Assembly (NCBI RefSeq): GCF_022549215.1
Contig: NZ_JAKZFC010000005.1
Coordinates: 62,001 to 126,000 of the forward strand
Origin: Solibacillus palustris
GTDB taxonomy: Bacteria > Bacillota > Bacilli > Bacillales_A > Planococcaceae
Direction: 5' to 3'
Length of the DNA stretch: 64,000 bases
Both the position numbers and the translations under genes were made by a program. Position 1 is the first letter of the stretch. Every line of letters begins with the position of its first letter. The notes below the pieces were generated by a model. It saw nothing but the letters and a program-made list of their open reading frames with translations, did not search any database and had not been told where the DNA came from. This document shows positions 1 to 64,000 of the stretch, piece by piece.

Positions 1-1302
1 TTATCATTACTAACTCAGGGCACAACTAATATTGATGACAAAATTAAAGCATTAGCTGATGGATCTACCAATGTAGCAGGAGGCATTGATCAATTAGCTA
101 CTCAGCTAGAAGCAATTATTCCAACGCTACCAGAAGAAAATCAAGCCGCATTAAAAACAGCATTGTCACAATTACAAGCAGGTAGTAAACAAGTAAGTGG
201 TGGTTTAAACCAATTAAATGAAGGTACGAACGGTTTAGACGATAAAATCGCGGCCATTAGCGCAGGTGCCGATAAATTAAATGCGGGTCAACAACAAGTG
301 AGTGCAGGTGTTGGACAGTTACAACAAAATTCTGCTCAACTTACAGATGGTGCAACTTCTCTTGCAGAAGGCACTACAACAATCGCTAATAAGTTAAATG
401 AATTAAGCGCAGGTGCAACAAGTGCTTCAACAGGAGCAAATGCATTAGCACAAGGGTTAAATACTTTAGCAGATGGCTCAAACCAATTAAATGATGGCAC
501 AAGCTTACTTGCCGAAAAATCAGGTGAATTAGCACAAGGTTCTACTACATTAGTAGATGGTACAAAAGAGTTAAAAGATGGAACTACTACATTAACTGAT
601 AATTTATCAGAAGCTGGTGGAAAAGTAGACGTTAATCCAACAGAAGATACGTATGACATGGTAAGTTCTCCAGTGGAAGTTGAAAAAGAAGCAGTAAACC
701 ACGTACCAAACTATGGTACAGGATTTGCACCATACTTTATTTCATTAGGGTTATTTGTAGGCGCATTATTAATTTCAATTGTTTTCCCACTTGTGGAACC
801 AGCAATTATCCCAAAAACAGGTGCAAGTTGGTTTGTAAGTAAGGTGACTGTATTAATGGGTGTCGGTATTATGCAATCACTATTATCCGTAGCTATTGTT
901 GTTTGGGGATTAGGGCTAGAAGTTCATAGCATGCCACAGTTTATTTTGACAACAATTTTAACAAGCTTTACTTTCCTAGCAATTGTTCAAATGCTTGTGT
1001 CAATATTCGGTGACCCTGGCCGCTTTATAGCGATCATTGTGTTAATTCTACAATTAACAACAAGTGCAGGTACATTCCCAATCGAATTAGTACCAGAGCA
1101 ATTACAAATCTTCAATAAAATTTTACCGATGACGTTCTCTGTTCAAGGCTTCAAAGCAGCTATTTCAACAGGTGATACAACATTCTTAATGTTCAATTGG
1201 TCATTATTAGCAGCTGTAATGCTATCATGCTTAGTGATTACATTTGGTTACTTCGCATTAGTACACAAAAAACGTTATTCAAAACATCATACAGAAGCAT
1301 AA
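1..1302 (+). CDS. YhgE/Pip family membrane protein, 3' part only
   Basis: The reading frame is open from base 1, so the gene starts before the window; 433 residues are visible. A TTG at 163 lies inside the gene and is not its start. The first ~240 visible residues are a run of Gly/Leu-rich heptad-like repeats (G-x-x-x-L-x-x-G pattern), the long extracytoplasmic stalk of the YhgE/Pip family. The C-terminal ~200 residues hold about five membrane segments resembling an ABC-2 type permease domain. Family members are phage-infection protein homologues and parts of type VII secretion or export-related loci; the exact function is not known. It ends with KHHTEA and a terminator follows immediately. 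Confidence 0.85.
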   Translation, partial: LSLLTQGTTNIDDKIKALADGSTNVAGGIDQLATQLEAIIPTLPEENQAALKTALSQLQAGSKQVSGGLNQLNEGTNGLDDKIAAISAGADKLNAGQQQVSAGVGQLQQNSAQLTDGATSLAEGTTTIANKLNELSAGATSASTGANALAQGLNTLADGSNQLNDGTSLLAEKSGELAQGSTTLVDGTKELKDGTTTLTDNLSEAGGKVDVNPTEDTYDMVSSPVEVEKEAVNHVPNYGTGFAPYFISLGLFVGALLISIVFPLVEPAIIPKTGASWFVSKVTVLMGVGIMQSLLSVAIVVWGLGLEVHSMPQFILTTILTSFTFLAIVQMLVSIFGDPGRFIAIIVLILQLTTSAGTFPIELVPEQLQIFNKILPMTFSVQGFKAAISTGDTTFLMFNWSLLAAVMLSCLVITFGYFALVHKKRYSKHHTEA

Positions 1303-1343
1303 AAAACAAGCGCATGGAATTTTTGTTCCGTGCGCTTGTTTTA
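1303..1343 (+). terminator. Rho-independent terminator of the YhgE-like gene
   Basis: Stem arms AACAAGCGCATGGAA and TTCCGTGCGCTTGTT (one mismatch), followed by TTTT, begin directly after the stop codon. Confidence 0.85.
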
Positions 1344-1345
1344 TG

Positions 1346-1383
1346 CAGAAAAAAACCATAAGCTTTGAGCGAGCTTATGGTTT
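1346..1383 (-). terminator. Terminator, minus strand (for yhfH)
   Basis: Perfect arms ACCATAAGCT (1355-1364) and AGCTTATGGT (1372-1381). Read on the minus strand the stem is followed by a run of seven T. It lies ~70 nt beyond the yhfH stop, so it fits as the yhfH terminator in a convergent arrangement with the YhgE-like gene. Confidence 0.7.
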
Positions 1384-1400
1384 GAAGTAAGCGTTTTAGG

Positions 1401-1421
1401 TTCATCTTAGTCTAAGATGAA
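1401..1421. repeat. Perfect 10-bp inverted repeat with 1-nt centre
   Basis: TTCATCTTAG (1401-1410) and CTAAGATGAA (1412-1421) around a single T. It sits between the yhfH stop and its terminator. No T-run follows, so it is not a terminator; it could be an operator or an RNA-stability hairpin. Confidence 0.6.
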
Positions 1422-1455
1422 GGTATTTAAAGATTAGTTAAACAGTGAGTAAGAA

Positions 1456-1581
1456 TTAAAGAGAGTTGCATTTTTCACAATTGTTGCTGTAGCACTCGCT
1501 TTGTTCTTCAATTTTATCACCGCATGATACGCAAATTTTATCTGGTAAGTTTTTGAAAAATTCCACTACGTTTTCTAACAT
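1456..1581 (-). CDS. yhfH: YhfH family small zinc-finger protein
   Basis: A 41-residue ORF starting MLENVVEFFKNLPDK with an AGGAGG ribosome site 8 nt before its ATG (1581). It carries two CxxC-type pairs (C-V-S-C near residues 17-20, C near 30, and C-E-K-C near 35-38), the likely zinc ligands. In B. subtilis yhfH lies next to lplJ, and the same neighbour is found here on the opposite side of the promoter region, which supports the name. The function of YhfH is unknown. It is too short for ordinary ORF cut-offs. A minus-strand terminator follows ~70 nt downstream. Confidence 0.8.
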   Translation of the reverse strand: MLENVVEFFKNLPDKICVSCGDKIEEQSECYSNNCEKCNSL

Positions 1582-1720
1582 TGTGTGTGCCTCCTTTTAA
1601 TGTCTGTTATATTACTTCTGTTTATATTTTATATTGTATTATAACAGTTGAGATTCGTCAACACAAAACATAAAATTTAGGTTAAAATAATTATGGACAA
1701 TTTGTGAAGGAGTGACCATC

Positions 1721-2713
1721 TTGTATTTTATCGACAATAAAGGAATTACAGATCCACGAATTAATTTAGCAATAGAAGAGTACGTATTAAAAAACATGGA
1801 TATTGAGAAGGATGATTTTTTACTGTTCTATATCAATCAGCCTTCGATTATCATTGGCAAAAATCAAAATACCATTGAGGAAATTAACACAGACTACGTA
1901 GAAGCAAATGATATTTTAGTTGTTCGCCGTCTTTCTGGTGGTGGCGCAGTATACCATGATTTAAACAACTTAAATTTCAGCTTCCTTACAAAAGACGATG
2001 GAAACAGCTTCAGCAACTACAAAAAATTCACACAGCCTGTAGTAGATGCGCTTGCAAAATTAGGGGTAAACTCTGAATTATCCGGTCGTAACGATATTTT
2101 AGCTGAAGGTAAAAAAGTGTCTGGTAATGCGCAATACTCAACGCGTGGCCGTATGTTTAGTCACGGCACATTAATGTTTGATTTAGACATTGACGCTGTT
2201 GTGAATTCATTAAAAGTAAAACAAGACAAAATCGAATCAAAAGGCATTAAATCGGTTCGATCTCGTGTAGCGAACATTATTGATTTTTTACCTGAAAAAA
2301 TTACTGTAGAACAGTTCCGCAGCGAAATTTTAAAATCTATTTTCGGTGGCGAAGAAAACATTCAATACTATGAGCTAACAGAGGAAGATTGGGAAAATAT
2401 CCACGAAATTTCAAAAAATCGCTATCAATTATGGGAATGGAATTACGGTAAATCACCACGATTCAATATCCAAAAAACAAAACGCTTTCCATCTGGTAGC
2501 ATCGATATTCGACTAGAAGTAAACAAAGGGATTATTGAAGATGTAACCATTTTCGGTGATTTCTTTGGGGTTGGCGATGTAGAAGAAGTAGCACAGCACT
2601 TAATCGGTACAAAGTACGACCGTACAGCAATCGGGGAAGTGCTAAAAGATCTCGATATTCCAACATACTTTGGTGGGATTACAGAAGAGGATTTTTTACA
2701 GCTGATTTATTAA
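1721..2713 (+). CDS. lplJ: Lipoate-protein ligase LplJ
   Basis: Ligates free lipoate to carrier domains of 2-oxoacid dehydrogenases and GcvH, using ATP through lipoyl-AMP; cytoplasmic. The 330-residue product shows the BPL/LplA catalytic fold: RRLSGGGAVYHD (about residues 70-81, lipoate-binding loop), SGRNDI and KVSGNAQ with the conserved lysine, and the small C-terminal domain. The TTG at 1721 is chosen rather than the GTG at 1712, because GAAGGAG ends 8 nt before it and the protein then starts M-Y-F-I-D-N-K like B. subtilis LplJ. Length matches the family. Transcribed alone, with a long non-coding repeat behind it. Confidence 0.93.
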   Translation: MYFIDNKGITDPRINLAIEEYVLKNMDIEKDDFLLFYINQPSIIIGKNQNTIEEINTDYVEANDILVVRRLSGGGAVYHDLNNLNFSFLTKDDGNSFSNYKKFTQPVVDALAKLGVNSELSGRNDILAEGKKVSGNAQYSTRGRMFSHGTLMFDLDIDAVVNSLKVKQDKIESKGIKSVRSRVANIIDFLPEKITVEQFRSEILKSIFGGEENIQYYELTEEDWENIHEISKNRYQLWEWNYGKSPRFNIQKTKRFPSGSIDIRLEVNKGIIEDVTIFGDFFGVGDVEEVAQHLIGTKYDRTAIGEVLKDLDIPTYFGGITEEDFLQLIY

Positions 2714-2727
2714 CTCACAACGAGCAA

Positions 2728-3309
2728 TTTTCAATACAAAGTTTGGAATCAAGTCCGTTTATCTAATAAAATCCGTTCTGCTACGCTACGGGGCATGCTT
2801 TCCTGGGGGCGTGGCTCCAACTAACTATATGCTTGCCACTACGGCGGCAAGCATATAGTGGATTTTCCGCGCACACTTAATCCCCAAGGAGTCCGCCCCT
2901 TCACTTCGCGGCACTCTACTATAAAACTAGAGTTGGTTATTATTACAAAGTGTTTGAATGAAGTGTGCTGAATTGAACTTTGTAATTGAAAAAAAGCTAA
3001 TTTCGTCTAAAGATGATTTTATTTTTGAAATACTAAAATTGCAATTTTTATTTACAAAGCTAATTGTTAATCAAAGATACAAATTGTAAACAGCGTACTA
3101 TTTTCTTCATCTCCGCCGCCTCGCGATAGCGCAAGCGGCAACATTTTGCGTTCTTAATTATATGGGAAAAAGTAACATTTTCGTTTGGCGGGCCTTGCAT
3201 GCGGTCATGCCGTAGCCCGCCAAAAATAAGTAGCACTGTGCTTAATTCATTTTCTGTTAGTACATTTGCTAAATGTTAGTTTTTAAAATAAAAGTTCAAT
3301 TTATAAAAC
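2728..3309. repeat. Interspersed non-coding repeat, copy A (~0.58 kb)
   Basis: Fills the gap between lplJ and the response regulator, with no convincing ORF. It shares ordered blocks with copy B at 44513-45140: GCTACGGGGCATGCTTTCC near 2783, CCAAGGAGTCCGCCCCTTC near 2884, GAAGTGTGCTGAATT near 2960, TGTAAACAGCG near 3086, CCGCCGCCTCGCGA near 3114 and a TGGCGGGC...GCCCGCCA stem at ~3186-3222. Between the first two blocks copy A has its own perfect 13-bp hairpin (2825-2837 with 2846-2858) that copy B replaces by a different hairpin. The edges are judged by eye. Confidence 0.8.
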
Positions 3310-3343
3310 AGAGCACTTGTATTTTCGAGTGCTCTGTTTTTTT
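3308..3343 (+). terminator. Strong terminator at the end of repeat copy A
   Basis: ACAGAGCACT (3308-3317) pairs perfectly with AGTGCTCTGT (3328-3337), then a run of T. It is ~600 nt after lplJ, so it may end a transcript that runs through, or begins in, the repeat. Confidence 0.8.
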
Positions 3344-3400
3344 GTTACAATAGAACCAACTGTATAGACAGATTTTAGAAATATAAAGGAGGCATTGGTG

Positions 3401-4105
3401 ATGGAAAAGCATCGGATTTTTATCGTAGAGGATGATCCGAAAATCGCCTCATTACTAGCAGATACATTGAGGAAGTATCAGTATGATGTGGAGACAGTTC
3501 AAGACTTTGAAACAATAAGCGAACAATGCGTGGCGTTTGCACCTCATATGATTTTATTAGATATCAATTTACCTTTATACGACGGCTATTATTGGTGCCG
3601 TAAATTACGTTCTTATACAAAATGCCCAATTATTTTTATTTCGGCACGTTCAGGGGAAATGGATCAAATCTTTGCGCTAGAAAATGGAGGCGATGATTTT
3701 ATTACAAAGCCATTTAACTATGAAATTGTACTTGCAAAAATTCGCAGTCATCTACGTCGTACTTACGGTGAATATTCGGCACGTCAAGAAGAGCGCACCG
3801 TGGTTCAAGGACAGCTCACACTTTATTTGGAGCGCATGGATTTACAATTGAAAGAATTAATTGTACCGCTACAAAAAAAGGAGTGTATTATTCTTGGGTT
3901 GTTAATGGGACAGGCTCCAAAAGTCGTGTCTCGGGATCAGTTATTGGAAGAACTGTGGGATGATCAAGCGTTTGTAGATGAAAATACGCTGAATGTTAAT
4001 ATGACGCGTGTGCGCAAAAAGCTAGCGGATTACGGCATAATATCAAGCATTGAAACTGTGCGTGGGGCTGGATATCGCTTTCTTTTAAGCGCGGAGGAAA
4101 TGTAG
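3401..4105 (+). CDS. OmpR-family response regulator, Bce type
   Basis: DNA-binding response regulator of a two-component system for antimicrobial-peptide stress. Residues 1-120 are the receiver domain with the acidic pair E-D-D (10-12), phospho-acceptor Asp54 in LLDINLP, and Lys in ITKPF. The C-terminal ~100 residues are the winged helix (REQLLEELWDD-like, VNMTRVRKKL, ETVRGAGYRF). The ATG at 3401 is preferred over upstream TTG 3395 and GTG 3398, because AAAGGAGG ends 8 nt before it. The stop overlaps the kinase start by 1 nt. Closest by feel to BceR/YxdJ/PsdR; which of these it is cannot be decided here. Confidence 0.9.
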   Translation: MEKHRIFIVEDDPKIASLLADTLRKYQYDVETVQDFETISEQCVAFAPHMILLDINLPLYDGYYWCRKLRSYTKCPIIFISARSGEMDQIFALENGGDDFITKPFNYEIVLAKIRSHLRRTYGEYSARQEERTVVQGQLTLYLERMDLQLKELIVPLQKKECIILGLLMGQAPKVVSRDQLLEELWDDQAFVDENTLNVNMTRVRKKLADYGIISSIETVRGAGYRFLLSAEEM

Positions 4106-5088
4106 TGGCTATAAAGTTATTTATAAGAGAGCATATTTCCTATGTTTTGTTTCAAGTGGTATTAATAGCATTTTTACTTGTGCTTTTTTGGTTGGATGGC
4201 TTAAGAAATGTAAGTACGGCCATTTATGTTATTGCGATTAGTATGTTATTAATTACATCGTTTTTAGTGGTGCGCTATATGCTACGTCGCAGATATTTAG
4301 CAAAAATCGTAGAGTTACCGGTAAGGATGGAGGATGCGCTGCAAAAAAATTCAAAAACATCTGAGTACGCCATTACAGAACAGTATTTATCAGAGCTCTA
4401 TAAAATTTATCAGCATGAAGTACAAACGTTATATGCGACACAATCAAGGCAATATAAATTTATGAATCAGTGGGTACATCAAATGAAAACCCCTGTATCC
4501 ATTTTAGAGCTACTTTTACAGCAGGAAGAAGAACTAGATAAAAAAAGTGTACAAGAAGAAGTCGAACGGTTAAAACGTGGGTTAGAGATGGTACTTATGC
4601 ATGCAAGGCTAGAAAACTTTTCCGACGATATGCAAATCGTCCAAATTTCATTAAAATCAGCAGTAATGACAGCAGTAAATGACAATAAGCGTTTATTTAT
4701 CGCGAATCGAGTGTTTCCTGAAGTGGAAGTAGATGAGGCGATTGTCGTCATGAGTGATTTGAAGTGGTTGCGCTTTTTTTTAGAGCAATTCATCACAAAT
4801 GCCGTGAAATATACATTTGAGCCAAATAAAAAAATTTATATTTCAGCTAAAAAAATAGAGCATCAAATTCATCTAATGATTCGTGATGAAGGTATCGGCA
4901 TTCCAATGGCTGACCTTTCGCGTGTGACAAAGGCTTTTTATACAGGCGAAAATGGGCGCAAAACAGGAGAGTCTACTGGCATGGGGCTCTATATTGCAAA
5001 GGAAATTTGTGATAGGCTCGGACATCAACTTGTAATTACATCAGAAGTAGACAAAGGAACTCAAATCGAAGTGATTTTTCAATCTTAG
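4105..5088 (+). CDS. Intramembrane-sensing histidine kinase, BceS type
   Basis: Sensor kinase partner of the preceding regulator. The 327 residues begin with two membrane helices (about 12-32 and 36-57) and almost no extracellular loop, typical of kinases that sense through their ABC transporter rather than directly. His125 in QWVHQMKTP is the phosphorylated residue; then N-box FITNAVKY, G1 DEGIGIP and G2 GESTGMGLYIAKE. The GTG start overlaps the regulator stop (TAGTG). In the Bce system the transporter activates the kinase according to its own transport load (flux sensing); that is family knowledge. Confidence 0.92.
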   Translation: MAIKLFIREHISYVLFQVVLIAFLLVLFWLDGLRNVSTAIYVIAISMLLITSFLVVRYMLRRRYLAKIVELPVRMEDALQKNSKTSEYAITEQYLSELYKIYQHEVQTLYATQSRQYKFMNQWVHQMKTPVSILELLLQQEEELDKKSVQEEVERLKRGLEMVLMHARLENFSDDMQIVQISLKSAVMTAVNDNKRLFIANRVFPEVEVDEAIVVMSDLKWLRFFLEQFITNAVKYTFEPNKKIYISAKKIEHQIHLMIRDEGIGIPMADLSRVTKAFYTGENGRKTGESTGMGLYIAKEICDRLGHQLVITSEVDKGTQIEVIFQS

Positions 5089-5098
5089 GAGGAGCGCG

Positions 5099-5521
5099 AT
5101 GGTACAAATAGAAGATTGGTTATTAGCGATAGATATAGAAAATACGAAAATGGCGTTTGAATTCAATAGCTACCTTTGTGAAAGTGAAGAGTGTCGTAAT
5201 TTTGTTGAAGCATGCGAAAATCATATGGGTCCAGTTGTACTTGAGTTTGCAAATAAACTAGGAATTGACCTAGCTAAGCCAAGTCAGTTAGAGAGCCTTC
5301 ATGTTAATAATAATGCAGCGATAATGTATTCAGGTAAATATCATATTATCGGTGAAGTGATTGAAGGGGAACTAGATGCGTGGGATATCGTATTGGATAC
5401 ACATTGTTTTTCGTTAACATCTGAATTTGATATGGTACCTATCGTAATGATAGGTTCAATCATTGAAATTAGCTTTGAAGTGGTGCTGCCTTGGGTACTA
5501 GAAGTGAAAATGGAAGTTTAA
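5099..5521 (+). CDS. Unrecognised 140-aa protein inside the Bce module
   Basis: An ORF with a good AGGAGG site 6 nt before its ATG, 10 nt after the kinase stop and 16 nt before the ATPase start, so it is almost surely in the same operon. The protein is acidic, soluble-looking, without signal peptide or membrane segment; it has Cys in CESEEC near residues 27-32 and another near 40. The second half is rich in beta-prone hydrophobic stretches. I do not recognise a family. A gene at this position is not part of the standard Bce four-gene set, so it may be an accessory factor or an unrelated passenger. Confidence 0.75.
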   Translation: MVQIEDWLLAIDIENTKMAFEFNSYLCESEECRNFVEACENHMGPVVLEFANKLGIDLAKPSQLESLHVNNNAAIMYSGKYHIIGEVIEGELDAWDIVLDTHCFSLTSEFDMVPIVMIGSIIEISFEVVLPWVLEVKMEV

Positions 5522-5537
5522 GTATGAAGGAGTAATT

Positions 5538-6311
5538 ATGTCAATCTTACAAATACATGAAGTGACGAAAGTTTATGAGGGTAAAGTAACAAACCGTGCA
5601 CTCAATCAGTTAAGTTTTGAGGTTGAAAAGGGTGAATTTGTTGCCATTATGGGACCATCTGGTAGTGGGAAAACAACGCTTATGAATGTTGTGTCGATGA
5701 TTGATGTACCAACTTCGGGTGAAGTCGTTTTTGATGGTATGAAACCACAAAAATTTACGAGTGAGGAACTGGCTTATTTTCGCCGTAGACAGTTAGGTTT
5801 TGTATTTCAAGAATTCAATTTATTGCCAACGTTAACGGTGGAGGAAAATATTATTTTGCCATTAACGCTTGATGAACAGCCAATTAAAGTGATGGAAGAA
5901 CGTCTTGCATTCTTAAGTGATAAGCTAGATTTAACGCAAATTTTGCATAAGCGTCCAAACGAAATATCAGGTGGGCAGGCGCAGCGTACAGCAATTGCAC
6001 GTGCACTTATCCATGATCCGATGCTGGTTTTAGCAGATGAGCCTACAGGGAATTTAGATTCCAATGCATCTCGTGAAGTGTTAGAGCTACTTGTAAAAAT
6101 GAATAAAGAAAACAAGACGACCATATTAATGGTGACGCATGATCCGATCGCTGCTAGTTATTGTGACCGTGTCATTTTTATAAAAGATGGTGAATTTTTC
6201 AATGAAATCTATAAGGATGACCGTCGTCAAACGTTTTTCCAACGCATATTAAATGTACTAAGCCTACTAGGGGGACATGTTGGTGACTTTTCTTCAATTC
6301 GCTTACCGTAA
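5538..6311 (+). CDS. ABC transporter ATP-binding protein, BceA type
   Basis: ATPase of the peptide-antibiotic (bacitracin/lantibiotic-like) protection transporter. Walker A GPSGSGKTT (about residues 39-47), Q-loop FQEFNLLPTLTV, signature ISGGQAQR, Walker B MLVLADEP and H-loop VTHDP are all present. The C-terminal tail FFQRILNVLSLLGG...FSSIR is typical of BceA-like ATPases of this group. Start ATG 5538 has GAAGGAG upstream. Its 3' end overlaps the permease start by ~30 nt, which implies translational coupling. Confidence 0.92.
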   Translation: MSILQIHEVTKVYEGKVTNRALNQLSFEVEKGEFVAIMGPSGSGKTTLMNVVSMIDVPTSGEVVFDGMKPQKFTSEELAYFRRRQLGFVFQEFNLLPTLTVEENIILPLTLDEQPIKVMEERLAFLSDKLDLTQILHKRPNEISGGQAQRTAIARALIHDPMLVLADEPTGNLDSNASREVLELLVKMNKENKTTILMVTHDPIAASYCDRVIFIKDGEFFNEIYKDDRRQTFFQRILNVLSLLGGHVGDFSSIRLP

Positions 6312-8217
6312 CGTTTTCCGCAATTTCCGAAATTATGCGGCGTTTTTTATGGCCACCTTTTTTAGTGTGTTTGTTTTTTTTATTTACTCAATGCTCATGT
6401 TTCACCCTGAAATTGAAAGTGGCTTTTTAGGAGAAGTCTCGATTGCGGGCATGGTTTTTGCGGAAATTATACTCGTGTTATTTTCATGGTTTTTTATTTA
6501 CTATTCGTTGCGTGCATTTTTAGAAGCACGTTCGAAGGAATTTGCAATATTACTACAGCTCGGCATGAGTCGTCATCAGCTTGGAAAGTTAATTTTCATT
6601 GAAACGATGACAATCGGGCTGTTTTCGTGTTTGTTGGGCATCGTTTTTGGTTTTGCTTTTTCGAATTTTTTCTTTATGATAGTGCGAGAAATTTTGAATT
6701 TATCGGCATTGCCAATGTATTTCTCGTGGGAACCTTTTGTACTTACTCTTTTTGTTTATTTAAGTGCATTTGTCATTATTTCGACGATTAGTATGATGTT
6801 TATTCCTGACTTAAAGATCCGCGATTTGATTCGTGGACAGCAATCGATTGAAATTGAGCAGTCATATTCGAAATGCAAAGCAATTTTGGGTATTGTATTA
6901 ATCGTTGTTGGATATAGCTTGGCACTTTTAACAACTAAATCGTCTATTTTTACGTATACGTTACTTATTCCGATATTTGTGACGTTTGGTACGTATTATT
7001 TCTTTTCAGATACGACGTTACTCGTAATTGACCGTATTAAGCGACGCAAGCATGTGTACTGGAAGCAATCCCGTATGGTATTGATTGCCGATCAAGTACA
7101 AGTCCTGCGTGTAAATTCGCGAATGTTTTTTGTCGTGACACTTGTTTCGACATTGGCGTTTTTGACAGTAGGCGTGTTATCTGCGATGTCATCCTACACA
7201 TCTCAATATGATAAAATCAACCCAATTGGCATTATTTATAAGGGGGAAATCGATAATCCTTATGAAATCGAACATGTACTTTCAATTATTAAGGATCTAG
7301 AGCAAAACGGTATTAGTTATCATATGACACGCTTTTCCGTAGTGCGTCAAACGTCTACTTTTACATCGAATCCGGTAGAGGTTTTTCGGGAAACTGATGT
7401 TAATCATTTGCTGTTTTCGTATAAATACCCGCTTGTTAGTTTGAATAGTGGAGAAGCAATGTTCATTCCGTATTCGGAGGATTCAATAAAAGAGCTTCGT
7501 GAAACGGTTGTGCACACAACATTAAAGGAAAATAATGTTGCACTAACGATTAATAGTGTGTACCCGCAAATGTTTTTCCCAGCGGCGATGATTAGTAGTA
7601 ATTCGATTATTATTAGTGACGAAGATTTTGAAAAGCTAGTAAATGAATTCGAACGTGCACCAGATGTTGAGCCTGGCTACCATTTATTTACGTTTGATAT
7701 TCCGAATTGGAATGAAACCGAATTTGTTGGACTAGGTATTCAGCAAATGGTTGCAAGTGAGTATGTGCTGAATAGAAATTACTCATTGCCATTTTATTTT
7801 GAAAATGCAGGGCTAAATTATTCTTATATATTAGCTACGTACTCATTATTGACACTTGTTGGAATTTTGGTAGTTGCTGTATTTTTACTTGCTTCGGGTA
7901 GTTTTGTGTATTTCAAAATTTATGCAAACTTAGATCGAGAGAAAAAGCAGTTTAATACATTAAAGCGAATTGGGTTAACAGACAAAGAAATGAACCGAAT
8001 TGTCACTCGGAATTTAGTCATTCAATTTTTCTTACCGTGGGGATTAGCCCTGATGCACAGCGCATTTGCATTTTATGTCGTGCAAATGGTGTTAAATGAT
8101 TATATGAATTTGTCCATCGCAAAAGAGGTGGTGTTTTCATTTACGAGCTTTATATTTATCCAAATTGTCTATTTCTTCTTAATTCGTTGGCGCTATATTT
8201 CGCATATTAGTGGGTAA
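6283..8217 (+). CDS. ABC transporter permease, BceB type
   Basis: Large FtsX-like permease that removes or shields cell-wall-active peptides and signals their presence to the intramembrane kinase. About 644 residues with ten predicted membrane helices and a large extracellular domain of ~200 residues between helices 7 and 8 (roughly residues 310-510), the BceB hallmark. The start is uncertain: ATG 6277, TTG 6280 and GTG 6283 are in frame; AGGGGG at 6269-6274 is best spaced for GTG 6283, which gives MTFLQFAYRN, a typical N-terminus for the group. It overlaps the ATPase gene. Confidence 0.9.
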   Translation: MTFLQFAYRNVFRNFRNYAAFFMATFFSVFVFFIYSMLMFHPEIESGFLGEVSIAGMVFAEIILVLFSWFFIYYSLRAFLEARSKEFAILLQLGMSRHQLGKLIFIETMTIGLFSCLLGIVFGFAFSNFFFMIVREILNLSALPMYFSWEPFVLTLFVYLSAFVIISTISMMFIPDLKIRDLIRGQQSIEIEQSYSKCKAILGIVLIVVGYSLALLTTKSSIFTYTLLIPIFVTFGTYYFFSDTTLLVIDRIKRRKHVYWKQSRMVLIADQVQVLRVNSRMFFVVTLVSTLAFLTVGVLSAMSSYTSQYDKINPIGIIYKGEIDNPYEIEHVLSIIKDLEQNGISYHMTRFSVVRQTSTFTSNPVEVFRETDVNHLLFSYKYPLVSLNSGEAMFIPYSEDSIKELRETVVHTTLKENNVALTINSVYPQMFFPAAMISSNSIIISDEDFEKLVNEFERAPDVEPGYHLFTFDIPNWNETEFVGLGIQQMVASEYVLNRNYSLPFYFENAGLNYSYILATYSLLTLVGILVVAVFLLASGSFVYFKIYANLDREKKQFNTLKRIGLTDKEMNRIVTRNLVIQFFLPWGLALMHSAFAFYVVQMVLNDYMNLSIAKEVVFSFTSFIFIQIVYFFLIRWRYISHISG

Positions 8218-8276
8218 TGAAAAATTGGGAAAAGTGTATTAAAAACAATATTTATGTAATAACGCAGAAATTGATG

Positions 8277-8305
8277 TTGTTTTATTAATATACTTATTTT
8301 ATACT
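8277..8305 (+). promoter_or_regulatory. Predicted sigma-A promoter of lcfB
   Basis: TTGTTT (8277-8282), 17-nt spacer, TATACT (8300-8305), just upstream of a FadR-like palindrome. Confidence 0.5.
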
Positions 8306-8315
8306 TCTATTAAAG

Positions 8316-8333
8316 TGAATATTCTTTCATTTT
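8316..8333 (+). promoter_or_regulatory. FadR-like operator before lcfB
   Basis: TGAAT-N6-TCATT keeps the half sites and spacing of the Bacillus FadR box (TGAATGAnTAnTCATTCA); the outer right end is TT instead of CA. It lies just downstream of the predicted -10, where binding would block transcription. LcfB belongs to the FadR regulon in B. subtilis, released by long-chain acyl-CoA. Confidence 0.5.
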
Positions 8334-8355
8334 ACGTGAAAAGGGGATGGGTGTA

Positions 8356-9906
8356 TTGAATTTAGTTGAAAAAGTACGACAACAAGCTTTCGAACAACCA
8401 GAAAAAACAGCGTATCACTTTTTAGGGAAGGGCACTTCTTATGGAGAATTAGAGCAAACAATTTCACGTTTTGCTGGAGCTCTAAAAGATTTAGGTGTAC
8501 AAAAGGGAGATCATATCGGCCTTTTACTCGGCAATACACCGCATTTTATCATTAGTTTGTACGCGTCAATGCGTATTGGGGCAGTTGCTATTCCAATCAA
8601 CCCAATTTATACAGCAGACGAAATTTCGTACATTATTAAAAATGGTGATGTAAAGGTTGTTATCGCACTAGATATGTTATTACCGCTTGTGGAGGCAGGG
8701 GTGCAAGGATTCCCACAAGTGACAAATTACATCGTATGCGAAACGACACCTGATATTGGCGAGAAATATGCAGCGTTATCTGACACAGTGAAAGTGAAAA
8801 CAAAATTATTTACACAAGTGTTAGCGGGTGCAACACGTTCTGTTGACCCAGTAGAAGTGGCACCAGATGATACAGCGATTATTTTGTATACATCAGGTAC
8901 TACAGGTCATCCGAAAGGTGCGATGTTAACACATAATAATCTTTATTCAAATGCACGAGATATTGGTGATTATTTAAAAATGACACATGAAGATCGTGTT
9001 ATTGCCACGTTACCGGTATTCCACGTATTCGCATTAACGGTAGTAGTGAATGCGCCATTAACACGTGGAGCTACAATTTTATTAGCGCCACGCTTTAGCC
9101 CAGGTGAAATTTTTGAGTTAGCTGTTACCCATAAAGCAACGGTATTTGCAGGCGTACCGACAATGTTTAACTTCTTATACCAATTTGAAGGTGGCGATGT
9201 AAGTGCATTATCTACATTACGCGTAGCGATTTCAGGTGGATCTTCATTGCCAGTATCATTACTACATAACTTTGAAAATAAGTTTAATGTACGAATTTCA
9301 GAAGGTTATGGTCTGTCAGAAGCTTCACCAGTTACTTGTTTTAATCCAATTGATCGTGACCGTAAGCCTGGTTCAATCGGACAAGCAATCATTAATGTAG
9401 AAAATAAAGTTGTTGATGAAACTGGTCAAGAAGTCGCAATTGGTGAGGTAGGCGAATTAATCGTTCGTGGACCAAATGTGATGAAGGGCTATTATAAAAT
9501 GCCAGAAGAAACAGCGGTTACGATTCGCGATGGCTGGCTATATACAGGTGACTTAGCACGAAAAGACGAAGAAGATTATTTCTTTATCGTGGATCGCAAA
9601 AAGGATTTAATTATTGTAGGTGGTTTTAATGTATATCCTCGTGAAGTAGAGGAAGTGTTGTATTCACACAGCGGTATTGTAGAAGCGGCTGTTGTCGGCT
9701 TCCCAGATCCAAACTTCGGTGAGGCAGTGCATGCTTATGTTGTACTAAAGGATCCTTCATTAACAGTAGAAAATATTCAAGAATACTGCGCGCAGCATAT
9801 CGTAAAATATAAAGTACCTACAGTCATCGAAATTATTGATGAGTTACCAAAAAATACGACAGGTAAAATTTTGCGTCGTTCCTTAAAAGAAGCGATGAAA
9901 GCCTAA
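8356..9906 (+). CDS. lcfB: Long-chain fatty-acid-CoA ligase LcfB
   Basis: Activates long-chain fatty acids to acyl-CoA with ATP for beta-oxidation or lipid use. The 516-residue product has the AMP-binding P-loop LYTSGTTGHPKGA (about 177-189), YGLSEASPVT, WLYTGDLAR and the C-terminal NTTGKILRR lysine. The TTG at 8356 is chosen: AAGGGG ends 9 nt before it and the product starts MNLVEKV like B. subtilis LcfB, whereas the ATG at 8347 directly abuts the ribosome site. Monocistronic, with a terminator after it and a FadR-like site before it. In B. subtilis lcfB is two genes from lplJ; here the Bce module and repeat A lie between. Confidence 0.92.
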   Translation: MNLVEKVRQQAFEQPEKTAYHFLGKGTSYGELEQTISRFAGALKDLGVQKGDHIGLLLGNTPHFIISLYASMRIGAVAIPINPIYTADEISYIIKNGDVKVVIALDMLLPLVEAGVQGFPQVTNYIVCETTPDIGEKYAALSDTVKVKTKLFTQVLAGATRSVDPVEVAPDDTAIILYTSGTTGHPKGAMLTHNNLYSNARDIGDYLKMTHEDRVIATLPVFHVFALTVVVNAPLTRGATILLAPRFSPGEIFELAVTHKATVFAGVPTMFNFLYQFEGGDVSALSTLRVAISGGSSLPVSLLHNFENKFNVRISEGYGLSEASPVTCFNPIDRDRKPGSIGQAIINVENKVVDETGQEVAIGEVGELIVRGPNVMKGYYKMPEETAVTIRDGWLYTGDLARKDEEDYFFIVDRKKDLIIVGGFNVYPREVEEVLYSHSGIVEAAVVGFPDPNFGEAVHAYVVLKDPSLTVENIQEYCAQHIVKYKVPTVIEIIDELPKNTTGKILRRSLKEAMKA

Positions 9907-9913
9907 TAATTCG

Positions 9914-9950
9914 ACACTTACCGCTTTGATTGGTGGTAAGTGTTATTTAT
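9914..9950 (+). terminator. Terminator of lcfB
   Basis: ACACTTACC (9914-9922) pairs with GGTAAGTGT (9935-9943), then TATTTATTTT. Confidence 0.75.
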
Positions 9951-10023
9951 TTTATATTTTGAATTTTAAATAAAAACTGGTAAACTATATATTACGTAAT
10001 CCGAAATAATAATGAGGTGACTT

Positions 10024-11997
10024 ATGACAAACTTTGTAACAAAAGAAAGCTTATTTGAACTACAATCGATTACCAATCCAGTGCTAGCGCCAAATGAGCA
10101 GGAAGCGCTATTTATTCGTACACAAATGAACGAAAAAGAAAATAATTATAATGCCCATTTATTTCACATTGAATTAGCATCAGGCCATTTGACACAATGG
10201 ACATTTGGAAACGAACGAATCTCAAGTCCAGCTTGGTCGCCGAATGGTAAACTAGTGGCATTTTTAGTGAAGCGTGGCGAAAAACAACAGCTCTATTTAT
10301 TAAATAGTCGCGGAGGCGAAGCGCAAGAACTTACGACATTACCAAATGGGGTTAACTCATTTTTATGGAGCCCTTGCGGTGAAAAGATTTGGCTGACAAC
10401 TTCAGTCAAAGAAGGGCTAGCAATTACTGACGAGGAAGAAAAGGAAGATAAAAAATTTCCGAAAGCATATGTAGTCGACAAAATGAAGTATAAAGCCGAT
10501 AGCTTAGGGCTATTACCTCAAAATCGCCATGCACAAATTGCTGTTGTTGAATTGAGCTCAAAAGAAGTAACGGCATATACAGATGCACCTTATTCACATA
10601 GCTTACAAGGAATTTCACATGATGGGAAAACGCTAGTAGTAGCAGTAAACAGAGTTGACAACACTGATGATGTATTCCGCACACCGCTTTATTTAGTAGA
10701 TGTGGACACAAAAGAAGAAATAATGTTAATCGAGGAAGATGGTTATTATGGAGACGCTGCGTTTTCATTTGATGACCGCTATATTGCATTTGGCGGTTCA
10801 GATCAAACATTTAAAAACGCAACGCATGGTCATGTCTATATTTACGATACACAATCAAAAAATAGACAAAAGCTAACAGAAATGTTTGATGTACCAGTAG
10901 GGGATTATGCGGTAGGAGACACTCAACAAGCTGCATCAGCACCAACTGTCATGTGGACGGAAAACAATGATTTGTATTTCCAAGTGTCAACAGAAGGTGA
11001 TGTTCGTTTGTACTATGCAACGCTTGAAGGGGCGATTTATCCGGCATCCCCTGAAAATGAACACGTATATGGCTATGCGATTTTTAAAAATGGTAATCGT
11101 GCATTAATGACCGTATCAAATCCAACATTTCCTGGAGAGCTATTTGATTTTGATATTACAACAGGTGAGCGCAAACAATTAACAACATTTAATGCCGAAT
11201 TTCTAGCAAACACAACACTTTCAACACCAGAGGCAATTGTTTATCCAACAAAAGATGGCTTCACTGTGCATGGATGGATTATGAAACCAGCAAATTACAT
11301 TGCGGGTGAAAAGTATCCACTAATTGTAGAAGTTCATGGCGGACCACATACACTTTATGCCAACACATTCTTCCACGAAATGCAGCTATTAGCAGCTCAA
11401 GGCTATGGCGTCTTATATGTAAACCCACGTGGTAGTCATGGCTATTCGCAAAGCTTTGTAGATGCAGTGCGCGGTGATTATGGTGGCGGAGACTATGAAG
11501 ATATTATGGCTGGATTAGATTATGCGTTAGCCAACTATGATTGGATTGATGAGGCGCGTCTTGGCTTAACGGGTGGTAGCTACGGTGGCTTCATGACAAA
11601 CTGGGCGGTAGGACATACTACCCGCTTTAAAGCAGCGGTAACACAACGTTCAATTTCAAACTGGATTAGTTTTAATGGGGTATCGGATATTGGCTATTAC
11701 TTCACAGAATGGCAAATGCTTGCCGATATGAATAATGTCGAAAAGCTATGGCATCACTCACCATTAAAGTACGCAGCAAATGTGGAAACACCGCTATTAA
11801 TTTTGCATAGCGAACGTGATTTCCGTTGTCCAATAGAGCAAGCAGAGCAATTATACATTACACTAAAACGTATGGGTAAAGAAGTAGCATTTGTTCGCTT
11901 CCCAGAAAGTGACCATAACTTATCACGTACAGGGATTCCGAGCTTACGAGTAGAGCGTTTAGCTCAAATTACGGGTTGGTTTATTAAATATTTATAA
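10024..11997 (+). CDS. S9 family acylaminoacyl/prolyl oligopeptidase
   Basis: Serine peptidase of the prolyl oligopeptidase family, 657 residues, no signal peptide, so cytoplasmic cleavage of short peptides. The N-terminal ~380 residues are a beta-propeller with repeated WSP/GK strands (TolB/WD40-like). The C-terminal alpha/beta-hydrolase domain has the nucleophile Ser519 in GGSYGG, an acid in HSERDFRCP and the histidine in ESDHNLSR, so all three catalytic residues are present; HGGPH gives the oxyanion region. Start ATG 10024 follows GAGGTGA. Single gene with its own terminator. Exact substrate unknown. Confidence 0.9.
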   Translation: MTNFVTKESLFELQSITNPVLAPNEQEALFIRTQMNEKENNYNAHLFHIELASGHLTQWTFGNERISSPAWSPNGKLVAFLVKRGEKQQLYLLNSRGGEAQELTTLPNGVNSFLWSPCGEKIWLTTSVKEGLAITDEEEKEDKKFPKAYVVDKMKYKADSLGLLPQNRHAQIAVVELSSKEVTAYTDAPYSHSLQGISHDGKTLVVAVNRVDNTDDVFRTPLYLVDVDTKEEIMLIEEDGYYGDAAFSFDDRYIAFGGSDQTFKNATHGHVYIYDTQSKNRQKLTEMFDVPVGDYAVGDTQQAASAPTVMWTENNDLYFQVSTEGDVRLYYATLEGAIYPASPENEHVYGYAIFKNGNRALMTVSNPTFPGELFDFDITTGERKQLTTFNAEFLANTTLSTPEAIVYPTKDGFTVHGWIMKPANYIAGEKYPLIVEVHGGPHTLYANTFFHEMQLLAAQGYGVLYVNPRGSHGYSQSFVDAVRGDYGGGDYEDIMAGLDYALANYDWIDEARLGLTGGSYGGFMTNWAVGHTTRFKAAVTQRSISNWISFNGVSDIGYYFTEWQMLADMNNVEKLWHHSPLKYAANVETPLLILHSERDFRCPIEQAEQLYITLKRMGKEVAFVRFPESDHNLSRTGIPSLRVERLAQITGWFIKYL

Positions 11998-12000
11998 CAT

Positions 12001-12040
12001 GAAAAAGGGTATCCATCGAAAGTGGATGCCTTTTCATTTT
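12001..12040 (+). terminator. Terminator of the S9 peptidase gene
   Basis: GAAAAAGGGTATCCA pairs with TGGATGCCTTTTC around a 7-nt loop, followed by ATTTTG. Confidence 0.8.
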
Positions 12041-12208
12041 GTTTCTAATTGCAAAGTAATATTACAGTTTTGTAAATTTGTTTAGCAAACATTGAGTTGT
12101 GGCAACAATTCAACGTACTAAACGTCTTTACATAGACGAAATAATCAACCATCACTTTCATAGTATGGTAAAATAAAAAAATAATTTAGCAGAAAAGAGA
12201 GAGTAACG

Positions 12209-12847
12209 ATGTCAATCATTTATGGGTTAATTGATTTTATTTTACACATCGACGAACATCTTGTTGAAATTATCCAACAGTTTGGGAATTGGTCGTACGG
12301 GATTTTATTTACGATTGTGTTCGTTGAAACAGGCATAGTGATTATGCCATTTTTACCGGGGGATTCACTATTATTTGCGAGTGGTACTCTGGCCGCATTA
12401 GGTGCATTTAATTTATATACATTATTGATTATCTTTTTCGCGGCAGCAGTTCTCGGGGATACAGTCAATTATCATATTGGACATAAAGTAGGGATGTCTA
12501 TTCCGGAAAACAGTTTTATCGGACGAGTTATTAATCGTGAGCGTTTAGAAATTGCACAGCGCTTCTTTAATAAACATGGCGGTAAAACGATTGTTATTGC
12601 ACGTTTCATGCCATTTATTCGTACATTCATTCCGTTTGTTGCCGGTGCAAGTCGCATGAACTATCGTTACTTCCTATTCTATAACGTATTAGGTGCGTTT
12701 TTATGGGTAATGAGTTGTACGCTGCTCGGCTACTTCTTCGGTAATATTCCAATTATTAAAGAAAACTTCTCGTTAGTACTTATTTTAATTATTGTGATTT
12801 CAGTATTACCAGCAATTATTGGTGCACTAAAAGCACGTAAAAAATAA
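12209..12847 (+). CDS. DedA family membrane protein
   Basis: 212 residues, DedA/SNARE-associated (VTT) superfamily; members flip or transport undecaprenyl phosphate or other phospholipids and affect envelope stress resistance. Visible family signs: E-TG...PFLPGDSLL near residues 40-55, the G-D-x-x-x-Y-x-I-G motif (90s), and the R-F-x-P-x-x-R-T-F-x-P-F-x-A-G-A-S-x-M segment near 130-150, with about five hydrophobic segments. Start ATG 12209 with AGAGAGAG-type weak ribosome site. Monocistronic with a strong terminator. Specific paralogue not assigned. Confidence 0.9.
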   Translation: MSIIYGLIDFILHIDEHLVEIIQQFGNWSYGILFTIVFVETGIVIMPFLPGDSLLFASGTLAALGAFNLYTLLIIFFAAAVLGDTVNYHIGHKVGMSIPENSFIGRVINRERLEIAQRFFNKHGGKTIVIARFMPFIRTFIPFVAGASRMNYRYFLFYNVLGAFLWVMSCTLLGYFFGNIPIIKENFSLVLILIIVISVLPAIIGALKARKK

Positions 12848-12849
12848 TG

Positions 12850-12886
12850 AAAAGGGCATTGCTAAACATTTAGCGATGCCCTTTTG
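12850..12886 (+). terminator. Terminator of the dedA-like gene
   Basis: AAAGGGCAT-GCTAAA pairs with TTTAGC-ATGCCCTTT with one mismatch, followed by TTTTG. Confidence 0.85.
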
Positions 12887-12941
12887 TATTAACTATTGAT
12901 TTATGAATATAGAAAGAGAAATACATAAAGTATTCATAAGC

Positions 12942-12983
12942 ATTTAAAAGACCTTATTTTCCTCGGAACTGAGGAGGTCTTTT
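12942..12983 (-). terminator. Terminator overlapping the echA stop codon
   Basis: AAAAGACCT (12946-12954) pairs with AGGTCTTTT (12975-12983). On the minus strand the stem spans the last codons and the stop of the gene and ends in CTTTT. Confidence 0.5.
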
Positions 12984-13730
12984 TTCTGCAAAGGCGTTAA
13001 GTGCTTCAATGCGATCATCTGTTGGAATCGTAAGTTCATAAGCTTTACGTTCTATTTGTAATCCGGTTTGAATATCTGTTTTCATACCTTGCTTTACAGC
13101 AAATTTTGCCTGTTGAATGGCGATTGGTGCATTTTTTAAAATGACTGCTGCGAACTCTGCTGTTATCTCATGTAACTGTTCTCTTGGTGCAATTTTTGTG
13201 ACTACGCCATAGTGTAGTGCTTCTGTGGCTGTCATACGTTTGGCAGTTAAGATTAATTCTAGTGCCTTTGCTTCGCCGATTAAGCGCGGTAAACGTTGCG
13301 TACCACCTGCGCCTGGGATAATCCCGAGGCTTGTTTCCGTTAAGCCAAGTGTAATGGAATCTGCGGCAATACGGAAATCACAAGCAAGCGCTAGTTCAAG
13401 ACCACCACCAAAAGCATAGCCATTCAAGACACAAATTGTTGGCTGTGGCAATTGCTCAATGAGTGAAAACACCTCGCCAAAGCGATTTAAATTTCGTTTA
13501 ACAAGTGTATCAGGCAAAGTTTTACGTTCCTTTAAATCCGCTCCAACTGAAAAGGCTTTATCACCAGCGCCGGTAATAATTACAAGTCGAATATCAGGGT
13601 GAATTTGAATCGATTCAATTACTTTGCGTAATTGCTCTAGCATTTCAAAGTTAAAAGCATTTAACATATCAGAACGATCTAATGTAACATAGGCGATAAA
13701 ATCTTTTTGCTCATATTTTATAGTGTTCAC
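12954..13730 (-). CDS. Enoyl-CoA hydratase/isomerase family protein
   Basis: Crotonase-fold enzyme of 258 residues. Visible: oxyanion-hole segment A-F-S-V-G-A-D-L (about 58-65), G-Y-A-F-G-G-G-L-E-L-A-L with the first catalytic glutamate (~112) and T-E-T-S-L-G-I-I-P-G-A-G-G-T-Q-R-L with the second (~132), so hydratase activity is plausible. Starts with GTG at 13730, preceded by AGGAGG at 8 nt. It stands alone, divergent from the EAL-HDOD gene; the natural acyl-CoA substrate cannot be told from sequence. Confidence 0.88.
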   Translation of the reverse strand: MNTIKYEQKDFIAYVTLDRSDMLNAFNFEMLEQLRKVIESIQIHPDIRLVIITGAGDKAFSVGADLKERKTLPDTLVKRNLNRFGEVFSLIEQLPQPTICVLNGYAFGGGLELALACDFRIAADSITLGLTETSLGIIPGAGGTQRLPRLIGEAKALELILTAKRMTATEALHYGVVTKIAPREQLHEITAEFAAVILKNAPIAIQQAKFAVKQGMKTDIQTGLQIERKAYELTIPTDDRIEALNAFAEKRPPQFRGK

Positions 13731-13828
13731 AATTATAACCTCCTATATTTTGTTAATCTACTTTATAGTACAATGGAAAATAAGAAAAATACAATGAATC
13801 TAAATAAAATTGAGGAAGGGAATTTAAA

Positions 13829-15067
13829 ATGGAAGTTTTCATCGGCAGGCAACCTATATTTAATAGTGAAGAAGAAATTGTTGCGTATGAGCTTTTATAT
13901 CGAAACAATGATGTAAATAAATTTTCTCAAATTGATTCCGATAAAGCGACCATAGATGTTTTGATCAATTCGTTTATAACGATTGGTTTTAAGGAAGTAT
14001 CGAATGGTCTCCCATCTTTTATCAATTTTACAGAAAATTTGATTATGCAGGAGGAGCTTCATTTTTTTAATCCGACAAAAGTAGTAATTGAACTTTTAGA
14101 GAATATCCCAATTACTCCAGCATTAATTGATCGACTTAAAACAATAAAGCGCAATGGTTTTAAACTAGCATTAGATGATTTTACGATGGACGAAAGCGTG
14201 CTCATCTATGACAATTTATTTGAGTTAGTAGACTATATTAAACTTGATTTTATACAGACATCTGAACAAGAGAGAGCCATTATTGAAAATAAAGTAAAAG
14301 CCAATTTCCCGCATATTCAACTACTTGCAGAAAAAGTAGAAACACGTGAGGTATATGAACAGGCAAAGTATTTAGGATATTCATTGTTTCAAGGTTATTT
14401 CTTTCAACGACCGCAAATTTTAAAAGCTACAGACATACCGGCAAACCTATTTCAATATTTCCAAATTATTTCGTTAATGCGTGATGAAAATACGAATATT
14501 GATATGTTAGTTGAATATATCGAACGGGAAATCTCATTAACTTATCGCCTATTAAAGCTAATTAATAATTCATCGAAGCGTTCGAAATCGAAAGTTCGTT
14601 CTATTAAGCAGGCAATAATATTACTGGGGCTAACAGAGCTTCGAAAATGGATTTACTTACTAGCGATGCACGAGTCAGATATACAGAAAAAAGGCGAGGT
14701 ATTCAATGAATTAATATATGCTTCGTTATTCAGAGCGAAAGTATGCGAAAAATGTGCGCGATTAAATTATCAAAATAATTATTCAGAGTATTTTTTAATT
14801 GGGTTATTTTCATTAATAGACGCATTATTAAATCGTCCAATCAATTCGATTTTAGTGCAACTGCCTTTAGCCGAAAATATTATAGAAACGATTAGCGGTG
14901 CCGAGACGGAAATGACGCCATATTTGCAATTTAGCATTGCGCTAAGCAAACTAAATTGGGCGGAAATCGTACCTCTAGCGCGACAATTAAACATTTCGAA
15001 AGATAAGATTATACCGATATATGAAGAAGCGCGTGTCTGGGTGAATGAAGCAATTGATATGAATTAA
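13829..15067 (+). CDS. EAL-HDOD domain protein (YuxH-like)
   Basis: 412 residues: an EAL domain (about 1-200) followed by an HDOD domain (about 205-395). The EAL motif itself reads E-L-L (Glu21 in AYELLYR). Other metal-site positions look kept: Asn in FINFTEN, Glu in VIELLE, the D-D pair in LALDDF, Lys in IKLDF, and Glu in LLAEKVE; the loop after D-D-F lacks the usual glycines. Cyclic-di-GMP hydrolysis is therefore possible but unproven; many YuxH-like proteins may act as sensors or adaptors. Start ATG 13829 follows GGAAGGG. Monocistronic, facing the iron-uptake operon. Confidence 0.85.
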   Translation: MEVFIGRQPIFNSEEEIVAYELLYRNNDVNKFSQIDSDKATIDVLINSFITIGFKEVSNGLPSFINFTENLIMQEELHFFNPTKVVIELLENIPITPALIDRLKTIKRNGFKLALDDFTMDESVLIYDNLFELVDYIKLDFIQTSEQERAIIENKVKANFPHIQLLAEKVETREVYEQAKYLGYSLFQGYFFQRPQILKATDIPANLFQYFQIISLMRDENTNIDMLVEYIEREISLTYRLLKLINNSSKRSKSKVRSIKQAIILLGLTELRKWIYLLAMHESDIQKKGEVFNELIYASLFRAKVCEKCARLNYQNNYSEYFLIGLFSLIDALLNRPINSILVQLPLAENIIETISGAETEMTPYLQFSIALSKLNWAEIVPLARQLNISKDKIIPIYEEARVWVNEAIDMN

Positions 15068-15161
15068 TAATAAACAAAGATGAAGATGTCGCAATGATCT
15101 TCGGTTAATATGAAATGCATATTGAGCTGCTCCATGAAAAAGAATAAGGTATAGTTAAATC

Positions 15162-15208
15162 AATAAGGCACTTCCTGTTCAAAATCGAACAAGAAGTGCC
15201 TTATTTTA
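15162..15208. terminator. Bidirectional terminator between convergent genes
   Basis: AATAAGGCACTTC (15162-15174) pairs with GAAGTGCCTTATT (15193-15205), and the stem extends with TGTTC/GAACA. T-rich on both sides, so it can serve the EAL-HDOD gene and the iron ABC operon. Confidence 0.8.
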
Positions 15209-16000
15209 GATTTTATGCCCTTTACCATATGGAATACATAAAGGTGTACCGAAGATCGGATCATCAATCATTTTACATTTAAGATCAAATACATGTTTTA
15301 CCAATGTGGAAGTCATTATTTCTTTAGGTTTTCCTTGATTAAATACTGTCTGATTACGAACAGTTATGATGTGATCGGCATAACGACATGCGAGATTTAT
15401 ATCATGAAGGACCATAATAATTGTTCGATTTTGCTGTTGATTTAATTCAAATAGCAGATCTAATACTTCTATTTGATGTGTTAAATCCAAGTATGTTGTT
15501 GGTTCATCTAACAAAATTATATCTGTATCTTGTGCAAGAGTCATCGCAATCCATGCGCGTTGACGTTGACCACCAGAAAGCTCGTCCACGGATTTATCTT
15601 GAAGGTGTTCAACACCAGTTGCTTTTAATGCATTCAAAACTATTTCCTCATCTTTTGGTGTCCATTGTTTTCTCCAGCTTTGATGAGGATAACGGCCTTG
15701 CTTAACAAGTTGTAGAACTGTCAATCCCTCCGGTGCTACGGGTGACTGAGGGAGAATGGAGAGTTTTTTTGCTACTTGTTTTGTTGATAACTTAAAAATG
15801 TCCGATCCATCTAATAATACAGATCCTTGCTTCGGTTTTAATAATCGTGCAATTGAGCGTAAAAGCGTAGATTTTCCGCAACCATTGGCACCAATTAACA
15901 CGGTAATCTCATTCATTGGAATAGACAAATCTAGATTTTCAATGATGTTTATATCACCATAACTAAGTGTAAGTGATTTTGTTTCTATAGATTCAGTCAT
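15206..16000 (-). CDS. Siderophore ABC transporter ATPase (YusV/FhuC type)
   Basis: Energises Fe(III)-siderophore uptake. 264 residues with Walker A GANGCGKST (about 37-45), signature LSGGQRQR (~145), Walker B IILLDEP, and H-loop VLHDIN. The D-loop sequence TTYLDLTHQIEVLDLL is characteristic of FecCD-associated ATPases. Third gene of a minus-strand operon, 14 nt after the second permease. In B. subtilis YfiYZ-YfhA borrows the ATPase YusV encoded elsewhere, whereas here the ATPase is in the operon. Confidence 0.92.
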   Translation of the reverse strand: MTESIETKSLTLSYGDINIIENLDLSIPMNEITVLIGANGCGKSTLLRSIARLLKPKQGSVLLDGSDIFKLSTKQVAKKLSILPQSPVAPEGLTVLQLVKQGRYPHQSWRKQWTPKDEEIVLNALKATGVEHLQDKSVDELSGGQRQRAWIAMTLAQDTDIILLDEPTTYLDLTHQIEVLDLLFELNQQQNRTIIMVLHDINLACRYADHIITVRNQTVFNQGKPKEIMTSTLVKHVFDLKCKMIDDPIFGTPLCIPYGKGHKI

Positions 16001-16014
16001 GCAATCTGACTCCT

Positions 16015-17070
16015 TTATTTCCTAGGGTTTCTAAATAATAAATAGATGAAGTAAGGAGCACCAATGGCAGCGGTAAATACACCAGCTGGTACTTCTAATG
16101 GACTAAATGCAGTGCGACCAATAATGTCTGCAACCATAACGAGTAATGCGCCTATTGCTGCGGATGTTGGTATTAAAACACTAAATGATGGACCTACAAT
16201 GCGTCGAGCAATATGTGGTGCCATTAAACCGACAAACCCTATTGCACCAGCGAAAGAAATGGCGCTGGCTACTAAACTCGAGCTTAGGATTAATAAAAGG
16301 AGACGTGTTTTTTGAACAGATTGTCCTAAACTCCCCGCCATATCATCACCCAGTTCTTGGACATTTAATTGTCGTGTAATAAAGATTGTGATAAGTAGAA
16401 GTGCCAGTATCACTGGGATAATTATTTGAACCTGTTCCCAAGTTGCACTTTTAACACTTCCTGTTATCCACTTATTCGCTTCACTTGCCTTATAAATGGG
16501 ACCAATAATCATCAGCATCGTTGTGATAGCTTGCATAAAAGCAGAAACACCGATACCGATTAATACAAGGCGGTTGGGTGTTACACCATCTTTCCAAGCA
16601 AATAGGTACACGATCATACCAACGAAAGTAGCGCCGATAAAACCAGCTAGTGGTAGCCATTCAATACTAACTGTTAAAGAATGATTAGAATCACTGAAAA
16701 TGGCTAAAAAACCAACAACAGCAACACTACCACCAGCTGAAATGCCAATTATATCAGGAGAAGCTAGTGGATTTTTAATAATTCCTTGTAAAATGGCACC
16801 TGCTACTGCCAATGCCATTCCTGCAAAAGCAGCAATAAAAATTCTTGGCAATCGGAAATCGACAATAATTAATTGATCGAATTCAGTACCTTTACCCATA
16901 AGAACTTGAAACACCTTAACAGGATTAATAAATGATTCACCTAATGAAGCACTAAATAAGAAAACAGCTATTGCAATAATGCTAATAATCGATATTTTTT
17001 TTGAGGCTCTCACATCAAGTAAAAAGGATATTTTATTTTGTAATAAACGAATGGGTTTGAAATGCTTCAT
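16015..17070 (-). CDS. yfhA: FecCD-type siderophore permease, second subunit
   Basis: 351 residues, about nine to ten membrane helices, FecCD family. Conserved stretches: PRIFIAAFAGMALAVAGA, NPLASPDIIGIS and GAIGFVGLMAPHIAR, the last one being the cytoplasmic coupling region for the ATPase. The ATG at 17070 is the start: it overlaps the stop of the upstream permease (TAATG), and longer readings upstream are out-of-frame shadow sequence of that gene. The YfhA-like name rests on order and divergence from a YfiY-like binding protein. Confidence 0.88.
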   Translation of the reverse strand: MKHFKPIRLLQNKISFLLDVRASKKISIISIIAIAVFLFSASLGESFINPVKVFQVLMGKGTEFDQLIIVDFRLPRIFIAAFAGMALAVAGAILQGIIKNPLASPDIIGISAGGSVAVVGFLAIFSDSNHSLTVSIEWLPLAGFIGATFVGMIVYLFAWKDGVTPNRLVLIGIGVSAFMQAITTMLMIIGPIYKASEANKWITGSVKSATWEQVQIIIPVILALLLITIFITRQLNVQELGDDMAGSLGQSVQKTRLLLLILSSSLVASAISFAGAIGFVGLMAPHIARRIVGPSFSVLIPTSAAIGALLVMVADIIGRTAFSPLEVPAGVFTAAIGAPYFIYLLFRNPRK

Positions 17071-18071
17071 TATTTTTTTCCACCTTTTCGCGCAAGGTAA
17101 ATAAAGAAAGGTGTCCCGATTATTGCTGTCATAACTCCTACTGGTACTTCTTGAGGCATGATGATATAACGGGCTGTTACGTCTGCAAGTAGTAAAAGAA
17201 TGCCACCTAATAAAGCAGCCATTGGGATAACCCAACGATGATCTGTACCAACAAACTTTCGGGCAAAGTGGGGTACCACAATCCCAATAAAACCTATAGG
17301 ACCAGCAATTGCAACTGAACCACCGGCTAATAGAATAACAATAAGACCAACCGCTACCTTCATGAATCCTAAAGGTAACCCTAATCCTTTTGCTACATCA
17401 TCTCCAAGCGCAAGAATATTCATTTTTGAAGAAATCAGTAGAGCGGCAATCCAACCAAATACTAAATAGGGTAGTACAGCAAGTAAGATTTCAAGCTTTC
17501 TCCCTTGTACAGATCCAGCCAACCAGAATAGTACTTGGTCGAGCTCTGCTTCATTTGTTGCTAGTAACCCTTGAGTAAAAGACGCAAATAAAGCACTAAT
17601 AGCTGCTCCAGCTAAAGTTATTTTGACAGGGGTTATTGCATCTCTACCTGACGAACTAATGCCATAAACAGCTAGTGCTGCAATTGTTGCACCTAAAAAT
17701 GCAATCCATGCAAAAGATTGCAGACTTGATATATGGAAGAAAATCATTGCAAATACGACTGCGAAGCCGGCTCCCGCATTAATTCCTAGTATCCCAGGCG
17801 AAGCTAAAGGATTCTTCGTTAATGTTTGCATAAGTACTCCAGTTATAGCTAAGGAAGCACCCACACAAGTAGCAATGAGAGCTCTCGGGATGCGAACGTT
17901 TTGAATGATGATGTGTTCGTTAGAATTATTGAATTGTGTAAATGATTGATACGTTGTTTGGATGGAAGTATCTGCATAACCATATACAATACTTATGCCC
18001 ATGCATAAAAGTAAAAGTAGCGCTCCAACTATTAATGCAATCATTTTTGAAAAATTACTTTTAAAAATCAT
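17070..18071 (-). CDS. yfiZ: FecCD-type siderophore permease, first subunit
   Basis: 333 residues with about ten membrane helices; pairs with the next gene to form the permease channel. Conserved segments: IRIPRALIATCVGASLAITG-like (R-I-P-R-A-L), NPLASPGILGINAGAG and GPIGFIGIVVPHFAR. The ATG at 18071 has only a weak ribosome site (GAG, 12 nt), so an internal start around residue 11 is conceivable. First gene of the operon, divergent from the binding protein with Fur-like boxes between. Confidence 0.87.
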   Translation of the reverse strand: MIFKSNFSKMIALIVGALLLLLCMGISIVYGYADTSIQTTYQSFTQFNNSNEHIIIQNVRIPRALIATCVGASLAITGVLMQTLTKNPLASPGILGINAGAGFAVVFAMIFFHISSLQSFAWIAFLGATIAALAVYGISSSGRDAITPVKITLAGAAISALFASFTQGLLATNEAELDQVLFWLAGSVQGRKLEILLAVLPYLVFGWIAALLISSKMNILALGDDVAKGLGLPLGFMKVAVGLIVILLAGGSVAIAGPIGFIGIVVPHFARKFVGTDHRWVIPMAALLGGILLLLADVTARYIIMPQEVPVGVMTAIIGTPFFIYLARKGGKK

Positions 18072-18139
18072 ATAATGTCAAACTCTTTTCTAAATAGATT
18101 GTTTTTACAATAAAAAATAAAATTTTATTTTTTATTTAT

Positions 18140-18168
18140 TGACAGCAAGAGATTCTTACAATATTATT
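18140..18168 (+). promoter_or_regulatory. Sigma-A promoter of the siderophore-binding protein gene
   Basis: TTGACA (18140-18145), 17-nt spacer, TATTAT (18163-18168); near-consensus. Confidence 0.7.
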
Positions 18169-18187
18169 ATTATCGTTCTCAAGTAAA

Positions 18188-18202
18188 TGAAATTGATTCT
18201 CA
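18188..18202. promoter_or_regulatory. Fur box in the divergent iron-uptake promoter
   Basis: TGAAATTGATTCTCA matches the 7-1-7 Fur consensus TGATAATnATTATCA at 11 of 14 defined positions. A weaker overlapping match lies just upstream near 18167-18181. Placed right after the +1 region, so Fe-loaded Fur would repress the binding-protein gene and probably the divergent permease operon. Confidence 0.65.
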
Positions 18203-18253
18203 TTTTCAAAAATCTACTTAAACATTCTATCACATACATTGGGGGAAGAAAAG

Positions 18254-19234
18254 ATGCAAAAAGTATTTCGTAAATTACTAGTATTGCTTGCAATAGTGGC
18301 TGTATTTGCCCTAGCTGCATGTGGCAATACAAAAGAAGAACCGAAAGAACAAAAATCAAATGAGAGTAAAGCGTACACTGTACAACAAGCTATGGGTACA
18401 ACAGAGGTACAAGATACACCAAAACGTGTGGTTGTTTTAACAAATGAAGGAACAGAAGCAATTTTAGCTTTAGGTATTAAGCCAGTTGGAGCAGTTCAAT
18501 CTTGGACAGGTGATCCTTGGTACGATCATATTAAGGACGATATGGAAGGTGTTGAAGTTGTAGGCACTGAAAGCGAAGTCAATATTGAAAAAATTGCTTC
18601 ATTGAAGCCCGATTTAATCATTGGGAATAAATTAAGACAAGAAAAAGACTACGAAAAACTGAGCAAAATTGCTCCAACAGTATTCTCAGAAACATTACGT
18701 GGTGATTGGAAAGAAAACTTCAAACTATATGCAAAAGCAGTAAATCTAGAAGCTAAAGGTGAAGAAGTTTTAAAAGCTTACGATGATAAAGTACAATCTG
18801 TCAAAGGGAATTTAGGCGATAAAACAAATCAAGAAGTTTCATTTGTCCGTTTTATGGCTGATAAATCTCGAATCTATTATACTGATTCATTCTCAGGAGT
18901 TATTTTTGATTCATTAGGATTCAAACGTGTACCAGCCCAAGCTGAATTATTTAAAGATAATGCAAAATTAGGGAATTTAGCTGTTGAAGTTGGAAAAGAA
19001 GTAATTCCGAAAATGGATGGAGATGTAATTTTCTACTTTACTTACATGCCAAAAGATGATAATTCAGCATTAGCTACTGAAACAGAGTGGACACAAGATC
19101 CACTTTGGAAAAATCTAACTGCTGTACAAAAAGGAAATGCACATAAAGTTGACGATGTAATTTGGAATACTGCAGGTGGTATATTAGCAGCTAACATTAT
19201 GCTTGACCAAATAGAAGAAATCTTTACGAAATAA
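18254..19234 (+). CDS. yfiY: Siderophore-binding lipoprotein (YfiY-like)
   Basis: Membrane-anchored receptor for an Fe(III)-siderophore; feeds the divergent FecCD permeases. 326 residues. Signal peptide with lipobox F-A-L-A-A-C, Cys23 lipidated. Family segments: KRVVVLTNEGTEAILALGI, SLKPDLIIGNK and FSETLRGDWKENF, which resemble YfiY (hydroxamate/carboxylate siderophores such as schizokinen in B. subtilis). The ATG at 18254, 5 nt after GGGGGAAG, is chosen; a TTG at 18239 lies before the ribosome site. Terminator at 19277. The exact siderophore is an inference. Confidence 0.9.
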   Translation: MQKVFRKLLVLLAIVAVFALAACGNTKEEPKEQKSNESKAYTVQQAMGTTEVQDTPKRVVVLTNEGTEAILALGIKPVGAVQSWTGDPWYDHIKDDMEGVEVVGTESEVNIEKIASLKPDLIIGNKLRQEKDYEKLSKIAPTVFSETLRGDWKENFKLYAKAVNLEAKGEEVLKAYDDKVQSVKGNLGDKTNQEVSFVRFMADKSRIYYTDSFSGVIFDSLGFKRVPAQAELFKDNAKLGNLAVEVGKEVIPKMDGDVIFYFTYMPKDDNSALATETEWTQDPLWKNLTAVQKGNAHKVDDVIWNTAGGILAANIMLDQIEEIFTK

Positions 19235-19276
19235 AAGTTTTTTATATCTAAAAGGCACTTCACTTATTATATGAAT

Positions 19277-19327
19277 AAAAAACGCTATACTTTTATCGAC
19301 ATAATGATGAAAGTATAGCGTTTTTCA
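19277..19327 (+). terminator. Terminator after yfiY
   Basis: AAAAAACGCTATACTTT (19277-19293) pairs with AAAGTATAGCGTTTTT (19310-19325). Confidence 0.85.
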
Positions 19328-19473
19328 TTTATCGTCCCTACTAAAAGCTATACTGAAATACTATTTGTATTTTGTGCAATGTTTAACTATATTTCCTTTA
19401 ACGTAATGAAGTTCTCTTTTATGAATGAATTTGCTATAATTCAATGGAATTTGGAAAAGAAGTGAGGATTTAC

Positions 19474-20337
19474 ATGGAAAAGACAGTTTATCAATCACGT
19501 AATTCTGTGAAAAATGTTATACAGGAATATATATTTGTAATTGTTGGTGCAGCGGTGATTGCACTTGGTTTCAATGTTTTTTTATTCCCAAACCAAGTCG
19601 CCTCTGGTGGAGTTAGCGGAATTAGTACAATATTACACGGTATGTTTGGTTGGAATGCGGGGATTGTACAATATGCGTTTAATATACCATTATTCATTGC
19701 AGGTGTTTTAGTTCTAGGGAAGAAATTTGGTGTGAAGTCTCTAGTAGGGACATTGGCGTTACCAATGTTCGTTATTTTCACAGAGGATTGGGAGCCTTGG
19801 ACACTAAATCCGTTATTAGGTTCAATTTTTGGTGGAATCATCGTTGGTTTCGGAATTGGTTTAGTGTTTAAGGGTAATGCATCTACTGGTGGAACAGACT
19901 TGTTAGCACAGATTATTACGAAATATACAGGTCTAACCCTTGGAACGAGCGTGCTGTTAATTGACGGAATTATTGCAGTGAGCGCGGCAATTGTATTTGA
20001 TTTAGAAAAAGGGTTATATGCACTTATTGGCCTTTATGTGACAACAAAAACAATTGATATTATTCAACTCGGTTTTAGTCAATCTAAAATGGTCTATATT
20101 ATTACACAAAGGGAAAACGAAGTGCGTGATGCAATTTATAAAGAAGTTAACCGTGGTGTTACGAAGCTGTCTGCAATTGGTGGGTATACAGGTGAAAATC
20201 GCCCAGTGCTGATGGTTGTTGTCTATCAAACAGAGTTCACAAAGCTGAAACAAGTGTTGAAAGATGTTGACCCACTAGCGTTTGTTATTGTTTCGGACGC
20301 ATATGAAGTGTTGGGAGAAGGTTTCAAACAAGCGTAA
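19474..20337 (+). CDS. yvjA: YitT family membrane protein (YvjA-like)
   Basis: 287 residues: an N-terminal YitT membrane domain with about six helices (NQVASGGVSGISTILHG, GNASTGGTDLLAQI are family signatures) and a C-terminal DUF2179 cytoplasmic domain (about residues 215-285, YIITQRENEVRDAI...TGENRPVLMVVV). Function of the family is unknown. ATG 19474 preferred because GAGG lies 6 nt upstream; an in-frame ATG at 19444 lacks a ribosome site. In B. subtilis yvjA neighbours cccB as here, hence the name. Confidence 0.85.
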   Translation: MEKTVYQSRNSVKNVIQEYIFVIVGAAVIALGFNVFLFPNQVASGGVSGISTILHGMFGWNAGIVQYAFNIPLFIAGVLVLGKKFGVKSLVGTLALPMFVIFTEDWEPWTLNPLLGSIFGGIIVGFGIGLVFKGNASTGGTDLLAQIITKYTGLTLGTSVLLIDGIIAVSAAIVFDLEKGLYALIGLYVTTKTIDIIQLGFSQSKMVYIITQRENEVRDAIYKEVNRGVTKLSAIGGYTGENRPVLMVVVYQTEFTKLKQVLKDVDPLAFVIVSDAYEVLGEGFKQA

Positions 20338-20389
20338 ATTTGTTATACTAGTGAACGAATAGAAAAGTTCATTTTTGGAGGGGTTCAGA

Positions 20390-20707
20390 ATGAAGAAAAG
20401 TTTACTTTCTACAATTGTATTAGGGTCTGCACTATTTTTAGCAGCATGTGGTGGCGGTGATTCAGAATCATCAAACGGAGAAACAGCAGAATTGGATGGT
20501 AAAAAAATCGTACAGCAATCTTGTGCAACTTGTCATGGTGGTCAATTACAAGGTGGAAGTGCGCCAGCGTTAGATAAATTAGGCGCTACTTACACGCAAG
20601 AAGAAATTTTAGATATTATTTTAAATGGTAAGGATCGCATGCCTCCTGGTATTATTAAAGGAGAAAAAGCTGAAGCTGCAGCTGAATATTTATCAGGATT
20701 AAAGTAA
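20390..20707 (+). CDS. cccB: Cytochrome c551 lipoprotein
   Basis: Small membrane-anchored electron carrier on the outer face of the cell membrane. 105 residues: lipoprotein signal with lipobox L-F-L-A-A-C, a Gly/Ser/Glu linker, then one c-type haem domain with C-A-T-C-H haem attachment and the distal Met in R-M-P-P-G. ATG 20390 has GGAGGGG 8 nt upstream. Near the YitT gene as in B. subtilis; followed by a terminator. Confidence 0.92.
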   Translation: MKKSLLSTIVLGSALFLAACGGGDSESSNGETAELDGKKIVQQSCATCHGGQLQGGSAPALDKLGATYTQEEILDIILNGKDRMPPGIIKGEKAEAAAEYLSGLK

Positions 20708-20716
20708 TTTATCTAT

Positions 20717-20755
20717 AAAACGGTGGGGCGAATAGGCTTCATCGTTTTTATTTTC
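20717..20755 (+). terminator. Terminator of cccB
   Basis: AAAACGGTGGGGC (20717-20729) pairs with GCTTCATCGTTTT (20736-20748) when G-U pairs are allowed; a T-rich tail follows. Confidence 0.7.
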
Positions 20756-20843
20756 AAAAAATTAAGTTCAGATTATATAGCAATTGTTGGTTACATGTTA
20801 AAATACAGTGGAGATGGGTTGAAGATAGGAGAGTATCAAATTC

Positions 20844-21782
20844 ATGATTCAAGTAATCACAAGAGATGTTATGGAAAAATTTCAGTTGGAATTAGTAAGT
20901 GGAGAAGTAGGAATTGGGCGCTATATTACTACAAGTGATATTTCCCGCCCAGGGCTAGAGATGGCAGGTTATTTCACACACTATCCGGCAAATCGTGTGC
21001 AATTGTTAGGAAAAACCGAGCTATCGTTTTTTGAAATGCTGCCTAAAGATGAAAAAGTAAGCCGCATGAAGCGTTTATGTTCTGAGCAAACACCAGCAAT
21101 TATTATTTCACGTGGTTTGGAAGTGCCACAGGAATTAATCGATGCTTCCAATGAAAATCATGTGCCTGTACTGATCACGTCCCTAACAACAACTCGTTTT
21201 TCAAGCCGATTAACGAACTTTTTAGAAAGTAAGTTAGCACCAACGACAGCGATGCATGGTGTACTTGTCGATGTATATGGTATTGGCGTATTAATTATGG
21301 GGAAAAGTGGAGTAGGGAAAAGTGAAACTGCACTTGAACTTGTGAAAAAAGGTCATCGTCTTGTTGCCGATGATAGTGTGGAAATTCGCCAAGAAGGTGA
21401 AAATATGTTAATTGGTAGTCCACCGCCATTACTGGAACACTTACTTGAAATTCGTGGTATAGGTATAATTGATATTATGACGTTATTTGGCGCAAGTGCT
21501 GTGCGTCCGTATAAACGCATTACTTTAATTATTGAACTAGAGAACTGGGATCCTAATAAGTTTTACGATCGTCTAGGATTAGATGAAGAAAAAATGAGAA
21601 TCATTGATACCGAGGTTACAAAGCTAACCGTTCCAGTACAGCCTGGACGAAATGTATCGGTAATTATTGAAGTTGCTGCAATGAATTATCGCCTGAAAAA
21701 AATGGGTGTGAATGCAGCGGAGGAATTTTCACGTCGATTAGATGATATGCTTGTTCCTAGAGATGAAATGGATGATTTTTAA
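20844..21782 (+). CDS. hprK: HPr kinase/phosphorylase
   Basis: Bifunctional enzyme that phosphorylates or dephosphorylates Ser46 of HPr and Crh and so sets carbon catabolite repression with CcpA. 312 residues. N-terminal HprK domain (1-130), then Walker [16 protein letters not shown] (about 153-167), H-R-L-V-A-D-D, and the family loop [10 protein letters not shown]. Start ATG 20844 follows AGGAGAG. First gene of the hprK-lgt-ppaX-yvoF set, as in B. subtilis. One target, crh, lies at 36292. Confidence 0.96.
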
Positions 21783-21842
21783 TCAGTTGTTGGAACTGCA
21801 TATACGTCAACGTGATAATGCTGTAATTGAAGGGAGAATATT

Positions 21843-22709
21843 ATGTCATCAGTTGTTTTAGCCATTAACCCTGTTGCCTTTCATTTGGGACCTATCCCGG
21901 TGTACTGGTACGGAGTTTTAATTGGATTAGGAATTGTACTTGCTTATTTTATTGCGCAGCGTGAATCGGTGCGCCATGGTTATGATTCAGAGTATATTGC
22001 TGATTTATTACTTTGGGCAGTGCCGATTTCGATTTTATGTGCGCGTATCTATTACGTTTCAATGAAATGGGATTATTATAGCCAAAATCCGGGCCGTATT
22101 ATTGAAATTTGGAATGGTGGAATTGCCATTCATGGAGCGCTAATTGGAGCATTTATTACGGCTTACATTTTTACGAGAAAACGTAAAACGAGTTTTTTAC
22201 ATTTGGCAGATATCGCTGCACCGAGTATTTTGATTGGTCAAATTATTGGTCGTTGGGGCAACTTCGTCAATCAAGAAGCATATGGTGGGCCTGTTAGCCG
22301 CAGTTTTTTAGAAAATTTATTTTTACCAAACTGGATTATTGAGCAAATGTATATTAAAGAAGATGGTACATATGTTCATCCAACATTCTTATATGAGTCA
22401 TTATGGAATGTCATCGGCTTAATTATTTTATTATTCGCCCGCAAGTGGAACTGGCGTCGCGGCGAAATGTTTTTCTTCTATTTAATGTGGTATTCATTTG
22501 GACGCTTCTTTATCGAAGGTTTACGTACAGACAGCTTATATTTAGTAGGTGACTTACGTTCAGCACAAGTTGTTTCGATCATTGGCTTTGCAGTCGGATT
22601 AATTTGTATTATTTACCGCCGTGTGAATGTGAAACCTGCTATTTATTATTTAGATAAAGATAAAGCAACGACAACACCGGCGAAGAAAAAACAAACGAAA
22701 AAGAAATAA
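21843..22709 (+). CDS. lgt: Prolipoprotein diacylglyceryl transferase
   Basis: Transfers diacylglycerol from phosphatidylglycerol to the lipobox cysteine of prolipoproteins; integral membrane enzyme. 288 residues, seven helices. The Lgt signature R-W-G-N-F-x-N-Q-E-A-Y-G-G (about residues 137-149), the H-G-x-L-x-G segment ([14 protein letters not shown]) and R-F[10 protein letters not shown] are intact. Its substrates here include YfiY and CccB. Lys-rich C-terminal tail. Terminator follows, yet ppaX starts only 57 nt later. Confidence 0.96.
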
Positions 22710-22715
22710 TGATGT

Positions 22716-22748
22716 AGACCGTTTGCAATTGTTGCGAACGGTTTTTTA
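22716..22748 (+). terminator. Terminator-like hairpin between lgt and ppaX
   Basis: ACCGTTTGCAA and TTGCGAACGGT pair with one mismatch, followed by TTTTTT. Confidence 0.75.
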
Positions 22749-22766
22749 CAAGAAAGAGGCAATAAA

Positions 22767-23408
22767 ATGAAAACAACCGCACTTTTATTTGATTTTGATG
22801 GTACGTTATTAAATACCAATGACTTAATTGTTCAAACGTTTATGTATATTTTTGACGAAAAATTTCCGGGGAAATATTCGACACAAGACTGCTTACAATT
22901 CATTGGTCCGTCATTGAAGCAGACATTTGACGAAATAACGCCAGGTGAAACCGATGAGATGATTGCTAAGTATAAAGAATGGAATGCAGCGAATCACGAC
23001 GCACTTGTCACAGGCTATGATGCTGTACTTGAAACATTAGAAGCGCTTCATACAATGGGTATTAAATTAGCAATTGTTTCGACAAAAAGTGGTGAGGGCT
23101 TAGCACGTGGCTTAAATATCTTAAAAGCAGAGCACTTATTTGAAGTGATTGTAGGAGTAGATGATGTTGAGCATGTAAAGCCGCATCCTGAACCAGTATT
23201 ATTAGCACTAGAAAAATTAGGAGTACCAAAAGAAGAAGCGATTATGATTGGTGATAATTCGCATGATATTGAAGGGGGAAAAAATGCTGGTGTGCGTACA
23301 GCAGGGGTGGCATGGTCTGCAAAAGGTGTCGATTTTTTAAAAACTTTCGAACCGACATATATGCTGCATCATATGCGCGACTTACTTGAAATTGTGAAAG
23401 GGGAATAG
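22767..23408 (+). CDS. ppaX: Pyrophosphatase PpaX
   Basis: HAD-family phosphatase that hydrolyses the pyrophosphate made by HPr-P phosphorylase activity. 213 residues with motif I L-F-D-F-D-G-T-L-L-N-T (about 7-17), motif II I-V-S-T-K (~103), motif III Lys in VKPHPEP and motif IV I-G-D-N-S-H-D-I. The GAAAGAGG site precedes ATG 22767. Position between lgt and the acetyltransferase is as in B. subtilis, which separates it from other HAD phosphatases. Confidence 0.92.
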   Translation: MKTTALLFDFDGTLLNTNDLIVQTFMYIFDEKFPGKYSTQDCLQFIGPSLKQTFDEITPGETDEMIAKYKEWNAANHDALVTGYDAVLETLEALHTMGIKLAIVSTKSGEGLARGLNILKAEHLFEVIVGVDDVEHVKPHPEPVLLALEKLGVPKEEAIMIGDNSHDIEGGKNAGVRTAGVAWSAKGVDFLKTFEPTYMLHHMRDLLEIVKGE

Positions 23409-23410
23409 CG

Positions 23411-23944
23411 ATGAGACGAACGGAGCGCTACCGTGTACAAGGTGCGAATTCATTGTGGAATGTCTATGAGACGGTGTCGTTTTGGAAAATTATGAAATGC
23501 TTTACGGTTATTCAAATTGGTCGAATCACACCGTTTTTATCAGTGAAAAATTGGCTATATCGTACTTTTTTAAAAATGAAAATTGGTAAACAAACGTCAA
23601 TAGCGTTAATGGTCATGCCAGATTCGATGTTTCCGGAACGAATTTCAGTTGGTGATAACACGATAATAGGTTTTAATACGACAATATTAGCGCATGAATA
23701 TTTGATTGAAGAATATCGTTTAGGTGATGTTGAAATTGGTAGTCATGTCATGATTGGTGCAAATTCAACCATTTTACCGGGGGTTAAAATAGGTGACGGT
23801 GCGATTGTTTCAGCCGCGACGCTTGTTCATAAAGATGTACCGGCTGGGGCGATGGCTGGTGGAAATCCAATGCGTATTATTTTTACTGCAGAAGAGATGG
23901 CAGAGCGTAAAAAATCAGACAATCCGGTTTGGCAAAATAAATAA
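23411..23944 (+). CDS. yvoF: Hexapeptide-repeat acyltransferase (YvoF-like)
   Basis: Putative acetyltransferase of 177 residues. Left-handed beta-helix hexapeptide repeats occupy about residues 75-155 (V-G-D-N-T-I, I-G-S-H-V-M-I-G-A-N-S-T-I-L-P-G, I-G-D-G-A-I-V). It starts 2 nt after the ppaX stop, so it is cotranscribed. Substrate unknown. Confidence 0.88.
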   Translation: MRRTERYRVQGANSLWNVYETVSFWKIMKCFTVIQIGRITPFLSVKNWLYRTFLKMKIGKQTSIALMVMPDSMFPERISVGDNTIIGFNTTILAHEYLIEEYRLGDVEIGSHVMIGANSTILPGVKIGDGAIVSAATLVHKDVPAGAMAGGNPMRIIFTAEEMAERKKSDNPVWQNK

Positions 23945-23947
23945 TAC

Positions 23948-23983
23948 AAAGGCAAAATCTCATTCTAGAGGTTTTGCTTTTTT
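23948..23983 (+). terminator. Terminator after yvoF
   Basis: GGCAAAA-TCTC and GAG-GTTTTGC form a stem followed by TTTTTT; it separates the hprK block from the his operon. Confidence 0.7.
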
Positions 23984-24221
23984 CTTACGCACAAATACTA
24001 ATGACGTAATGGGATCCAGTATGTCACGTCAAAGTTGATGAGAAATTGGTGTATAATGAAATATATCAGAAAATTCAATTTAATAAATCTATTAAGAATA
24101 GTGGGTTGACTGTAATCAGTTCTAGCAGTAAAATACTTTCATACACTAGTGATTTATCACTCTAGCAGATTAAAGTGAAGATCGGAACGGAAATCTTATT
24201 TAAAGTTTAGGATGTGTCAAA

Positions 24222-25382
24222 ATGTCAGCAATTAAAATGTTTGAAAAACCTCTTGGGATGCGCGATACATTTCCCAATATCTACGAAAAATTAGAACAAA
24301 TCCGCTCAACAGGACGAGAGCTACTTCGAGGACGCGGCTACGAATTTATTAAAACCCCTTCTGTTGAATATTACGATACAGTCGGCAAAGCATCGGCAAT
24401 TTCAGATGCGCGTCTTTTTAAATTAGTTGATAATCAAGGAAATACGCTTGTATTACGACCAGATATGACAACACCGATTGCGCGTATAGCGACATCGAAA
24501 TTATTAAAAGAAAAAATTCCACAACGCCTAGCTTATTTTGCCAATGTGTTTCGTGCACAACAGCGCGAAGGTGGCCGCCCAGCAGAATTCGATCAAATGG
24601 GCATCGAACTAATTGGAGATTCAAGTGTTTTTGCTGATGCAGAAGTCATTATGACAGCGATTGATTTAGTAAAGGCCTATAACATTGAAGATTTCAAAGT
24701 AACAATTGGTCATGCAGGTGTATTAAGTTGCATTTTAAAAGACTATACAGAAAGTGAACAACAAGCAAAGGCGTTAAATGAACTCCTTGTAAAACGCAAT
24801 TATGTAGGCTTTGAAGAGGCGGTACTTGCTTTTGATTTACCGAAAACAAAATCGGATGCTTTACTGGCTTACATTGAAGAAGCGATTAGCCTACCTTCAA
24901 TTGAAGCAATTGAAAAATATGTACGTAAAAACGAGGCACTTGAATATATGCGTAATTTATCGCGTATTTTAGATGCTGCGGGCTATGAGCCGTATATCGC
25001 CTTTGATTTTACACTTTCAAGTCATATGAGCTATTACACAGGGATGTTATTTGAAGTGTTTGCATCAGGGAGTGGATTCCCATTAGGTAATGGTGGTCGC
25101 TATGATGGACTCTTAGAGCATTTCGGTTCACAGGTTGGTGCAACAGGCTTTGGCTTACGTGTAGATCGTGTATTTGAAGCGATGCCAAAAATCGAAATCG
25201 ACAACAATGATGTGCTTGTATTATTCTCAGCGGAGCGTTTTTCTGAAGCAATGACACTGGCGCAACTTTTACGTGAACAAGGTAAACAAGTGACATTCCA
25301 AGCATATGAAGGTATCGAAAATGTGAATGCACTTAAAGCACAATTTAAACTAGTAAACGAATTTAAAAGCAAGGAGGCATAA
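24222..25382 (+). CDS. hisZ: ATP phosphoribosyltransferase regulatory subunit
   Basis: Histidyl-tRNA-synthetase-like subunit needed for activity and histidine feedback of the short HisG. 386 residues; class II synthetase motifs visible ([17 protein letters not shown] motif 2, G-N-G-G-R-Y-D-G motif 3 region near 285-293). First gene of hisZGDBHF(IE). Upstream 23984-24221 has no T-box consensus that I can see, so control of the operon is unclear. The 2-nt gap to hisG implies coupling. Confidence 0.94.
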
Positions 25383-25384
25383 GC

Positions 25385-26008
25385 ATGAAAGCACTAACTA
25401 TTGCGATGCCAAAAGGTCGTATTTTTGAAGAAGCATATGTGATGTTACAAGAAGCAGGCTTTAACCTTCCAGAAGAAGTAGAAATGACTCGCAAGCTGAT
25501 GATTGAAATTCCAGAAGAACAAATTAGCTTCATTTTAGCAAAGCCAATGGACGTACCGGTTTATGTAGAGCATGGCGTTGCAGATATCGGCATTGCTGGT
25601 AAGGACGTTTTACTCGAACAAGCACGTACAGTCCATGAGCTACTCGATTTAAAAATTAGTGAATGCTATATCGCATCAGCTGGGTTACCCAATACAACAA
25701 TGAACGAAATTGCACCACGCATAGCGACAAAATATCCAAACATCGCGATGAAATATTACAAAGGGATCGGCGAGCAAGTGGAAATTATCGAATTAAACGG
25801 TTCGATTGAATTAGCACCAATGATTGGCTTATCAGATCGTATTGTTGATATCGTTTCAACAGGTCGTACATTAAAGGAAAACGGCTTAATCGAATATGAG
25901 CGCATTGCAGAGGTTTCTTCACGTTTAATTGCCAATCCAGTAAGCTACCGTATGAAGAGCGAGCGTATTCAAGACTTAGTAACACGCTTAAAAAAATGTG
26001 TGAAATAA
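25385..26008 (+). CDS. hisG: ATP phosphoribosyltransferase catalytic subunit, short form
   Basis: First step of histidine synthesis: ATP + PRPP to phosphoribosyl-ATP. 207 residues, the short HisG that lacks the C-terminal regulatory domain and therefore needs HisZ. Starts [17 protein letters not shown]-binding segment D-I-V-S-T-G-R-T-L near residue 158. AAGGAGG precedes ATG 25385. Confidence 0.96.
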
Positions 26009-26021
26009 GAGAGGCTTCGTT

Positions 26022-27305
26022 ATGAAAATTACAACGTTAACAAGTGATATTTCGTTAAAACGCCAGCTAGAGCAAGGCAACGAACAGCAACTGCAAACCG
26101 TACGTGAAGTCATTGCAGATGTTCGTGCAAAAGGCGATGCGGCGATTAAATACTATAGTGAAAAATGGGACGGTTTTGCACCAGAAAACTTACGTGTGAC
26201 TAAGCAGGAAATTACAGATGCAGTAAATAATTTTGACTCCCAATTATATATGGATTTACAAGAAGCAGCTGACAATATTCGTCTGTATCATAATGAACAA
26301 AAGCGTAACGGATTCCAATTACCGCTTGCTGATGGTTCTTATTTAGCGCAGCGTATTACAGCACTTGATGCGGTTGGTTTATATGTACCAGGTGGTTCAG
26401 CAACGTATCCATCTTCGGTACTAATGAATGTGATCCCGGCGCAAGTAGCGGGCGTAAAACGAATCGTTATTACATCACCTGCTGGTAAGGATGGTAAATT
26501 ACCAGAAGCCGTGTTAGTAGCAGGACATATTTTAGGGGTTACAGAAATTTATAAAGCGGGCGGTGCACAGGCGATTGCCGCACTTGCTTATGGTACAGAA
26601 ACGATTGCACCGGTTGATAAAATTACAGGTCCAGGTAATATTTACGTCGCCTTAGCAAAACGTGAAGTGTTCGGTGAAGTGGCGATTGATATGATTGCCG
26701 GTCCTTCAGAAATTTGCGTATTAGCAGATGATACAGCCTATGCGGATGAAATTGCAGCGGATCTTTTATCACAAGCCGAGCATGATACATTAGCGTGCGC
26801 AGTATTAATTACGACGAGTGATGATTTAGCCGATGAAGTAGCCGAGCAAGTTGAAATACAGTTAAGTAGATTACCACGTGAAGCAATCGCACGTAAAGCG
26901 ATTGAAAACTTTGGTCAAATATATGTGGCAGAATCAATCGAAGAAGCTGTACGTGCGGTAAACTCTTTAGCGCCTGAGCATTTAGAAGTTGTAACGGAAA
27001 ATGCAGAGCAAGTATCACAGATGGTTACGCATGCAGGTGCGATATTCATCGGGCGTTATAGCTCGGAGCCAGTGGGAGATTACTTTGCAGGAACAAACCA
27101 CGTGTTACCAACAAACTCAACAGCACGTTTTGCAAGTGGCTTAAATGTTGATGATTTCATAAAACGTACGAGCGTTGTGTATTATAGTCAAAAAACATGG
27201 CAACAAAATGCGTCAAAAATTGCCAGACTAGCTCGTTTAGAAGGGTTAGAAGGACATGCTCGTGCAGTAGAATCACGTGGATGGGATAAAGGAGACGAAG
27301 CATAA
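26022..27305 (+). CDS. hisD: Histidinol dehydrogenase
   Basis: Last two steps, histidinol to histidine, with two NAD+. 427 residues. Zinc and catalytic residues appear in the kept segments Y-V-P-G-G-S-A-T-Y-P-S-S, A-G-G-A-Q-A-I-A-A-L-A-Y-G-T, D-M-I-A-G-P-S-E, S-Q-A-E-H-D and N-H-V-L-P-T. Stop and the hisB start overlap by 1 nt (TAATG). Confidence 0.96.
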   Translation: MKITTLTSDISLKRQLEQGNEQQLQTVREVIADVRAKGDAAIKYYSEKWDGFAPENLRVTKQEITDAVNNFDSQLYMDLQEAADNIRLYHNEQKRNGFQLPLADGSYLAQRITALDAVGLYVPGGSATYPSSVLMNVIPAQVAGVKRIVITSPAGKDGKLPEAVLVAGHILGVTEIYKAGGAQAIAALAYGTETIAPVDKITGPGNIYVALAKREVFGEVAIDMIAGPSEICVLADDTAYADEIAADLLSQAEHDTLACAVLITTSDDLADEVAEQVEIQLSRLPREAIARKAIENFGQIYVAESIEEAVRAVNSLAPEHLEVVTENAEQVSQMVTHAGAIFIGRYSSEPVGDYFAGTNHVLPTNSTARFASGLNVDDFIKRTSVVYYSQKTWQQNASKIARLARLEGLEGHARAVESRGWDKGDEA

Positions 27306-27895
27306 TGCGTTTTGCAAAAATCGAACGAAATACGAATGAAACAAAAATCGCAGTAGAACTAACTTTAGACGGTACAGGTCAAGCAGAAATTGAAACAGGC
27401 GTTGGTTTTATGGACCATATGCTCGACCTTTTCATTAAGCACGGTTTGTTTGATGGCAAAATTATTGCTAATGGCGACACGTGGATTGACGATCACCATA
27501 CAACAGAAGACATCGGTATCGTATTAGGTCAAGTATTCCGCGAAGCATTAGGTGACAAAAAAGGGATTAAACGTTATGGGAATGCTTTTGTACCAATGGA
27601 TGACGCGTTAGCACAAGTTATAGTTGATTGTTCGAATCGCCCACATTTAGAGTATCGTGTGACACCAACTCTTAATGCTAAAGTTGGTACATTTGATACA
27701 GAATTAGTACATGAATTTTTATGGAAGTTTGCATTAGAGGCTCGCATTAATTTGCATGTTCTCGTGCCTTATGGTCTAAATACACACCATATTATTGAGG
27801 CCATCTTTAAAGCAGTAGCACGTGCGTTAGATGATGCAATCCAAATTGACCCACGCGTAAAAGGTGTGCCATCAACGAAGGGGCTGTTAACGTGA
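27305..27895 (+). CDS. hisB: Imidazoleglycerol-phosphate dehydratase
   Basis: Mn-dependent dehydration of IGP to imidazole-acetol phosphate. 196 residues, monofunctional (no HisB-N phosphatase). Metal-binding segments F-M-D-H-M-L-D, D-D-H-H-T-T-E-D (about 66-73) and N-T-H-H-I-I-E near 161 are present. Its stop overlaps the hisH start region by 4 nt. Confidence 0.96.
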   Translation: MRFAKIERNTNETKIAVELTLDGTGQAEIETGVGFMDHMLDLFIKHGLFDGKIIANGDTWIDDHHTTEDIGIVLGQVFREALGDKKGIKRYGNAFVPMDDALAQVIVDCSNRPHLEYRVTPTLNAKVGTFDTELVHEFLWKFALEARINLHVLVPYGLNTHHIIEAIFKAVARALDDAIQIDPRVKGVPSTKGLLT

Positions 27896-28512
27896 AAATT
27901 GGTGTAATTGACTACGGAATGGGTAATCTATTCAGCGTTGAGCAGGCGTTAAAAAAGCTTGATGCTGAAGTTATTGTTACAAGTGATAAAGCGCAATTGC
28001 AAGCGGTTGATGCATTAGTACTACCAGGTGTTGGTGCATTTCCAGATGCAATGAAACGCCTAGAAGAAACGGATTTAATCGATTTCATTCAAACAACAAA
28101 AAAGCCACTACTAGGAATTTGTTTAGGGATGCAGCTGTTATTTGAAGAAAGTGATGAAGTTACACAAACAAAGGGACTTGGCATTTTCACTGGTCGTATA
28201 AAGCGTTTTGAAGGAGTTTCGCGCATTCCACATATGGGGTGGAATAATTTGGAGTTACAACAAACACCCAATTGGCTAAATGTGCAATCATTACCAGAAG
28301 CGCGTCATGTGTATTTTGTGCACTCATTTTATGCGAGCGATATGAATGTCGAGGAACTCGTTGCTTATGCGGATTATGAAAATATACAGGTACCAGGAAT
28401 TGTTTCAGAGGAAAACTTTACAGGCATGCAGTTCCATCCTGAAAAATCAGGTCAGTTTGGTGTGCACTTATTAACAGCGTGGGCGAAAGGGGTTATGGAT
28501 ACAGTATGTTAA
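27892..28512 (+). CDS. hisH: Imidazole glycerol phosphate synthase, glutaminase subunit
   Basis: Glutamine amidotransferase that feeds ammonia to HisF. 206 residues, class I triad: Cys in G-I-C-L-G-M-Q-L (~83), His and Glu in F-H-P-E-K-S (~183-185). Starts GTG 27892 in GTGA overlap with the hisB stop. Its stop overlaps the hisF start (ATGTTAA), leaving no room for hisA, which usually lies between hisH and hisF. Confidence 0.96.
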
Positions 28513-29264
28513 CGAAACGAATTATTCCGTGCCTCGATGTAAAAGAAGGCCGTGTTGTAAAAGGTGTACAGTTTGTGGAGCTGCGCGATGCAGGTGATCC
28601 AGTTGAGCTAGCGAAATTTTATGATGAGCAAGGTGCAGATGAGCTTGTATTTTTAGATATTTCGGCCTCACATGAAGGGCGCGAAACGATGGTGGACGTG
28701 GTACGCCAAACAGCGTCCACATTAGCCATTCCATTTACAGTTGGTGGTGGCATTCGTACATTAGATGATATGAAACGTATTTTACGTGCAGGTGCTGATA
28801 AAGTATCTGTAAACACGTCTGCACTAGAACGCCCAGAGCTAATTAAAGAAGGCTCTGATTATTTCGGTTCACAGTGCATCGTTTGTGCGATTGATGCGCG
28901 TTACTCAGAAGAAGATGCGACATGGATGGTTTATACACATGGCGGTCGCAATAAAACCGAGTGGAAAGCAGTCGACTGGGCAAAAGAAGCAGTTCGACTT
29001 GGTGCGGGTGAGATTTTACTAACGTCGATGAATCAAGACGGCGAAAAATCAGGTTTCGATTTGGCGCTTACAAAAGCGGTACGTGATGCTGTAACTGTGC
29101 CGGTTATTGCAAGTGGCGGTGCTGGTAATGCCGAACACTTCCGTGAAGTACTTCAAGATGTTGATACAGATGCTGCACTTGCTGCAAGCATTTTCCACTA
29201 TAAAGAAACGAGCGTAGCCGAAGTAAAAAGCTACTTACAAGAAAAAGGGGTTCACGTACGATGA
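28506..29264 (+). CDS. hisF: Imidazole glycerol phosphate synthase, cyclase subunit
   Basis: Cyclises PRFAR with ammonia from HisH to IGP and AICAR. 252 residues. It is HisF, not HisA: I-I-P-C-L-D-V at the start with catalytic Asp11, G-G-G-I-R, G-G-R-N-K-T and L-T-S-M-N-Q-D-G with the second catalytic Asp, and A-S-G-G-A-G near the end. ATG 28506 is used because it gives the canonical M-L-T-K-R start; an upstream in-frame reading at 28479 falls within hisH. Confidence 0.95.
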
Positions 29265-29884
29265 ATGTAAAGTTTAATGAGCAAGGTTTAATTCCTGCTG
29301 TAGTCCAAGATGCACAAACAAAAGAAGTATTAACAGTAGCTTATATGAACGAGGAATCATTACAAAAAACGATTGAAACGAACGAAACATGGTTCTTCTC
29401 TCGCTCACGCAACGAATTATGGCATAAAGGTGCAACGAGCGGTAACACGCAACAAGTTGTATCAATTAAAGCGGACTGTGATCAAGACGCGTTAGTAATC
29501 GAGGTGCTTCCAGAAGGCCCAGCTTGCCATAACGGTACAACATCATGCTTTACTGAAACAATTGTAGATAATGTACGCCCAGGGTCAGTGGCAATTTTAC
29601 CGCAATTAGTTGAAGTTATTAGACAGCGCGAAATCGATATGCCAGAAGGTGCATATACTACGTACCTATTTGAAAAAGGAATCGATAAAATTTGTAAAAA
29701 AGTCGGGGAAGAGGCGACTGAAGTAGTAATTGGTGCGAAAAATCGTGATAAAGAAGAAGTGAAATGGGAAGCAGCAGACCTCATCTATCACCTATTAGTT
29801 TTACTACAGGAACAAAAAATAGATGTGTATGAGGTGTTAGAAGTACTACAAAAACGTCACGAAGGTAAAAAACCACAAAAATAA
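29261..29884 (+). CDS. hisI: Bifunctional PR-AMP cyclohydrolase / PR-ATP pyrophosphatase
   Basis: Second and third steps of the pathway in one protein of 207 residues (HisIE). N-terminal cyclohydrolase domain with W-F-F-S-R-S-R, L-W-H-K-G-x-T-S-G and zinc cysteines (D-C-D-Q-D, C-H, C-F); C-terminal pyrophosphatase domain from ~105 with [10 protein letters not shown] and [11 protein letters not shown] overlaps the hisF stop (ATGA). Last gene of the operon; a terminator lies at 29962. Confidence 0.95.
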
Positions 29885-29916
29885 TGAGCAAATTTCACGA
29901 CTTTGTAATGTGAGGT

Positions 29917-29947
29917 TTTATGCTAATGAGCATAAATATGCTATAAT
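29917..29947. promoter_or_regulatory. Inverted repeat next to a TATAAT box
   Basis: TTTATGC-N6-GCATAAA (perfect 7-bp arms) is followed by ATGCTATAAT, with TATAAT at 29942-29947. It may be an operator-promoter pair for yvcD or a chance AT-rich palindrome; no clear -35 box was found. Confidence 0.3.
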
Positions 29948-29961
29948 AATAAGAATTGATT

Positions 29962-29996
29962 AAGGAACGACACCATGCTCGTTCCTTATTTCTTTG
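29962..29996 (+). terminator. Terminator after the his operon
   Basis: AAGGAACGA (29962-29970) and TCGTTCCTT (29979-29987), then ATTTCTTT. Confidence 0.75.
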
Positions 29997-30060
29997 TATA
30001 AAAACAAGTATAGCCTTTCATATAAAGTAAACGAACGGAAATTTACTCGGAGGAATTTTA

Positions 30061-31593
30061 TTGGAAAATAAACGTTTAAAAGAAAAATCTACTAATGTCG
30101 TGTCGTTTGTTCCGAATGGTGATTATTACTACAATAAAGCATTAAAAGCGATAGATCGTGATGAAATGGATAAGGCGTATAAGTACATTAAACGTGCCGC
30201 AGATTTAAGCCAAGATGACGCACATGTGCTATTACAATATGGCATTTTAGAAATGGAATTACAAAATTTCGACCATGCGTATGAATTGATTCATACGGCA
30301 TATAGTATTGAGCCAAATGAGGCAGAAATTGTGTTTATGTTAGCTGAAGTTTCAGGCTGTATCGGACATATTGCAGATGCACAAAAATATGCAGCGAAAT
30401 ATTTAGAGATGGATCCAAATGGTACATATATTGAAGATGCTACAGAAATTTTGGACTTCTTTGATTATGTATCGGAATCAGAGGCAATCGAAGACATGGA
30501 TGAGTATGATGGCGAGAAGCTCGTTGCACAAGAAAAAGCACGCCGTCTAATGGAACAAGGTAATTTTCAGTCTGCAATTGAAGTGTTGGAGCAGACAATA
30601 GAGGAGTTTCCGGATTTGTGGAACGCCTATAATAATTTAGCACTGGCATACTTTTACATTGGTGAAGCCGAGCAAGCGCGTGCGCTACTATACAAAGTGC
30701 TACGTGAAAACCAAGGGAACTTGCATGCTTTATGTAATTTAGCGGTATTTGCTTACTACGAAAAAAACAATGAAGAGCTTGGTAATTTACTAGAACTTTT
30801 AAATAAAATTCAGCCATATGATTGGGATAATCGTTATAAGCTAGGTGCTACTTTTGCATTAATTGGTGAATATGAAAGTGCATACAAGTGGTTACGTTCG
30901 ATGAGTAAGCGTGGCTATGAGGGCGACGCTGGATTTTATTTTTGGTTGGCGCAATCAGCACATTTCACTGGACACAAACAAAGAGCAAATGAGGCGTGGC
31001 AAACACTCATTAAAATCGACCCGACAAAAGAAGGCATGGAGCCATGGTTGCATGGTGAAGTTGGGCGAATGGGTAACTCTGCAGAAAACCATCGTGATTT
31101 CATCATTCGTCAATTATCAGATGAGCACGAATCGAGCCGATTGTTCGGATTATTTTTGCTGAAACGTTCTGCGCATAGGCAAGAAATTGTGGCCCATCCT
31201 ACATTATTAAATGTGACAAGTTTTTCTGAACTTGAAAAATTAAGCTTGGCGTATGCTCTTGAATACGAATTTAATCAAGCCTGTAAGGAAGAACAGACAT
31301 TTTTAAGCTTTATGCAAGTTGCAGAATTAATCGTCCAAACAAATGAAGCTATTAATTTAGAGGTCGCACAAATTTTAAGCACTTGGTTTGCACTTGGGGA
31401 AATAGCATTTAAGCAAGGCTATGCATTCAAAAATAGCGCGGCATTAGCAGCATCAATTGAATATTCATTTCATGTAGCAATTGAAAATAAAGTAACCAAA
31501 AAGGAAATGGCTGAGAAATATGGTATTTCCACATCGACTTTAACGAAATATAACGATGAATTATATAATTTTGTACCAACCGACTATGAATAA
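30061..31593 (+). CDS. yvcD: TPR-repeat protein YvcD
   Basis: 510 residues, soluble, with tetratricopeptide repeats spread over about residues 20-320 (A-x-x-A-x-x-Y-I-x-x-A patterns, WNAYNNLALAYFYIG). The C-terminal part ends with a helix-turn-helix-like stretch (MAEKYGISTSTLTKYNDEL). Function unknown; the position between the his operon and trxB is as in B. subtilis. Starts with TTG at 30061, 6 nt after CGGAGGAA. Confidence 0.85.
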   Translation: MENKRLKEKSTNVVSFVPNGDYYYNKALKAIDRDEMDKAYKYIKRAADLSQDDAHVLLQYGILEMELQNFDHAYELIHTAYSIEPNEAEIVFMLAEVSGCIGHIADAQKYAAKYLEMDPNGTYIEDATEILDFFDYVSESEAIEDMDEYDGEKLVAQEKARRLMEQGNFQSAIEVLEQTIEEFPDLWNAYNNLALAYFYIGEAEQARALLYKVLRENQGNLHALCNLAVFAYYEKNNEELGNLLELLNKIQPYDWDNRYKLGATFALIGEYESAYKWLRSMSKRGYEGDAGFYFWLAQSAHFTGHKQRANEAWQTLIKIDPTKEGMEPWLHGEVGRMGNSAENHRDFIIRQLSDEHESSRLFGLFLLKRSAHRQEIVAHPTLLNVTSFSELEKLSLAYALEYEFNQACKEEQTFLSFMQVAELIVQTNEAINLEVAQILSTWFALGEIAFKQGYAFKNSAALAASIEYSFHVAIENKVTKKEMAEKYGISTSTLTKYNDELYNFVPTDYE

Positions 31594-31633
31594 GCAGTAA
31601 ATTTGTATTTGTTACAGTAATCTTATACGATAA

Positions 31634-32614
<981 letters not shown>

Positions 32615-32706
32615 TTCTTTAACATAATTGTAATCGAATCGTTACAAAGGTAGGGTATACTAAACATATGAATTCGTTTTAACCCCCTTATAATCAAATT
32701 TGTTTA

Positions 32707-32748
32707 AGGTTGTTTCGAGCGTACCTACGCCGAAGCGACCTCTTTTTG
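32707..32748 (+). terminator. Probable terminator of trxB
   Basis: GGTTGTTTCG pairs with CGAAGCGACC through two G-U pairs, followed by TCTTTTT. Confidence 0.55.
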
Positions 32749-32856
32749 CGTAGTTGGCGTTTTGGTATACATTAAATGGAAACGTGTGCTTTTACGGAAT
32801 GCATAGGACAAGGTATAATAGAAGTAAGCTTACATGAAAGAATTGAGGTGTTAAAT

Positions 32857-33327
32857 ATGCAACGTATTACGAATTTATTAGCTATAAAGGATGGAAAAGT
32901 ATTATTACTCCAAAAGCCGAGGCGCGGTTGGTTTGTTGCGCCAGGAGGGAAAATGGAGTTAGGGGAGTCCATCTATGAATCCGCTGTACGCGAATTTCAA
33001 GAAGAAACAAACTTAACACCAAAAGCTGCTCATTTAAAAGGCATATATACAATGGTTATTAAAAATGAAGATATAGTAGTCGACGAGTGGATGCTGTATA
33101 CATTTGTTGCAAATGATGTGGAAGGTACACAATTTATTGAAACACGCGAAGGAATTTTAGGTTGGCATTCCATTGACAGTATCAACGAACTTCCGATGGC
33201 TGAAGGTGATCGAACTAATTTATTGTTTGCAGCGTTAAACAAAGGTATACAATATGGTACATTTGAATATACAGAAGATTTTGAGTTGATTAGCGAAAAA
33301 ATCCAAAATTCAATCGAAGAAAACTAG
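32857..33327 (+). CDS. yvcI: Nudix hydrolase YvcI
   Basis: 156 residues; hydrolyses a nucleoside-diphosphate-linked substrate, 8-oxo-dGTPase-like. Nudix box G-G-K-M-E-L-G-E-S-I-Y then E-S-A-V-R-E-F-Q-E-E-T-N-L spans about residues 29-51 with all key glutamates. ATG 32857, with GAGGTG 6 nt upstream, is preferred to an in-frame start at 32776, which would add 27 residues without family likeness. Start of the yvcI-rapZ-yvcK-whiA-crh operon. Confidence 0.9.
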   Translation: MQRITNLLAIKDGKVLLLQKPRRGWFVAPGGKMELGESIYESAVREFQEETNLTPKAAHLKGIYTMVIKNEDIVVDEWMLYTFVANDVEGTQFIETREGILGWHSIDSINELPMAEGDRTNLLFAALNKGIQYGTFEYTEDFELISEKIQNSIEEN

Positions 33328-33342
33328 AGGAGGAGAAATACT

Positions 33343-34224
33343 GTGGGGAGTTTGAGCTATACACATGAGTTGGTCATTATTACAGGGATGTCGGGCGCAG
33401 GTAAAACAGTTGCTGTTCATAGCTTTGAAGATTTAGGCTATTACTGTGTTGATAATTTACCGCCAGATTTATTAATTACTTTTTTGGCGTTAATGAAGGA
33501 ATCTGAAAAGAAAATATCCCGTATTGCTGTTGTGATGGATTTACGTGGGCGTGAGTTTTTCGATTCGTTAATTGAAACGCTAGATACTCTTTTAGAAGAA
33601 GAGGATTTATTAGCACGTATTTTATATTTAGATTCGGATGATGCCACGCTTGTGCGCCGATATAAAGAATCACGCCGCTCACACCCATTAGCTCCTCAAG
33701 GGTTACCACTTGAAGGAATCCAGTTAGAGCGCCAATTATTATCTGAATTAAAAGGACGAGCAAAAACGATTGTTAATACTTCTTCGTTAAAACCGCGTGA
33801 ATTACGTGAGCGCATCGCTCAAGAGTTTGATAATCAAAGTAGCCCCTCGTTTTCAGTAAATGTCATGTCGTTTGGCTTTAAGCATGGTATTCCAATTGAT
33901 GCCGATTTAGTATTTGATGTGCGCTTTTTAAAAAATCCTTATTATGTGGAAGAACTTCGTCATAAAACAGGGCTTCAAACAGAAGTTTCATCGTACGTAT
34001 TAGCAACTGATGAAACACAGCAGCTTATTGCTAAATTAACTGACCTGTTTGCCTTTATGATTCCACAGTACCGTAATGAAGGGAAATCACAGCTTGTTAT
34101 TGCATTTGGCTGTACAGGTGGTCAACACCGCTCCGTAACACTTGCAGAATACTTTGGTAAGTTTTTAACAAAAAATGATCGAGTTATTATTTCACACAGA
34201 GATATCAATCATAGGAAGGATTGA
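33343..34224 (+). CDS. rapZ: RNase adapter / nucleotide-binding protein RapZ (YvcJ)
   Basis: 293 residues. P-loop G-M-S-G-A-G-K-T (about 14-21), Walker B-like M-D-L-R-G-R-E, and the C-terminal C-T-G-G-Q-H-R-S-V signature of the family. In Enterobacteria it controls GlmZ/GlmS; in Bacillus YvcJ influences competence and binds nucleotides. GTG start at 33343 after AGGAGGAG; 15 nt downstream of yvcI. Confidence 0.94.
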
Positions 34225-34228
34225 TAGC

Positions 34229-35194
34229 ATGAAAAAAAAGAAAACGCGCATCGTAGTCATTGGGGGAGGCACAGGGCTATCGACAGTGCTACGGGGATTA
34301 AAGCTGCATTCGTTTGATATTACAGCGATTGTTACAGTAGCAGATGATGGTGGCTCTTCTGGGCGACTACGAGATGACTATGATATACCACCACCTGGGG
34401 ATGTACGAAACGTTATTGCGGCGCTATCTGATGTGGAACCATTAGTCGAGCAAATGTTTCAGTTTCGCTTTTCGCAGTCCAATGATTTGAATGGACATTC
34501 TTTAGGCAATTTAATGCTAACAGCGCTTACCGAAATTACAGGTGACTTTAACCATGCCATTGCTGAAATGAGTAAGGTATTAAATGTTCACGGTAAGGTC
34601 GTTCCAGCTGCAAATAAAAAAGTGACACTGCATGCCGAACTAACGGACGGAACAACAATTGTTGGAGAATCCAAAATTCCATCAGGTCATGCGCCTATTA
34701 AACGTGTTTTTTTAGAACCAAGTAATTTAAAGCCGTTGCCAGCAGCAATACATGCGATTGAACGTGCCGATTTTATTTTAATTGGTCCAGGAAGTTTATA
34801 TACTAGTATTATTCCAAACCTTTTAGTAAAAGGAATCGGGCAAGCGGTCGTAAAGGCAAAAGGCGAAAAAATATATATTGCAAACTTAATGACGCAGCAA
34901 GGAGAAACAATCAATTATTCAGTATCACAGCACATAGAAGCAATTCATGAACATGTTGGTGAATCCTTTATCGAATCCGTGTTGTTTAATGAAAAAGATT
35001 TACCTCCTGCAATTTACGCTCATTATCGTGAAGAAAATGCAGATCCCGTACATTTTGATGTTGAAAAATTAACTCAAATGGGTTTGAAAATAATAAAAAA
35101 AGAAATTGCACTTATTGAAGACGGCACAGTACGTCATGATGCAAAAAATTTAGCAGATTGGCTATGTGATTATGCCGCACAAAAGCAACAATAA
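34229..35194 (+). CDS. yvcK: Gluconeogenesis factor YvcK/MgfK
   Basis: 321 residues, CofD/YvcK family, UDP-sugar-binding protein needed for growth on gluconeogenic carbon and for correct cell-wall enzyme placement. N-terminal I-G-G-G-T-G-L-S-T-V-L-R-G, then V-A-D-D-G-G-S-S-G-R-L-R and G-D-V-R-N near 60-70. ATG 34229 chosen: AGGAAGGA precedes it and it starts 4 nt after the rapZ stop; a reading from 34175 would overlap rapZ. Confidence 0.94.
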   Translation: MKKKKTRIVVIGGGTGLSTVLRGLKLHSFDITAIVTVADDGGSSGRLRDDYDIPPPGDVRNVIAALSDVEPLVEQMFQFRFSQSNDLNGHSLGNLMLTALTEITGDFNHAIAEMSKVLNVHGKVVPAANKKVTLHAELTDGTTIVGESKIPSGHAPIKRVFLEPSNLKPLPAAIHAIERADFILIGPGSLYTSIIPNLLVKGIGQAVVKAKGEKIYIANLMTQQGETINYSVSQHIEAIHEHVGESFIESVLFNEKDLPPAIYAHYREENADPVHFDVEKLTQMGLKIIKKEIALIEDGTVRHDAKNLADWLCDYAAQKQQ

Positions 35195-35242
35195 ATGCAG
35201 TACTAAATACTACATAGTTTGCTAGAAAGGGGGAACACCGAA

Positions 35243-36184
35243 ATGTCATTTGCATCAGAAACAAAAAAAGAGCTCACGCAAATTGAAGCGGATGACACAA
35301 GCTTAAAAGCTGAAGTGTCCGCCCTTATACGAATGAATGGATCCTTAAGTTTTGCCAATCGTCAATTAAGTTTAGATGTACAAACGGAAAATGCAGCGAT
35401 TGCACGTAGACTTTATACAATTGTTAAAAAGCTTTATCCTTATAATGTTGAGTTGTTAGTACGCAAAAAAATGCGCCTAAAGAAAAACAATGTATACATT
35501 TGCCGTGTACGTGAAGGGGCTCGTGAAATTTTAGCGGATTTAGAAATTGTTTCGAATTCTTTCGAGTTCAATCATACAATTGCACAGTCGATCATTCCAA
35601 AAAATAATCAGCGCCGTGCTTATTTACGTGGTGCGTTTTTAGCCGGTGGTTCAGTGAATAACCCGGAAACGTCTTCGTATCATTTAGAGATTTATTCGCT
35701 TTATAAGGAGCACGGGGAGGCGTTGGCTGATCTGATGAACCACTATGATTTGAACGCGAAAACGATTGAACGTAAAAAGGGCTTTGTCACGTATTTAAAA
35801 GAGGCAGAAAAAATTTCGGACTTTTTAAATTTAGTAGGTGCGACTTCAGCTATGTTAAAGTTTGAGGATGTCAGAATTGTACGCGATATGCGTAATAGTG
35901 TAAACCGCATTGTAAACTGTGAAACTGCTAATTTAAATAAAACAATCGGCGCGGCATTACGCCAGGTCGATAATATTCGTTTTATTGACAACGCGATTGG
36001 TTTAGATCAGTTGCCAGAAAAACTACGGGAAATTGCACGATTACGTGTCGAGTATCAAGATGTCACGTTAAAAGAACTAGGTGAAATGGTTTCAACGGGA
36101 GTTGTTAGTAAATCGGGCGTGAATCACCGCTTACGCAAAATCGATGAAATCGCGGAAGCACTTCGTCGCGGAGAGCAGATTTAG
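35243..36184 (+). CDS. whiA: DNA-binding protein WhiA
   Basis: 313 residues: N-terminal LAGLIDADG-like domain ([17 protein letters not shown] near 123-139) and C-terminal helix-turn-helix (L-K-E-L-G-E-M-V...[13 protein letters not shown]). In Bacillus WhiA affects division, chromosome segregation and fatty-acid composition rather than classic transcription. ATG 35243 follows AAAGGGGG; an in-frame TTG at 35219 has no ribosome site. Confidence 0.95.
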
Positions 36185-36291
36185 AAAGGCAAGTTTTCGA
36201 AATATTGCATTCTATTGTTGTTCTTTTCGGATAATTTCGATAAGATGAAATAAATAAGGTGATGTACGGATGTGAAAGGGTGTATTTCAAA

Positions 36292-36549
36292 ATGATCGAA
36301 AAACAAGTAGAGGTCAAGCTAAAATCAGGATTACAAGCAAGACAAGCTGCACTATTCGTTCAAGAAGCGAATCGTTATAAATCAGATGTCTTTTTAGAAA
36401 AAGAAGCGAAAAAGGTGAATGCCAAATCGATCATGGGCATTATGAGCTTAGCGGTAGCAAAAGGTACGACAGTGACGCTAAGCGCAGATGGGCATGATGA
36501 AGAAAAAGCGATGCATGCGCTACAGCTATTAATCGAAAAAGCAGATTAA
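36292..36549 (+). CDS. crh: Catabolite repression HPr-like protein Crh
   Basis: 85 residues. HPr fold, with Gln in place of the PTS active-site His15 (S-G-L-Q-A-R), the defining feature of Crh, and Ser46 kept in A-K-S-I-M-G for phosphorylation by HprK; P-Ser-Crh acts as CcpA corepressor. Here the residue after Arg17 is Gln (R-Q-A) where HPr and Crh normally have Pro. ATG 36292 gives the family N-terminus; AAAGGG lies 11 nt upstream. Confidence 0.93.
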   Translation: MIEKQVEVKLKSGLQARQAALFVQEANRYKSDVFLEKEAKKVNAKSIMGIMSLAVAKGTTVTLSADGHDEEKAMHALQLLIEKAD

Positions 36550-36568
36550 TTTTTGAAAGCGTAATCAT

Positions 36569-36607
36569 AGAGGTGTTCGTGAAATAATTTCATGAGCACT
36601 TCTTTTT
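36569..36607 (+). terminator. Terminator of the yvcI-crh operon
   Basis: AGAGGTGTTCGTGAAA and TTTCATGAGCACTTCT form a long stem with few mismatches, followed by TTTTT. Confidence 0.8.
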
Positions 36608-36956
36608 TGTATGTAAAGTGAGATAGAGTTAATTTGCTATAAAAACAATAATGAATAGATAATAATGAAATTTAATAGTGAGGTTACTCATTATTTAGGG
36701 ACGATTTATTAAGTAACCTTGTTAAATTTTTTCGCGTGTTTTACAAAATGAAATTGCGGATAGGCTTTTAGAGAACATTCCAGTAGATCAACATGGGGTA
36801 TTACTAGACTTACTGAAGCGATTGAATAAAGAAAAATATCAGGCTACAAATATCGAATAACAGTTAGAATGGCTATACTAATCAGCTCGGGCGATATTAG
36901 CGCGAGTTGTGTTATCTAGTGCTACCTCTTGTTGTTTACACAAGCTAATTTTAAAA
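36608..36956. other. Intergenic gap crh-clpP
   Basis: AT-rich and mostly without coding. It holds an 8-bp inverted repeat AGGTTACT (36682-36689) / AGTAACCT (36713-36720) followed by a T-rich stretch, and the short gene remnant at 36726-36860. The other bases show nothing I can support. Confidence 0.5.
36726..36860 (+). pseudogene. Possible 3' remnant of a MarR-like regulator gene
   Basis: An open stretch of 44 codons between a stop (36723) and TAA (36858) with protein-like composition: ADRLLENIPVDQHGVLLDLL then KRLNKE. This resembles the last helices of MarR-family regulators, where a short acidic segment precedes the dimerisation helix. No start codon, ribosome site or upstream part of the gene is present, so it would be a decayed fragment. 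The family guess is weak. Confidence 0.3.
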
Positions 36957-36988
36957 CAAAAAAGCGGCAGAATCGCTCTGTCGCTTTT
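36957..36988 (-). terminator. Terminator of clpP
   Basis: On the minus strand AAAAGCGACAGA and TCTGCCGCTTTTTTG form a stem with a T-run, directly after the clpP stop. Confidence 0.85.
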
Positions 36989-36996
36989 AATAAAAA

Positions 36997-37590
36997 TTAT
37001 TTTTTAAGTTGGTTACGCTCGTAGATTTTATCGATTAAACCGTATTCTTTTGCTTGCTCAGCAGTCATGAAGTTATCACGGTCTGTGTCGCGCGCTAATG
37101 TTTCGTATGGTTGACCACTGTTTTCGGCCATAATTTTGTTTAATTTTTCACGTAAGAATAAAATACGTTTTGCCGCGATTTCAATTTCAGTCGCTTGCCC
37201 TTGTGCACCACCAAGTGGTTGGTGAATCATTACTTCGGCGTTTGGTAAGGCAATACGTTTACCTTGTGCACCAGCCGATAATAGGAATGCGCCCATAGAA
37301 GCTGCCATACCGATACAAATTGTTGATACATCAGGTTTAATGAAGTTCATTGTATCGTAAATCGCCATACCAGAAGTAATTGAACCACCTGGAGAGTTGA
37401 TGTATAAGTAGATATCCTTATCTGGATCTTCTGCTTCTAAAAATAAAAGCTGAGCTACGATTGAGTTGGCAACGTTATCGTCGATTGCGCTACCTAATAA
37501 AATGATACGGTCTTTTAATAAACGTGAGTAAATATCATATGCACGTTCGCCGCGGTTTGTTTGTTCAATAACTGTAGGAATTAAGTTCAT
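36997..37590 (-). CDS. clpP: ATP-dependent Clp protease proteolytic subunit
   Basis: Serine protease core that works with ClpC, ClpX or ClpE in protein quality control. 197 residues, usual length. Catalytic Ser in G-M-A-A-S-M-G-A (~98), His in M-I-H-Q-P-L-G-G (~123) and Asp in T-D-R-D (~172). ATG at 37590 follows AAAGGGAGG. A CtsR box overlaps the predicted promoter at 37667-37697, so heat and protein stress control is expected. Confidence 0.97.
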
Positions 37591-37666
37591 TGAAAAATCC
37601 TCCCTTTGTTAAAGCCTATTTTCGTATACCTTTGCTGAATTTGGTAAGTATTTCAGCTGTAAACCT

Positions 37667-37696
37667 ATCATACACGTATTAGTCAATTATGGTCAA
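37667..37696 (-). promoter_or_regulatory. Sigma-A promoter of clpP
   Basis: Read on the minus strand: TTGACC (37691-37696), 18-nt spacer, TATGAT (37667-37672). Confidence 0.6.
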
Positions 37697-37697
37697 A
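37681..37697 (-). promoter_or_regulatory. CtsR operator of clpP
   Basis: The plus strand reads AGTCAATTATGGTCAAA, matching the CtsR direct heptad repeat (A/G)GTCAAAnAn(A/G)GTCAAA with a single mismatch. It overlaps the -35 region of the clpP promoter, the usual position for CtsR repression. Confidence 0.85.
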
Positions 37698-37719
37698 TAT
37701 AAAGTCTGCTTTTTAACAG

Positions 37720-37748
37720 TTGAAAACAATCAGTGCACTTTGTATAAT
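37720..37748 (+). promoter_or_regulatory. Promoter of tRNA-Arg
   Basis: TTGAAA (37720-37725), 17-nt spacer, TATAAT (37743-37748), 25 nt before the tRNA. Confidence 0.75.
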
Positions 37749-37773
37749 GGGAATGCTAGATAAATATTATAAT

Positions 37774-37845
37774 GTCCTCGTGGTGTAATGGATAGCACGT
37801 AAGATTCCGGTTCTTAAAATGGGGGTTCGATTCCCTCCGAGGGCG
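37774..37845 (+). tRNA. tRNA-Arg (anticodon CCG)
   Basis: 72-nt cloverleaf read by eye: acceptor GTCCTCG / CGAGGGC (one G-U), D-arm with GTGTAATGGATAGCAC, anticodon stem TAAGA / TCTTA with loop TTCCGGT giving anticodon CCG, and T-arm with loop TTCGATT. The CCA end is not encoded. A tRNA-Arg gene beside clpP is also present in B. subtilis (trnQ-Arg). No duplicated 3' tRNA end was seen downstream, so there is no sign of an integrated element using it. Confidence 0.92.
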
Positions 37846-38294
37846 CTTATTCAATCGACATTTCTCACTATTTTTTCCATTTCGGCACGAATGGTTGTTA
37901 AGGGGATTTTTTACATGAATACGTTTCCCGCTTTCGGATAAATTAAACATTGGAAAAACTCTTCAAATACTTAATTTCTTTATTATTATGAGAAATAATA
38001 CTTGAAAAGTGTGTCGAAAATTAGTAAATTAGTAAATGTCGTGTTAATGGTGAAAGTTGCTAATTAGAACAAATAATCAAAGGCACTACACACTGTTATT
38101 AGGTCCATTCGTGGGCACCATTTTACTGTTTTAATATACTTTTTATAGCTGTTGTAAAAAATCGAATTGTAGTTTTGAGTTTTTACAACGGAGAGTGAAG
38201 TTTTACTAGGATAAAAAGATTCACTGTACCGTTTCTTTTTATCCTAAATTCATTCTTTTCAATAATTCATTCAAACAAATAACATGAAGAATTC
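37846..38294. other. Intergenic gap with one long hairpin
   Basis: No supported gene. AGGATAAAAAG (38208-38218) pairs perfectly with CTTTTTATCCT (38235-38245) around a 16-nt loop. The remainder is AT-rich. With the strong terminator at 38295, an untranslated small RNA from this stretch is possible but unproven. Confidence 0.4.
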
Positions 38295-38347
38295 AAAACT
38301 GTTTCAAAAGCACAATGCCGAAGAAACAGTTTTTTTGTGTAAAGAAA
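38295..38347 (+). terminator. Orphan plus-strand terminator
   Basis: AAAACTGTTTC (38295-38305) pairs with GAAACAGTTTT (38333-38343), then TTTTG. No plus-strand gene precedes it except the tRNA ~450 nt upstream. Confidence 0.7.
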
Positions 38348-38360
38348 TAAATACAGGCAC

Positions 38361-38401
38361 TAAAAAATCCGTCTTGCAATTTTGGACAGGACGGATTTTG
38401 G
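38361..38401 (-). terminator. Terminator of the M20 amidase gene
   Basis: On the minus strand AAAATCCGTCCTG and CAAGACGGATTTTTT form a stem with a T-run, 18 nt past the gene's stop. Confidence 0.8.
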
Positions 38402-38418
38402 GGGATGTTTGTTATATA

Positions 38419-39666
38419 TTAAAAGGCATTAGCTGAATTTGCTTGTGATAGGGCATGATTTGCAACTTTTAATACAGCATTCACTAGAACATCAGCCCCT
38501 TTTGAACATGCCTCATATGAAGTAAATTCATCTTCGCGGTGACTGTAGCCTTTTGCACTTGGTACGAAAATCATTGTAGAAGGGATAAATTGTGCGATAA
38601 ATTGCGCATCATGACCAGCCCCACTAAATATATGGTGGCGAGAATAGCCTAATTCTTCGGCACTTGCTGCTACGGCATTAATTACTGTAGGAGCAAAATA
38701 GACCGTATCACGATTCCATAATTTCGTATATTCAAGCTGACAATTTTCAATTTCTTTTGGTAAATCAAAAATAATTTGTTCTACTTGTTGAATAACTGTA
38801 GGGTCTTGATGGCGGGATTCTAATGAGAAAGTTACATGGCTTGGAATGACGGTGTGAATATTTGGATAGGCGTTAATACGACCAATCGTATAAACGAGAT
38901 CCTCAGGAAGCTGCTTTAATTTATTTTGTAAGATCGAAATAATCTGCATCGCGGCAAACATGCTATCCTTACGCATGGAAATAGGGGTTGTACCTGCATG
39001 ATTGGATTCCCCAGTTAAAGTTATGTCATAACATACCATTCCTAGAACACCTTCTACAACACCAATTTCTTTGTTGTAATGCTCCAGAACGGGACCTTGT
39101 TCAATATGAAGTTCCAAGTAGGCATGCGCTTTGGTTAAACGATTTACTTCTTCGCCTTTATAGCCACTTTTTTCTAACGCATTTTCAAATGTTATACCTT
39201 CGCGATCGATTGAAGCTAACATTTTCTCCTTCTCGAATTTTCCTGAAAGCACCCCAGAAGCCATTAGTGAAGGTTCAAAACGGGCGCCTTCTTCGTTTGT
39301 AAAATTCACAATTGTTAAAGGATGATTAAGTTCAATATTAGCATCGATAATCGTTTCTACTGCTTCTAAAGCCGTTAATACGCCAAGAACGCCGTCAAAG
39401 CGTCCGCCTTTAATAACGGAATCTAAATGTGAGCCCATCACGATAGGTAAGTTATTTGTTTTACAAGGCAGTGTTGCATACATTGTGCCCATGTCATCAA
39501 CTGTAACGATCATTCCAAGCTGCTCGCAAATAGATTTTAATTTGTCGCGCGCCATAATATCTTCAGCAGAAAGACTTAAACGTGTGACCCCATTATTTTC
39601 GGTAGCACCAATTTGACTAAATAACTCAATATTTTTTTTAAGTCGTTCACGATTCGTTTTGAACAA
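38419..39666 (-). CDS. M20 amidase: N-carbamoyl-beta-alanine amidohydrolase (probable)
   Basis: Third step of reductive pyrimidine breakdown: N-carbamoyl-beta-alanine to beta-alanine, CO2 and NH3. 415 residues of the hydantoinase/carbamoylase (Zn-dependent M20) family. Metal ligands in G-S-H-L-D-S and G-R-F-D-G-V-L-G (about 80-95), N-E-E-G-A-R-F (~128), E-L-H-I-E-Q-G-P-V-L-E and G-A-G-H-D-A-Q. TTG start at 39666 with AAAGGAGG 7 nt upstream. Family members also act on allantoate or N-carbamoyl amino acids; the choice here rests on the neighbouring uracil genes. Divergent from the PucR regulator. Confidence 0.85.
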   Translation of the reverse strand: MFKTNRERLKKNIELFSQIGATENNGVTRLSLSAEDIMARDKLKSICEQLGMIVTVDDMGTMYATLPCKTNNLPIVMGSHLDSVIKGGRFDGVLGVLTALEAVETIIDANIELNHPLTIVNFTNEEGARFEPSLMASGVLSGKFEKEKMLASIDREGITFENALEKSGYKGEEVNRLTKAHAYLELHIEQGPVLEHYNKEIGVVEGVLGMVCYDITLTGESNHAGTTPISMRKDSMFAAMQIISILQNKLKQLPEDLVYTIGRINAYPNIHTVIPSHVTFSLESRHQDPTVIQQVEQIIFDLPKEIENCQLEYTKLWNRDTVYFAPTVINAVAASAEELGYSRHHIFSGAGHDAQFIAQFIPSTMIFVPSAKGYSHREDEFTSYEACSKGADVLVNAVLKVANHALSQANSANAF

Positions 39667-39734
39667 TGGTTAACCTCCTTTAAAGTCAGCAATTCATTTT
39701 TACTATATCATTATTATAAAATATGTTTGTATAT

Positions 39735-39775
39735 ACATATTGTAAAATATTACAATAATAGCATGTACAATATGT
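39735..39775. promoter_or_regulatory. Inverted repeats in the amidase/pucR divergent region
   Basis: ACATATTGTA (39735-39744) pairs with TACAATATGT (39766-39775), and a third TACAAT (39751-39756) pairs with the ATTGTA core as well. Three ATTGTA/TACAAT half-sites in 41 bp between divergent genes suggest the operator of the PucR-family regulator; this is inference. Confidence 0.45.
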
Positions 39776-39796
39776 AAATTTTGAGGGGGGTCATAA

Positions 39797-41332
39797 ATGT
39801 TAACGGTTCAAGAGGTTTTACAGCGAAAATATTTTGAATGTTCCAAAGTAGTTGCAGGCAATACTGGCTTAAGCCGTGTCATTAAATGGATACACATAAT
39901 GGAAGTTACCGATGTGAAACAATTAATAAAGGGCAATGAATTACTACTGACAACTGGAGTCGTTTTAAAAGATAACGAGAAAGGATTTCTTCAATTTGTC
40001 CAGCAATTGAGCGATTTAGGTGTGGCAGGACTTTGTGTGGAGCTTGGCATGTATATAAAAGAAATTCCTGAAAGCGTCAGAAAGCTAGCGAACCAATTGG
40101 ATTTCCCCTTAATTATTTTTGAAGAAATTGTGCCGTTTGTTGAAATTACACAGGATTTACATACAGTTATTATTCATCATCAATACGATATTTTAAAACA
40201 GTTAGAAGACTATTCCCAAAAAATTAATAAATATGTTTTAAAAGTAAATGATAAAGTAAAGATCCTTCAATATATGCAAAAGTATTTAAATGTAAATGTA
40301 TTTTTTGAAATAAATACAGGAGCAAGCCTATCAATCCCGGATAAAAAAACTGAAAATTCAAAAGATTGCATTGTGAAGCTAGGAGATAAGTACCGTGCGA
40401 GCAATGAATTGAATATATTTGATCAAGCGTATGGCACCGTCTATATTTATTCAGAAAGAAAGGAAATTACCGATTTAGATATTTTAATTTTGGATAGAAC
40501 GGTCGTTACTTTGTCTCAATTTGTTTTAAGAGATTTATATATTGAAGAGAAGCTCGAAAGTGAGCACCGTAAATTTTTCGAAAAATGGTTAGAAGGGAAA
40601 AATAGCAATGAAGAAATGGGCTATTTTTTAGAAGAAATTGAACGTAATTTAACACAAAATGGTTGGTTAGTTATGATTCATCAACTACGAAAGGAAAACA
40701 AAAAGACGGATTTAACAAACTATAAAATTAATTTGCGCCAATCCTTACAAAAAGAAGGTTTTTATACGTTTATTGTCGAGCAGTCGCATTGTTTAATTTT
40801 TATTTTAAGTGATTTATTGCAAGAAAATACGTATAAGGAACGCATGAAACGTGCGATGGATGAAATTGTGAATCAATACCGACTGGATACATTATTTGCG
40901 GTAGGAAAATATGTGTACAACTATAATGAGCTGACCGAAAGCTATCAAACGGCGCAAGATTCCTTACAAATAAGGATGAAAAATATGAAGCTTTCTTATT
41001 TTTATGATGAACTGACACTTTATCACATGGTGAAAGTTTTACAAAATAATTCGATTCTGATGCAAATGGCCAATGAAAAAGTAGAGAAGCTTCGACTGTA
41101 TGACCGCAAGCATAATAGTAACTTAATTCAAACATTAAATATGTATTTGCAGTGTAATGGCTTAAAGAAAGAAACTGCCGAAAAATTATTTATTGTTCGT
41201 CAAACGCTTTATCATCGTCTTGAAAAAATTGAACAAGTAATTGGTAGTGATTTCATGAATTACGAAAATCGTTTATGCCTTGAAATTATGCTATTAATGA
41301 CAAAACAAAATCAGGTCAGAACGAAAGAATGA
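39797..41332 (+). CDS. PucR family transcriptional regulator
   Basis: 511 residues: N-terminal PucR ligand/sensor domain (about 8-125, starting L-T-V-Q-E-V-L), a middle GGDEF-like/CdaR domain, and the C-terminal PucR helix-turn-helix (about 440-500, L-x-x-Y-L-x-x-N-G-x-x-x-x-T-A-E-x-L-x-x-x-R-Q-T-L-Y-x-R-L). In Bacillus PucR activates purine catabolism; here the surrounding genes point to pyrimidine breakdown, so the effector is likely a pyrimidine, dihydropyrimidine or ureido compound. ATG 39797 follows GAGGGGGG. Confidence 0.9.
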   Translation: MLTVQEVLQRKYFECSKVVAGNTGLSRVIKWIHIMEVTDVKQLIKGNELLLTTGVVLKDNEKGFLQFVQQLSDLGVAGLCVELGMYIKEIPESVRKLANQLDFPLIIFEEIVPFVEITQDLHTVIIHHQYDILKQLEDYSQKINKYVLKVNDKVKILQYMQKYLNVNVFFEINTGASLSIPDKKTENSKDCIVKLGDKYRASNELNIFDQAYGTVYIYSERKEITDLDILILDRTVVTLSQFVLRDLYIEEKLESEHRKFFEKWLEGKNSNEEMGYFLEEIERNLTQNGWLVMIHQLRKENKKTDLTNYKINLRQSLQKEGFYTFIVEQSHCLIFILSDLLQENTYKERMKRAMDEIVNQYRLDTLFAVGKYVYNYNELTESYQTAQDSLQIRMKNMKLSYFYDELTLYHMVKVLQNNSILMQMANEKVEKLRLYDRKHNSNLIQTLNMYLQCNGLKKETAEKLFIVRQTLYHRLEKIEQVIGSDFMNYENRLCLEIMLLMTKQNQVRTKE

Positions 41333-41439
41333 GCTAAATGTGAAATACGTTGAAATAATTGTTTTACACAATGTATAGTGCCCTACTAATTCTAATAAGA
41401 GAAAATAAGTGTAAGTGTTGAAAATTAGGAGGGATGTTC

Positions 41440-42795
41440 ATGAGTCAATCAGTTGAGTATAACTGGAAAGCAAATGATGAAAAATACGTATGGCATTCAA
41501 TGAAACCTTATAATCCTGAAGCAACTTTCATTGTTGAACAAGCTGAAGGCGCTTGGGTGACAGATATTGATGGTAACAAATATTTAGATGCAATGGCAGG
41601 ACTTTGGTGTACTAATATTGGGTATGGACGTAAGGAAATGGCAGAAGTAGCATATGAACAGATGATTAAAAACTCCTATACACCACTTTCTTATGGTCAT
41701 ACACCATCGATTTTATTAAGTCAAAAAATTAGTGAATTATTAGGCGATGAATATGTTGTCTTTTATTCGAATAGCGGTTCCGAGGCGAATGAAGTAGCAT
41801 TTAAAATCGCTCGTCAATATTATCAACAAAAAGGTGAAACAAATCGCTATAAAATTATCTCTCGTTACCGCGCGTATCATGGAAATACAATGGGCTCGCT
41901 TGCAGCAACAGGCCAAGCACAACGAAAATATAAATATGAGCCGCTTGCACCAGGCTTCCTACACGTTGCACCACCTGATCAATATCGCAATCCTGAAGAG
42001 ATGCAAAATAATGATCCAACGACATTACCAAGTGTCAACACAATTGATCAAACGATTACGTGGGAAATGTCAGAAACAGTGGCTGCCGTTATTATGGAGC
42101 CAATCATTACGGGTGGCGGTGTAATCGTACCGAATGAGGCCTACTTAAAAGGTGTGAAAGAAGTATGTGAAAAGCATGGTACGTTGCTCATTGTTGATGA
42201 AGTAATTTGTGGCTTTGGTCGTACAGGTAAAGCTTTCGGATTCCAAAATTATGGAATTAAACCGGATATTGTGACTATGGCTAAAGGGCTGACGAGTGCC
42301 TATATGCCATTATCTGCTACAGCTGTACGTCGTGAAATCTATGAACAATTCACAAGCAATGGAGACTACGAGTTTTTGCGTCATGTAAATACATTTGGCG
42401 GCTCGCCAGTAGCGTGTTCAGTTGCTTTAAAAAATATCGAAATTATGGAACGTGAAAATTTATTTGAACAATCTGTAAAGCTAGGTACAGAACTGATGCA
42501 ATACTTACAGAATAATTTAAATGACCACCCATATGTTGGAGATATTCGTGGGAAAGGTTTGTTGCTAGGAATTGAGCTTGTTGAAGATAAAGCAACGAAA
42601 AAACCATTAGATATCCATAAAGTAAATGCCGTTATTGCTTATTGTAAGGCAAAAGGATTAATCATTGGGAAAAATGGTGTGACCGTTGCGAACTTTAATA
42701 ATGTTTTAACATTATCCCCACCACTTTCAATTACGTTTGAAGAAATGAACTTTATTGCCAATACATTTATCGAAGCTGTAAACAGCATTAAGTAA
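41440..42795 (+). CDS. Class III aminotransferase, probable beta-alanine:pyruvate
   Basis: PLP enzyme proposed to convert beta-alanine to malonate semialdehyde. 451 residues. Visible: Y-S-N-S-G-S-E-A-N-E phosphate-binding loop (~110), Y-H-G-N-T, D-E-V-I-C-G-F-G-R-T-G with the cofactor Asp, and catalytic Lys in T-M-A-K-G-L-T-S-A-Y. ATG 41440 is favoured: AGGAGGG ends 6 nt before it, whereas ATG 41434 abuts the ribosome site. 17 nt before the dehydrogenase gene. Related enzymes use taurine or putrescine; the assignment comes from context. Confidence 0.85.
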   Translation: MSQSVEYNWKANDEKYVWHSMKPYNPEATFIVEQAEGAWVTDIDGNKYLDAMAGLWCTNIGYGRKEMAEVAYEQMIKNSYTPLSYGHTPSILLSQKISELLGDEYVVFYSNSGSEANEVAFKIARQYYQQKGETNRYKIISRYRAYHGNTMGSLAATGQAQRKYKYEPLAPGFLHVAPPDQYRNPEEMQNNDPTTLPSVNTIDQTITWEMSETVAAVIMEPIITGGGVIVPNEAYLKGVKEVCEKHGTLLIVDEVICGFGRTGKAFGFQNYGIKPDIVTMAKGLTSAYMPLSATAVRREIYEQFTSNGDYEFLRHVNTFGGSPVACSVALKNIEIMERENLFEQSVKLGTELMQYLQNNLNDHPYVGDIRGKGLLLGIELVEDKATKKPLDIHKVNAVIAYCKAKGLIIGKNGVTVANFNNVLTLSPPLSITFEEMNFIANTFIEAVNSIK

Positions 42796-42812
42796 AAGGA
42801 GGAATTTCTCAT

Positions 42813-44330
42813 ATGGCAGAAGCGGTTTCAGTAAAAAAATTAACGCATTTCATTAATGGGCAATTAGTAGAAGGTAAAAGTGGTAATTATGCAAATGTAT
42901 ATAATCCATCAACGGGTGAAGTGATTGCAGAAGTGCCACTTGCAACTGCCGAGGAAACGAGTGAAGCAATTGCCGCGGCTGAGGCTGCATTCCCTGCATG
43001 GCGTGATATCGCCGTTGCTAAACGAGTAGAAGTTATCATACGTTTTCGTCAACTCATAACAGAAAACATAGATCAGTTACTAAATATCATTTGTACAGAA
43101 AGCGGAAAAACTTTAGAAGATGCGCGCGGTGAAATTATTCGTGGATTGGAATCCGTTGATTTAGCTATTGGAGCGCCGCATTTAATGAAGGGGGAATACT
43201 CTGTCAATGTAGGCGGTCAAATTAATTCGTATTCGGCAAAATATCCTTTAGGGGTTGTTGCTGCGATATCGCCGTTTAACTTCCCAATTATGGTTCCGTT
43301 AGCGCAAACTTCGATGGCTGTAGCTGTTGGGAATGCCGTTATTTTAAAGGCTTCTGAAAAAGTACCGATGACAGCGTTATTTGTCAGTGAATTATGGAAA
43401 AAGGCGGGCTTACCTGATGGCATTTGGACAGTAGTAAATGGTAGTAAAGAGGCCGTAAATGAACTATTAGAAAATCCATCGGTGCAAGCAATTTCATTTG
43501 TAGGTTCAACGCCGATAGCGAAATATATTTACGAGACTGGCTCAAAATATGGAAAGCGTGTAACTGCACTTGGTGGTGGTAAAAATAATATGGTTGTCAT
43601 GCCCGATGCAGATATAGAGCAAGTAGCAAATGCATTTATCGGAGCGGCATATGGAGCGGCCTCTCAACGCTGTATGGCCATTTCTACAATTATGCCGGTT
43701 GGCGAAGAGACGGCAAATAAATTAGTAGCAATTTTAAAAGAGAAAATTAGTAAGTTAAAAGTCGGTAGTTATACCGAAGAAGGAACAGATTTCGGTCCGG
43801 TCATTTCGAAAGAATCCAAAGAGGGAATTTTAAAAGCGATTGATCGAGCGGAGCAGCAAGGGGCAACGGTGGTCAATGATGGGCGTACATTAAACATGGC
43901 GGAAAATTCAAATGGTTACTTTGTAGGTCCCACATTATTAGATAATATTACAACGGAAATGGATATTTTCGAATTAGAAGTATTCGGTCCCGCTCGAAAT
44001 GTTGTGCGCGTAGCTTCTTTAGCGGAAGCAATTGCTGTCATTAACTCGCAAGAATTAGCAAATGGTGTAACGATCTTTACGAATGACGGTGCAGCTGCAC
44101 GCAAGTTTACAACCGAAATTGACGTAGGGATGGTTGGCGTAAACGTGCCAATTCCAATACCAGTAGGTTACCACAATTTTGCCGGTTTCAAAGGCTCTCG
44201 TTTCGGTGAAGGCCATATGTTTGGACCAGATCAAGCCCGCTTTTATACGAAAACGAAGACGATTTCAGAGCGTTGGATTGAAGTAACAGAAAAAACCGAA
44301 TCTACATTTGCCTTCCCTAGCAATAATTAA
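42813..44330 (+). CDS. CoA-acylating (methyl)malonate-semialdehyde dehydrogenase
   Basis: 505 residues, aldehyde dehydrogenase of the MmsA/IolA group: malonate semialdehyde + CoA + NAD+ to acetyl-CoA + CO2, the last step after beta-alanine transamination. Visible: S-P-F-N-F-P near 152, F-V-G-S-T-P, catalytic Cys in S-Q-R-C-M-A-I-S (~288), and the long MmsA-type C-terminus (F-K-G-S-R-F-G-E-G-H...F-Y-T-K-T-K-T). It differs from classical MmsA at G-G-G-K-N-N (usually G-G-A-K-N-H) and Q-R-C (usually E-R-C), so it may be a distinct subgroup. Confidence 0.85.
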   Translation: MAEAVSVKKLTHFINGQLVEGKSGNYANVYNPSTGEVIAEVPLATAEETSEAIAAAEAAFPAWRDIAVAKRVEVIIRFRQLITENIDQLLNIICTESGKTLEDARGEIIRGLESVDLAIGAPHLMKGEYSVNVGGQINSYSAKYPLGVVAAISPFNFPIMVPLAQTSMAVAVGNAVILKASEKVPMTALFVSELWKKAGLPDGIWTVVNGSKEAVNELLENPSVQAISFVGSTPIAKYIYETGSKYGKRVTALGGGKNNMVVMPDADIEQVANAFIGAAYGAASQRCMAISTIMPVGEETANKLVAILKEKISKLKVGSYTEEGTDFGPVISKESKEGILKAIDRAEQQGATVVNDGRTLNMAENSNGYFVGPTLLDNITTEMDIFELEVFGPARNVVRVASLAEAIAVINSQELANGVTIFTNDGAAARKFTTEIDVGMVGVNVPIPIPVGYHNFAGFKGSRFGEGHMFGPDQARFYTKTKTISERWIEVTEKTESTFAFPSNN

Positions 44331-44342
44331 ATAGATGGATTG

Positions 44343-44400
44343 AAAAGGAGCATATGCTTTATTACATTTTGGATAAGTAATAATGGAATTGCTCCTTTAT
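44343..44400 (+). terminator. Terminator-like hairpin after the dehydrogenase gene
   Basis: AAAGGAGCA...GCTCCTTT with an inner TTATTAC/GTAATAA stem, followed by a T-rich stretch. Confidence 0.6.
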
Positions 44401-44512
44401 TCATTATTACTTTTACAAAATGTCCACAATTTAATATAAATTACATTACGTAGTGTATATTAAATCGCAACAATCCATCTTGTAAAATTAAAATTACTAT
44501 TCACAATGAGTA

Positions 44513-45140
44513 TTTTCTAATACAATATTTGGAATGAAGTACACGCAGATAAAATAATTCGTTCTGCTACGCTACGGGGCATGCTTTCCTGGGGGGGTGG
44601 CTCCAAAGCGTTGACAAACGCTTTGCGACGAGTAACCGCAGGAGCAACTTTGTTTTTTTCCGCGCACGCTTTATCCCCAAGGAGTCCGCCCCTTCTCTTA
44701 GCGGCACTCTACTATATAACTAAAGAGGGCTTTTATTACAAAGCTATTTAATGAAGTGTGCTGAATTAATCTTAGTTATTGAAATAAAGTCTACTTTCAT
44801 CTAAAAATGGTTTTATTTTAAGACATTCAAAATAGCTAGTTTTTATTTACAGAGATAACATTTAATTGAAGATACAATATTGTAAACAGCGACATATTTT
44901 ATGTATCCCCGCCGCCTCGCGAATGCGCAAGCGGCAGCATTGGACGCTTTTAACTAAATTAAAACGCAACATTTTAGTATGGCGGGCATTGCATGCGGCA
45001 TTAAAGACAGTAGTATGGACACGTACCACGTGGCCATAATGCGGTCATGCCGTAGCCCGCCAAAAAAAGTAACACTGTAATTAATCCATTTTCTGTTAGT
45101 GAATTTGCTCAACGTTAGATTATTATTCAAAATATAAAAC
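44513..45140. repeat. Interspersed non-coding repeat, copy B (~0.63 kb)
   Basis: Same order of conserved blocks as copy A (2728-3309), same orientation. Blocks: GCTACGGGGCATGCTTTCC near 44570, CCAAGGAGTCCGCCCCTTC near 44677, GAAGTGTGCTGAATT near 44752, TGTAAACAGCG near 44890, CCGCCGCCTCGCGA near 44908 and TGGCGGGC...GCCCGCCA at ~44980-45062. Variable parts: a different hairpin AAAGCGTT/AACGCTTT (44605-44624), and a ~44-bp insertion within the last stem, flanked by ATGCGG on both sides, containing CCACGTGG. No credible ORF. It divides the pyrimidine cluster into two transcription units. Confidence 0.8.
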
Positions 45141-45534
45141 ATCTTTCCCTCATTCTATGAAATTGTTCTTGCTAAAAATATTTAGTAGTACGCTTTCCCG
45201 CAAAAGTTATTTAAGCTTTAGTTCACATCAGATTTGTCCAACGTATGGATATTATCAAAATTCTTTTCATAAATATATTTAATTGCATAAAGTGAAATTT
45301 TCTTTGCTCGACGGGATATTCTTCATCTTATTTCGAGCATTAGCTTTCACCAAGCGTGCTTATAGGGATAGTGGATCCCTCATTTAGCTGTCTCCAAACA
45401 CTTATCATTTTAAGTGGGCGCATTAATGTAGGATAAGCACATCATTGATAGTCTGAATATTTTGTATTCTGTTGTTTTATCAATTCTTTAATAGAGTTTT
45501 TGATAAATAATTTTAGCAACTAGGAGGAGAAATT
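45141..45534. other. Leader region of the dihydropyrimidinase operon
   Basis: Contains no supported gene. It must carry the promoter of the 45535-51374 operon, but I found no clear -35/-10 pair; the last 60 nt are AT-rich (TTGATAAATAATTTTAGC) before AGGAGGAG. Confidence 0.35.
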
Positions 45535-46932
45535 ATGAAGAAAATCGTAACTGGAGGAACTATTGTAACGGCTGCCGATACGTATAAAGCAGATTTATTA
45601 ATCGAAGACGGGGTAATTACGCAAATTGCACCGAGTATACAAGAGGAAGATGCGGAAATTATTGATGCTTCAGGAAAGCTTGTTTTCCCAGGAGGAATTG
45701 ATCCGCATACCCATTTAGATATGCCTTTTAATAATACCGTTACCGATGATGATTGGGAGTCAGGGACGATTGCAGCAGCATTTGGAGGAACGACAACAAT
45801 TATTGATTTCTGTATTAGTGCCGGTTCTCCTACTTTAATGGATGCCATTGATACATGGCATAGCAAATCGAAAGAAAAGGCGGTTATTGACTACGGTTTC
45901 CACCTAATGATTGGTGATTTAAATGAGCAACGTCTAAAAGAATTACCTGAAGCGCTAGAACGAGGCGGGATTAGTTCAATTAAAGTATTTTTAGCATATG
46001 CAAAAGAATTCCAGGCAACAGATCGTACATTATTCCAAGCATTTAAAGTTGGAAAAGAGCTAGGTGCAACGGTAATGGTGCACTGTGAAAATGGCTCGGT
46101 TATTGATGAGCTAGTAGAAGAGGCGAAAGCGAAAGGCAATACAGCTCCAATTTATCATGCATTAACGCGTCCTCCAGAAGTAGAGGGAGAAGCGACAAAA
46201 CGTGCGATTGAACTTGCAAATTTAGCGGGAGCGCAATTATATGTTGTACATGTTACATGTAAAGAAGCCGTTGATGAAATTATTTCAGCGCGCAATAAAG
46301 GCTACAATGTTTTAGGTGAAACATGCCCGCCTTATTTAGTGTTGGACCAATCAGCATTAGCAAAGCCGGACTTTGAAGGGGCAAAATATGTATGGTCACC
46401 ACCTTTACGCCCGAAAGAGCATCAGGAAGTATTATGGAATGCATTGAAAGCGAAGCAACTACAAACAATTGGTTCAGATCAATGCTCTTTCAGCTTTAAC
46501 GGCAAAAAATCATTAGGGAAAGATGATTTCTCGAAAATTCCAAATGGAGGGCCATTTATTGAGGATCGCTTCTCTGTTTTATATTCAGAAGGCGTAGAAA
46601 AAGGCCGAATTTCAATTAATGAATTTGTTGATATGATTTCTACACAGTCCGCAAAGATTTTCGGATTATTCCCGCAAAAGGGAACGATTGCGATTGGATC
46701 AGATGCCGATATTGTCTTATTTGATCCGACAGTTAAACGTACGATTTCAGCGGAAACGCATCACATGAATGTGGACTATAACGCATTTGAAGGGTTGGAA
46801 GTAACAGGTGAACCGACAAGCGTTTTAGTACGTGGTGAATACGTAATTAAAGAAAAAAAATTCGTAGGTAAACTTGGAAGTGGCAAGTATATCCGACGAG
46901 AAGTAAAGAACACAACTAAAGTATCTTCATAA
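45535..46932 (+). CDS. hydA: Dihydropyrimidinase (D-hydantoinase)
   Basis: Opens the ring of dihydrouracil/dihydrothymine to the N-carbamoyl amino acid; cytoplasmic, two-zinc amidohydrolase. 465 residues. Metal ligands: D-P-H-T-H-L-D (about 57-63), carboxylated Lys in S-S-I-K-V-F-L-A-Y (~150), His in V-H-C-E-N-G and V-V-H-V-T, Asp in G-S-D-Q-C-S. ATG 45535 with AGGAGG. First gene of hydA-preT-preA-permease-ORF70. Confidence 0.93.
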   Translation: MKKIVTGGTIVTAADTYKADLLIEDGVITQIAPSIQEEDAEIIDASGKLVFPGGIDPHTHLDMPFNNTVTDDDWESGTIAAAFGGTTTIIDFCISAGSPTLMDAIDTWHSKSKEKAVIDYGFHLMIGDLNEQRLKELPEALERGGISSIKVFLAYAKEFQATDRTLFQAFKVGKELGATVMVHCENGSVIDELVEEAKAKGNTAPIYHALTRPPEVEGEATKRAIELANLAGAQLYVVHVTCKEAVDEIISARNKGYNVLGETCPPYLVLDQSALAKPDFEGAKYVWSPPLRPKEHQEVLWNALKAKQLQTIGSDQCSFSFNGKKSLGKDDFSKIPNGGPFIEDRFSVLYSEGVEKGRISINEFVDMISTQSAKIFGLFPQKGTIAIGSDADIVLFDPTVKRTISAETHHMNVDYNAFEGLEVTGEPTSVLVRGEYVIKEKKFVGKLGSGKYIRREVKNTTKVSS

Positions 46933-46985
46933 GTATTGATCCCACTAGACAAGTAATAACAAATCACACTGGGGAGAGGATTGTT

Positions 46986-48329
46986 ATGAAAATGAGTAAT
47001 GATTTATCAAAAAACTTTGAAGAAATGTTTGGTGGCTTAACAACATATACCGCAACGGTTGAAGCAAATCGATGTTTATATTGCTACGACGCACCTTGTA
47101 TTCAAGCCTGTCCAACAAGTATTAATATTCCAAGCTTTATAAAGAAAATTGCTTCGAATAATATGAAGGGTTCTGCTCGCGTCATTATGGAGTCAAATCC
47201 TGTAGGTGCAAGTTGTGCGAGAGTTTGTCCAACAATCGAGCTTTGTGAGGGAGCTTGTGTATTAAATAGTGAGGAAAAACCAATTCAAATTGGTCATTTG
47301 CAACGCTATGCAACTGATTGGCTACGTGAATCGAACGTAAAATTATTTACACCACAACCGCAAAATGGTAAGAAAATCGCAATTATCGGGAGTGGCCCCG
47401 CAGGTTTATCTGCCGCACGTGAATTGGCGTTATTAGGATATGCCGTAACGATTTATGAAGCAGATGAAAAAGCAGGCGGTTTAAATTACTACGGTATTGT
47501 TTCATTCCGCTTACCACAAGATGTCGTTGAATGGGAAGTGCAGCAAGTACAAAACCTAGGTGTAGAAATAAAAACAAACACAAAAATAGGGGAAGATGTG
47601 CTCGTAGATGAACTACTTGCCAATTTTGACCGCATTATCGTAGCGGTCGGGATGGGGAAAGTACCGATGCTTGGCATTGAGGGTGAAAACTTAGAGGGCG
47701 TATATGATGCGATTGATTATGTAAAAGAATCAAAAGCTACATTTACTGATAAGGTAGTAGGGAAAAAAGTAGTTGTCATTGGTGCTGGGAATACAGCGAT
47801 AGATGCTGCAACCTGCTCGGTCCGTTTAGATGCGGAGCAAGTGCAAATTGTTTACCGTCGTACCTCCAAAGAAATGACGGCCTATGATTTTGAATATGAA
47901 TTTGCCAAACTGGACGGTGTGGAATTCAGATGGTTATCACTACCTAAACGAATTATTGGCAATGAAAATGGTCAAGTCATTGGAATGGAATGTGTGAAAA
48001 TGAAGTTAACAGATATAGAGAATGGAAAAGGAAAGTTAACGGAAATTCCTAACTCTGAATTTGTCATTGAAACAGATGCAGTCATTCGAGCAATTGGTCA
48101 AACGAAACATTATGAACTGATTGAGCATTTAGGATTAGCGAATACACGTGGTGTGATTGATGTAGACATTAATAGTTTGAAAACATCAAATCCGAAAATC
48201 TATGCTTGCGGTGACGTTATTTATGGCAATGGCTATGGTGAAGCAACGGTCGTGTCCGCGGCGCAACAAGGAAAAGATTCGGCATACGCAATTCATAATG
48301 AACTGAACGCAAAATCAGAAATTGCATAG
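46986..48329 (+). CDS. preT: Dihydropyrimidine dehydrogenase, FAD/NAD(P)H subunit (PreT-like)
   Basis: Electron-input subunit that passes reducing equivalents from NAD(P)H to PreA. 447 residues. N-terminal four-Cys iron-sulfur domain (C-L-Y-C-Y-D-A-P-C-I-Q-A-C-P and C-A-R-V-C-P...C-E-G-A-C, about 24-90), FAD site G-S-G-P-A-G-L-S-A (~135), NAD(P) site G-A-G-N-T-A-I-D (~265), and C-terminal A-C-G-D-V. ATG 46986 follows GGGGAGAGG. 11 nt before preA. Resembles the small subunit of glutamate synthase, but the preA partner settles the call. Confidence 0.9.
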   Translation: MKMSNDLSKNFEEMFGGLTTYTATVEANRCLYCYDAPCIQACPTSINIPSFIKKIASNNMKGSARVIMESNPVGASCARVCPTIELCEGACVLNSEEKPIQIGHLQRYATDWLRESNVKLFTPQPQNGKKIAIIGSGPAGLSAARELALLGYAVTIYEADEKAGGLNYYGIVSFRLPQDVVEWEVQQVQNLGVEIKTNTKIGEDVLVDELLANFDRIIVAVGMGKVPMLGIEGENLEGVYDAIDYVKESKATFTDKVVGKKVVVIGAGNTAIDAATCSVRLDAEQVQIVYRRTSKEMTAYDFEYEFAKLDGVEFRWLSLPKRIIGNENGQVIGMECVKMKLTDIENGKGKLTEIPNSEFVIETDAVIRAIGQTKHYELIEHLGLANTRGVIDVDINSLKTSNPKIYACGDVIYGNGYGEATVVSAAQQGKDSAYAIHNELNAKSEIA

Positions 48330-48340
48330 GGGGTTTTCAA

Positions 48341-49624
48341 ATGGCAGATTTATCGATTAATTTCGCAGGCATTAAGTCACCAAATCCATTTTGGCTAGCA
48401 TCGGCACCACCAACTAACTCGGGTTACCAAGTGCAAAGGGCGTTTGAGGCAGGCTGGGGTGGCGCAGTTTGGAAAACATTGGGGGATCCTATATTAAACG
48501 TTACATCACGTTTTGCAGCTGTTAGTTTTAATGGACAACGAGTTGCAGGCTTTAACAATATTGAGTTAATTACAGACCGTCCATTAGAAGTGAATTTAAA
48601 AGAAATTTATGAAACAAAGAAACGATTTCCAAATCATGCGATTATTGCGTCGTTAATGGTTGAACCAAAGGCTGAAAAATGGCATGAAATCGTTAAGAAA
48701 GTACAAGCTGTCGGTGTTGATGGCTTTGAATTGAATTTTGGTTGTCCACATGGAATGGCCGAACGCGGAATGGGCTCCGCTTCAGGGCAGGTGCCAGAAC
48801 TAGTAGAAAAGCAAACTTATTGGGCAAAAGAGTATGCTGAAGTTCCGGTAATCGTGAAGTTAACACCAAATATTACAGATATTACCCTAACAGCAGAAGC
48901 GGCGATTCGTGGTGGTGCAGACGCCATTAGTATGATTAATACGATTAATAGTTTAGCCGGAGTGGATTTAAACTCTTGGAATACGATTCCGCATGTCGGA
49001 AATAAAGGTGCACACGGAGGTTATTGTGGACCAGCCGTTAAACCGATTGCACTAAATATGGTAGGGGAATGTGCTAGAAACCCATTAATAAACGTACCGA
49101 TTTCAGGCATTGGTGGAATATCAAATTGGCAAGATGCAGCAGAATTTATTTTGATGGGTTCTACAAGCGTACAAATTTGTACAGCAGCCATGCATCATGG
49201 ATTTAGTATTGTAGAAGATATGATTGATGGTTTAAGCAATTATTTAGATGAAAAAGGCTTAGCTTCAGTAACGGATTTAGTTGGAAAAACAGTCCCGAAA
49301 TATTCGGATTGGGGGGATTTAGATTTAAATTATAAAATTGTCGCAGAAATTAATAATGACATCTGTATTAATTGTAATAAATGTCATATAGCTTGCGAAG
49401 ATACTTCTCATCAATGTATCGATTTGTATTCGGAAAATGGGCGTCCAATGTTAAAAGTTCGAGAAGAGGACTGTGTTGGTTGTAATTTATGCTCCATTGT
49501 TTGTCCGGCTGAAGGTGCAATTACGATGAAAGAATTACCTCGTACACAAGCAACAATGACATGGAATGAAAGACAATCATTACTTGCAGGATTCAGTGCG
49601 AATAATTCAAATGTTGTCCGTTAA
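48341..49624 (+). CDS. preA: Dihydropyrimidine dehydrogenase, FMN/iron-sulfur subunit (PreA-like)
   Basis: Reduces uracil or thymine to the 5,6-dihydro form. 427 residues: FMN-binding TIM barrel (1-310) with N-F-G-C-P-H-G-M-A-E-R-G-M-G-S, P-V-I-V-K-L-T-P-N, I-S-G-I-G-G-I; then two [4Fe-4S] motifs C-I-N-C-N-K-C-H-I-A-C (~345) and C-V-G-C-N-L-C-S-I-V-C-P (~380). At the site of the catalytic Cys of mammalian enzyme (A-C-G-Q) this protein has A-S-G-Q, so a Ser may be the general acid as in class 2 dihydroorotate dehydrogenases. Cotranscribed with preT. Confidence 0.92.
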   Translation: MADLSINFAGIKSPNPFWLASAPPTNSGYQVQRAFEAGWGGAVWKTLGDPILNVTSRFAAVSFNGQRVAGFNNIELITDRPLEVNLKEIYETKKRFPNHAIIASLMVEPKAEKWHEIVKKVQAVGVDGFELNFGCPHGMAERGMGSASGQVPELVEKQTYWAKEYAEVPVIVKLTPNITDITLTAEAAIRGGADAISMINTINSLAGVDLNSWNTIPHVGNKGAHGGYCGPAVKPIALNMVGECARNPLINVPISGIGGISNWQDAAEFILMGSTSVQICTAAMHHGFSIVEDMIDGLSNYLDEKGLASVTDLVGKTVPKYSDWGDLDLNYKIVAEINNDICINCNKCHIACEDTSHQCIDLYSENGRPMLKVREEDCVGCNLCSIVCPAEGAITMKELPRTQATMTWNERQSLLAGFSANNSNVVR

Positions 49625-49659
49625 TTAGTTTAAAGAAATCTAATTAAATGAGGTGTAGC

Positions 49660-51141
49660 ATGTCAAAATCCAAAAGTTCAAGTGATAATTACTTAAAGTC
49701 TCCTGATTTACTGCCTATTAAGTATGAAAACCGTAATATAGGGATGTTAGGTTTTGGTGTAATTTGGGTGGGTATGGCCATTGTATTAGCAGCATTTGCA
49801 ATCGGTGCTGGAGGTATTATTAATTTAAGTATGCCAATGTTAATATTGGCGACATTAGTTGGGTCTGTATTAATCGGAATATTTATGGTAATTATCGGTG
49901 ATATCGGTGTAGAGCATGGTTTATCGTTTCCGGTATACATGCGGGCTCCATTTGGTACAATCGGAACCCATTTACCATCATTTGCCCGTGCATTTACCGC
50001 TTCATGTTGGTTTGGTATTAATACGTTTTTTGGTGCTGCCGCAATAAATGGAATTTTAAATATTTTGATTGGTTTTGATAATTGGTTTGTATGTTTCATC
50101 GTATTTGCCGGGTTACAATTGCTAAATGTATCATTGGGGATTAAGTCGATCGAGCGTTTTGCAGATTTCGCAGCGCCAATCATTATCTTCATCTCGATTT
50201 GGATGTATTTACAATTGTCTGCCGAAGCAAAGGAACAAGGAAAGGCAGTATGGTCTTGGGTGGAAGCACCACAAACAGGCTTTGAACAGTTTACCGCATT
50301 TATGGTTATCGCAACAGCAATTATGGGCTTTTGGGCGACATTGGCTGCCGATATGCCAACGCTTTCTCGTCACTTTAAAGCACCAAAATATGAACGCAAC
50401 TGGTTCAAACGAAATAAAACGCAATTATTAGGTTCTCTTGTTGTTCAACCTGCTTTTAATACATTAATGGTTGTAATCGGAGCGGTATGTTATATGGCAA
50501 CAGGCTCGGGTGACCCAATTAATGCACTCCAGCAGGCAGCGGGTGGATTTGTACTTGTAATGCTATTATCGATGATTGTCTTAGCTCAATGGTCGACAAA
50601 TACTTCTGCAAACGTAATTCCAGCAGCTACCATTTTTTCGAATATCGGCGGACCAAAAGTGCCTTTCTGGGTAGGGGTAGTTATTGCAGGGATTGTTGGA
50701 ACGGTTGTTCAACCGTGGAGTTTGTTCGATATTTTAAATAGCGTGCTCCTTATTATTGGTGGTATTTTATCTTCTATTGTCGGTATTTTATTTGCGGATT
50801 ATTATTTACTTCGAAAACGTCGTGTAAATGTAAAAGATTTATATGAAGTAAATGGGCAATATCGTTATTTAAAAGGTGTAAATTTAGCGGGACTTATTGC
50901 TTGGATTATTGGTGGGCTGATCGCTAATATTTGGCCAGCGTATTCTTCATTAATCGGCTTTTTTGTAGGTGCTGCCATTTACTTTATTTTAGCGAAGTTC
51001 TGGTGGTTCAAAAAGTATCCGCAAGCTGAAATAGTGAATCCAAGTGATGAAGATTATTTAGGAATTACAACGGGACGCAGCTGGGAGATTGATGTGGAAG
51101 CAGAACCAATTAATGTTCCATCAACAGTTTCTACAGAATAA
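49660..51141 (+). CDS. NCS1 family nucleobase permease
   Basis: Imports uracil, hydantoin or a related base with a cation. 493 residues, twelve predicted membrane helices; N-terminal N-R-N-I-G-M-L-G-F-G-V-I-W-V-G-M and the FWATLAADMPTLSRHFK region are typical of the cytosine/uracil/allantoin branch. ATG 49660 with GAGGTG 4 nt upstream; an in-frame ATG at 49648 comes before the ribosome site. Its place in the catabolic operon suggests uracil/thymine as substrate. Confidence 0.9.
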   Translation: MSKSKSSSDNYLKSPDLLPIKYENRNIGMLGFGVIWVGMAIVLAAFAIGAGGIINLSMPMLILATLVGSVLIGIFMVIIGDIGVEHGLSFPVYMRAPFGTIGTHLPSFARAFTASCWFGINTFFGAAAINGILNILIGFDNWFVCFIVFAGLQLLNVSLGIKSIERFADFAAPIIIFISIWMYLQLSAEAKEQGKAVWSWVEAPQTGFEQFTAFMVIATAIMGFWATLAADMPTLSRHFKAPKYERNWFKRNKTQLLGSLVVQPAFNTLMVVIGAVCYMATGSGDPINALQQAAGGFVLVMLLSMIVLAQWSTNTSANVIPAATIFSNIGGPKVPFWVGVVIAGIVGTVVQPWSLFDILNSVLLIIGGILSSIVGILFADYYLLRKRRVNVKDLYEVNGQYRYLKGVNLAGLIAWIIGGLIANIWPAYSSLIGFFVGAAIYFILAKFWWFKKYPQAEIVNPSDEDYLGITTGRSWEIDVEAEPINVPSTVSTE

Positions 51142-51161
51142 CATGTCAAAGAGGTGGGATT

Positions 51162-51374
51162 ATGTCAGAATTTCAGTTTGTCGAAAAGGAAGTTCAGCAA
51201 ATTGATCAACTACTTGCGCAAAACTATATTTTCACAAATATTACCGAAGACTTAGAGGGCGCATATGTTACATTTATGAATGAAGAAACGAAAGATGAGA
51301 TAATATTGCATATTAAAATGGCAGAGTCGAGAAAATATTTTTCTTCTAAGTTACATGAACAACTAAATAAGTAA
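51162..51374 (+). CDS. Unrecognised 70-aa protein at the end of the pyrimidine operon
   Basis: Starts MSEFQFVEKEVQQID with AGAGGTGGG 5 nt upstream, 20 nt after the permease stop and before a strong terminator, so it is the last gene of the operon. Small, soluble, mixed charge; predicted alpha-beta-beta-alpha pattern (E-V-Q-Q-I-D-Q-L-L, Y-V-T-F, D-E-I-I-L-H-I, C-terminal helix). No cysteines, no membrane segment. I know no family; it might be an accessory factor of the permease or dehydrogenase. Confidence 0.7.
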   Translation: MSEFQFVEKEVQQIDQLLAQNYIFTNITEDLEGAYVTFMNEETKDEIILHIKMAESRKYFSSKLHEQLNK

Positions 51375-51379
51375 CTTTG

Positions 51380-51420
51380 AAAACTAGTACTTTTGTCGAG
51401 AATAAAAGTACTAGTTTTAT
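51380..51420 (+). terminator. Terminator of the pyrimidine catabolic operon
   Basis: AAAACTAGTACTTTT (51380-51394) pairs perfectly with AAAAGTACTAGTTTT (51404-51418). Confidence 0.9.
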
Positions 51421-51561
51421 TGTGCCCGGAGTGTACAACAACTCAGTGGTATAAGCCCACTACAATCTTGGCAGTAGGAACTGTGGATGTTCATGGTGAA
51501 GTGGATTAGGTTCAGAAGAAAGAAGATTCTTCATTAGCTACGTTAGATAAAAATTACAAAA

Positions 51562-51600
51562 AGAGCATGCGCCTTTATTTTGTGCGCATGCTCTGTATTT
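51562..51600. terminator. Bidirectional terminator before the spore-coat gene
   Basis: AGAGCATGCGC (51562-51572) pairs perfectly with GCGCATGCTCT (51584-51594); T-rich on the plus side, A-rich upstream. It can end the minus-strand spore-coat transcript. Confidence 0.75.
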
Positions 51601-51658
51601 TTATGGCAAATAGAAACTTTTGATTAAATCATCCGTATACTTGGTAAGAGAAATGATT

Positions 51659-52270
51659 TTAGTTTGGCATGTTTTTCGCTTTTTGTGCTTGGCCGTACCT
51701 ATTGAGCATTGCGTTCATATCTTGCTCAGATAATTGTGGTACTTGGTAAAAACCTTTTTTGTTTTCGTAAAGTGAAACTTCATACGCCATTTCGATGCAG
51801 TTGGGGACAGAATCTTGTAAAACCCTGCGTACGACTGGATTTGTTGTTTCGAGTGCAGCAGCAGTTTTACCTGTTGCACCAGCTTTATGACAGCCTAACA
51901 TGAAGCCTGAAATGACAGCATCATTTATCTCGCTTGCAGCAGTCATTGGTGCTTTCGGGGTACCTGGTGTCAAGCCATATTTTGTGTCATTACCCATTTG
52001 CATATTGTAGCTACGAGTTGGATGCTGTGGGTCATGGCCTGTTTTGTATGCCTCCATCGTAATATTGTATTCATCAAGCATGAAAGCGTACTGACGATCC
52101 ATAATATTTAATAGCTCACTATCTTGTACATGGTCGCGTAGTAGTACATATTGATTCAGTCCGGCGATCATGGAACTAAGTACTTCGTGAACATCAAGTA
52201 ACTCGTGGGCACCGTGGTTCTGCGAGAAAGGCATTTGATTGTCTTGAGATTGTGATGATTGGGTATACAT
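51659..52270 (-). CDS. Spore coat protein, CotF-like
   Basis: 203 residues rich in Gln, Asn and Met. The body (about 20-170) is the ferritin-like CotF family helical bundle: HEVLSSMIAGLNQYVLLRDHVQD, then L-L-N-I-M-D-R-Q-Y, and an A-S-E-I-N-D-A-V-I-S-G-F segment. Structural protein of the spore coat, expected to be made in the mother cell late in sporulation; marks the organism as a spore former. ATG at 52270 with GGAGG upstream on the minus strand. Confidence 0.85.
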   Translation of the reverse strand: MYTQSSQSQDNQMPFSQNHGAHELLDVHEVLSSMIAGLNQYVLLRDHVQDSELLNIMDRQYAFMLDEYNITMEAYKTGHDPQHPTRSYNMQMGNDTKYGLTPGTPKAPMTAASEINDAVISGFMLGCHKAGATGKTAAALETTNPVVRRVLQDSVPNCIEMAYEVSLYENKKGFYQVPQLSEQDMNAMLNRYGQAQKAKNMPN

Positions 52271-52362
52271 TTATAAACCTCCATTTTTAGAAATTTCGTA
52301 CGTTCTTATTGTGGAGAATAAAAAATTTTTTATACGTAATTTTCAAAGAGAGGGTGTTTGTT

Positions 52363-52959
52363 ATGCATGTGAAAAATCAAAAGGGAAGTGCGTTACTCAT
52401 TGCGCTCATTGCAATTGTAGCGATCGTCGTTATTGCGGTAGTAATGATTGTGCCAAAATATAACAGTTTAGTAACAGGTGAGGAAAAGGTGGAAGCTACT
52501 TGGGCGCAAGTTGAAAACCAATTACAACGCAGATTTGATTTAATTCCCAATTTAGTAAATACCGTAAAAGGCTATACAAGCCATGAGGAAGAAGTATTTA
52601 CACAAATAGCTAATGCACGTACAGAATATGGAAATGCCAATACAATAGAAGAAGCCGCAGATGCAAATAATGATTTATCTTCTGCATTGTCGCGCTTATT
52701 AGTCATTGTAGAGAATTATCCAGAGTTGAAAGCGAATGTACAATTTACACGTTTAATGGATGAACTGGCTGGAACGGAAAATCGTTTAGCGGTTGCACGT
52801 AAAGATTATAATGATACTGTTCAAACGTTTAATAGTGATGTACGTCGCTTCCCAAGTAACTTGATTGCTAGTATGTTTGGTTTTGAGAAAAAAGATTACT
52901 TTGAAATTAAAGAGGGTGTAAAAGAGTCGCCATCTGTTGATTTTGGAAGTGGTGAGTAA
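52363..52959 (+). CDS. LemA family protein
   Basis: 198 residues: one N-terminal membrane helix (about 8-30) and the LemA helical domain (K-Y-N-S-L-V-T-G-E-E-K-V-E-A-T-W-A-Q-V-E-N-Q-L-Q-R-R and L-I-P-N-L-V are family signatures). Exact role unknown; often paired with TPM-domain proteins. ATG 52363 follows GAGAGGGTG; an earlier in-frame start at 52309 has no ribosome site. First gene of a three-gene operon. Confidence 0.9.
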   Translation: MHVKNQKGSALLIALIAIVAIVVIAVVMIVPKYNSLVTGEEKVEATWAQVENQLQRRFDLIPNLVNTVKGYTSHEEEVFTQIANARTEYGNANTIEEAADANNDLSSALSRLLVIVENYPELKANVQFTRLMDELAGTENRLAVARKDYNDTVQTFNSDVRRFPSNLIASMFGFEKKDYFEIKEGVKESPSVDFGSGE

Positions 52960-52960
52960 T

Positions 52961-53095
52961 TTGAAAAAAGAGGAAGAAGAGCGTAATCGTAAAATACAGG
53001 AAGCTGCAAACTATTCCTATGATAATAGCTCGTATGATTCACGCTCGAATAGTTCGTATTCAGGTGGAGGAGGCAGTTTAGATCGCAGCTTCTAA
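52961..53095 (+). CDS. Small 44-aa linker-like protein between lemA and the TPM gene
   Basis: Begins with TTG 52961, 5 nt after GGTGA, 1 nt after the lemA stop; a GTG at 52952 overlapping lemA is the alternative. Product: charged helix K-K-E-E-E-E-R-N-R-K-I-Q-E followed by a low-complexity Ser/Tyr/Asn tract and G-G-G-G-S-L-D-R-S-F. Its Gly/Ser-rich end resembles the tail of the TPM protein downstream (stop to next ATG 14 nt). Possibly a membrane-peripheral partner in the same complex; function unknown. Confidence 0.65.
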   Translation: MKKEEEERNRKIQEAANYSYDNSSYDSRSNSSYSGGGGSLDRSF

Positions 53096-53109
53096 AGGGG
53101 GAAGGGCAT

Positions 53110-53880
53110 ATGAAAAAGCTATTGTTATTGGCATTATTCTTAGTCGTAATGCCATTACAAACATTTGCGATAATTCCACAAAAGCCCGCTTATAATTCGT
53201 ATGTTTATGATTACGGAAATGTTATCTCGGATGACGTTGAGCAAAAATTAATTCAAGCAGCAAAAGCACTTGAAGGATCAACAGGAAATGTCATTGTGAT
53301 GATGACGATTGATACGATTGGTGGCTTGGAACCGTATGAATTTGGAACAGAAACAATGCGAGCATGGGGCATTGGTGACGAAAAGCTTGATAATGGGATG
53401 CTCATTTTTGCCACAACAGAGCAAGGCAAAGGACAAAATGATATATGGATAACTGTCGGGGATGGTCTAGAAGGGACTTATCCAGACGGTTTACTTGGGA
53501 GTATGATTGATACGTATATGATGCCGTATTTAGCAAATGGAGATTATACGGATGCTTTCGCCAATATATTTTCGCAGTTTTATGAAGAAATGGGTGGAGA
53601 TGCAAGTGGTGTAGATTTGGTAAAGCCTATTTCATCGAATGATGGTGAAGGAATTTCAATTGGTTTTATTATTTTCATTCTCATTGTTTATTTCATTATT
53701 ACGAAATACGGTGGTGGCGGTGGTCCAGGTGGGCGCAGACGTACTGCACGTCGTGTTTATCGTAATAGCGGCTACCCAGGAGGATTTGGCGGTGGTTTCG
53801 GTCGTGGCGGTTCATCAGGTGGCTTCGGCGGCTTTGGTGGCGGTGGCTCATCTGGCGGCGGCGCGGGTAGGAAGTTTTAA
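53110..53880 (+). CDS. TPM domain protein (YgcG family)
   Basis: 256 residues: signal peptide (1-20, M-K-K-L-L-L-L...T-F-A), TPM_phosphatase domain (about 28-160: Y-V-Y-D-Y-G-N-V-I-S, N-V-I-V-M-M-T-I-D-T, W-I-T-V-G-D-G-L-E-G), one membrane helix (~182-200) and a Gly-rich tail ending G-G-G-S-S-G-G-G-A-G-R-K-F. Homologues sit in the membrane with the TPM domain outside; they have been linked to photosystem repair in plants and envelope processes in bacteria. Operon partner of LemA. Confidence 0.9.
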   Translation: MKKLLLLALFLVVMPLQTFAIIPQKPAYNSYVYDYGNVISDDVEQKLIQAAKALEGSTGNVIVMMTIDTIGGLEPYEFGTETMRAWGIGDEKLDNGMLIFATTEQGKGQNDIWITVGDGLEGTYPDGLLGSMIDTYMMPYLANGDYTDAFANIFSQFYEEMGGDASGVDLVKPISSNDGEGISIGFIIFILIVYFIITKYGGGGGPGGRRRTARRVYRNSGYPGGFGGGFGRGGSSGGFGGFGGGGSSGGGAGRKF

Positions 53881-53883
53881 CTT

Positions 53884-54072
53884 GATTCAGCGGGGTTCAG
53901 ACCCCGGCTGAATAGGGGAACGAAGACTAAAAACGTCACGTCCTGTGACAACGCCTTCGTGATCAACTTTGTGTTGACCTAATGCCCCCGGCGGATGTCA
54001 CAGTTTGTTTAGAGGAGTTTATCGAGGAGTCTCAAAAAAAATCTGGACGAAAGTTAGCCTGGGCGTAATTGA
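53884..54072 (+). repeat. Structured non-coding repeat, copy C
   Basis: Follows the TPM gene. Ordered hairpins: ATTCAGCGGGGT (53885-53896) with ACCCCGGCTGAAT (53901-53913); GTCAC-N5-GTGAC near 53935-53949; TCAAC-N5-GTTGA near 53963-53977. Then GCCCCCGGCGGATGTCA (53984-54000) and, after 12 nt, AGGAG. The same landmarks GTTCAnACCCC and GGCGGATGTCA...AGGAG recur in copy D at the window end. No ORF. A repeated structured RNA or small mobile repeat is likely. Confidence 0.65.
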
Positions 54073-54083
54073 TTAAAATGCGT

Positions 54084-54122
54084 AGCGTCTTACTGAAATA
54101 TTTCGGTAAGATGCTTTTTATT
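54084..54122 (+). terminator. Terminator before the glutaredoxin-like gene
   Basis: AGCGTCTTACTGAAA and TTTCGGTAAGATGCT form a stem with one to two mismatches, followed by TTTTTA. Confidence 0.7.
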
Positions 54123-54187
54123 CGAATAAAATTCACATACTTTTTAAAAGGATATTCGATACAATAATATAAAAAGGAGAGTTTATA

Positions 54188-54421
54188 ATGATTGTAAAAT
54201 TTTATTCGCGACCAAACTGCGAGCTCTGCATCGAAGGCTTGCATACATTAAAGATCGTACAGGAGGATATTCCTTTTACGATCGAACATTATGATATAGA
54301 AGGCAATGATGAAATTCATGAAAAATATATGCTGATGATTCCCGTAGTTGAAAAAGATGGGGATATAATTCAGTACGGACAATTAGATTATGTAACGTTG
54401 TTAGATGCGCTAAGTGAATAG
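54188..54421 (+). CDS. Glutaredoxin family protein
   Basis: 77 residues, thioredoxin fold: beta1 I-V-K-F-Y-S-R, active-site C-E-L-C (about 11-14), cis-Pro in M-I-P-V-V-E near residue 57. Probable thiol-disulfide protein of the cytoplasm; partner unknown. AAGGAG 7 nt before ATG 54188. It stands upstream of cggR with its own promoter region. Confidence 0.87.
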   Translation: MIVKFYSRPNCELCIEGLHTLKIVQEDIPFTIEHYDIEGNDEIHEKYMLMIPVVEKDGDIIQYGQLDYVTLLDALSE

Positions 54422-54469
54422 TCATTTAGCGTAAAAAACATCTTTTTGCTCGAAATGACGAGATCTTAG

Positions 54470-54498
54470 TTGCAAATAAGTATGATTCATTTTATAAT
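54470..54498 (+). promoter_or_regulatory. Sigma-A promoter of the cggR-gapA operon
   Basis: TTGCAA (54470-54475), 17-nt spacer, TATAAT (54493-54498). Confidence 0.75.
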
Positions 54499-54527
54499 AA
54501 CAGCATAAATTATTTTTTTGTCTTAAG

Positions 54528-54563
54528 TGGGACTTAAAAATAGTTAGTGGGGCAAAATTTGTC
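54528..54563 (+). promoter_or_regulatory. CggR operator
   Basis: TGGGAC-N6-ATAG-N4-TGGGGC-N6-TGTC keeps the spacing of the B. subtilis CggR tandem operator (CGGGAC-N6-TGTC-N4-CGGGAC-N6-TGTC) exactly, with substitutions in the two half sites. It lies between the promoter and cggR, so CggR would act as a roadblock released by fructose-1,6-bisphosphate. Confidence 0.8.
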
Positions 54564-54587
54564 CTATAAGTGTGAGTAGGTGATTTT

Positions 54588-55616
54588 TTGGACAATGTAA
54601 CATTTTTTGAAGCTGAGCGTAAATTGATGCCTGAAATCGATGCTTTGTTTCAAAAGCGCTTTCGAATTTTACAGACTCTTGCAACATTTGGTCCAATAGG
54701 TAGACGTGCATTAGCAGAGCAACTTCTTATGACCGAGCGAGATGTACGTAATGAAATAACGGTACTGAGTGAACAGCACCTCATATCTGTTCAGAAAAAA
54801 GGCATGTCCTGTTCGTCAAATGGTTATGAAGTATTAGAACAGCTTTCTGAATTGTATCGTGAACTGTCTGGAATTGTTGCGAAAGAACAGCAGCTAGCTC
54901 AACAGTTTGGTATTAGACGTGTTGTCATAGTTTCTGGAGATGTCGAGAAAGATAGTACGGTAAAACAACAGCTAGGCAAGGAAGCGGCACAAATCATGCT
55001 CGAAATTGCGCAAGGTAAGGATAAAATCGCTGTTACTGGTGGAAGTAGTGTGGCATCTTTAAAAGAATATTTAGTGCCAAATACAGTGCTTAGTGAAGTC
55101 GAATTTCTTGCAGCACGGGGTGGTATGGGCGATGAAATGACATTCCAAGCCAATACAATCGTTGCAAAATTCGCAAAAAAAACCGGCGCAACCTATCGCA
55201 CCTTATTCTTACCAGAGCATTTAAGTGCACAAGCTTATGAAGCGATGAAACATGAGCCGATCATTAAAGAAATGATTACACTTTATGAACAGGTAAATAT
55301 TGTTGTTCACGGAATTGGTGCGGCACATGAAATGGCCCAACGTCGAAATAGCTCACAGCTAGAACAGCAAGCACTTGATGAAAAGGGAGCAGTTAGCGAA
55401 GCGTTTGGCTATTATTTCAACGAGCAAGGAGACATCGTGCATCATATACGTACGATTGGTATTCAGCTTGAGCAAGTCAATAAAGCACGTCATGTTGTTG
55501 CGATTGCAGCAGGGCATAATAAAGCGACGGCGATTCAAGCGTATTTTAAAAACGCAGCCGCGCAATCGATTTTGATTACAGATGAACAAACCGCAAATGC
55601 AATACTTTCAAAATGA
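54588..55616 (+). CDS. cggR: Central glycolytic genes regulator CggR
   Basis: SorC/DeoR-family repressor of the lower glycolysis operon; fructose-1,6-bisphosphate relieves it. 342 residues: N-terminal helix-turn-helix (about 25-65, I-G-R-R-A-L-A-E-Q-L-L-M-T-E-R-D-V-R-N-E) and the sugar-binding domain (T-G-G-S-S-V-A near 152, G-I-G-A-A near 244, and A-G-H-N-K-A-T-A-I near 307). TTG start at 54588, 6 nt after AGGTGA. First gene of cggR-gapA. Confidence 0.95.
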   Translation: MDNVTFFEAERKLMPEIDALFQKRFRILQTLATFGPIGRRALAEQLLMTERDVRNEITVLSEQHLISVQKKGMSCSSNGYEVLEQLSELYRELSGIVAKEQQLAQQFGIRRVVIVSGDVEKDSTVKQQLGKEAAQIMLEIAQGKDKIAVTGGSSVASLKEYLVPNTVLSEVEFLAARGGMGDEMTFQANTIVAKFAKKTGATYRTLFLPEHLSAQAYEAMKHEPIIKEMITLYEQVNIVVHGIGAAHEMAQRRNSSQLEQQALDEKGAVSEAFGYYFNEQGDIVHHIRTIGIQLEQVNKARHVVAIAAGHNKATAIQAYFKNAAAQSILITDEQTANAILSK

Positions 55617-55715
55617 AACTGTTATTAAGAGTATGTATATCTTCATTTAACGAGTGTTCAATGCATGAAAGAGTGACATACTGTTTAAATAAAAAACTTA
55701 TTGGAGGAATTACAC

Positions 55716-56729
55716 ATGGTATTAAAATTAGCAATTAACGGATTTGGACGAATCGGACGATTAGTGTTCCGTGAAGCGATGAAGCATGAGGAATTTGAAG
55801 TAGTTGCAGTAAATGACTTAACAGACGCTGGTCAATTAGCGCATCTTTTAAAGTATGACTCAGTACACGGTGTATACGATGCAGATGTGCAAGCAGAAGA
55901 AAACGCATTTATTGTCAATGGTAAACAAATTCAAGTGTTTTCAGAAAAAGATCCTGCCAATTTACCATGGGGTGAGCTTGGCGTAGATGTAGTATTAGAA
56001 TGTACAGGTAAATGGCGTTCTCTGGAAGAAGTGTCTCGCCACATCCAAGCAGGTGCGAAAAAAGCGATTCTTTCAGCACCAGCAAAAGGCGATATGCCAA
56101 CCTACGTAATGGGTGTTAACCATACAGATTACAATCCATCTCAGGATGTCATTTCTAACGCATCTTGTACAACAAACTGTTTAGCACCTCTTGCAAAAGT
56201 GTTAGATGAAAAGTTCGGTATTAAACGCGGAATGATGACAACTATTCACTCATATACAAATGACCAACGCATCCTTGATTTCCCACACTCTGACCCACGT
56301 CGTGCGCGTGCAGGTGCGGTATCGATGATTCCAACAACTACAGGCGCGGCGGTAGCAGTCTCGCAAGTATTACCTCAATTAAAAGGGAAATTAGACGGCT
56401 TCTCTATGCGTGTACCAACACCAAATGTATCATGTGTGGACTTAGTTGCAGAATTAAACACAGATGTAACATTAGAAGAAGTGAACGGTGCGTTAAAAGC
56501 AGCAGCAGATGGCGAGTTAAAAGGCATTTTAGCGTATAACGAATTACCGCTTGTATCGATCGACTATAACGGTAATCCAGCTTCTTCAACGATTGATGGC
56601 TTATCTACAATGGTTATGGAAAGTCGTATGGTAAAAGTGGTTTCTTGGTATGACAATGAAATTGGCTATTCAACTCGTTTAATGGATTTAGCATTATACA
56701 TTGCAGGTCGTGGAATTGAGAAAGCATAA
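55716..56729 (+). CDS. gapA: Glyceraldehyde-3-phosphate dehydrogenase (glycolytic)
   Basis: NAD+-dependent oxidation of GAP to 1,3-bisphosphoglycerate. 337 residues. N-terminal I-N-G-F-G-R-I-G-R, N-D-L (Asp binding the adenosine ribose, NAD preference), catalytic Cys in S-N-A-S-C-T-T-N-C (~152) and His in H-S-Y-T. ATG 55716 with GGAGGA 6 nt upstream; an in-frame ATG at 55701 precedes the ribosome site. Downstream of cggR as in Bacillus. Confidence 0.97.
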   Translation: MVLKLAINGFGRIGRLVFREAMKHEEFEVVAVNDLTDAGQLAHLLKYDSVHGVYDADVQAEENAFIVNGKQIQVFSEKDPANLPWGELGVDVVLECTGKWRSLEEVSRHIQAGAKKAILSAPAKGDMPTYVMGVNHTDYNPSQDVISNASCTTNCLAPLAKVLDEKFGIKRGMMTTIHSYTNDQRILDFPHSDPRRARAGAVSMIPTTTGAAVAVSQVLPQLKGKLDGFSMRVPTPNVSCVDLVAELNTDVTLEEVNGALKAAADGELKGILAYNELPLVSIDYNGNPASSTIDGLSTMVMESRMVKVVSWYDNEIGYSTRLMDLALYIAGRGIEKA

Positions 56730-56873
56730 TTTTCGTCTAATTAAAACGAATGCTTAGATTTGTTTAATGTGACATACTTTTTATAAACCGAAGAAAAAGT
56801 GTGACATAATACAAGTTATTCGTCATAAAAAGTATAGCCTTTAATTTCAGAACGACTTATAATATATAAGGGT

Positions 56874-56919
56874 AAAGAGCGGCAGGGAATTACAATTACC
56901 CGAACCGCTCTTTTTTTTC
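56874..56919 (+). terminator. Terminator between gapA and pgk
   Basis: AGAGCGG and CCGCTCT with inner GGG/CCC, followed by eight T. Confidence 0.85.
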
Positions 56920-57022
56920 GGAAAAACCTTATTAATAAGGGCAGTGCAAGACAGTACTGCTGAATTTTGATACTATTTAAATTGGTGGATAGGAAAGTAC
57001 AAATTTTTCAAGGAAATCCACA

Positions 57023-57071
57023 TAAAAAAAGACATCATTTCTCGCTATTTTGGCGTGAAATGTGCTTTTCT
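57023..57071. terminator. Second hairpin upstream of pgk
   Basis: ATTTCTCGC and GCGTGAAAT form the core of a stem extended by AAGAC/GTGCTTTT; minus strand ends in a seven-T run, plus strand in TTTTC. It may block antisense transcription or attenuate pgk. Confidence 0.5.
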
Positions 57072-57136
57072 AAAACTAACACATATTAGTAACAGATAAC
57101 GATTACTGGAATCATAATTGAAGGAGGATTTTCTTT

Positions 57137-58321
57137 ATGTTTTTAAAGAAGTCAATGAACGATGTAGATGTAAAAGGGAAACGCGTATTTGTACGTGTGG
57201 ATTTTAATGTGCCGATGGAAGCGGGTCAAATTACTGACGAAACACGTATTCGTGCAGCAATCCCAACAATCGAGCAATTAGTAAACGCAGGTGCAAAAGT
57301 GATCTTAGCGTCACATCTTGGCCGTCCAAAAGGCGAAGTGAACGAAGAGATGCGTTTAACGGCTGTTGGTACACGCTTAGCAGAAATTATGAACAAGCCT
57401 GTTACAAAGTTAGATGAGTCAATCGGTGAAGCAGTTGAAGCATCAGTAAATAACATGCAAGACGGCGATATCGTGCTACTTGAAAACGTACGCTTCCATA
57501 AAGGGGAAGAAAAAAATGATGCAGCATTAGCACAAGAATTTGCTAAATTAGCAGACCTTTATATTAATGATGCGTTCGGCGCAGCTCACCGTGCACATGC
57601 TTCAACAGAGGGAATCGCGAAGTTCGTTCCTGCAGTATCAGGTTTACTAATGGAAAAAGAACTAGACGTACTTGGTAAAGCATTATCAAATCCAGAGCGT
57701 CCATTTACAGCGATTATCGGTGGCGCAAAAGTTAAAGATAAAATTGGCGTAATTGAAAACTTATTAGATAAAGTAGATCACTTAATTATCGGTGGTGGCT
57801 TAGTATTTACATTCGTAAAAGCAATGGGCCATGATATCGGTAAATCATTATTAGAAGAAGATAAAATTGAATTAGCAAAAAGCTTCATCGAGCAAGCAAA
57901 AGCAAAAGGTGTTCAGTTACACATGCCAGTAGATGCAGTAGTAGCAAACGAATTCTCAAAAGATGCACAAACACAAGTAGTAGCAATTGATGCAATTCCA
58001 TCTGATTGGATGGGTCTTGATATCGGACCAAAAACAGCTGAAAATTATGCAGAAGTAATTAAAGCTTCAAAATTAATCATTTGGAACGGACCAATGGGTG
58101 TATTCGAAATGGAAAAATTCGCGAACGGCACAAAAACAGTTGCCGATGCAATGGCTGTAACAGAAGGCTACACAATTATTGGTGGCGGTGACTCAGCAGC
58201 AGCAGTAGAAAAATTCGAAGTAGCCGACAAAATGGATCATATCTCAACAGGTGGCGGTGCGTCATTAGAGTTAATGGAAGGTAAAGCATTACCTGGTATC
58301 GTCGCGTTAAATGATAAATAG
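57137..58321 (+). CDS. pgk: Phosphoglycerate kinase
   Basis: 1,3-BPG + ADP to 3-PG + ATP. 394 residues, usual length. R-V-D-F-N-V-P-M (about 21-28), H-L-G-R-P-K (~61), catalytic Arg region and [11 protein letters not shown] near 350 are present. AAGGAGG 8 nt before ATG 57137. Heads pgk-tpiA-gpmI-eno. Confidence 0.97.
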
Positions 58322-58334
58322 GAGGGATTCTTGA

Positions 58335-59096
58335 ATGCGTAAACCAATCGTAGCAGGAAACTGGAAAATGTATAAAACATTTGATGAGGCGGTTGATTTT
58401 GTTGAAGAGATTCAACAAGCAATACCTTCTCCAGAAAAGGTAGATGCCGTTATTTGTGCACCAGCACTATATTTACCTACATTAGTGGTAGCGGCAGAAG
58501 ACTCGTCTTTAGCAATCGGTGCGCAAAACATGCACTTTGAAGATGAAGGCGCATTTACAGGCGAAATCAGTCCAGCAATGCTGTCAAACATCAATGTAGA
58601 CTATGTCATTTTAGGGCATTCAGAGCGCCGAGAACTATTTAACGAAACAGATGAAGCAGTTAACAAAAAAGTCCGTGCAGCCTTAAATCACGGAATCGTG
58701 CCAATTATTTGCTGTGGTGAAACATTAGAAGAGCGTGAAGCTGGTTCTACAGAAAGCAAGGTTGCGGGTCAAATGACAAAAGCGTTAGAAGGTTTCTCAG
58801 CGGCTGAAGTAGAGCATATGGTTATTGCTTATGAACCAATTTGGGCAATCGGAACAGGCAAAACAGCAACAGCAGATGATGCCAATGCAGTGTGCGGTTC
58901 GATTCGTGCAGTCGTAGTAAACTTATATGGCAAAGACACAGCAGAAAAAGTACGCATTCAGTACGGCGGTAGTGTAAAGCCAGAAAATATCGAAGAATTA
59001 TTAGCAAAAGAACATATTGATGGTGCATTAGTTGGTGGTGCAAGCTTACAACCTGCGTCATTTATGAAATTATTGGAGGCGGCAGCAAATGCCTAA
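58335..59096 (+). CDS. tpiA: Triosephosphate isomerase
   Basis: Interconverts DHAP and GAP. 253 residues. N-W-K-M-Y-K with catalytic Lys (~13), G-H-S-E-R-R with His (~96), [11 protein letters not shown] with catalytic Glu (~168) and the mobile loop. 13 nt after pgk; stop overlaps gpmI by 8 nt. Confidence 0.97.
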
Positions 59097-60630
59097 ACAA
59101 CCCGTAGCACTCATTATTTTAGATGGTTTTGCCTTTCGTGAAGAAGTGAAAGGGAACGCTGTTGCACAAGCCAACAAACCAAACTTTGATCGTTATTGGA
59201 GCACTTACCCACACGCAACACTAACTGCGAGTGGTGAAGCTGTTGGTCTACCAGATGGCCAAATGGGGAACTCTGAAGTAGGGCACTTAAATATTGGTGC
59301 AGGCCGCATTGTGTATCAAAGCTTAACACGTATCCATAAATCGATTCGCGAAGGCGATTTCTTCCGTAACGAAAAGTTTTTAGCAGCAGTAGAACATGCG
59401 AAAAAGCATGGTTCAAAATTACACTTAATGGGCTTACTATCAGATGGTGGGGTACACAGCCATTATGAGCATCTGTTTGCGCTATTAAAAATAGCAAAAG
59501 CAAATGGTTTAAAAGATGTATACGTTCATGGATTCTTAGATGGTCGTGATGTTGGTCCAACAACAGCGCGTAAATACATTTTAGAAACAGAAAAGCAAAT
59601 GACCGAAATCGGTGTAGGAAAATTTGCATCGATTCACGGTCGTTATTATGCGATGGACCGCGACAAACGTTGGGAGCGCGTTAGCTTAACATACAACGCG
59701 TTAGTGGACGGTATCGGTCACACTGCATCAACAGCTCATTCGGGTATAGAATCTTCATATGAGCGTGAAGTAAATGATGAGTTCGTTATTCCGTTTGTAC
59801 TTACAGAAGAAGGTGCACCAGTTGCAACAATTAATACGAATGATGCAGTAGTCTTTTTCAACTTCCGTCCGGACCGTGCGATACAATTATCAAAGGTGCT
59901 TACGAATGAAGCGTTTGACGCGATGCCATTATCAGAAAAGCATCCAAAAAATTTAAAATTCGTGTCATTCACGCATTATAGTGACGATGTGGTCGCAGAT
60001 GTTGCGTTTGAAAATGATAACTTACTGAACACAGTTGGTGAAGTCATTTCAAAAGCAGGGAAAACGCAGCTGCGTATTGCCGAAACGGAAAAGTATCCGC
60101 ACGTAACATTCTTTATGAGTGGCGGTCGTGAGGAAACTTTTGCAGGCGAGGAGCGTATTTTAATTGCCTCACCAAAAGTTGCAACTTATGACTTAAAGCC
60201 AGAAATGAGTGCCTATGAGGTAACAGATGCCTTACTTGCTGCGATTGCAGCGGATAAGTTTGACGGCATTATCCTAAACTTCGCGAATCCAGATATGGTA
60301 GGACATTCAGGTATGCTAGCGCCAACTATTAAAGCAATAGAAGCGGTAGATGTATGTTTAGGTCGCGTGGTAGATGCGATACTAGCAAAAGGTGGTCAAG
60401 CGATTATTACGGCCGATCACGGGAACTCAGATGAGGTTGTGACAGTAGATGATCAACCAATGACAGCCCACACAACAAACCCAGTGCCAGTCATCGTAAC
60501 AAAACCAGGTGTTCAGTTACATGAAGACGGTATCTTAGCAGATTTAGCGCCAACAATGCTTGCGCTAATGAATATTGCGCAGCCTGCTGAAATGACAGGT
60601 AAATCATTAATTATGCCAAACGAACAATAG
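59089..60630 (+). CDS. gpmI: 2,3-bisphosphoglycerate-independent phosphoglycerate mutase
   Basis: 3-PG to 2-PG, Mn-dependent alkaline-phosphatase superfamily. 513 residues. L-I-I-L-D-G-F (metal Asp ~12), catalytic Ser in M-G-N-S-E-V-G-H (~62), F-F-N-F-R-P-D-R, and metal residues in N-P-D-M-V-G-H and A-D-H-G-N-S-D. In spore formers its pH-sensitive Mn dependence preserves 3-PG in the spore. Ribosome site GGAGG lies inside tpiA. Confidence 0.96.
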
Positions 60631-60681
60631 TTTTCGTACGGTTGATTATATAGGTAGTTTAAGTTTTACATTACCATCTAA

Positions 60682-62004
<1,323 letters not shown>

Positions 62005-62009
62005 TTTTT

Positions 62010-62046
62010 CGGCGCTCGGGGATTTAATTTCCTCGGGCGTTTTTAA
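62010..62046 (+). terminator. Terminator after eno
   Basis: CGCTCGGGGA and TCCTCGGGCG pair with two G-U pairs, followed by TTTTTA. Confidence 0.8.
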
Positions 62047-62047
62047 T

Positions 62048-62200
62048 TATTAGAGCTAGGATATTAGGAGAAATGGCGTTTTTATTAGAAGAAAATGTGT
62101 ATTTATTAGAACAAACGCTAGATATATTAGAACTTTTTAAGGATATATTAGAAGAAATGACATACATATTAGAATAAATCGCAATTATATTAGAAAATCA
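62048..62200. repeat. Array of TATTAG(A/G) motifs with exact 21-nt period
   Basis: TATTAG starts at 62062, 62083, 62104, 62125, 62146, 62167 and 62188, i.e. seven motifs at exactly 21 nt; an eighth at 62048 is 14 nt before the first. The kept part is about 8 nt (TATTAGAA, with one GG variant), while the other 13 nt of each unit vary freely. On the minus strand it reads TTCTAATA and lies directly 3' of the NERD-domain gene. 21 nt is two DNA helical turns and also seven codons; one frame gives a Leu-Leu-Glu heptad pattern but is broken by a stop. Confidence 0.9.
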
Positions 62201-62218
62201 CGTAAAACTTCCATTAAT

Positions 62219-63148
62219 TCACCAACTATCAGGAATGATATAAAATGCGCCTTTATTAGTGCCATGTTTTTCTAAACCTAATTTCCTTAACATTTTTGAT
62301 GCTGTGTGTATGCAGGGGATGTTGAAAAACTCTCGAAACTCTTTATTCGTAATTCGAGGGCTTATTAAAATACGATAATGAACTAAAGATTCAATAATGG
62401 CATCTTTATTTTTAGTTTGACATATGCTGCATTCAAAATAACCCTGTTTATAATACATTACATTTAAATATTGGCATTGCTTACAGAGGACACCTTTACG
62501 AAGGCGATGCTTTTCAATTGTGCGACGAGGTGGGAGCTGCTTATAGAGCAGTGCAAAATGATTTTGCAAAATGGATAAATTTGCTTGAGGCTTGGGATGC
62601 TGTTCATATAATTTTTCTAGATAGTAGGGAACGCCACTAATATGCATAATTGGATAATCCATTAAGGAAGAGTCCAGTTTTGCACGTATATTTGCAATTA
62701 CAACCATGTAATAGACGGGAATCGATATTTGCCACGTTTTTAACAAATACTCGATAAATAATTGATGACGGTAGGCTTGGTCGAAGGGGTTTGGGAAGTT
62801 TTCTTGGAGGTTGGATTCAGAAACTCGATAAAATTCATGTAACGCAGGTTTATAAAACAATGTGCCCGAAATTTGCTTTACTTCGAAAATAACAATAAAA
62901 TGTGCCGTAACGAGCAGACCATCTATTTGGTGCGTATAGCCGCTAGCGTTTACGCATTCAAAATTATAATAAATGCGTCCCTTACTTCTAAGATTGTAGT
63001 CTGATATCACGCGCTTCAATTTTTCCTCACCCGCTAGCCCAGCATTTAAACGATAAAGCTTTTGCTGAAATGTGGTAACTTCTAAATCGTCGGGATTCAG
63101 GCGTTTATTGACGGCATCGATAAAAAAATAATGTTTAGATTTTTGCAT
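62219..63148 (-). CDS. NERD-domain protein with zinc ribbon and winged helix
   Basis: 309 residues. N-terminal NERD (nuclease-related) domain, about 25-140, with PD-(D/E)xK-like residues: G-E-E (~42), Q-I-D-G-L-L-V (Asp ~76) and F-E-V-K-Q (Glu, Lys ~90). Next a zinc ribbon C-K-Q-C...C-S-I-C (about 220-245), then a wHTH-like C-terminus (I-T-N-K-E-F-R-E-F-F...M-L-R-K-L-G-L). Likely a DNA- or RNA-acting nuclease; role unknown. The ATG at 63148, 8 nt after AAGGAGG, is chosen over GTG 63157. Monocistronic; the 21-nt motif array begins within 20 nt of its stop. Confidence 0.82.
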   Translation of the reverse strand: MQKSKHYFFIDAVNKRLNPDDLEVTTFQQKLYRLNAGLAGEEKLKRVISDYNLRSKGRIYYNFECVNASGYTHQIDGLLVTAHFIVIFEVKQISGTLFYKPALHEFYRVSESNLQENFPNPFDQAYRHQLFIEYLLKTWQISIPVYYMVVIANIRAKLDSSLMDYPIMHISGVPYYLEKLYEQHPKPQANLSILQNHFALLYKQLPPRRTIEKHRLRKGVLCKQCQYLNVMYYKQGYFECSICQTKNKDAIIESLVHYRILISPRITNKEFREFFNIPCIHTASKMLRKLGLEKHGTNKGAFYIIPDSW

Positions 63149-63548
63149 GTAGTTCACCTCCTTATGACCAATTTACAATAGAGAAAGAGTTTTAACAAGT
63201 TGCCTAATTTGATAAAAATTATAATCCAAGATCTAATTCCAGAGACATAAAAATAAAGCCATTATCAATGGAGCTAAAGTATTTTATTCGTTTTTAATTA
63301 AGTGGTCAAAAGGAATTTTTGCTCTATGGATATCAGGCCAAAATTCTAATATAGGCAATCCATATCACAGTGAAATTCCGTTTGTTACTAACAAAAAATA
63401 AGCAATAATCATTCTGGGGAAAGCGGCATCTGTAAATAATTATCCACAGGAGTCAATCTGGTGTTCTTTGGAAAGAAATATTGTAAAGATGAGTGGATTT
63501 TGCTATACTGATTTGTATTGTGACGTCCATAACTAGGAGGTGGAGCAA
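63149..63548. other. Intergenic region NERD gene-secG
   Basis: Divergent promoters expected. On the minus strand 63284-63364 is a 26-codon open stretch reading LPILEFWPDIHRAKIPFDH, which looks protein-like but has no start or ribosome site, so it may be a gene remnant. Upstream of secG, GCTATACTG (~63501) resembles an extended -10. Nothing else is supported. Confidence 0.4.
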
Positions 63549-63776
63549 ATGCATACATTATTAATGGTATTACTTATTATCGTAGCCCTGTCTTTAGTTG
63601 TTGTGGTATTACTACAATCAGGTAAGAGCGCAGGTTTATCAGGTGCCATCTCTGGTGGAGCTGAGCAACTTTTCGGTAAGCAGAAAGCTCGCGGGATGGA
63701 TTTAGTATTACACCGCGTAACGATTGTTCTTTCTGTATTATTCTTCGTATTAGCATTAGCTATTACAAAATTCTAA
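63549..63776 (+). CDS. secG: Preprotein translocase subunit SecG
   Basis: 75 residues, two membrane helices (about 2-22 and 52-72) joined by the cytoplasmic loop [23 protein letters not shown], the SecG signature. Assists SecYE/SecA export. ATG 63549 lies 8 nt after AGGAGG; an in-frame GTG at 63540 overlaps the ribosome site. SecG near eno is the common Bacillus order. Confidence 0.95.
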
Positions 63777-63793
63777 TCGAATGAATCTAAGTC

Positions 63794-63830
63794 GCCTAAC
63801 CGAGCACATTGCTTTCGGTTAGGCTTTTTC
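63794..63830 (+). terminator. Terminator of secG
   Basis: GCCTAACCGA (63794-63803) pairs perfectly with TCGGTTAGGC (63815-63824), then TTTTTCTTTT. Confidence 0.9.
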
Positions 63831-63853
63831 TTTTAGTCCACTTCAAAACACAG

Positions 63854-63911
63854 TATAATAGAAGAAATGGAAAGTTTTACGCGATTCGAAGGTGTGTTCG
63901 AATCGTATTTT
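63854..63911 (+). other. TATAAT box followed by a perfect hairpin
   Basis: TATAAT (63854-63859), then CGATTCGAA (63882-63890) and TTCGAATCG (63897-63905) with TATTTTT after. It looks like a promoter followed within ~25 nt by a terminator, but the -35 box is poor. It directly precedes repeat copy D. Confidence 0.4.
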
Positions 63912-63920
63912 TCATATACT

Positions 63921-64000
63921 ATAACTACTTTCAGTGAGTGTTCAAACCCCAACCGAAAGTAGTTAAAGCCTCTGGCGGATGTCATGGATTCGGAAAGGAG
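63921..64000 (+). repeat. Structured non-coding repeat, copy D (cut by the window end)
   Basis: AACTACTTTC (63923-63932) pairs with GAAAGTAGTT (63955-63964); the enclosed part holds GTTCAAACCCC, as in copy C (GTTCAGACCCC). Then GCCTCTGGCGGATGTCA (63968-63984), 15 of 17 identical to copy C, and AGGAG after 11 nt. Copy D lacks the two inner hairpins of copy C. Confidence 0.6.

Follow-up and report, generated by a model that had tools for sequence, protein, structure and literature searches.

A predicted nuclease gene beside a 21-nt phased DNA array points to an undescribed family of paired proteins and DNA targets

The locus

The window analysed here is a stretch of 64,000 nt from Solibacillus palustris (assembly GCF_022549215.1, contig NZ_JAKZFC010000005.1, positions 62,001 to 126,000). 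Near its end, between the enolase gene eno and a gene for a NERD-domain protein, lies an array of one short DNA word repeated at a fixed step. The features, in window coordinates, are as follows.

60709..62004 (+): eno (enolase), a conserved neighbour
62011..62045 (+): terminator-like hairpin and T run after eno, directly before the array, seen in sequence and fold
62048..62055 (+): extra octamer TATTAGAG, 14 nt before the array
62062..62195 (+): array of seven TATTAGRA octamers at 21-nt steps
62196..62218 (+): gap of 23 nt to the end of the NERD ORF, possibly a degraded array tail (an inference, as elements in related genomes continue with 19/20-nt steps)
62219..63157 (-): NERD protein gene, 312 aa, GTG start
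62696..63040 (-): NERD domain, aa 40-154, with D79, E92 and K94 as candidate PD-(D/E)XK active site
62420..62485 (-): Zn ribbon, C225, C228, C243 and C246
62222..62407 (-): C-terminal winged helix-turn-helix (wHTH), aa 251-312

The array had been noticed in a sequence-only reading of the window, and that observation is confirmed. TATTAG occurs at 62062, 62083, 62104, 62125, 62146, 62167 and 62188, exactly 21 nt apart, and once more at 62048. The last six units are exact TATTAGAA, whereas the unit at 62062 is TATTAGGA. The array ends at 62195, not at 62218 as first given. Its lag-21 periodicity is 83/126. The pattern is not due to chance: in the whole 4.0-Mb genome the two-unit pattern (<=1 mismatch) gives 14 hits, of which 11 lie in two arrays (six here and five in the second), against 1 hit for a reversed-pattern control. 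Further, of 17 intergenic gaps >=150 nt in the window, only this one reaches 46/84 in a motif-agnostic 21-nt periodicity scan. The second array, of six units, lies outside the window at G000:C1:1169717-1169829 (G000 being the genome of the window), between what look by eye like an ArsR-type and a glyoxalase-type gene, with no NERD gene in the stretch examined.

Arrays in related genomes

In 261 genomes of the family, three-unit TATTAGAA arrays (<=2 mismatches) occur in 17, against 0 for the reversed-pattern control, although three of the 17 (G134, G239 and G242; G numbers denote genomes) have only one or two hits. Of 16 Solibacillus genomes, 11 have them, with 9 to 288 hits. Named records with the four-unit pattern belong to Ureibacillus manganicus, Ureibacillus acetophenoni and Solibacillus merdavium, the array of the last being identical to one in G152. 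In U. manganicus (G243), a 103-bp block of four TATTAGAA units plus linker is repeated about five times nearly identically. Across 1.02 Mb of sequence from the genus, lag 21 gives 78 periodic stretches, while lags 16-20 and 22-27 together give 9. Arrays share a layout of 21-nt steps followed by 19, 20 and 20/21 at the end, sometimes preceded by blocks of about 145 nt; the 19/20-nt steps at array ends are unexplained. By eye, and without computation, spacers go from G/T-rich to A/C-rich along an array. In a 400-kb sample of G163, 12 arrays were found, none of which overlapped an ORF of 500 nt or more; five overlapped short ORFs (75-143 aa), which were disregarded. This sample was partly chosen around known arrays and gives no density.

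Such dispersal, with arrays at 22 or more sites along the G163 chromosome, the strict two-turn phasing and the constraint confined to the motif (see below) would fit a role in chromosome organisation or DNA partition, with NERD coating phased arrays and bridging or anchoring the nucleoid. However, the window species has only two TATTAGAA arrays, and a conserved nuclease site is not needed for such a role, so that this reading is considered unlikely. Genome-wide searches covered only TATTAGAA/TAATAGAA and AAAGTAGAA, and the dispersal of other motifs, including in other genera, was not examined in this way. Outside these groups, 12 distant loci with exact TATTAGAA arrays were inspected (for example Odoribacteraceae, Acidobacteria and Treponema). 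Most are near-identical tandem repeats, among them long 21-nt repeats in an Odoribacteraceae and an Acidobacteria MAG, and none has a NERD gene in the stretch examined.

Constraint on the motif

At five syntenic array loci, each in four or five genomes (six genomes in all), motif bases differ in 49 of 3112 comparisons (1.6%) and spacer bases in 1168 of 5057 (23.1%), while four-fold sites of genes in the same stretches differ in 16760 of 67667 (24.8%). Spacers are thus close to neutral, the octamer is strongly constrained, and unit positions 9-11 are partly constrained (8-10%). The comparisons are pairwise and not independent; 56 of 445 unit comparisons with gaps were left out, as was G159 from one locus group (D), because its right flank is not orthologous. 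These data argue against ordinary neutral tandem repeats or a coding heptad repeat. Although 21 is a multiple of 3 and some arrays (for example in G034 and G036) are near-perfect tandem repeats, the motif diverges about 15-fold less than the spacers, the 19- and 20-nt steps break the reading frame in the arrays seen, and none of 40 control gaps passes the periodicity cut. This explanation is therefore very unlikely.

Units of 21 nt with variable spacers could also suggest that the arrays act as RNA, either structured or as a source of 21-nt guides. However, folding energy was not clearly better than that of shuffled sequences in four folds (z +0.95, -1.33, -0.40 and -0.24), there was no Rfam match at gathering score, and spacers evolve at about the four-fold rate. 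Together with helical phasing and a wHTH partner, which point to DNA, this leaves a role as RNA very unlikely.

Linkage of arrays to NERD genes

Judged by TATTAGAA-type motifs alone, the link between array and NERD gene looked like mere synteny. All 8 fetched NERD loci with >=61% identity have such an array nearby, while 0 of 22 other fetched NERD loci do, three eno-linked NERDs among the latter. In these counts one broken G161 gene counts as two loci, and a broken 60-66% copy in G155, which does have an array, was not included. Further, NERD presence as such does not predict TATTAGAA arrays, as NERD proteins occur in 203 and TATTAGAA arrays in 17 of 261 genomes. In Solibacillus the TATTAGAA/NERD adjacency is one syntenic region, and NERD genes stand at the eno-secG site without a TATTAGAA array in G162, G160 and G161. 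Insertion boundaries at an array-less site were, by eye, too diverged to read. The single syntenic region and the greater frequency of NERD proteins would suit a view in which arrays and NERD genes are neighbours by shared descent only and another, unknown factor reads the arrays, and the result with TATTAGAA-type motifs alone nearly led to rejection of the pair. However, in a Ureibacillus genome with few arrays, one sits again between eno and NERD, with seven of nine units reading TAATAGAA, and the same gene order recurs in other genera with TAATAGACA- or ATTAGACAC-like motifs.

NERD loci were therefore scanned for any periodicity, which reversed this judgement. In 66 loci, the best lag in the 800 nt 3' of NERD was 21 in 58, against 19 of 66 upstream; five of 30 Solibacillus loci had been removed beforehand (L170, a near-duplicate, and L182, L192, L193 and L194, which are broken, with an internal stop, or partial; L numbers denote loci). 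Of 40 intergenic gaps elsewhere in the same loci, none passed the cut (best lag 21 in 5), against 26 of 40 NERD 3' regions (best lag 21 in 33). In a stricter sample of 69 NERD genes below 80% identity, 45 have a 20/21-nt array on at least one side, against 2 of 95 control genes; 24 of the 69 show no clear array. The best downstream lag is 21 in 50 of 69 against 18 of 95, and outside Solibacillus downstream lag 21 is found in 27 of 54 against 1 of 95 (Fisher p=1.2e-13). Controls in both comparisons come from non-Solibacillus loci only, because that genus carries dispersed arrays. Loci in the other genera were chosen for similarity and contig size, not for arrays, with the exception of L024, an array-bearing locus that came in through the array. 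Four loci outside the family were refetched with longer flanks after a first look, and none was dropped for lacking an array. Outside the family, 8 of 12 loci have an array, mostly upstream and some with a 20-nt period. In one of the loci sampled (L332, genome G338), the NERD gene is flanked on both sides by a 20-nt-period array, TTATGAGCC, so the period is not always 21. Adjacency thus recurs at many non-orthologous NERD loci and in other families with different motifs, the dispersed AAAGTAGAA arrays follow the NERD class (see below), and the explanation by shared descent alone is considered unlikely.

An excess of arrays far from NERD genes had been named in advance as evidence against a functional pair. 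This condition does hold in array-rich genomes, yet it does not refute the pair, because dispersed arrays there share the motif of a NERD-adjacent array.

Co-divergence of motif and protein

NERD classes carry different motifs. Examples are TATTAGAA, AAAGTAGAA, ATTTAGTCA, TAATCCTCA and TTATGAGCG in Solibacillus, TAATAGACA and TTTACTTGCAA at two NERDs of G018, TACCCGCGAAA in the group g8, TTATCGGACA and TTACTTGCGA in g18, and CGACTGATT in f29. Six g8 loci (L259, L260, L266, L269, L283 and L284) have NERD-adjacent arrays with whole 21-nt units almost identical, so recent tandem growth is likely. Over 64 non-identical pairs, motif similarity follows protein identity (Mantel r 0.547; maximum of 2000 permutations 0.138). 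Motif similarity is 0.82-0.88 at >=65% protein identity, whereas paralogs in one genome are as different as strangers (0.267, 25 pairs). Of four protein regions, the winged helix predicts the motif best (standardised beta 0.42, against 0.15 for the NERD domain, 0.10 for the Zn ribbon and -0.04 for the linker). One concern is that motif and protein would correlate by shared descent even without binding; the Mantel test does not correct for this, and its pairs are not independent. Proteins with stops, X or a length outside 270-360 aa were removed before the homolog alignment and before these and the 69-gene comparisons, in which loci of one gene or close copies were collapsed by identity.

A prediction was also written down before the search, namely that AAAGTAGAA arrays should occur in the six genomes that hold that NERD class. 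The search gave 35, 97, 72, 77, 77 and 45 hits in G151, G153, G154, G155, G158 and G163, one hit in G159 and none in the other nine genomes of the genus, with controls at 0. However, four of the six (G151, G154, G155 and G158) already had AAAGTAGAA arrays in view, so that only G153, G163 and the ten expected negatives were blind. The class is clean, with at least 67.5% identity within it and at most 53.4% to the 23 other NERDs of the genus that were compared.

For TATTAGAA the fit is weaker. All 8 Solibacillus genomes with an intact class-1 NERD have arrays, but so do 3 of 8 without it (G154, G155 and G162; p=0.026). Broken NERD genes, with a split frame or an internal stop, are present in G161 (L228), G155 (L218) and G154 (L193). 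In two genomes without the intact gene, non-exact motif units are commoner, at 9 of 54 against 14 of 226 (p=0.023; G159 was again left out of group D). Further, no cognate NERD was found for the TATTAGAA arrays of two Ureibacillus genomes: 0 of 17 array loci hold a NERD gene in stretches of 4.7-8 kb, and none of the sampled NERDs of G233 (1 of 2) or G243 (3 of 5) shows that motif, the remaining ones not having been read.

The NERD protein

The protein matches the Pfam NERD profile (PF08378) at E=4e-16, with 59.9 bits against a cut-off of 22.1, and 62 of 62 homologs match at E<=0.01; for the window protein only NERD matched. In these homologs D79, K94, C225, C243 and C246 are invariant, and E92 and C228 are conserved in >=90%. 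The AlphaFold2 model is confident (mean pLDDT 95.6), with helices 253-264, 271-278 and 283-292 in the C-terminal domain. Residues 1-190 resemble PD-(D/E)XK nucleases such as Can2 and Cdn1 (Z 8-9.7), but the best Foldseek E-value is a weak 1.4e-3, so that the nuclease fold is suggested rather than settled and the active-site reading is an inference. Residues 253-310 resemble winged helices at Z about 6, a middling value that may reflect only a common arrangement, and a structural family missing from these searches is not excluded. A sequence search of solved structures gave nothing at E<=0.1, and NCBIfam and defence libraries gave weak hits only (PglW, NERD+UvrD, ZorE and MAD6 kinase). No homolog was found in 72,556 plasmid records (E<=1e-10) or 50,697 phage records (E<=1e-5), and a single-protein search of viral contigs found no relative.

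Interpretation

The best explanation is that the array is the cognate DNA target of the adjacent NERD protein. In this view, the C-terminal winged helix reads one asymmetric motif of 8-11 bp, and units two helical turns apart let copies bind head-to-tail on one DNA face, with protein and array diverging together. The sequence-only reading had guessed at a linked NERD/array pair bound by the wHTH protein, and this interpretation is supported, with the correction that the motif is not fixed but differs between NERD classes. Linkage, co-distribution of one class, co-divergence and selection on the motif are shown by the analysis, whereas direct binding, cooperativity and action of the nuclease at arrays are inferred, as neither binding nor cleavage was assayed. 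Confidence in the cognate pair is high, though slightly lowered because part of the prediction was not blind.

The arrays could instead be operator sites, bound by NERD proteins or another regulator only to control their own and neighbouring genes, with dispersed arrays forming a regulon to which the nuclease domain is irrelevant. By eye, some arrays (locus groups A, B and E) lie just upstream of promoter-like sequence, and some NERD genes have arrays with one motif on both sides. However, flank orientation shows no clear bias (++3, --3, +-3 and -+2 of 11 scored), the window array lies between convergent genes, some arrays run to about 30 units, and D79 and K94 are invariant. This alternative is considered unlikely, although less so than the other rivals.

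The most likely role of the nuclease step would be making arrays or copying them into other intergenic sites, tens of dispersed arrays having resulted in some genomes. This proposal, made by analogy with REP/RAYT systems, has no direct evidence and is tentative. Equally tentative, but not excluded, is the broader possibility that NERD proteins of Bacillales are a family of self-addressed nucleases, each of which makes, copies and spreads its own phased array with the address written in the winged helix. Paralogs in one genome would then diverge to non-overlapping addresses, so that one cell could carry several independent protein/array systems. Literature searches, judged from listings and the openings of abstracts, showed no paper tying NERD proteins to arrays or stating a role for this NERD/Zn-ribbon/wHTH architecture. 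Pairing each protein with a visible DNA address gives dozens of candidate natural protein-motif pairs, a testable specificity code for winged helices, and possibly a second, unrelated solution to what REP/RAYT systems do, namely maintaining families of dispersed intergenic repeats.

Comparison with known systems

Other NERD-domain proteins, such as SmdA or PglW, share the domain, but no array was named for them in the literature listings seen. CRISPR arrays likewise combine a regular motif with variable spacers next to a nuclease gene. However, CRISPR repeats are about 20-50 nt, whereas the present repeats are of 8 nt with 13-nt spacers that evolve at about the neutral rate; neighbouring genes were not scanned with cas profiles.

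Iteron/Rep systems of plasmids have direct repeats about two turns apart that are read by winged-helix proteins, with specificity classes. The present locus is not a replicon: it lies in a glycolytic gene neighbourhood, and the protein has no plasmid or phage homolog at the limits used. Only about 8-11 of 21 bases are kept here, and arrays are dispersed. The ends of Tn7 involve a PD-(D/E)XK nuclease with a winged helix (TnsA) and roughly 22-bp repeat binding sites (TnsB). A partner transposase, defined ends or target duplication were not looked for here, only the ORFs around the locus being listed, and the NERD site at eno-secG is syntenic in several genera.

The REP/RAYT systems (REP-associated tyrosine transposases) also comprise a gene for a DNA-cutting enzyme flanked by its own class of short repeats, which occur in many copies in the genome (PMC2817692). 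Dispersal of the cognate repeats in intergenic DNA is shared by the array-rich genomes, whereas the window species has two arrays. RAYTs are tyrosine (HuH) transposases related to IS200/IS605, and REPs are palindromes flanking the gene in inverted orientation. Here the enzyme is NERD-type, with a predicted structure resembling PD-(D/E)XK plus wHTH, and the repeats are head-to-tail phased arrays, often on one side only, as in the window.
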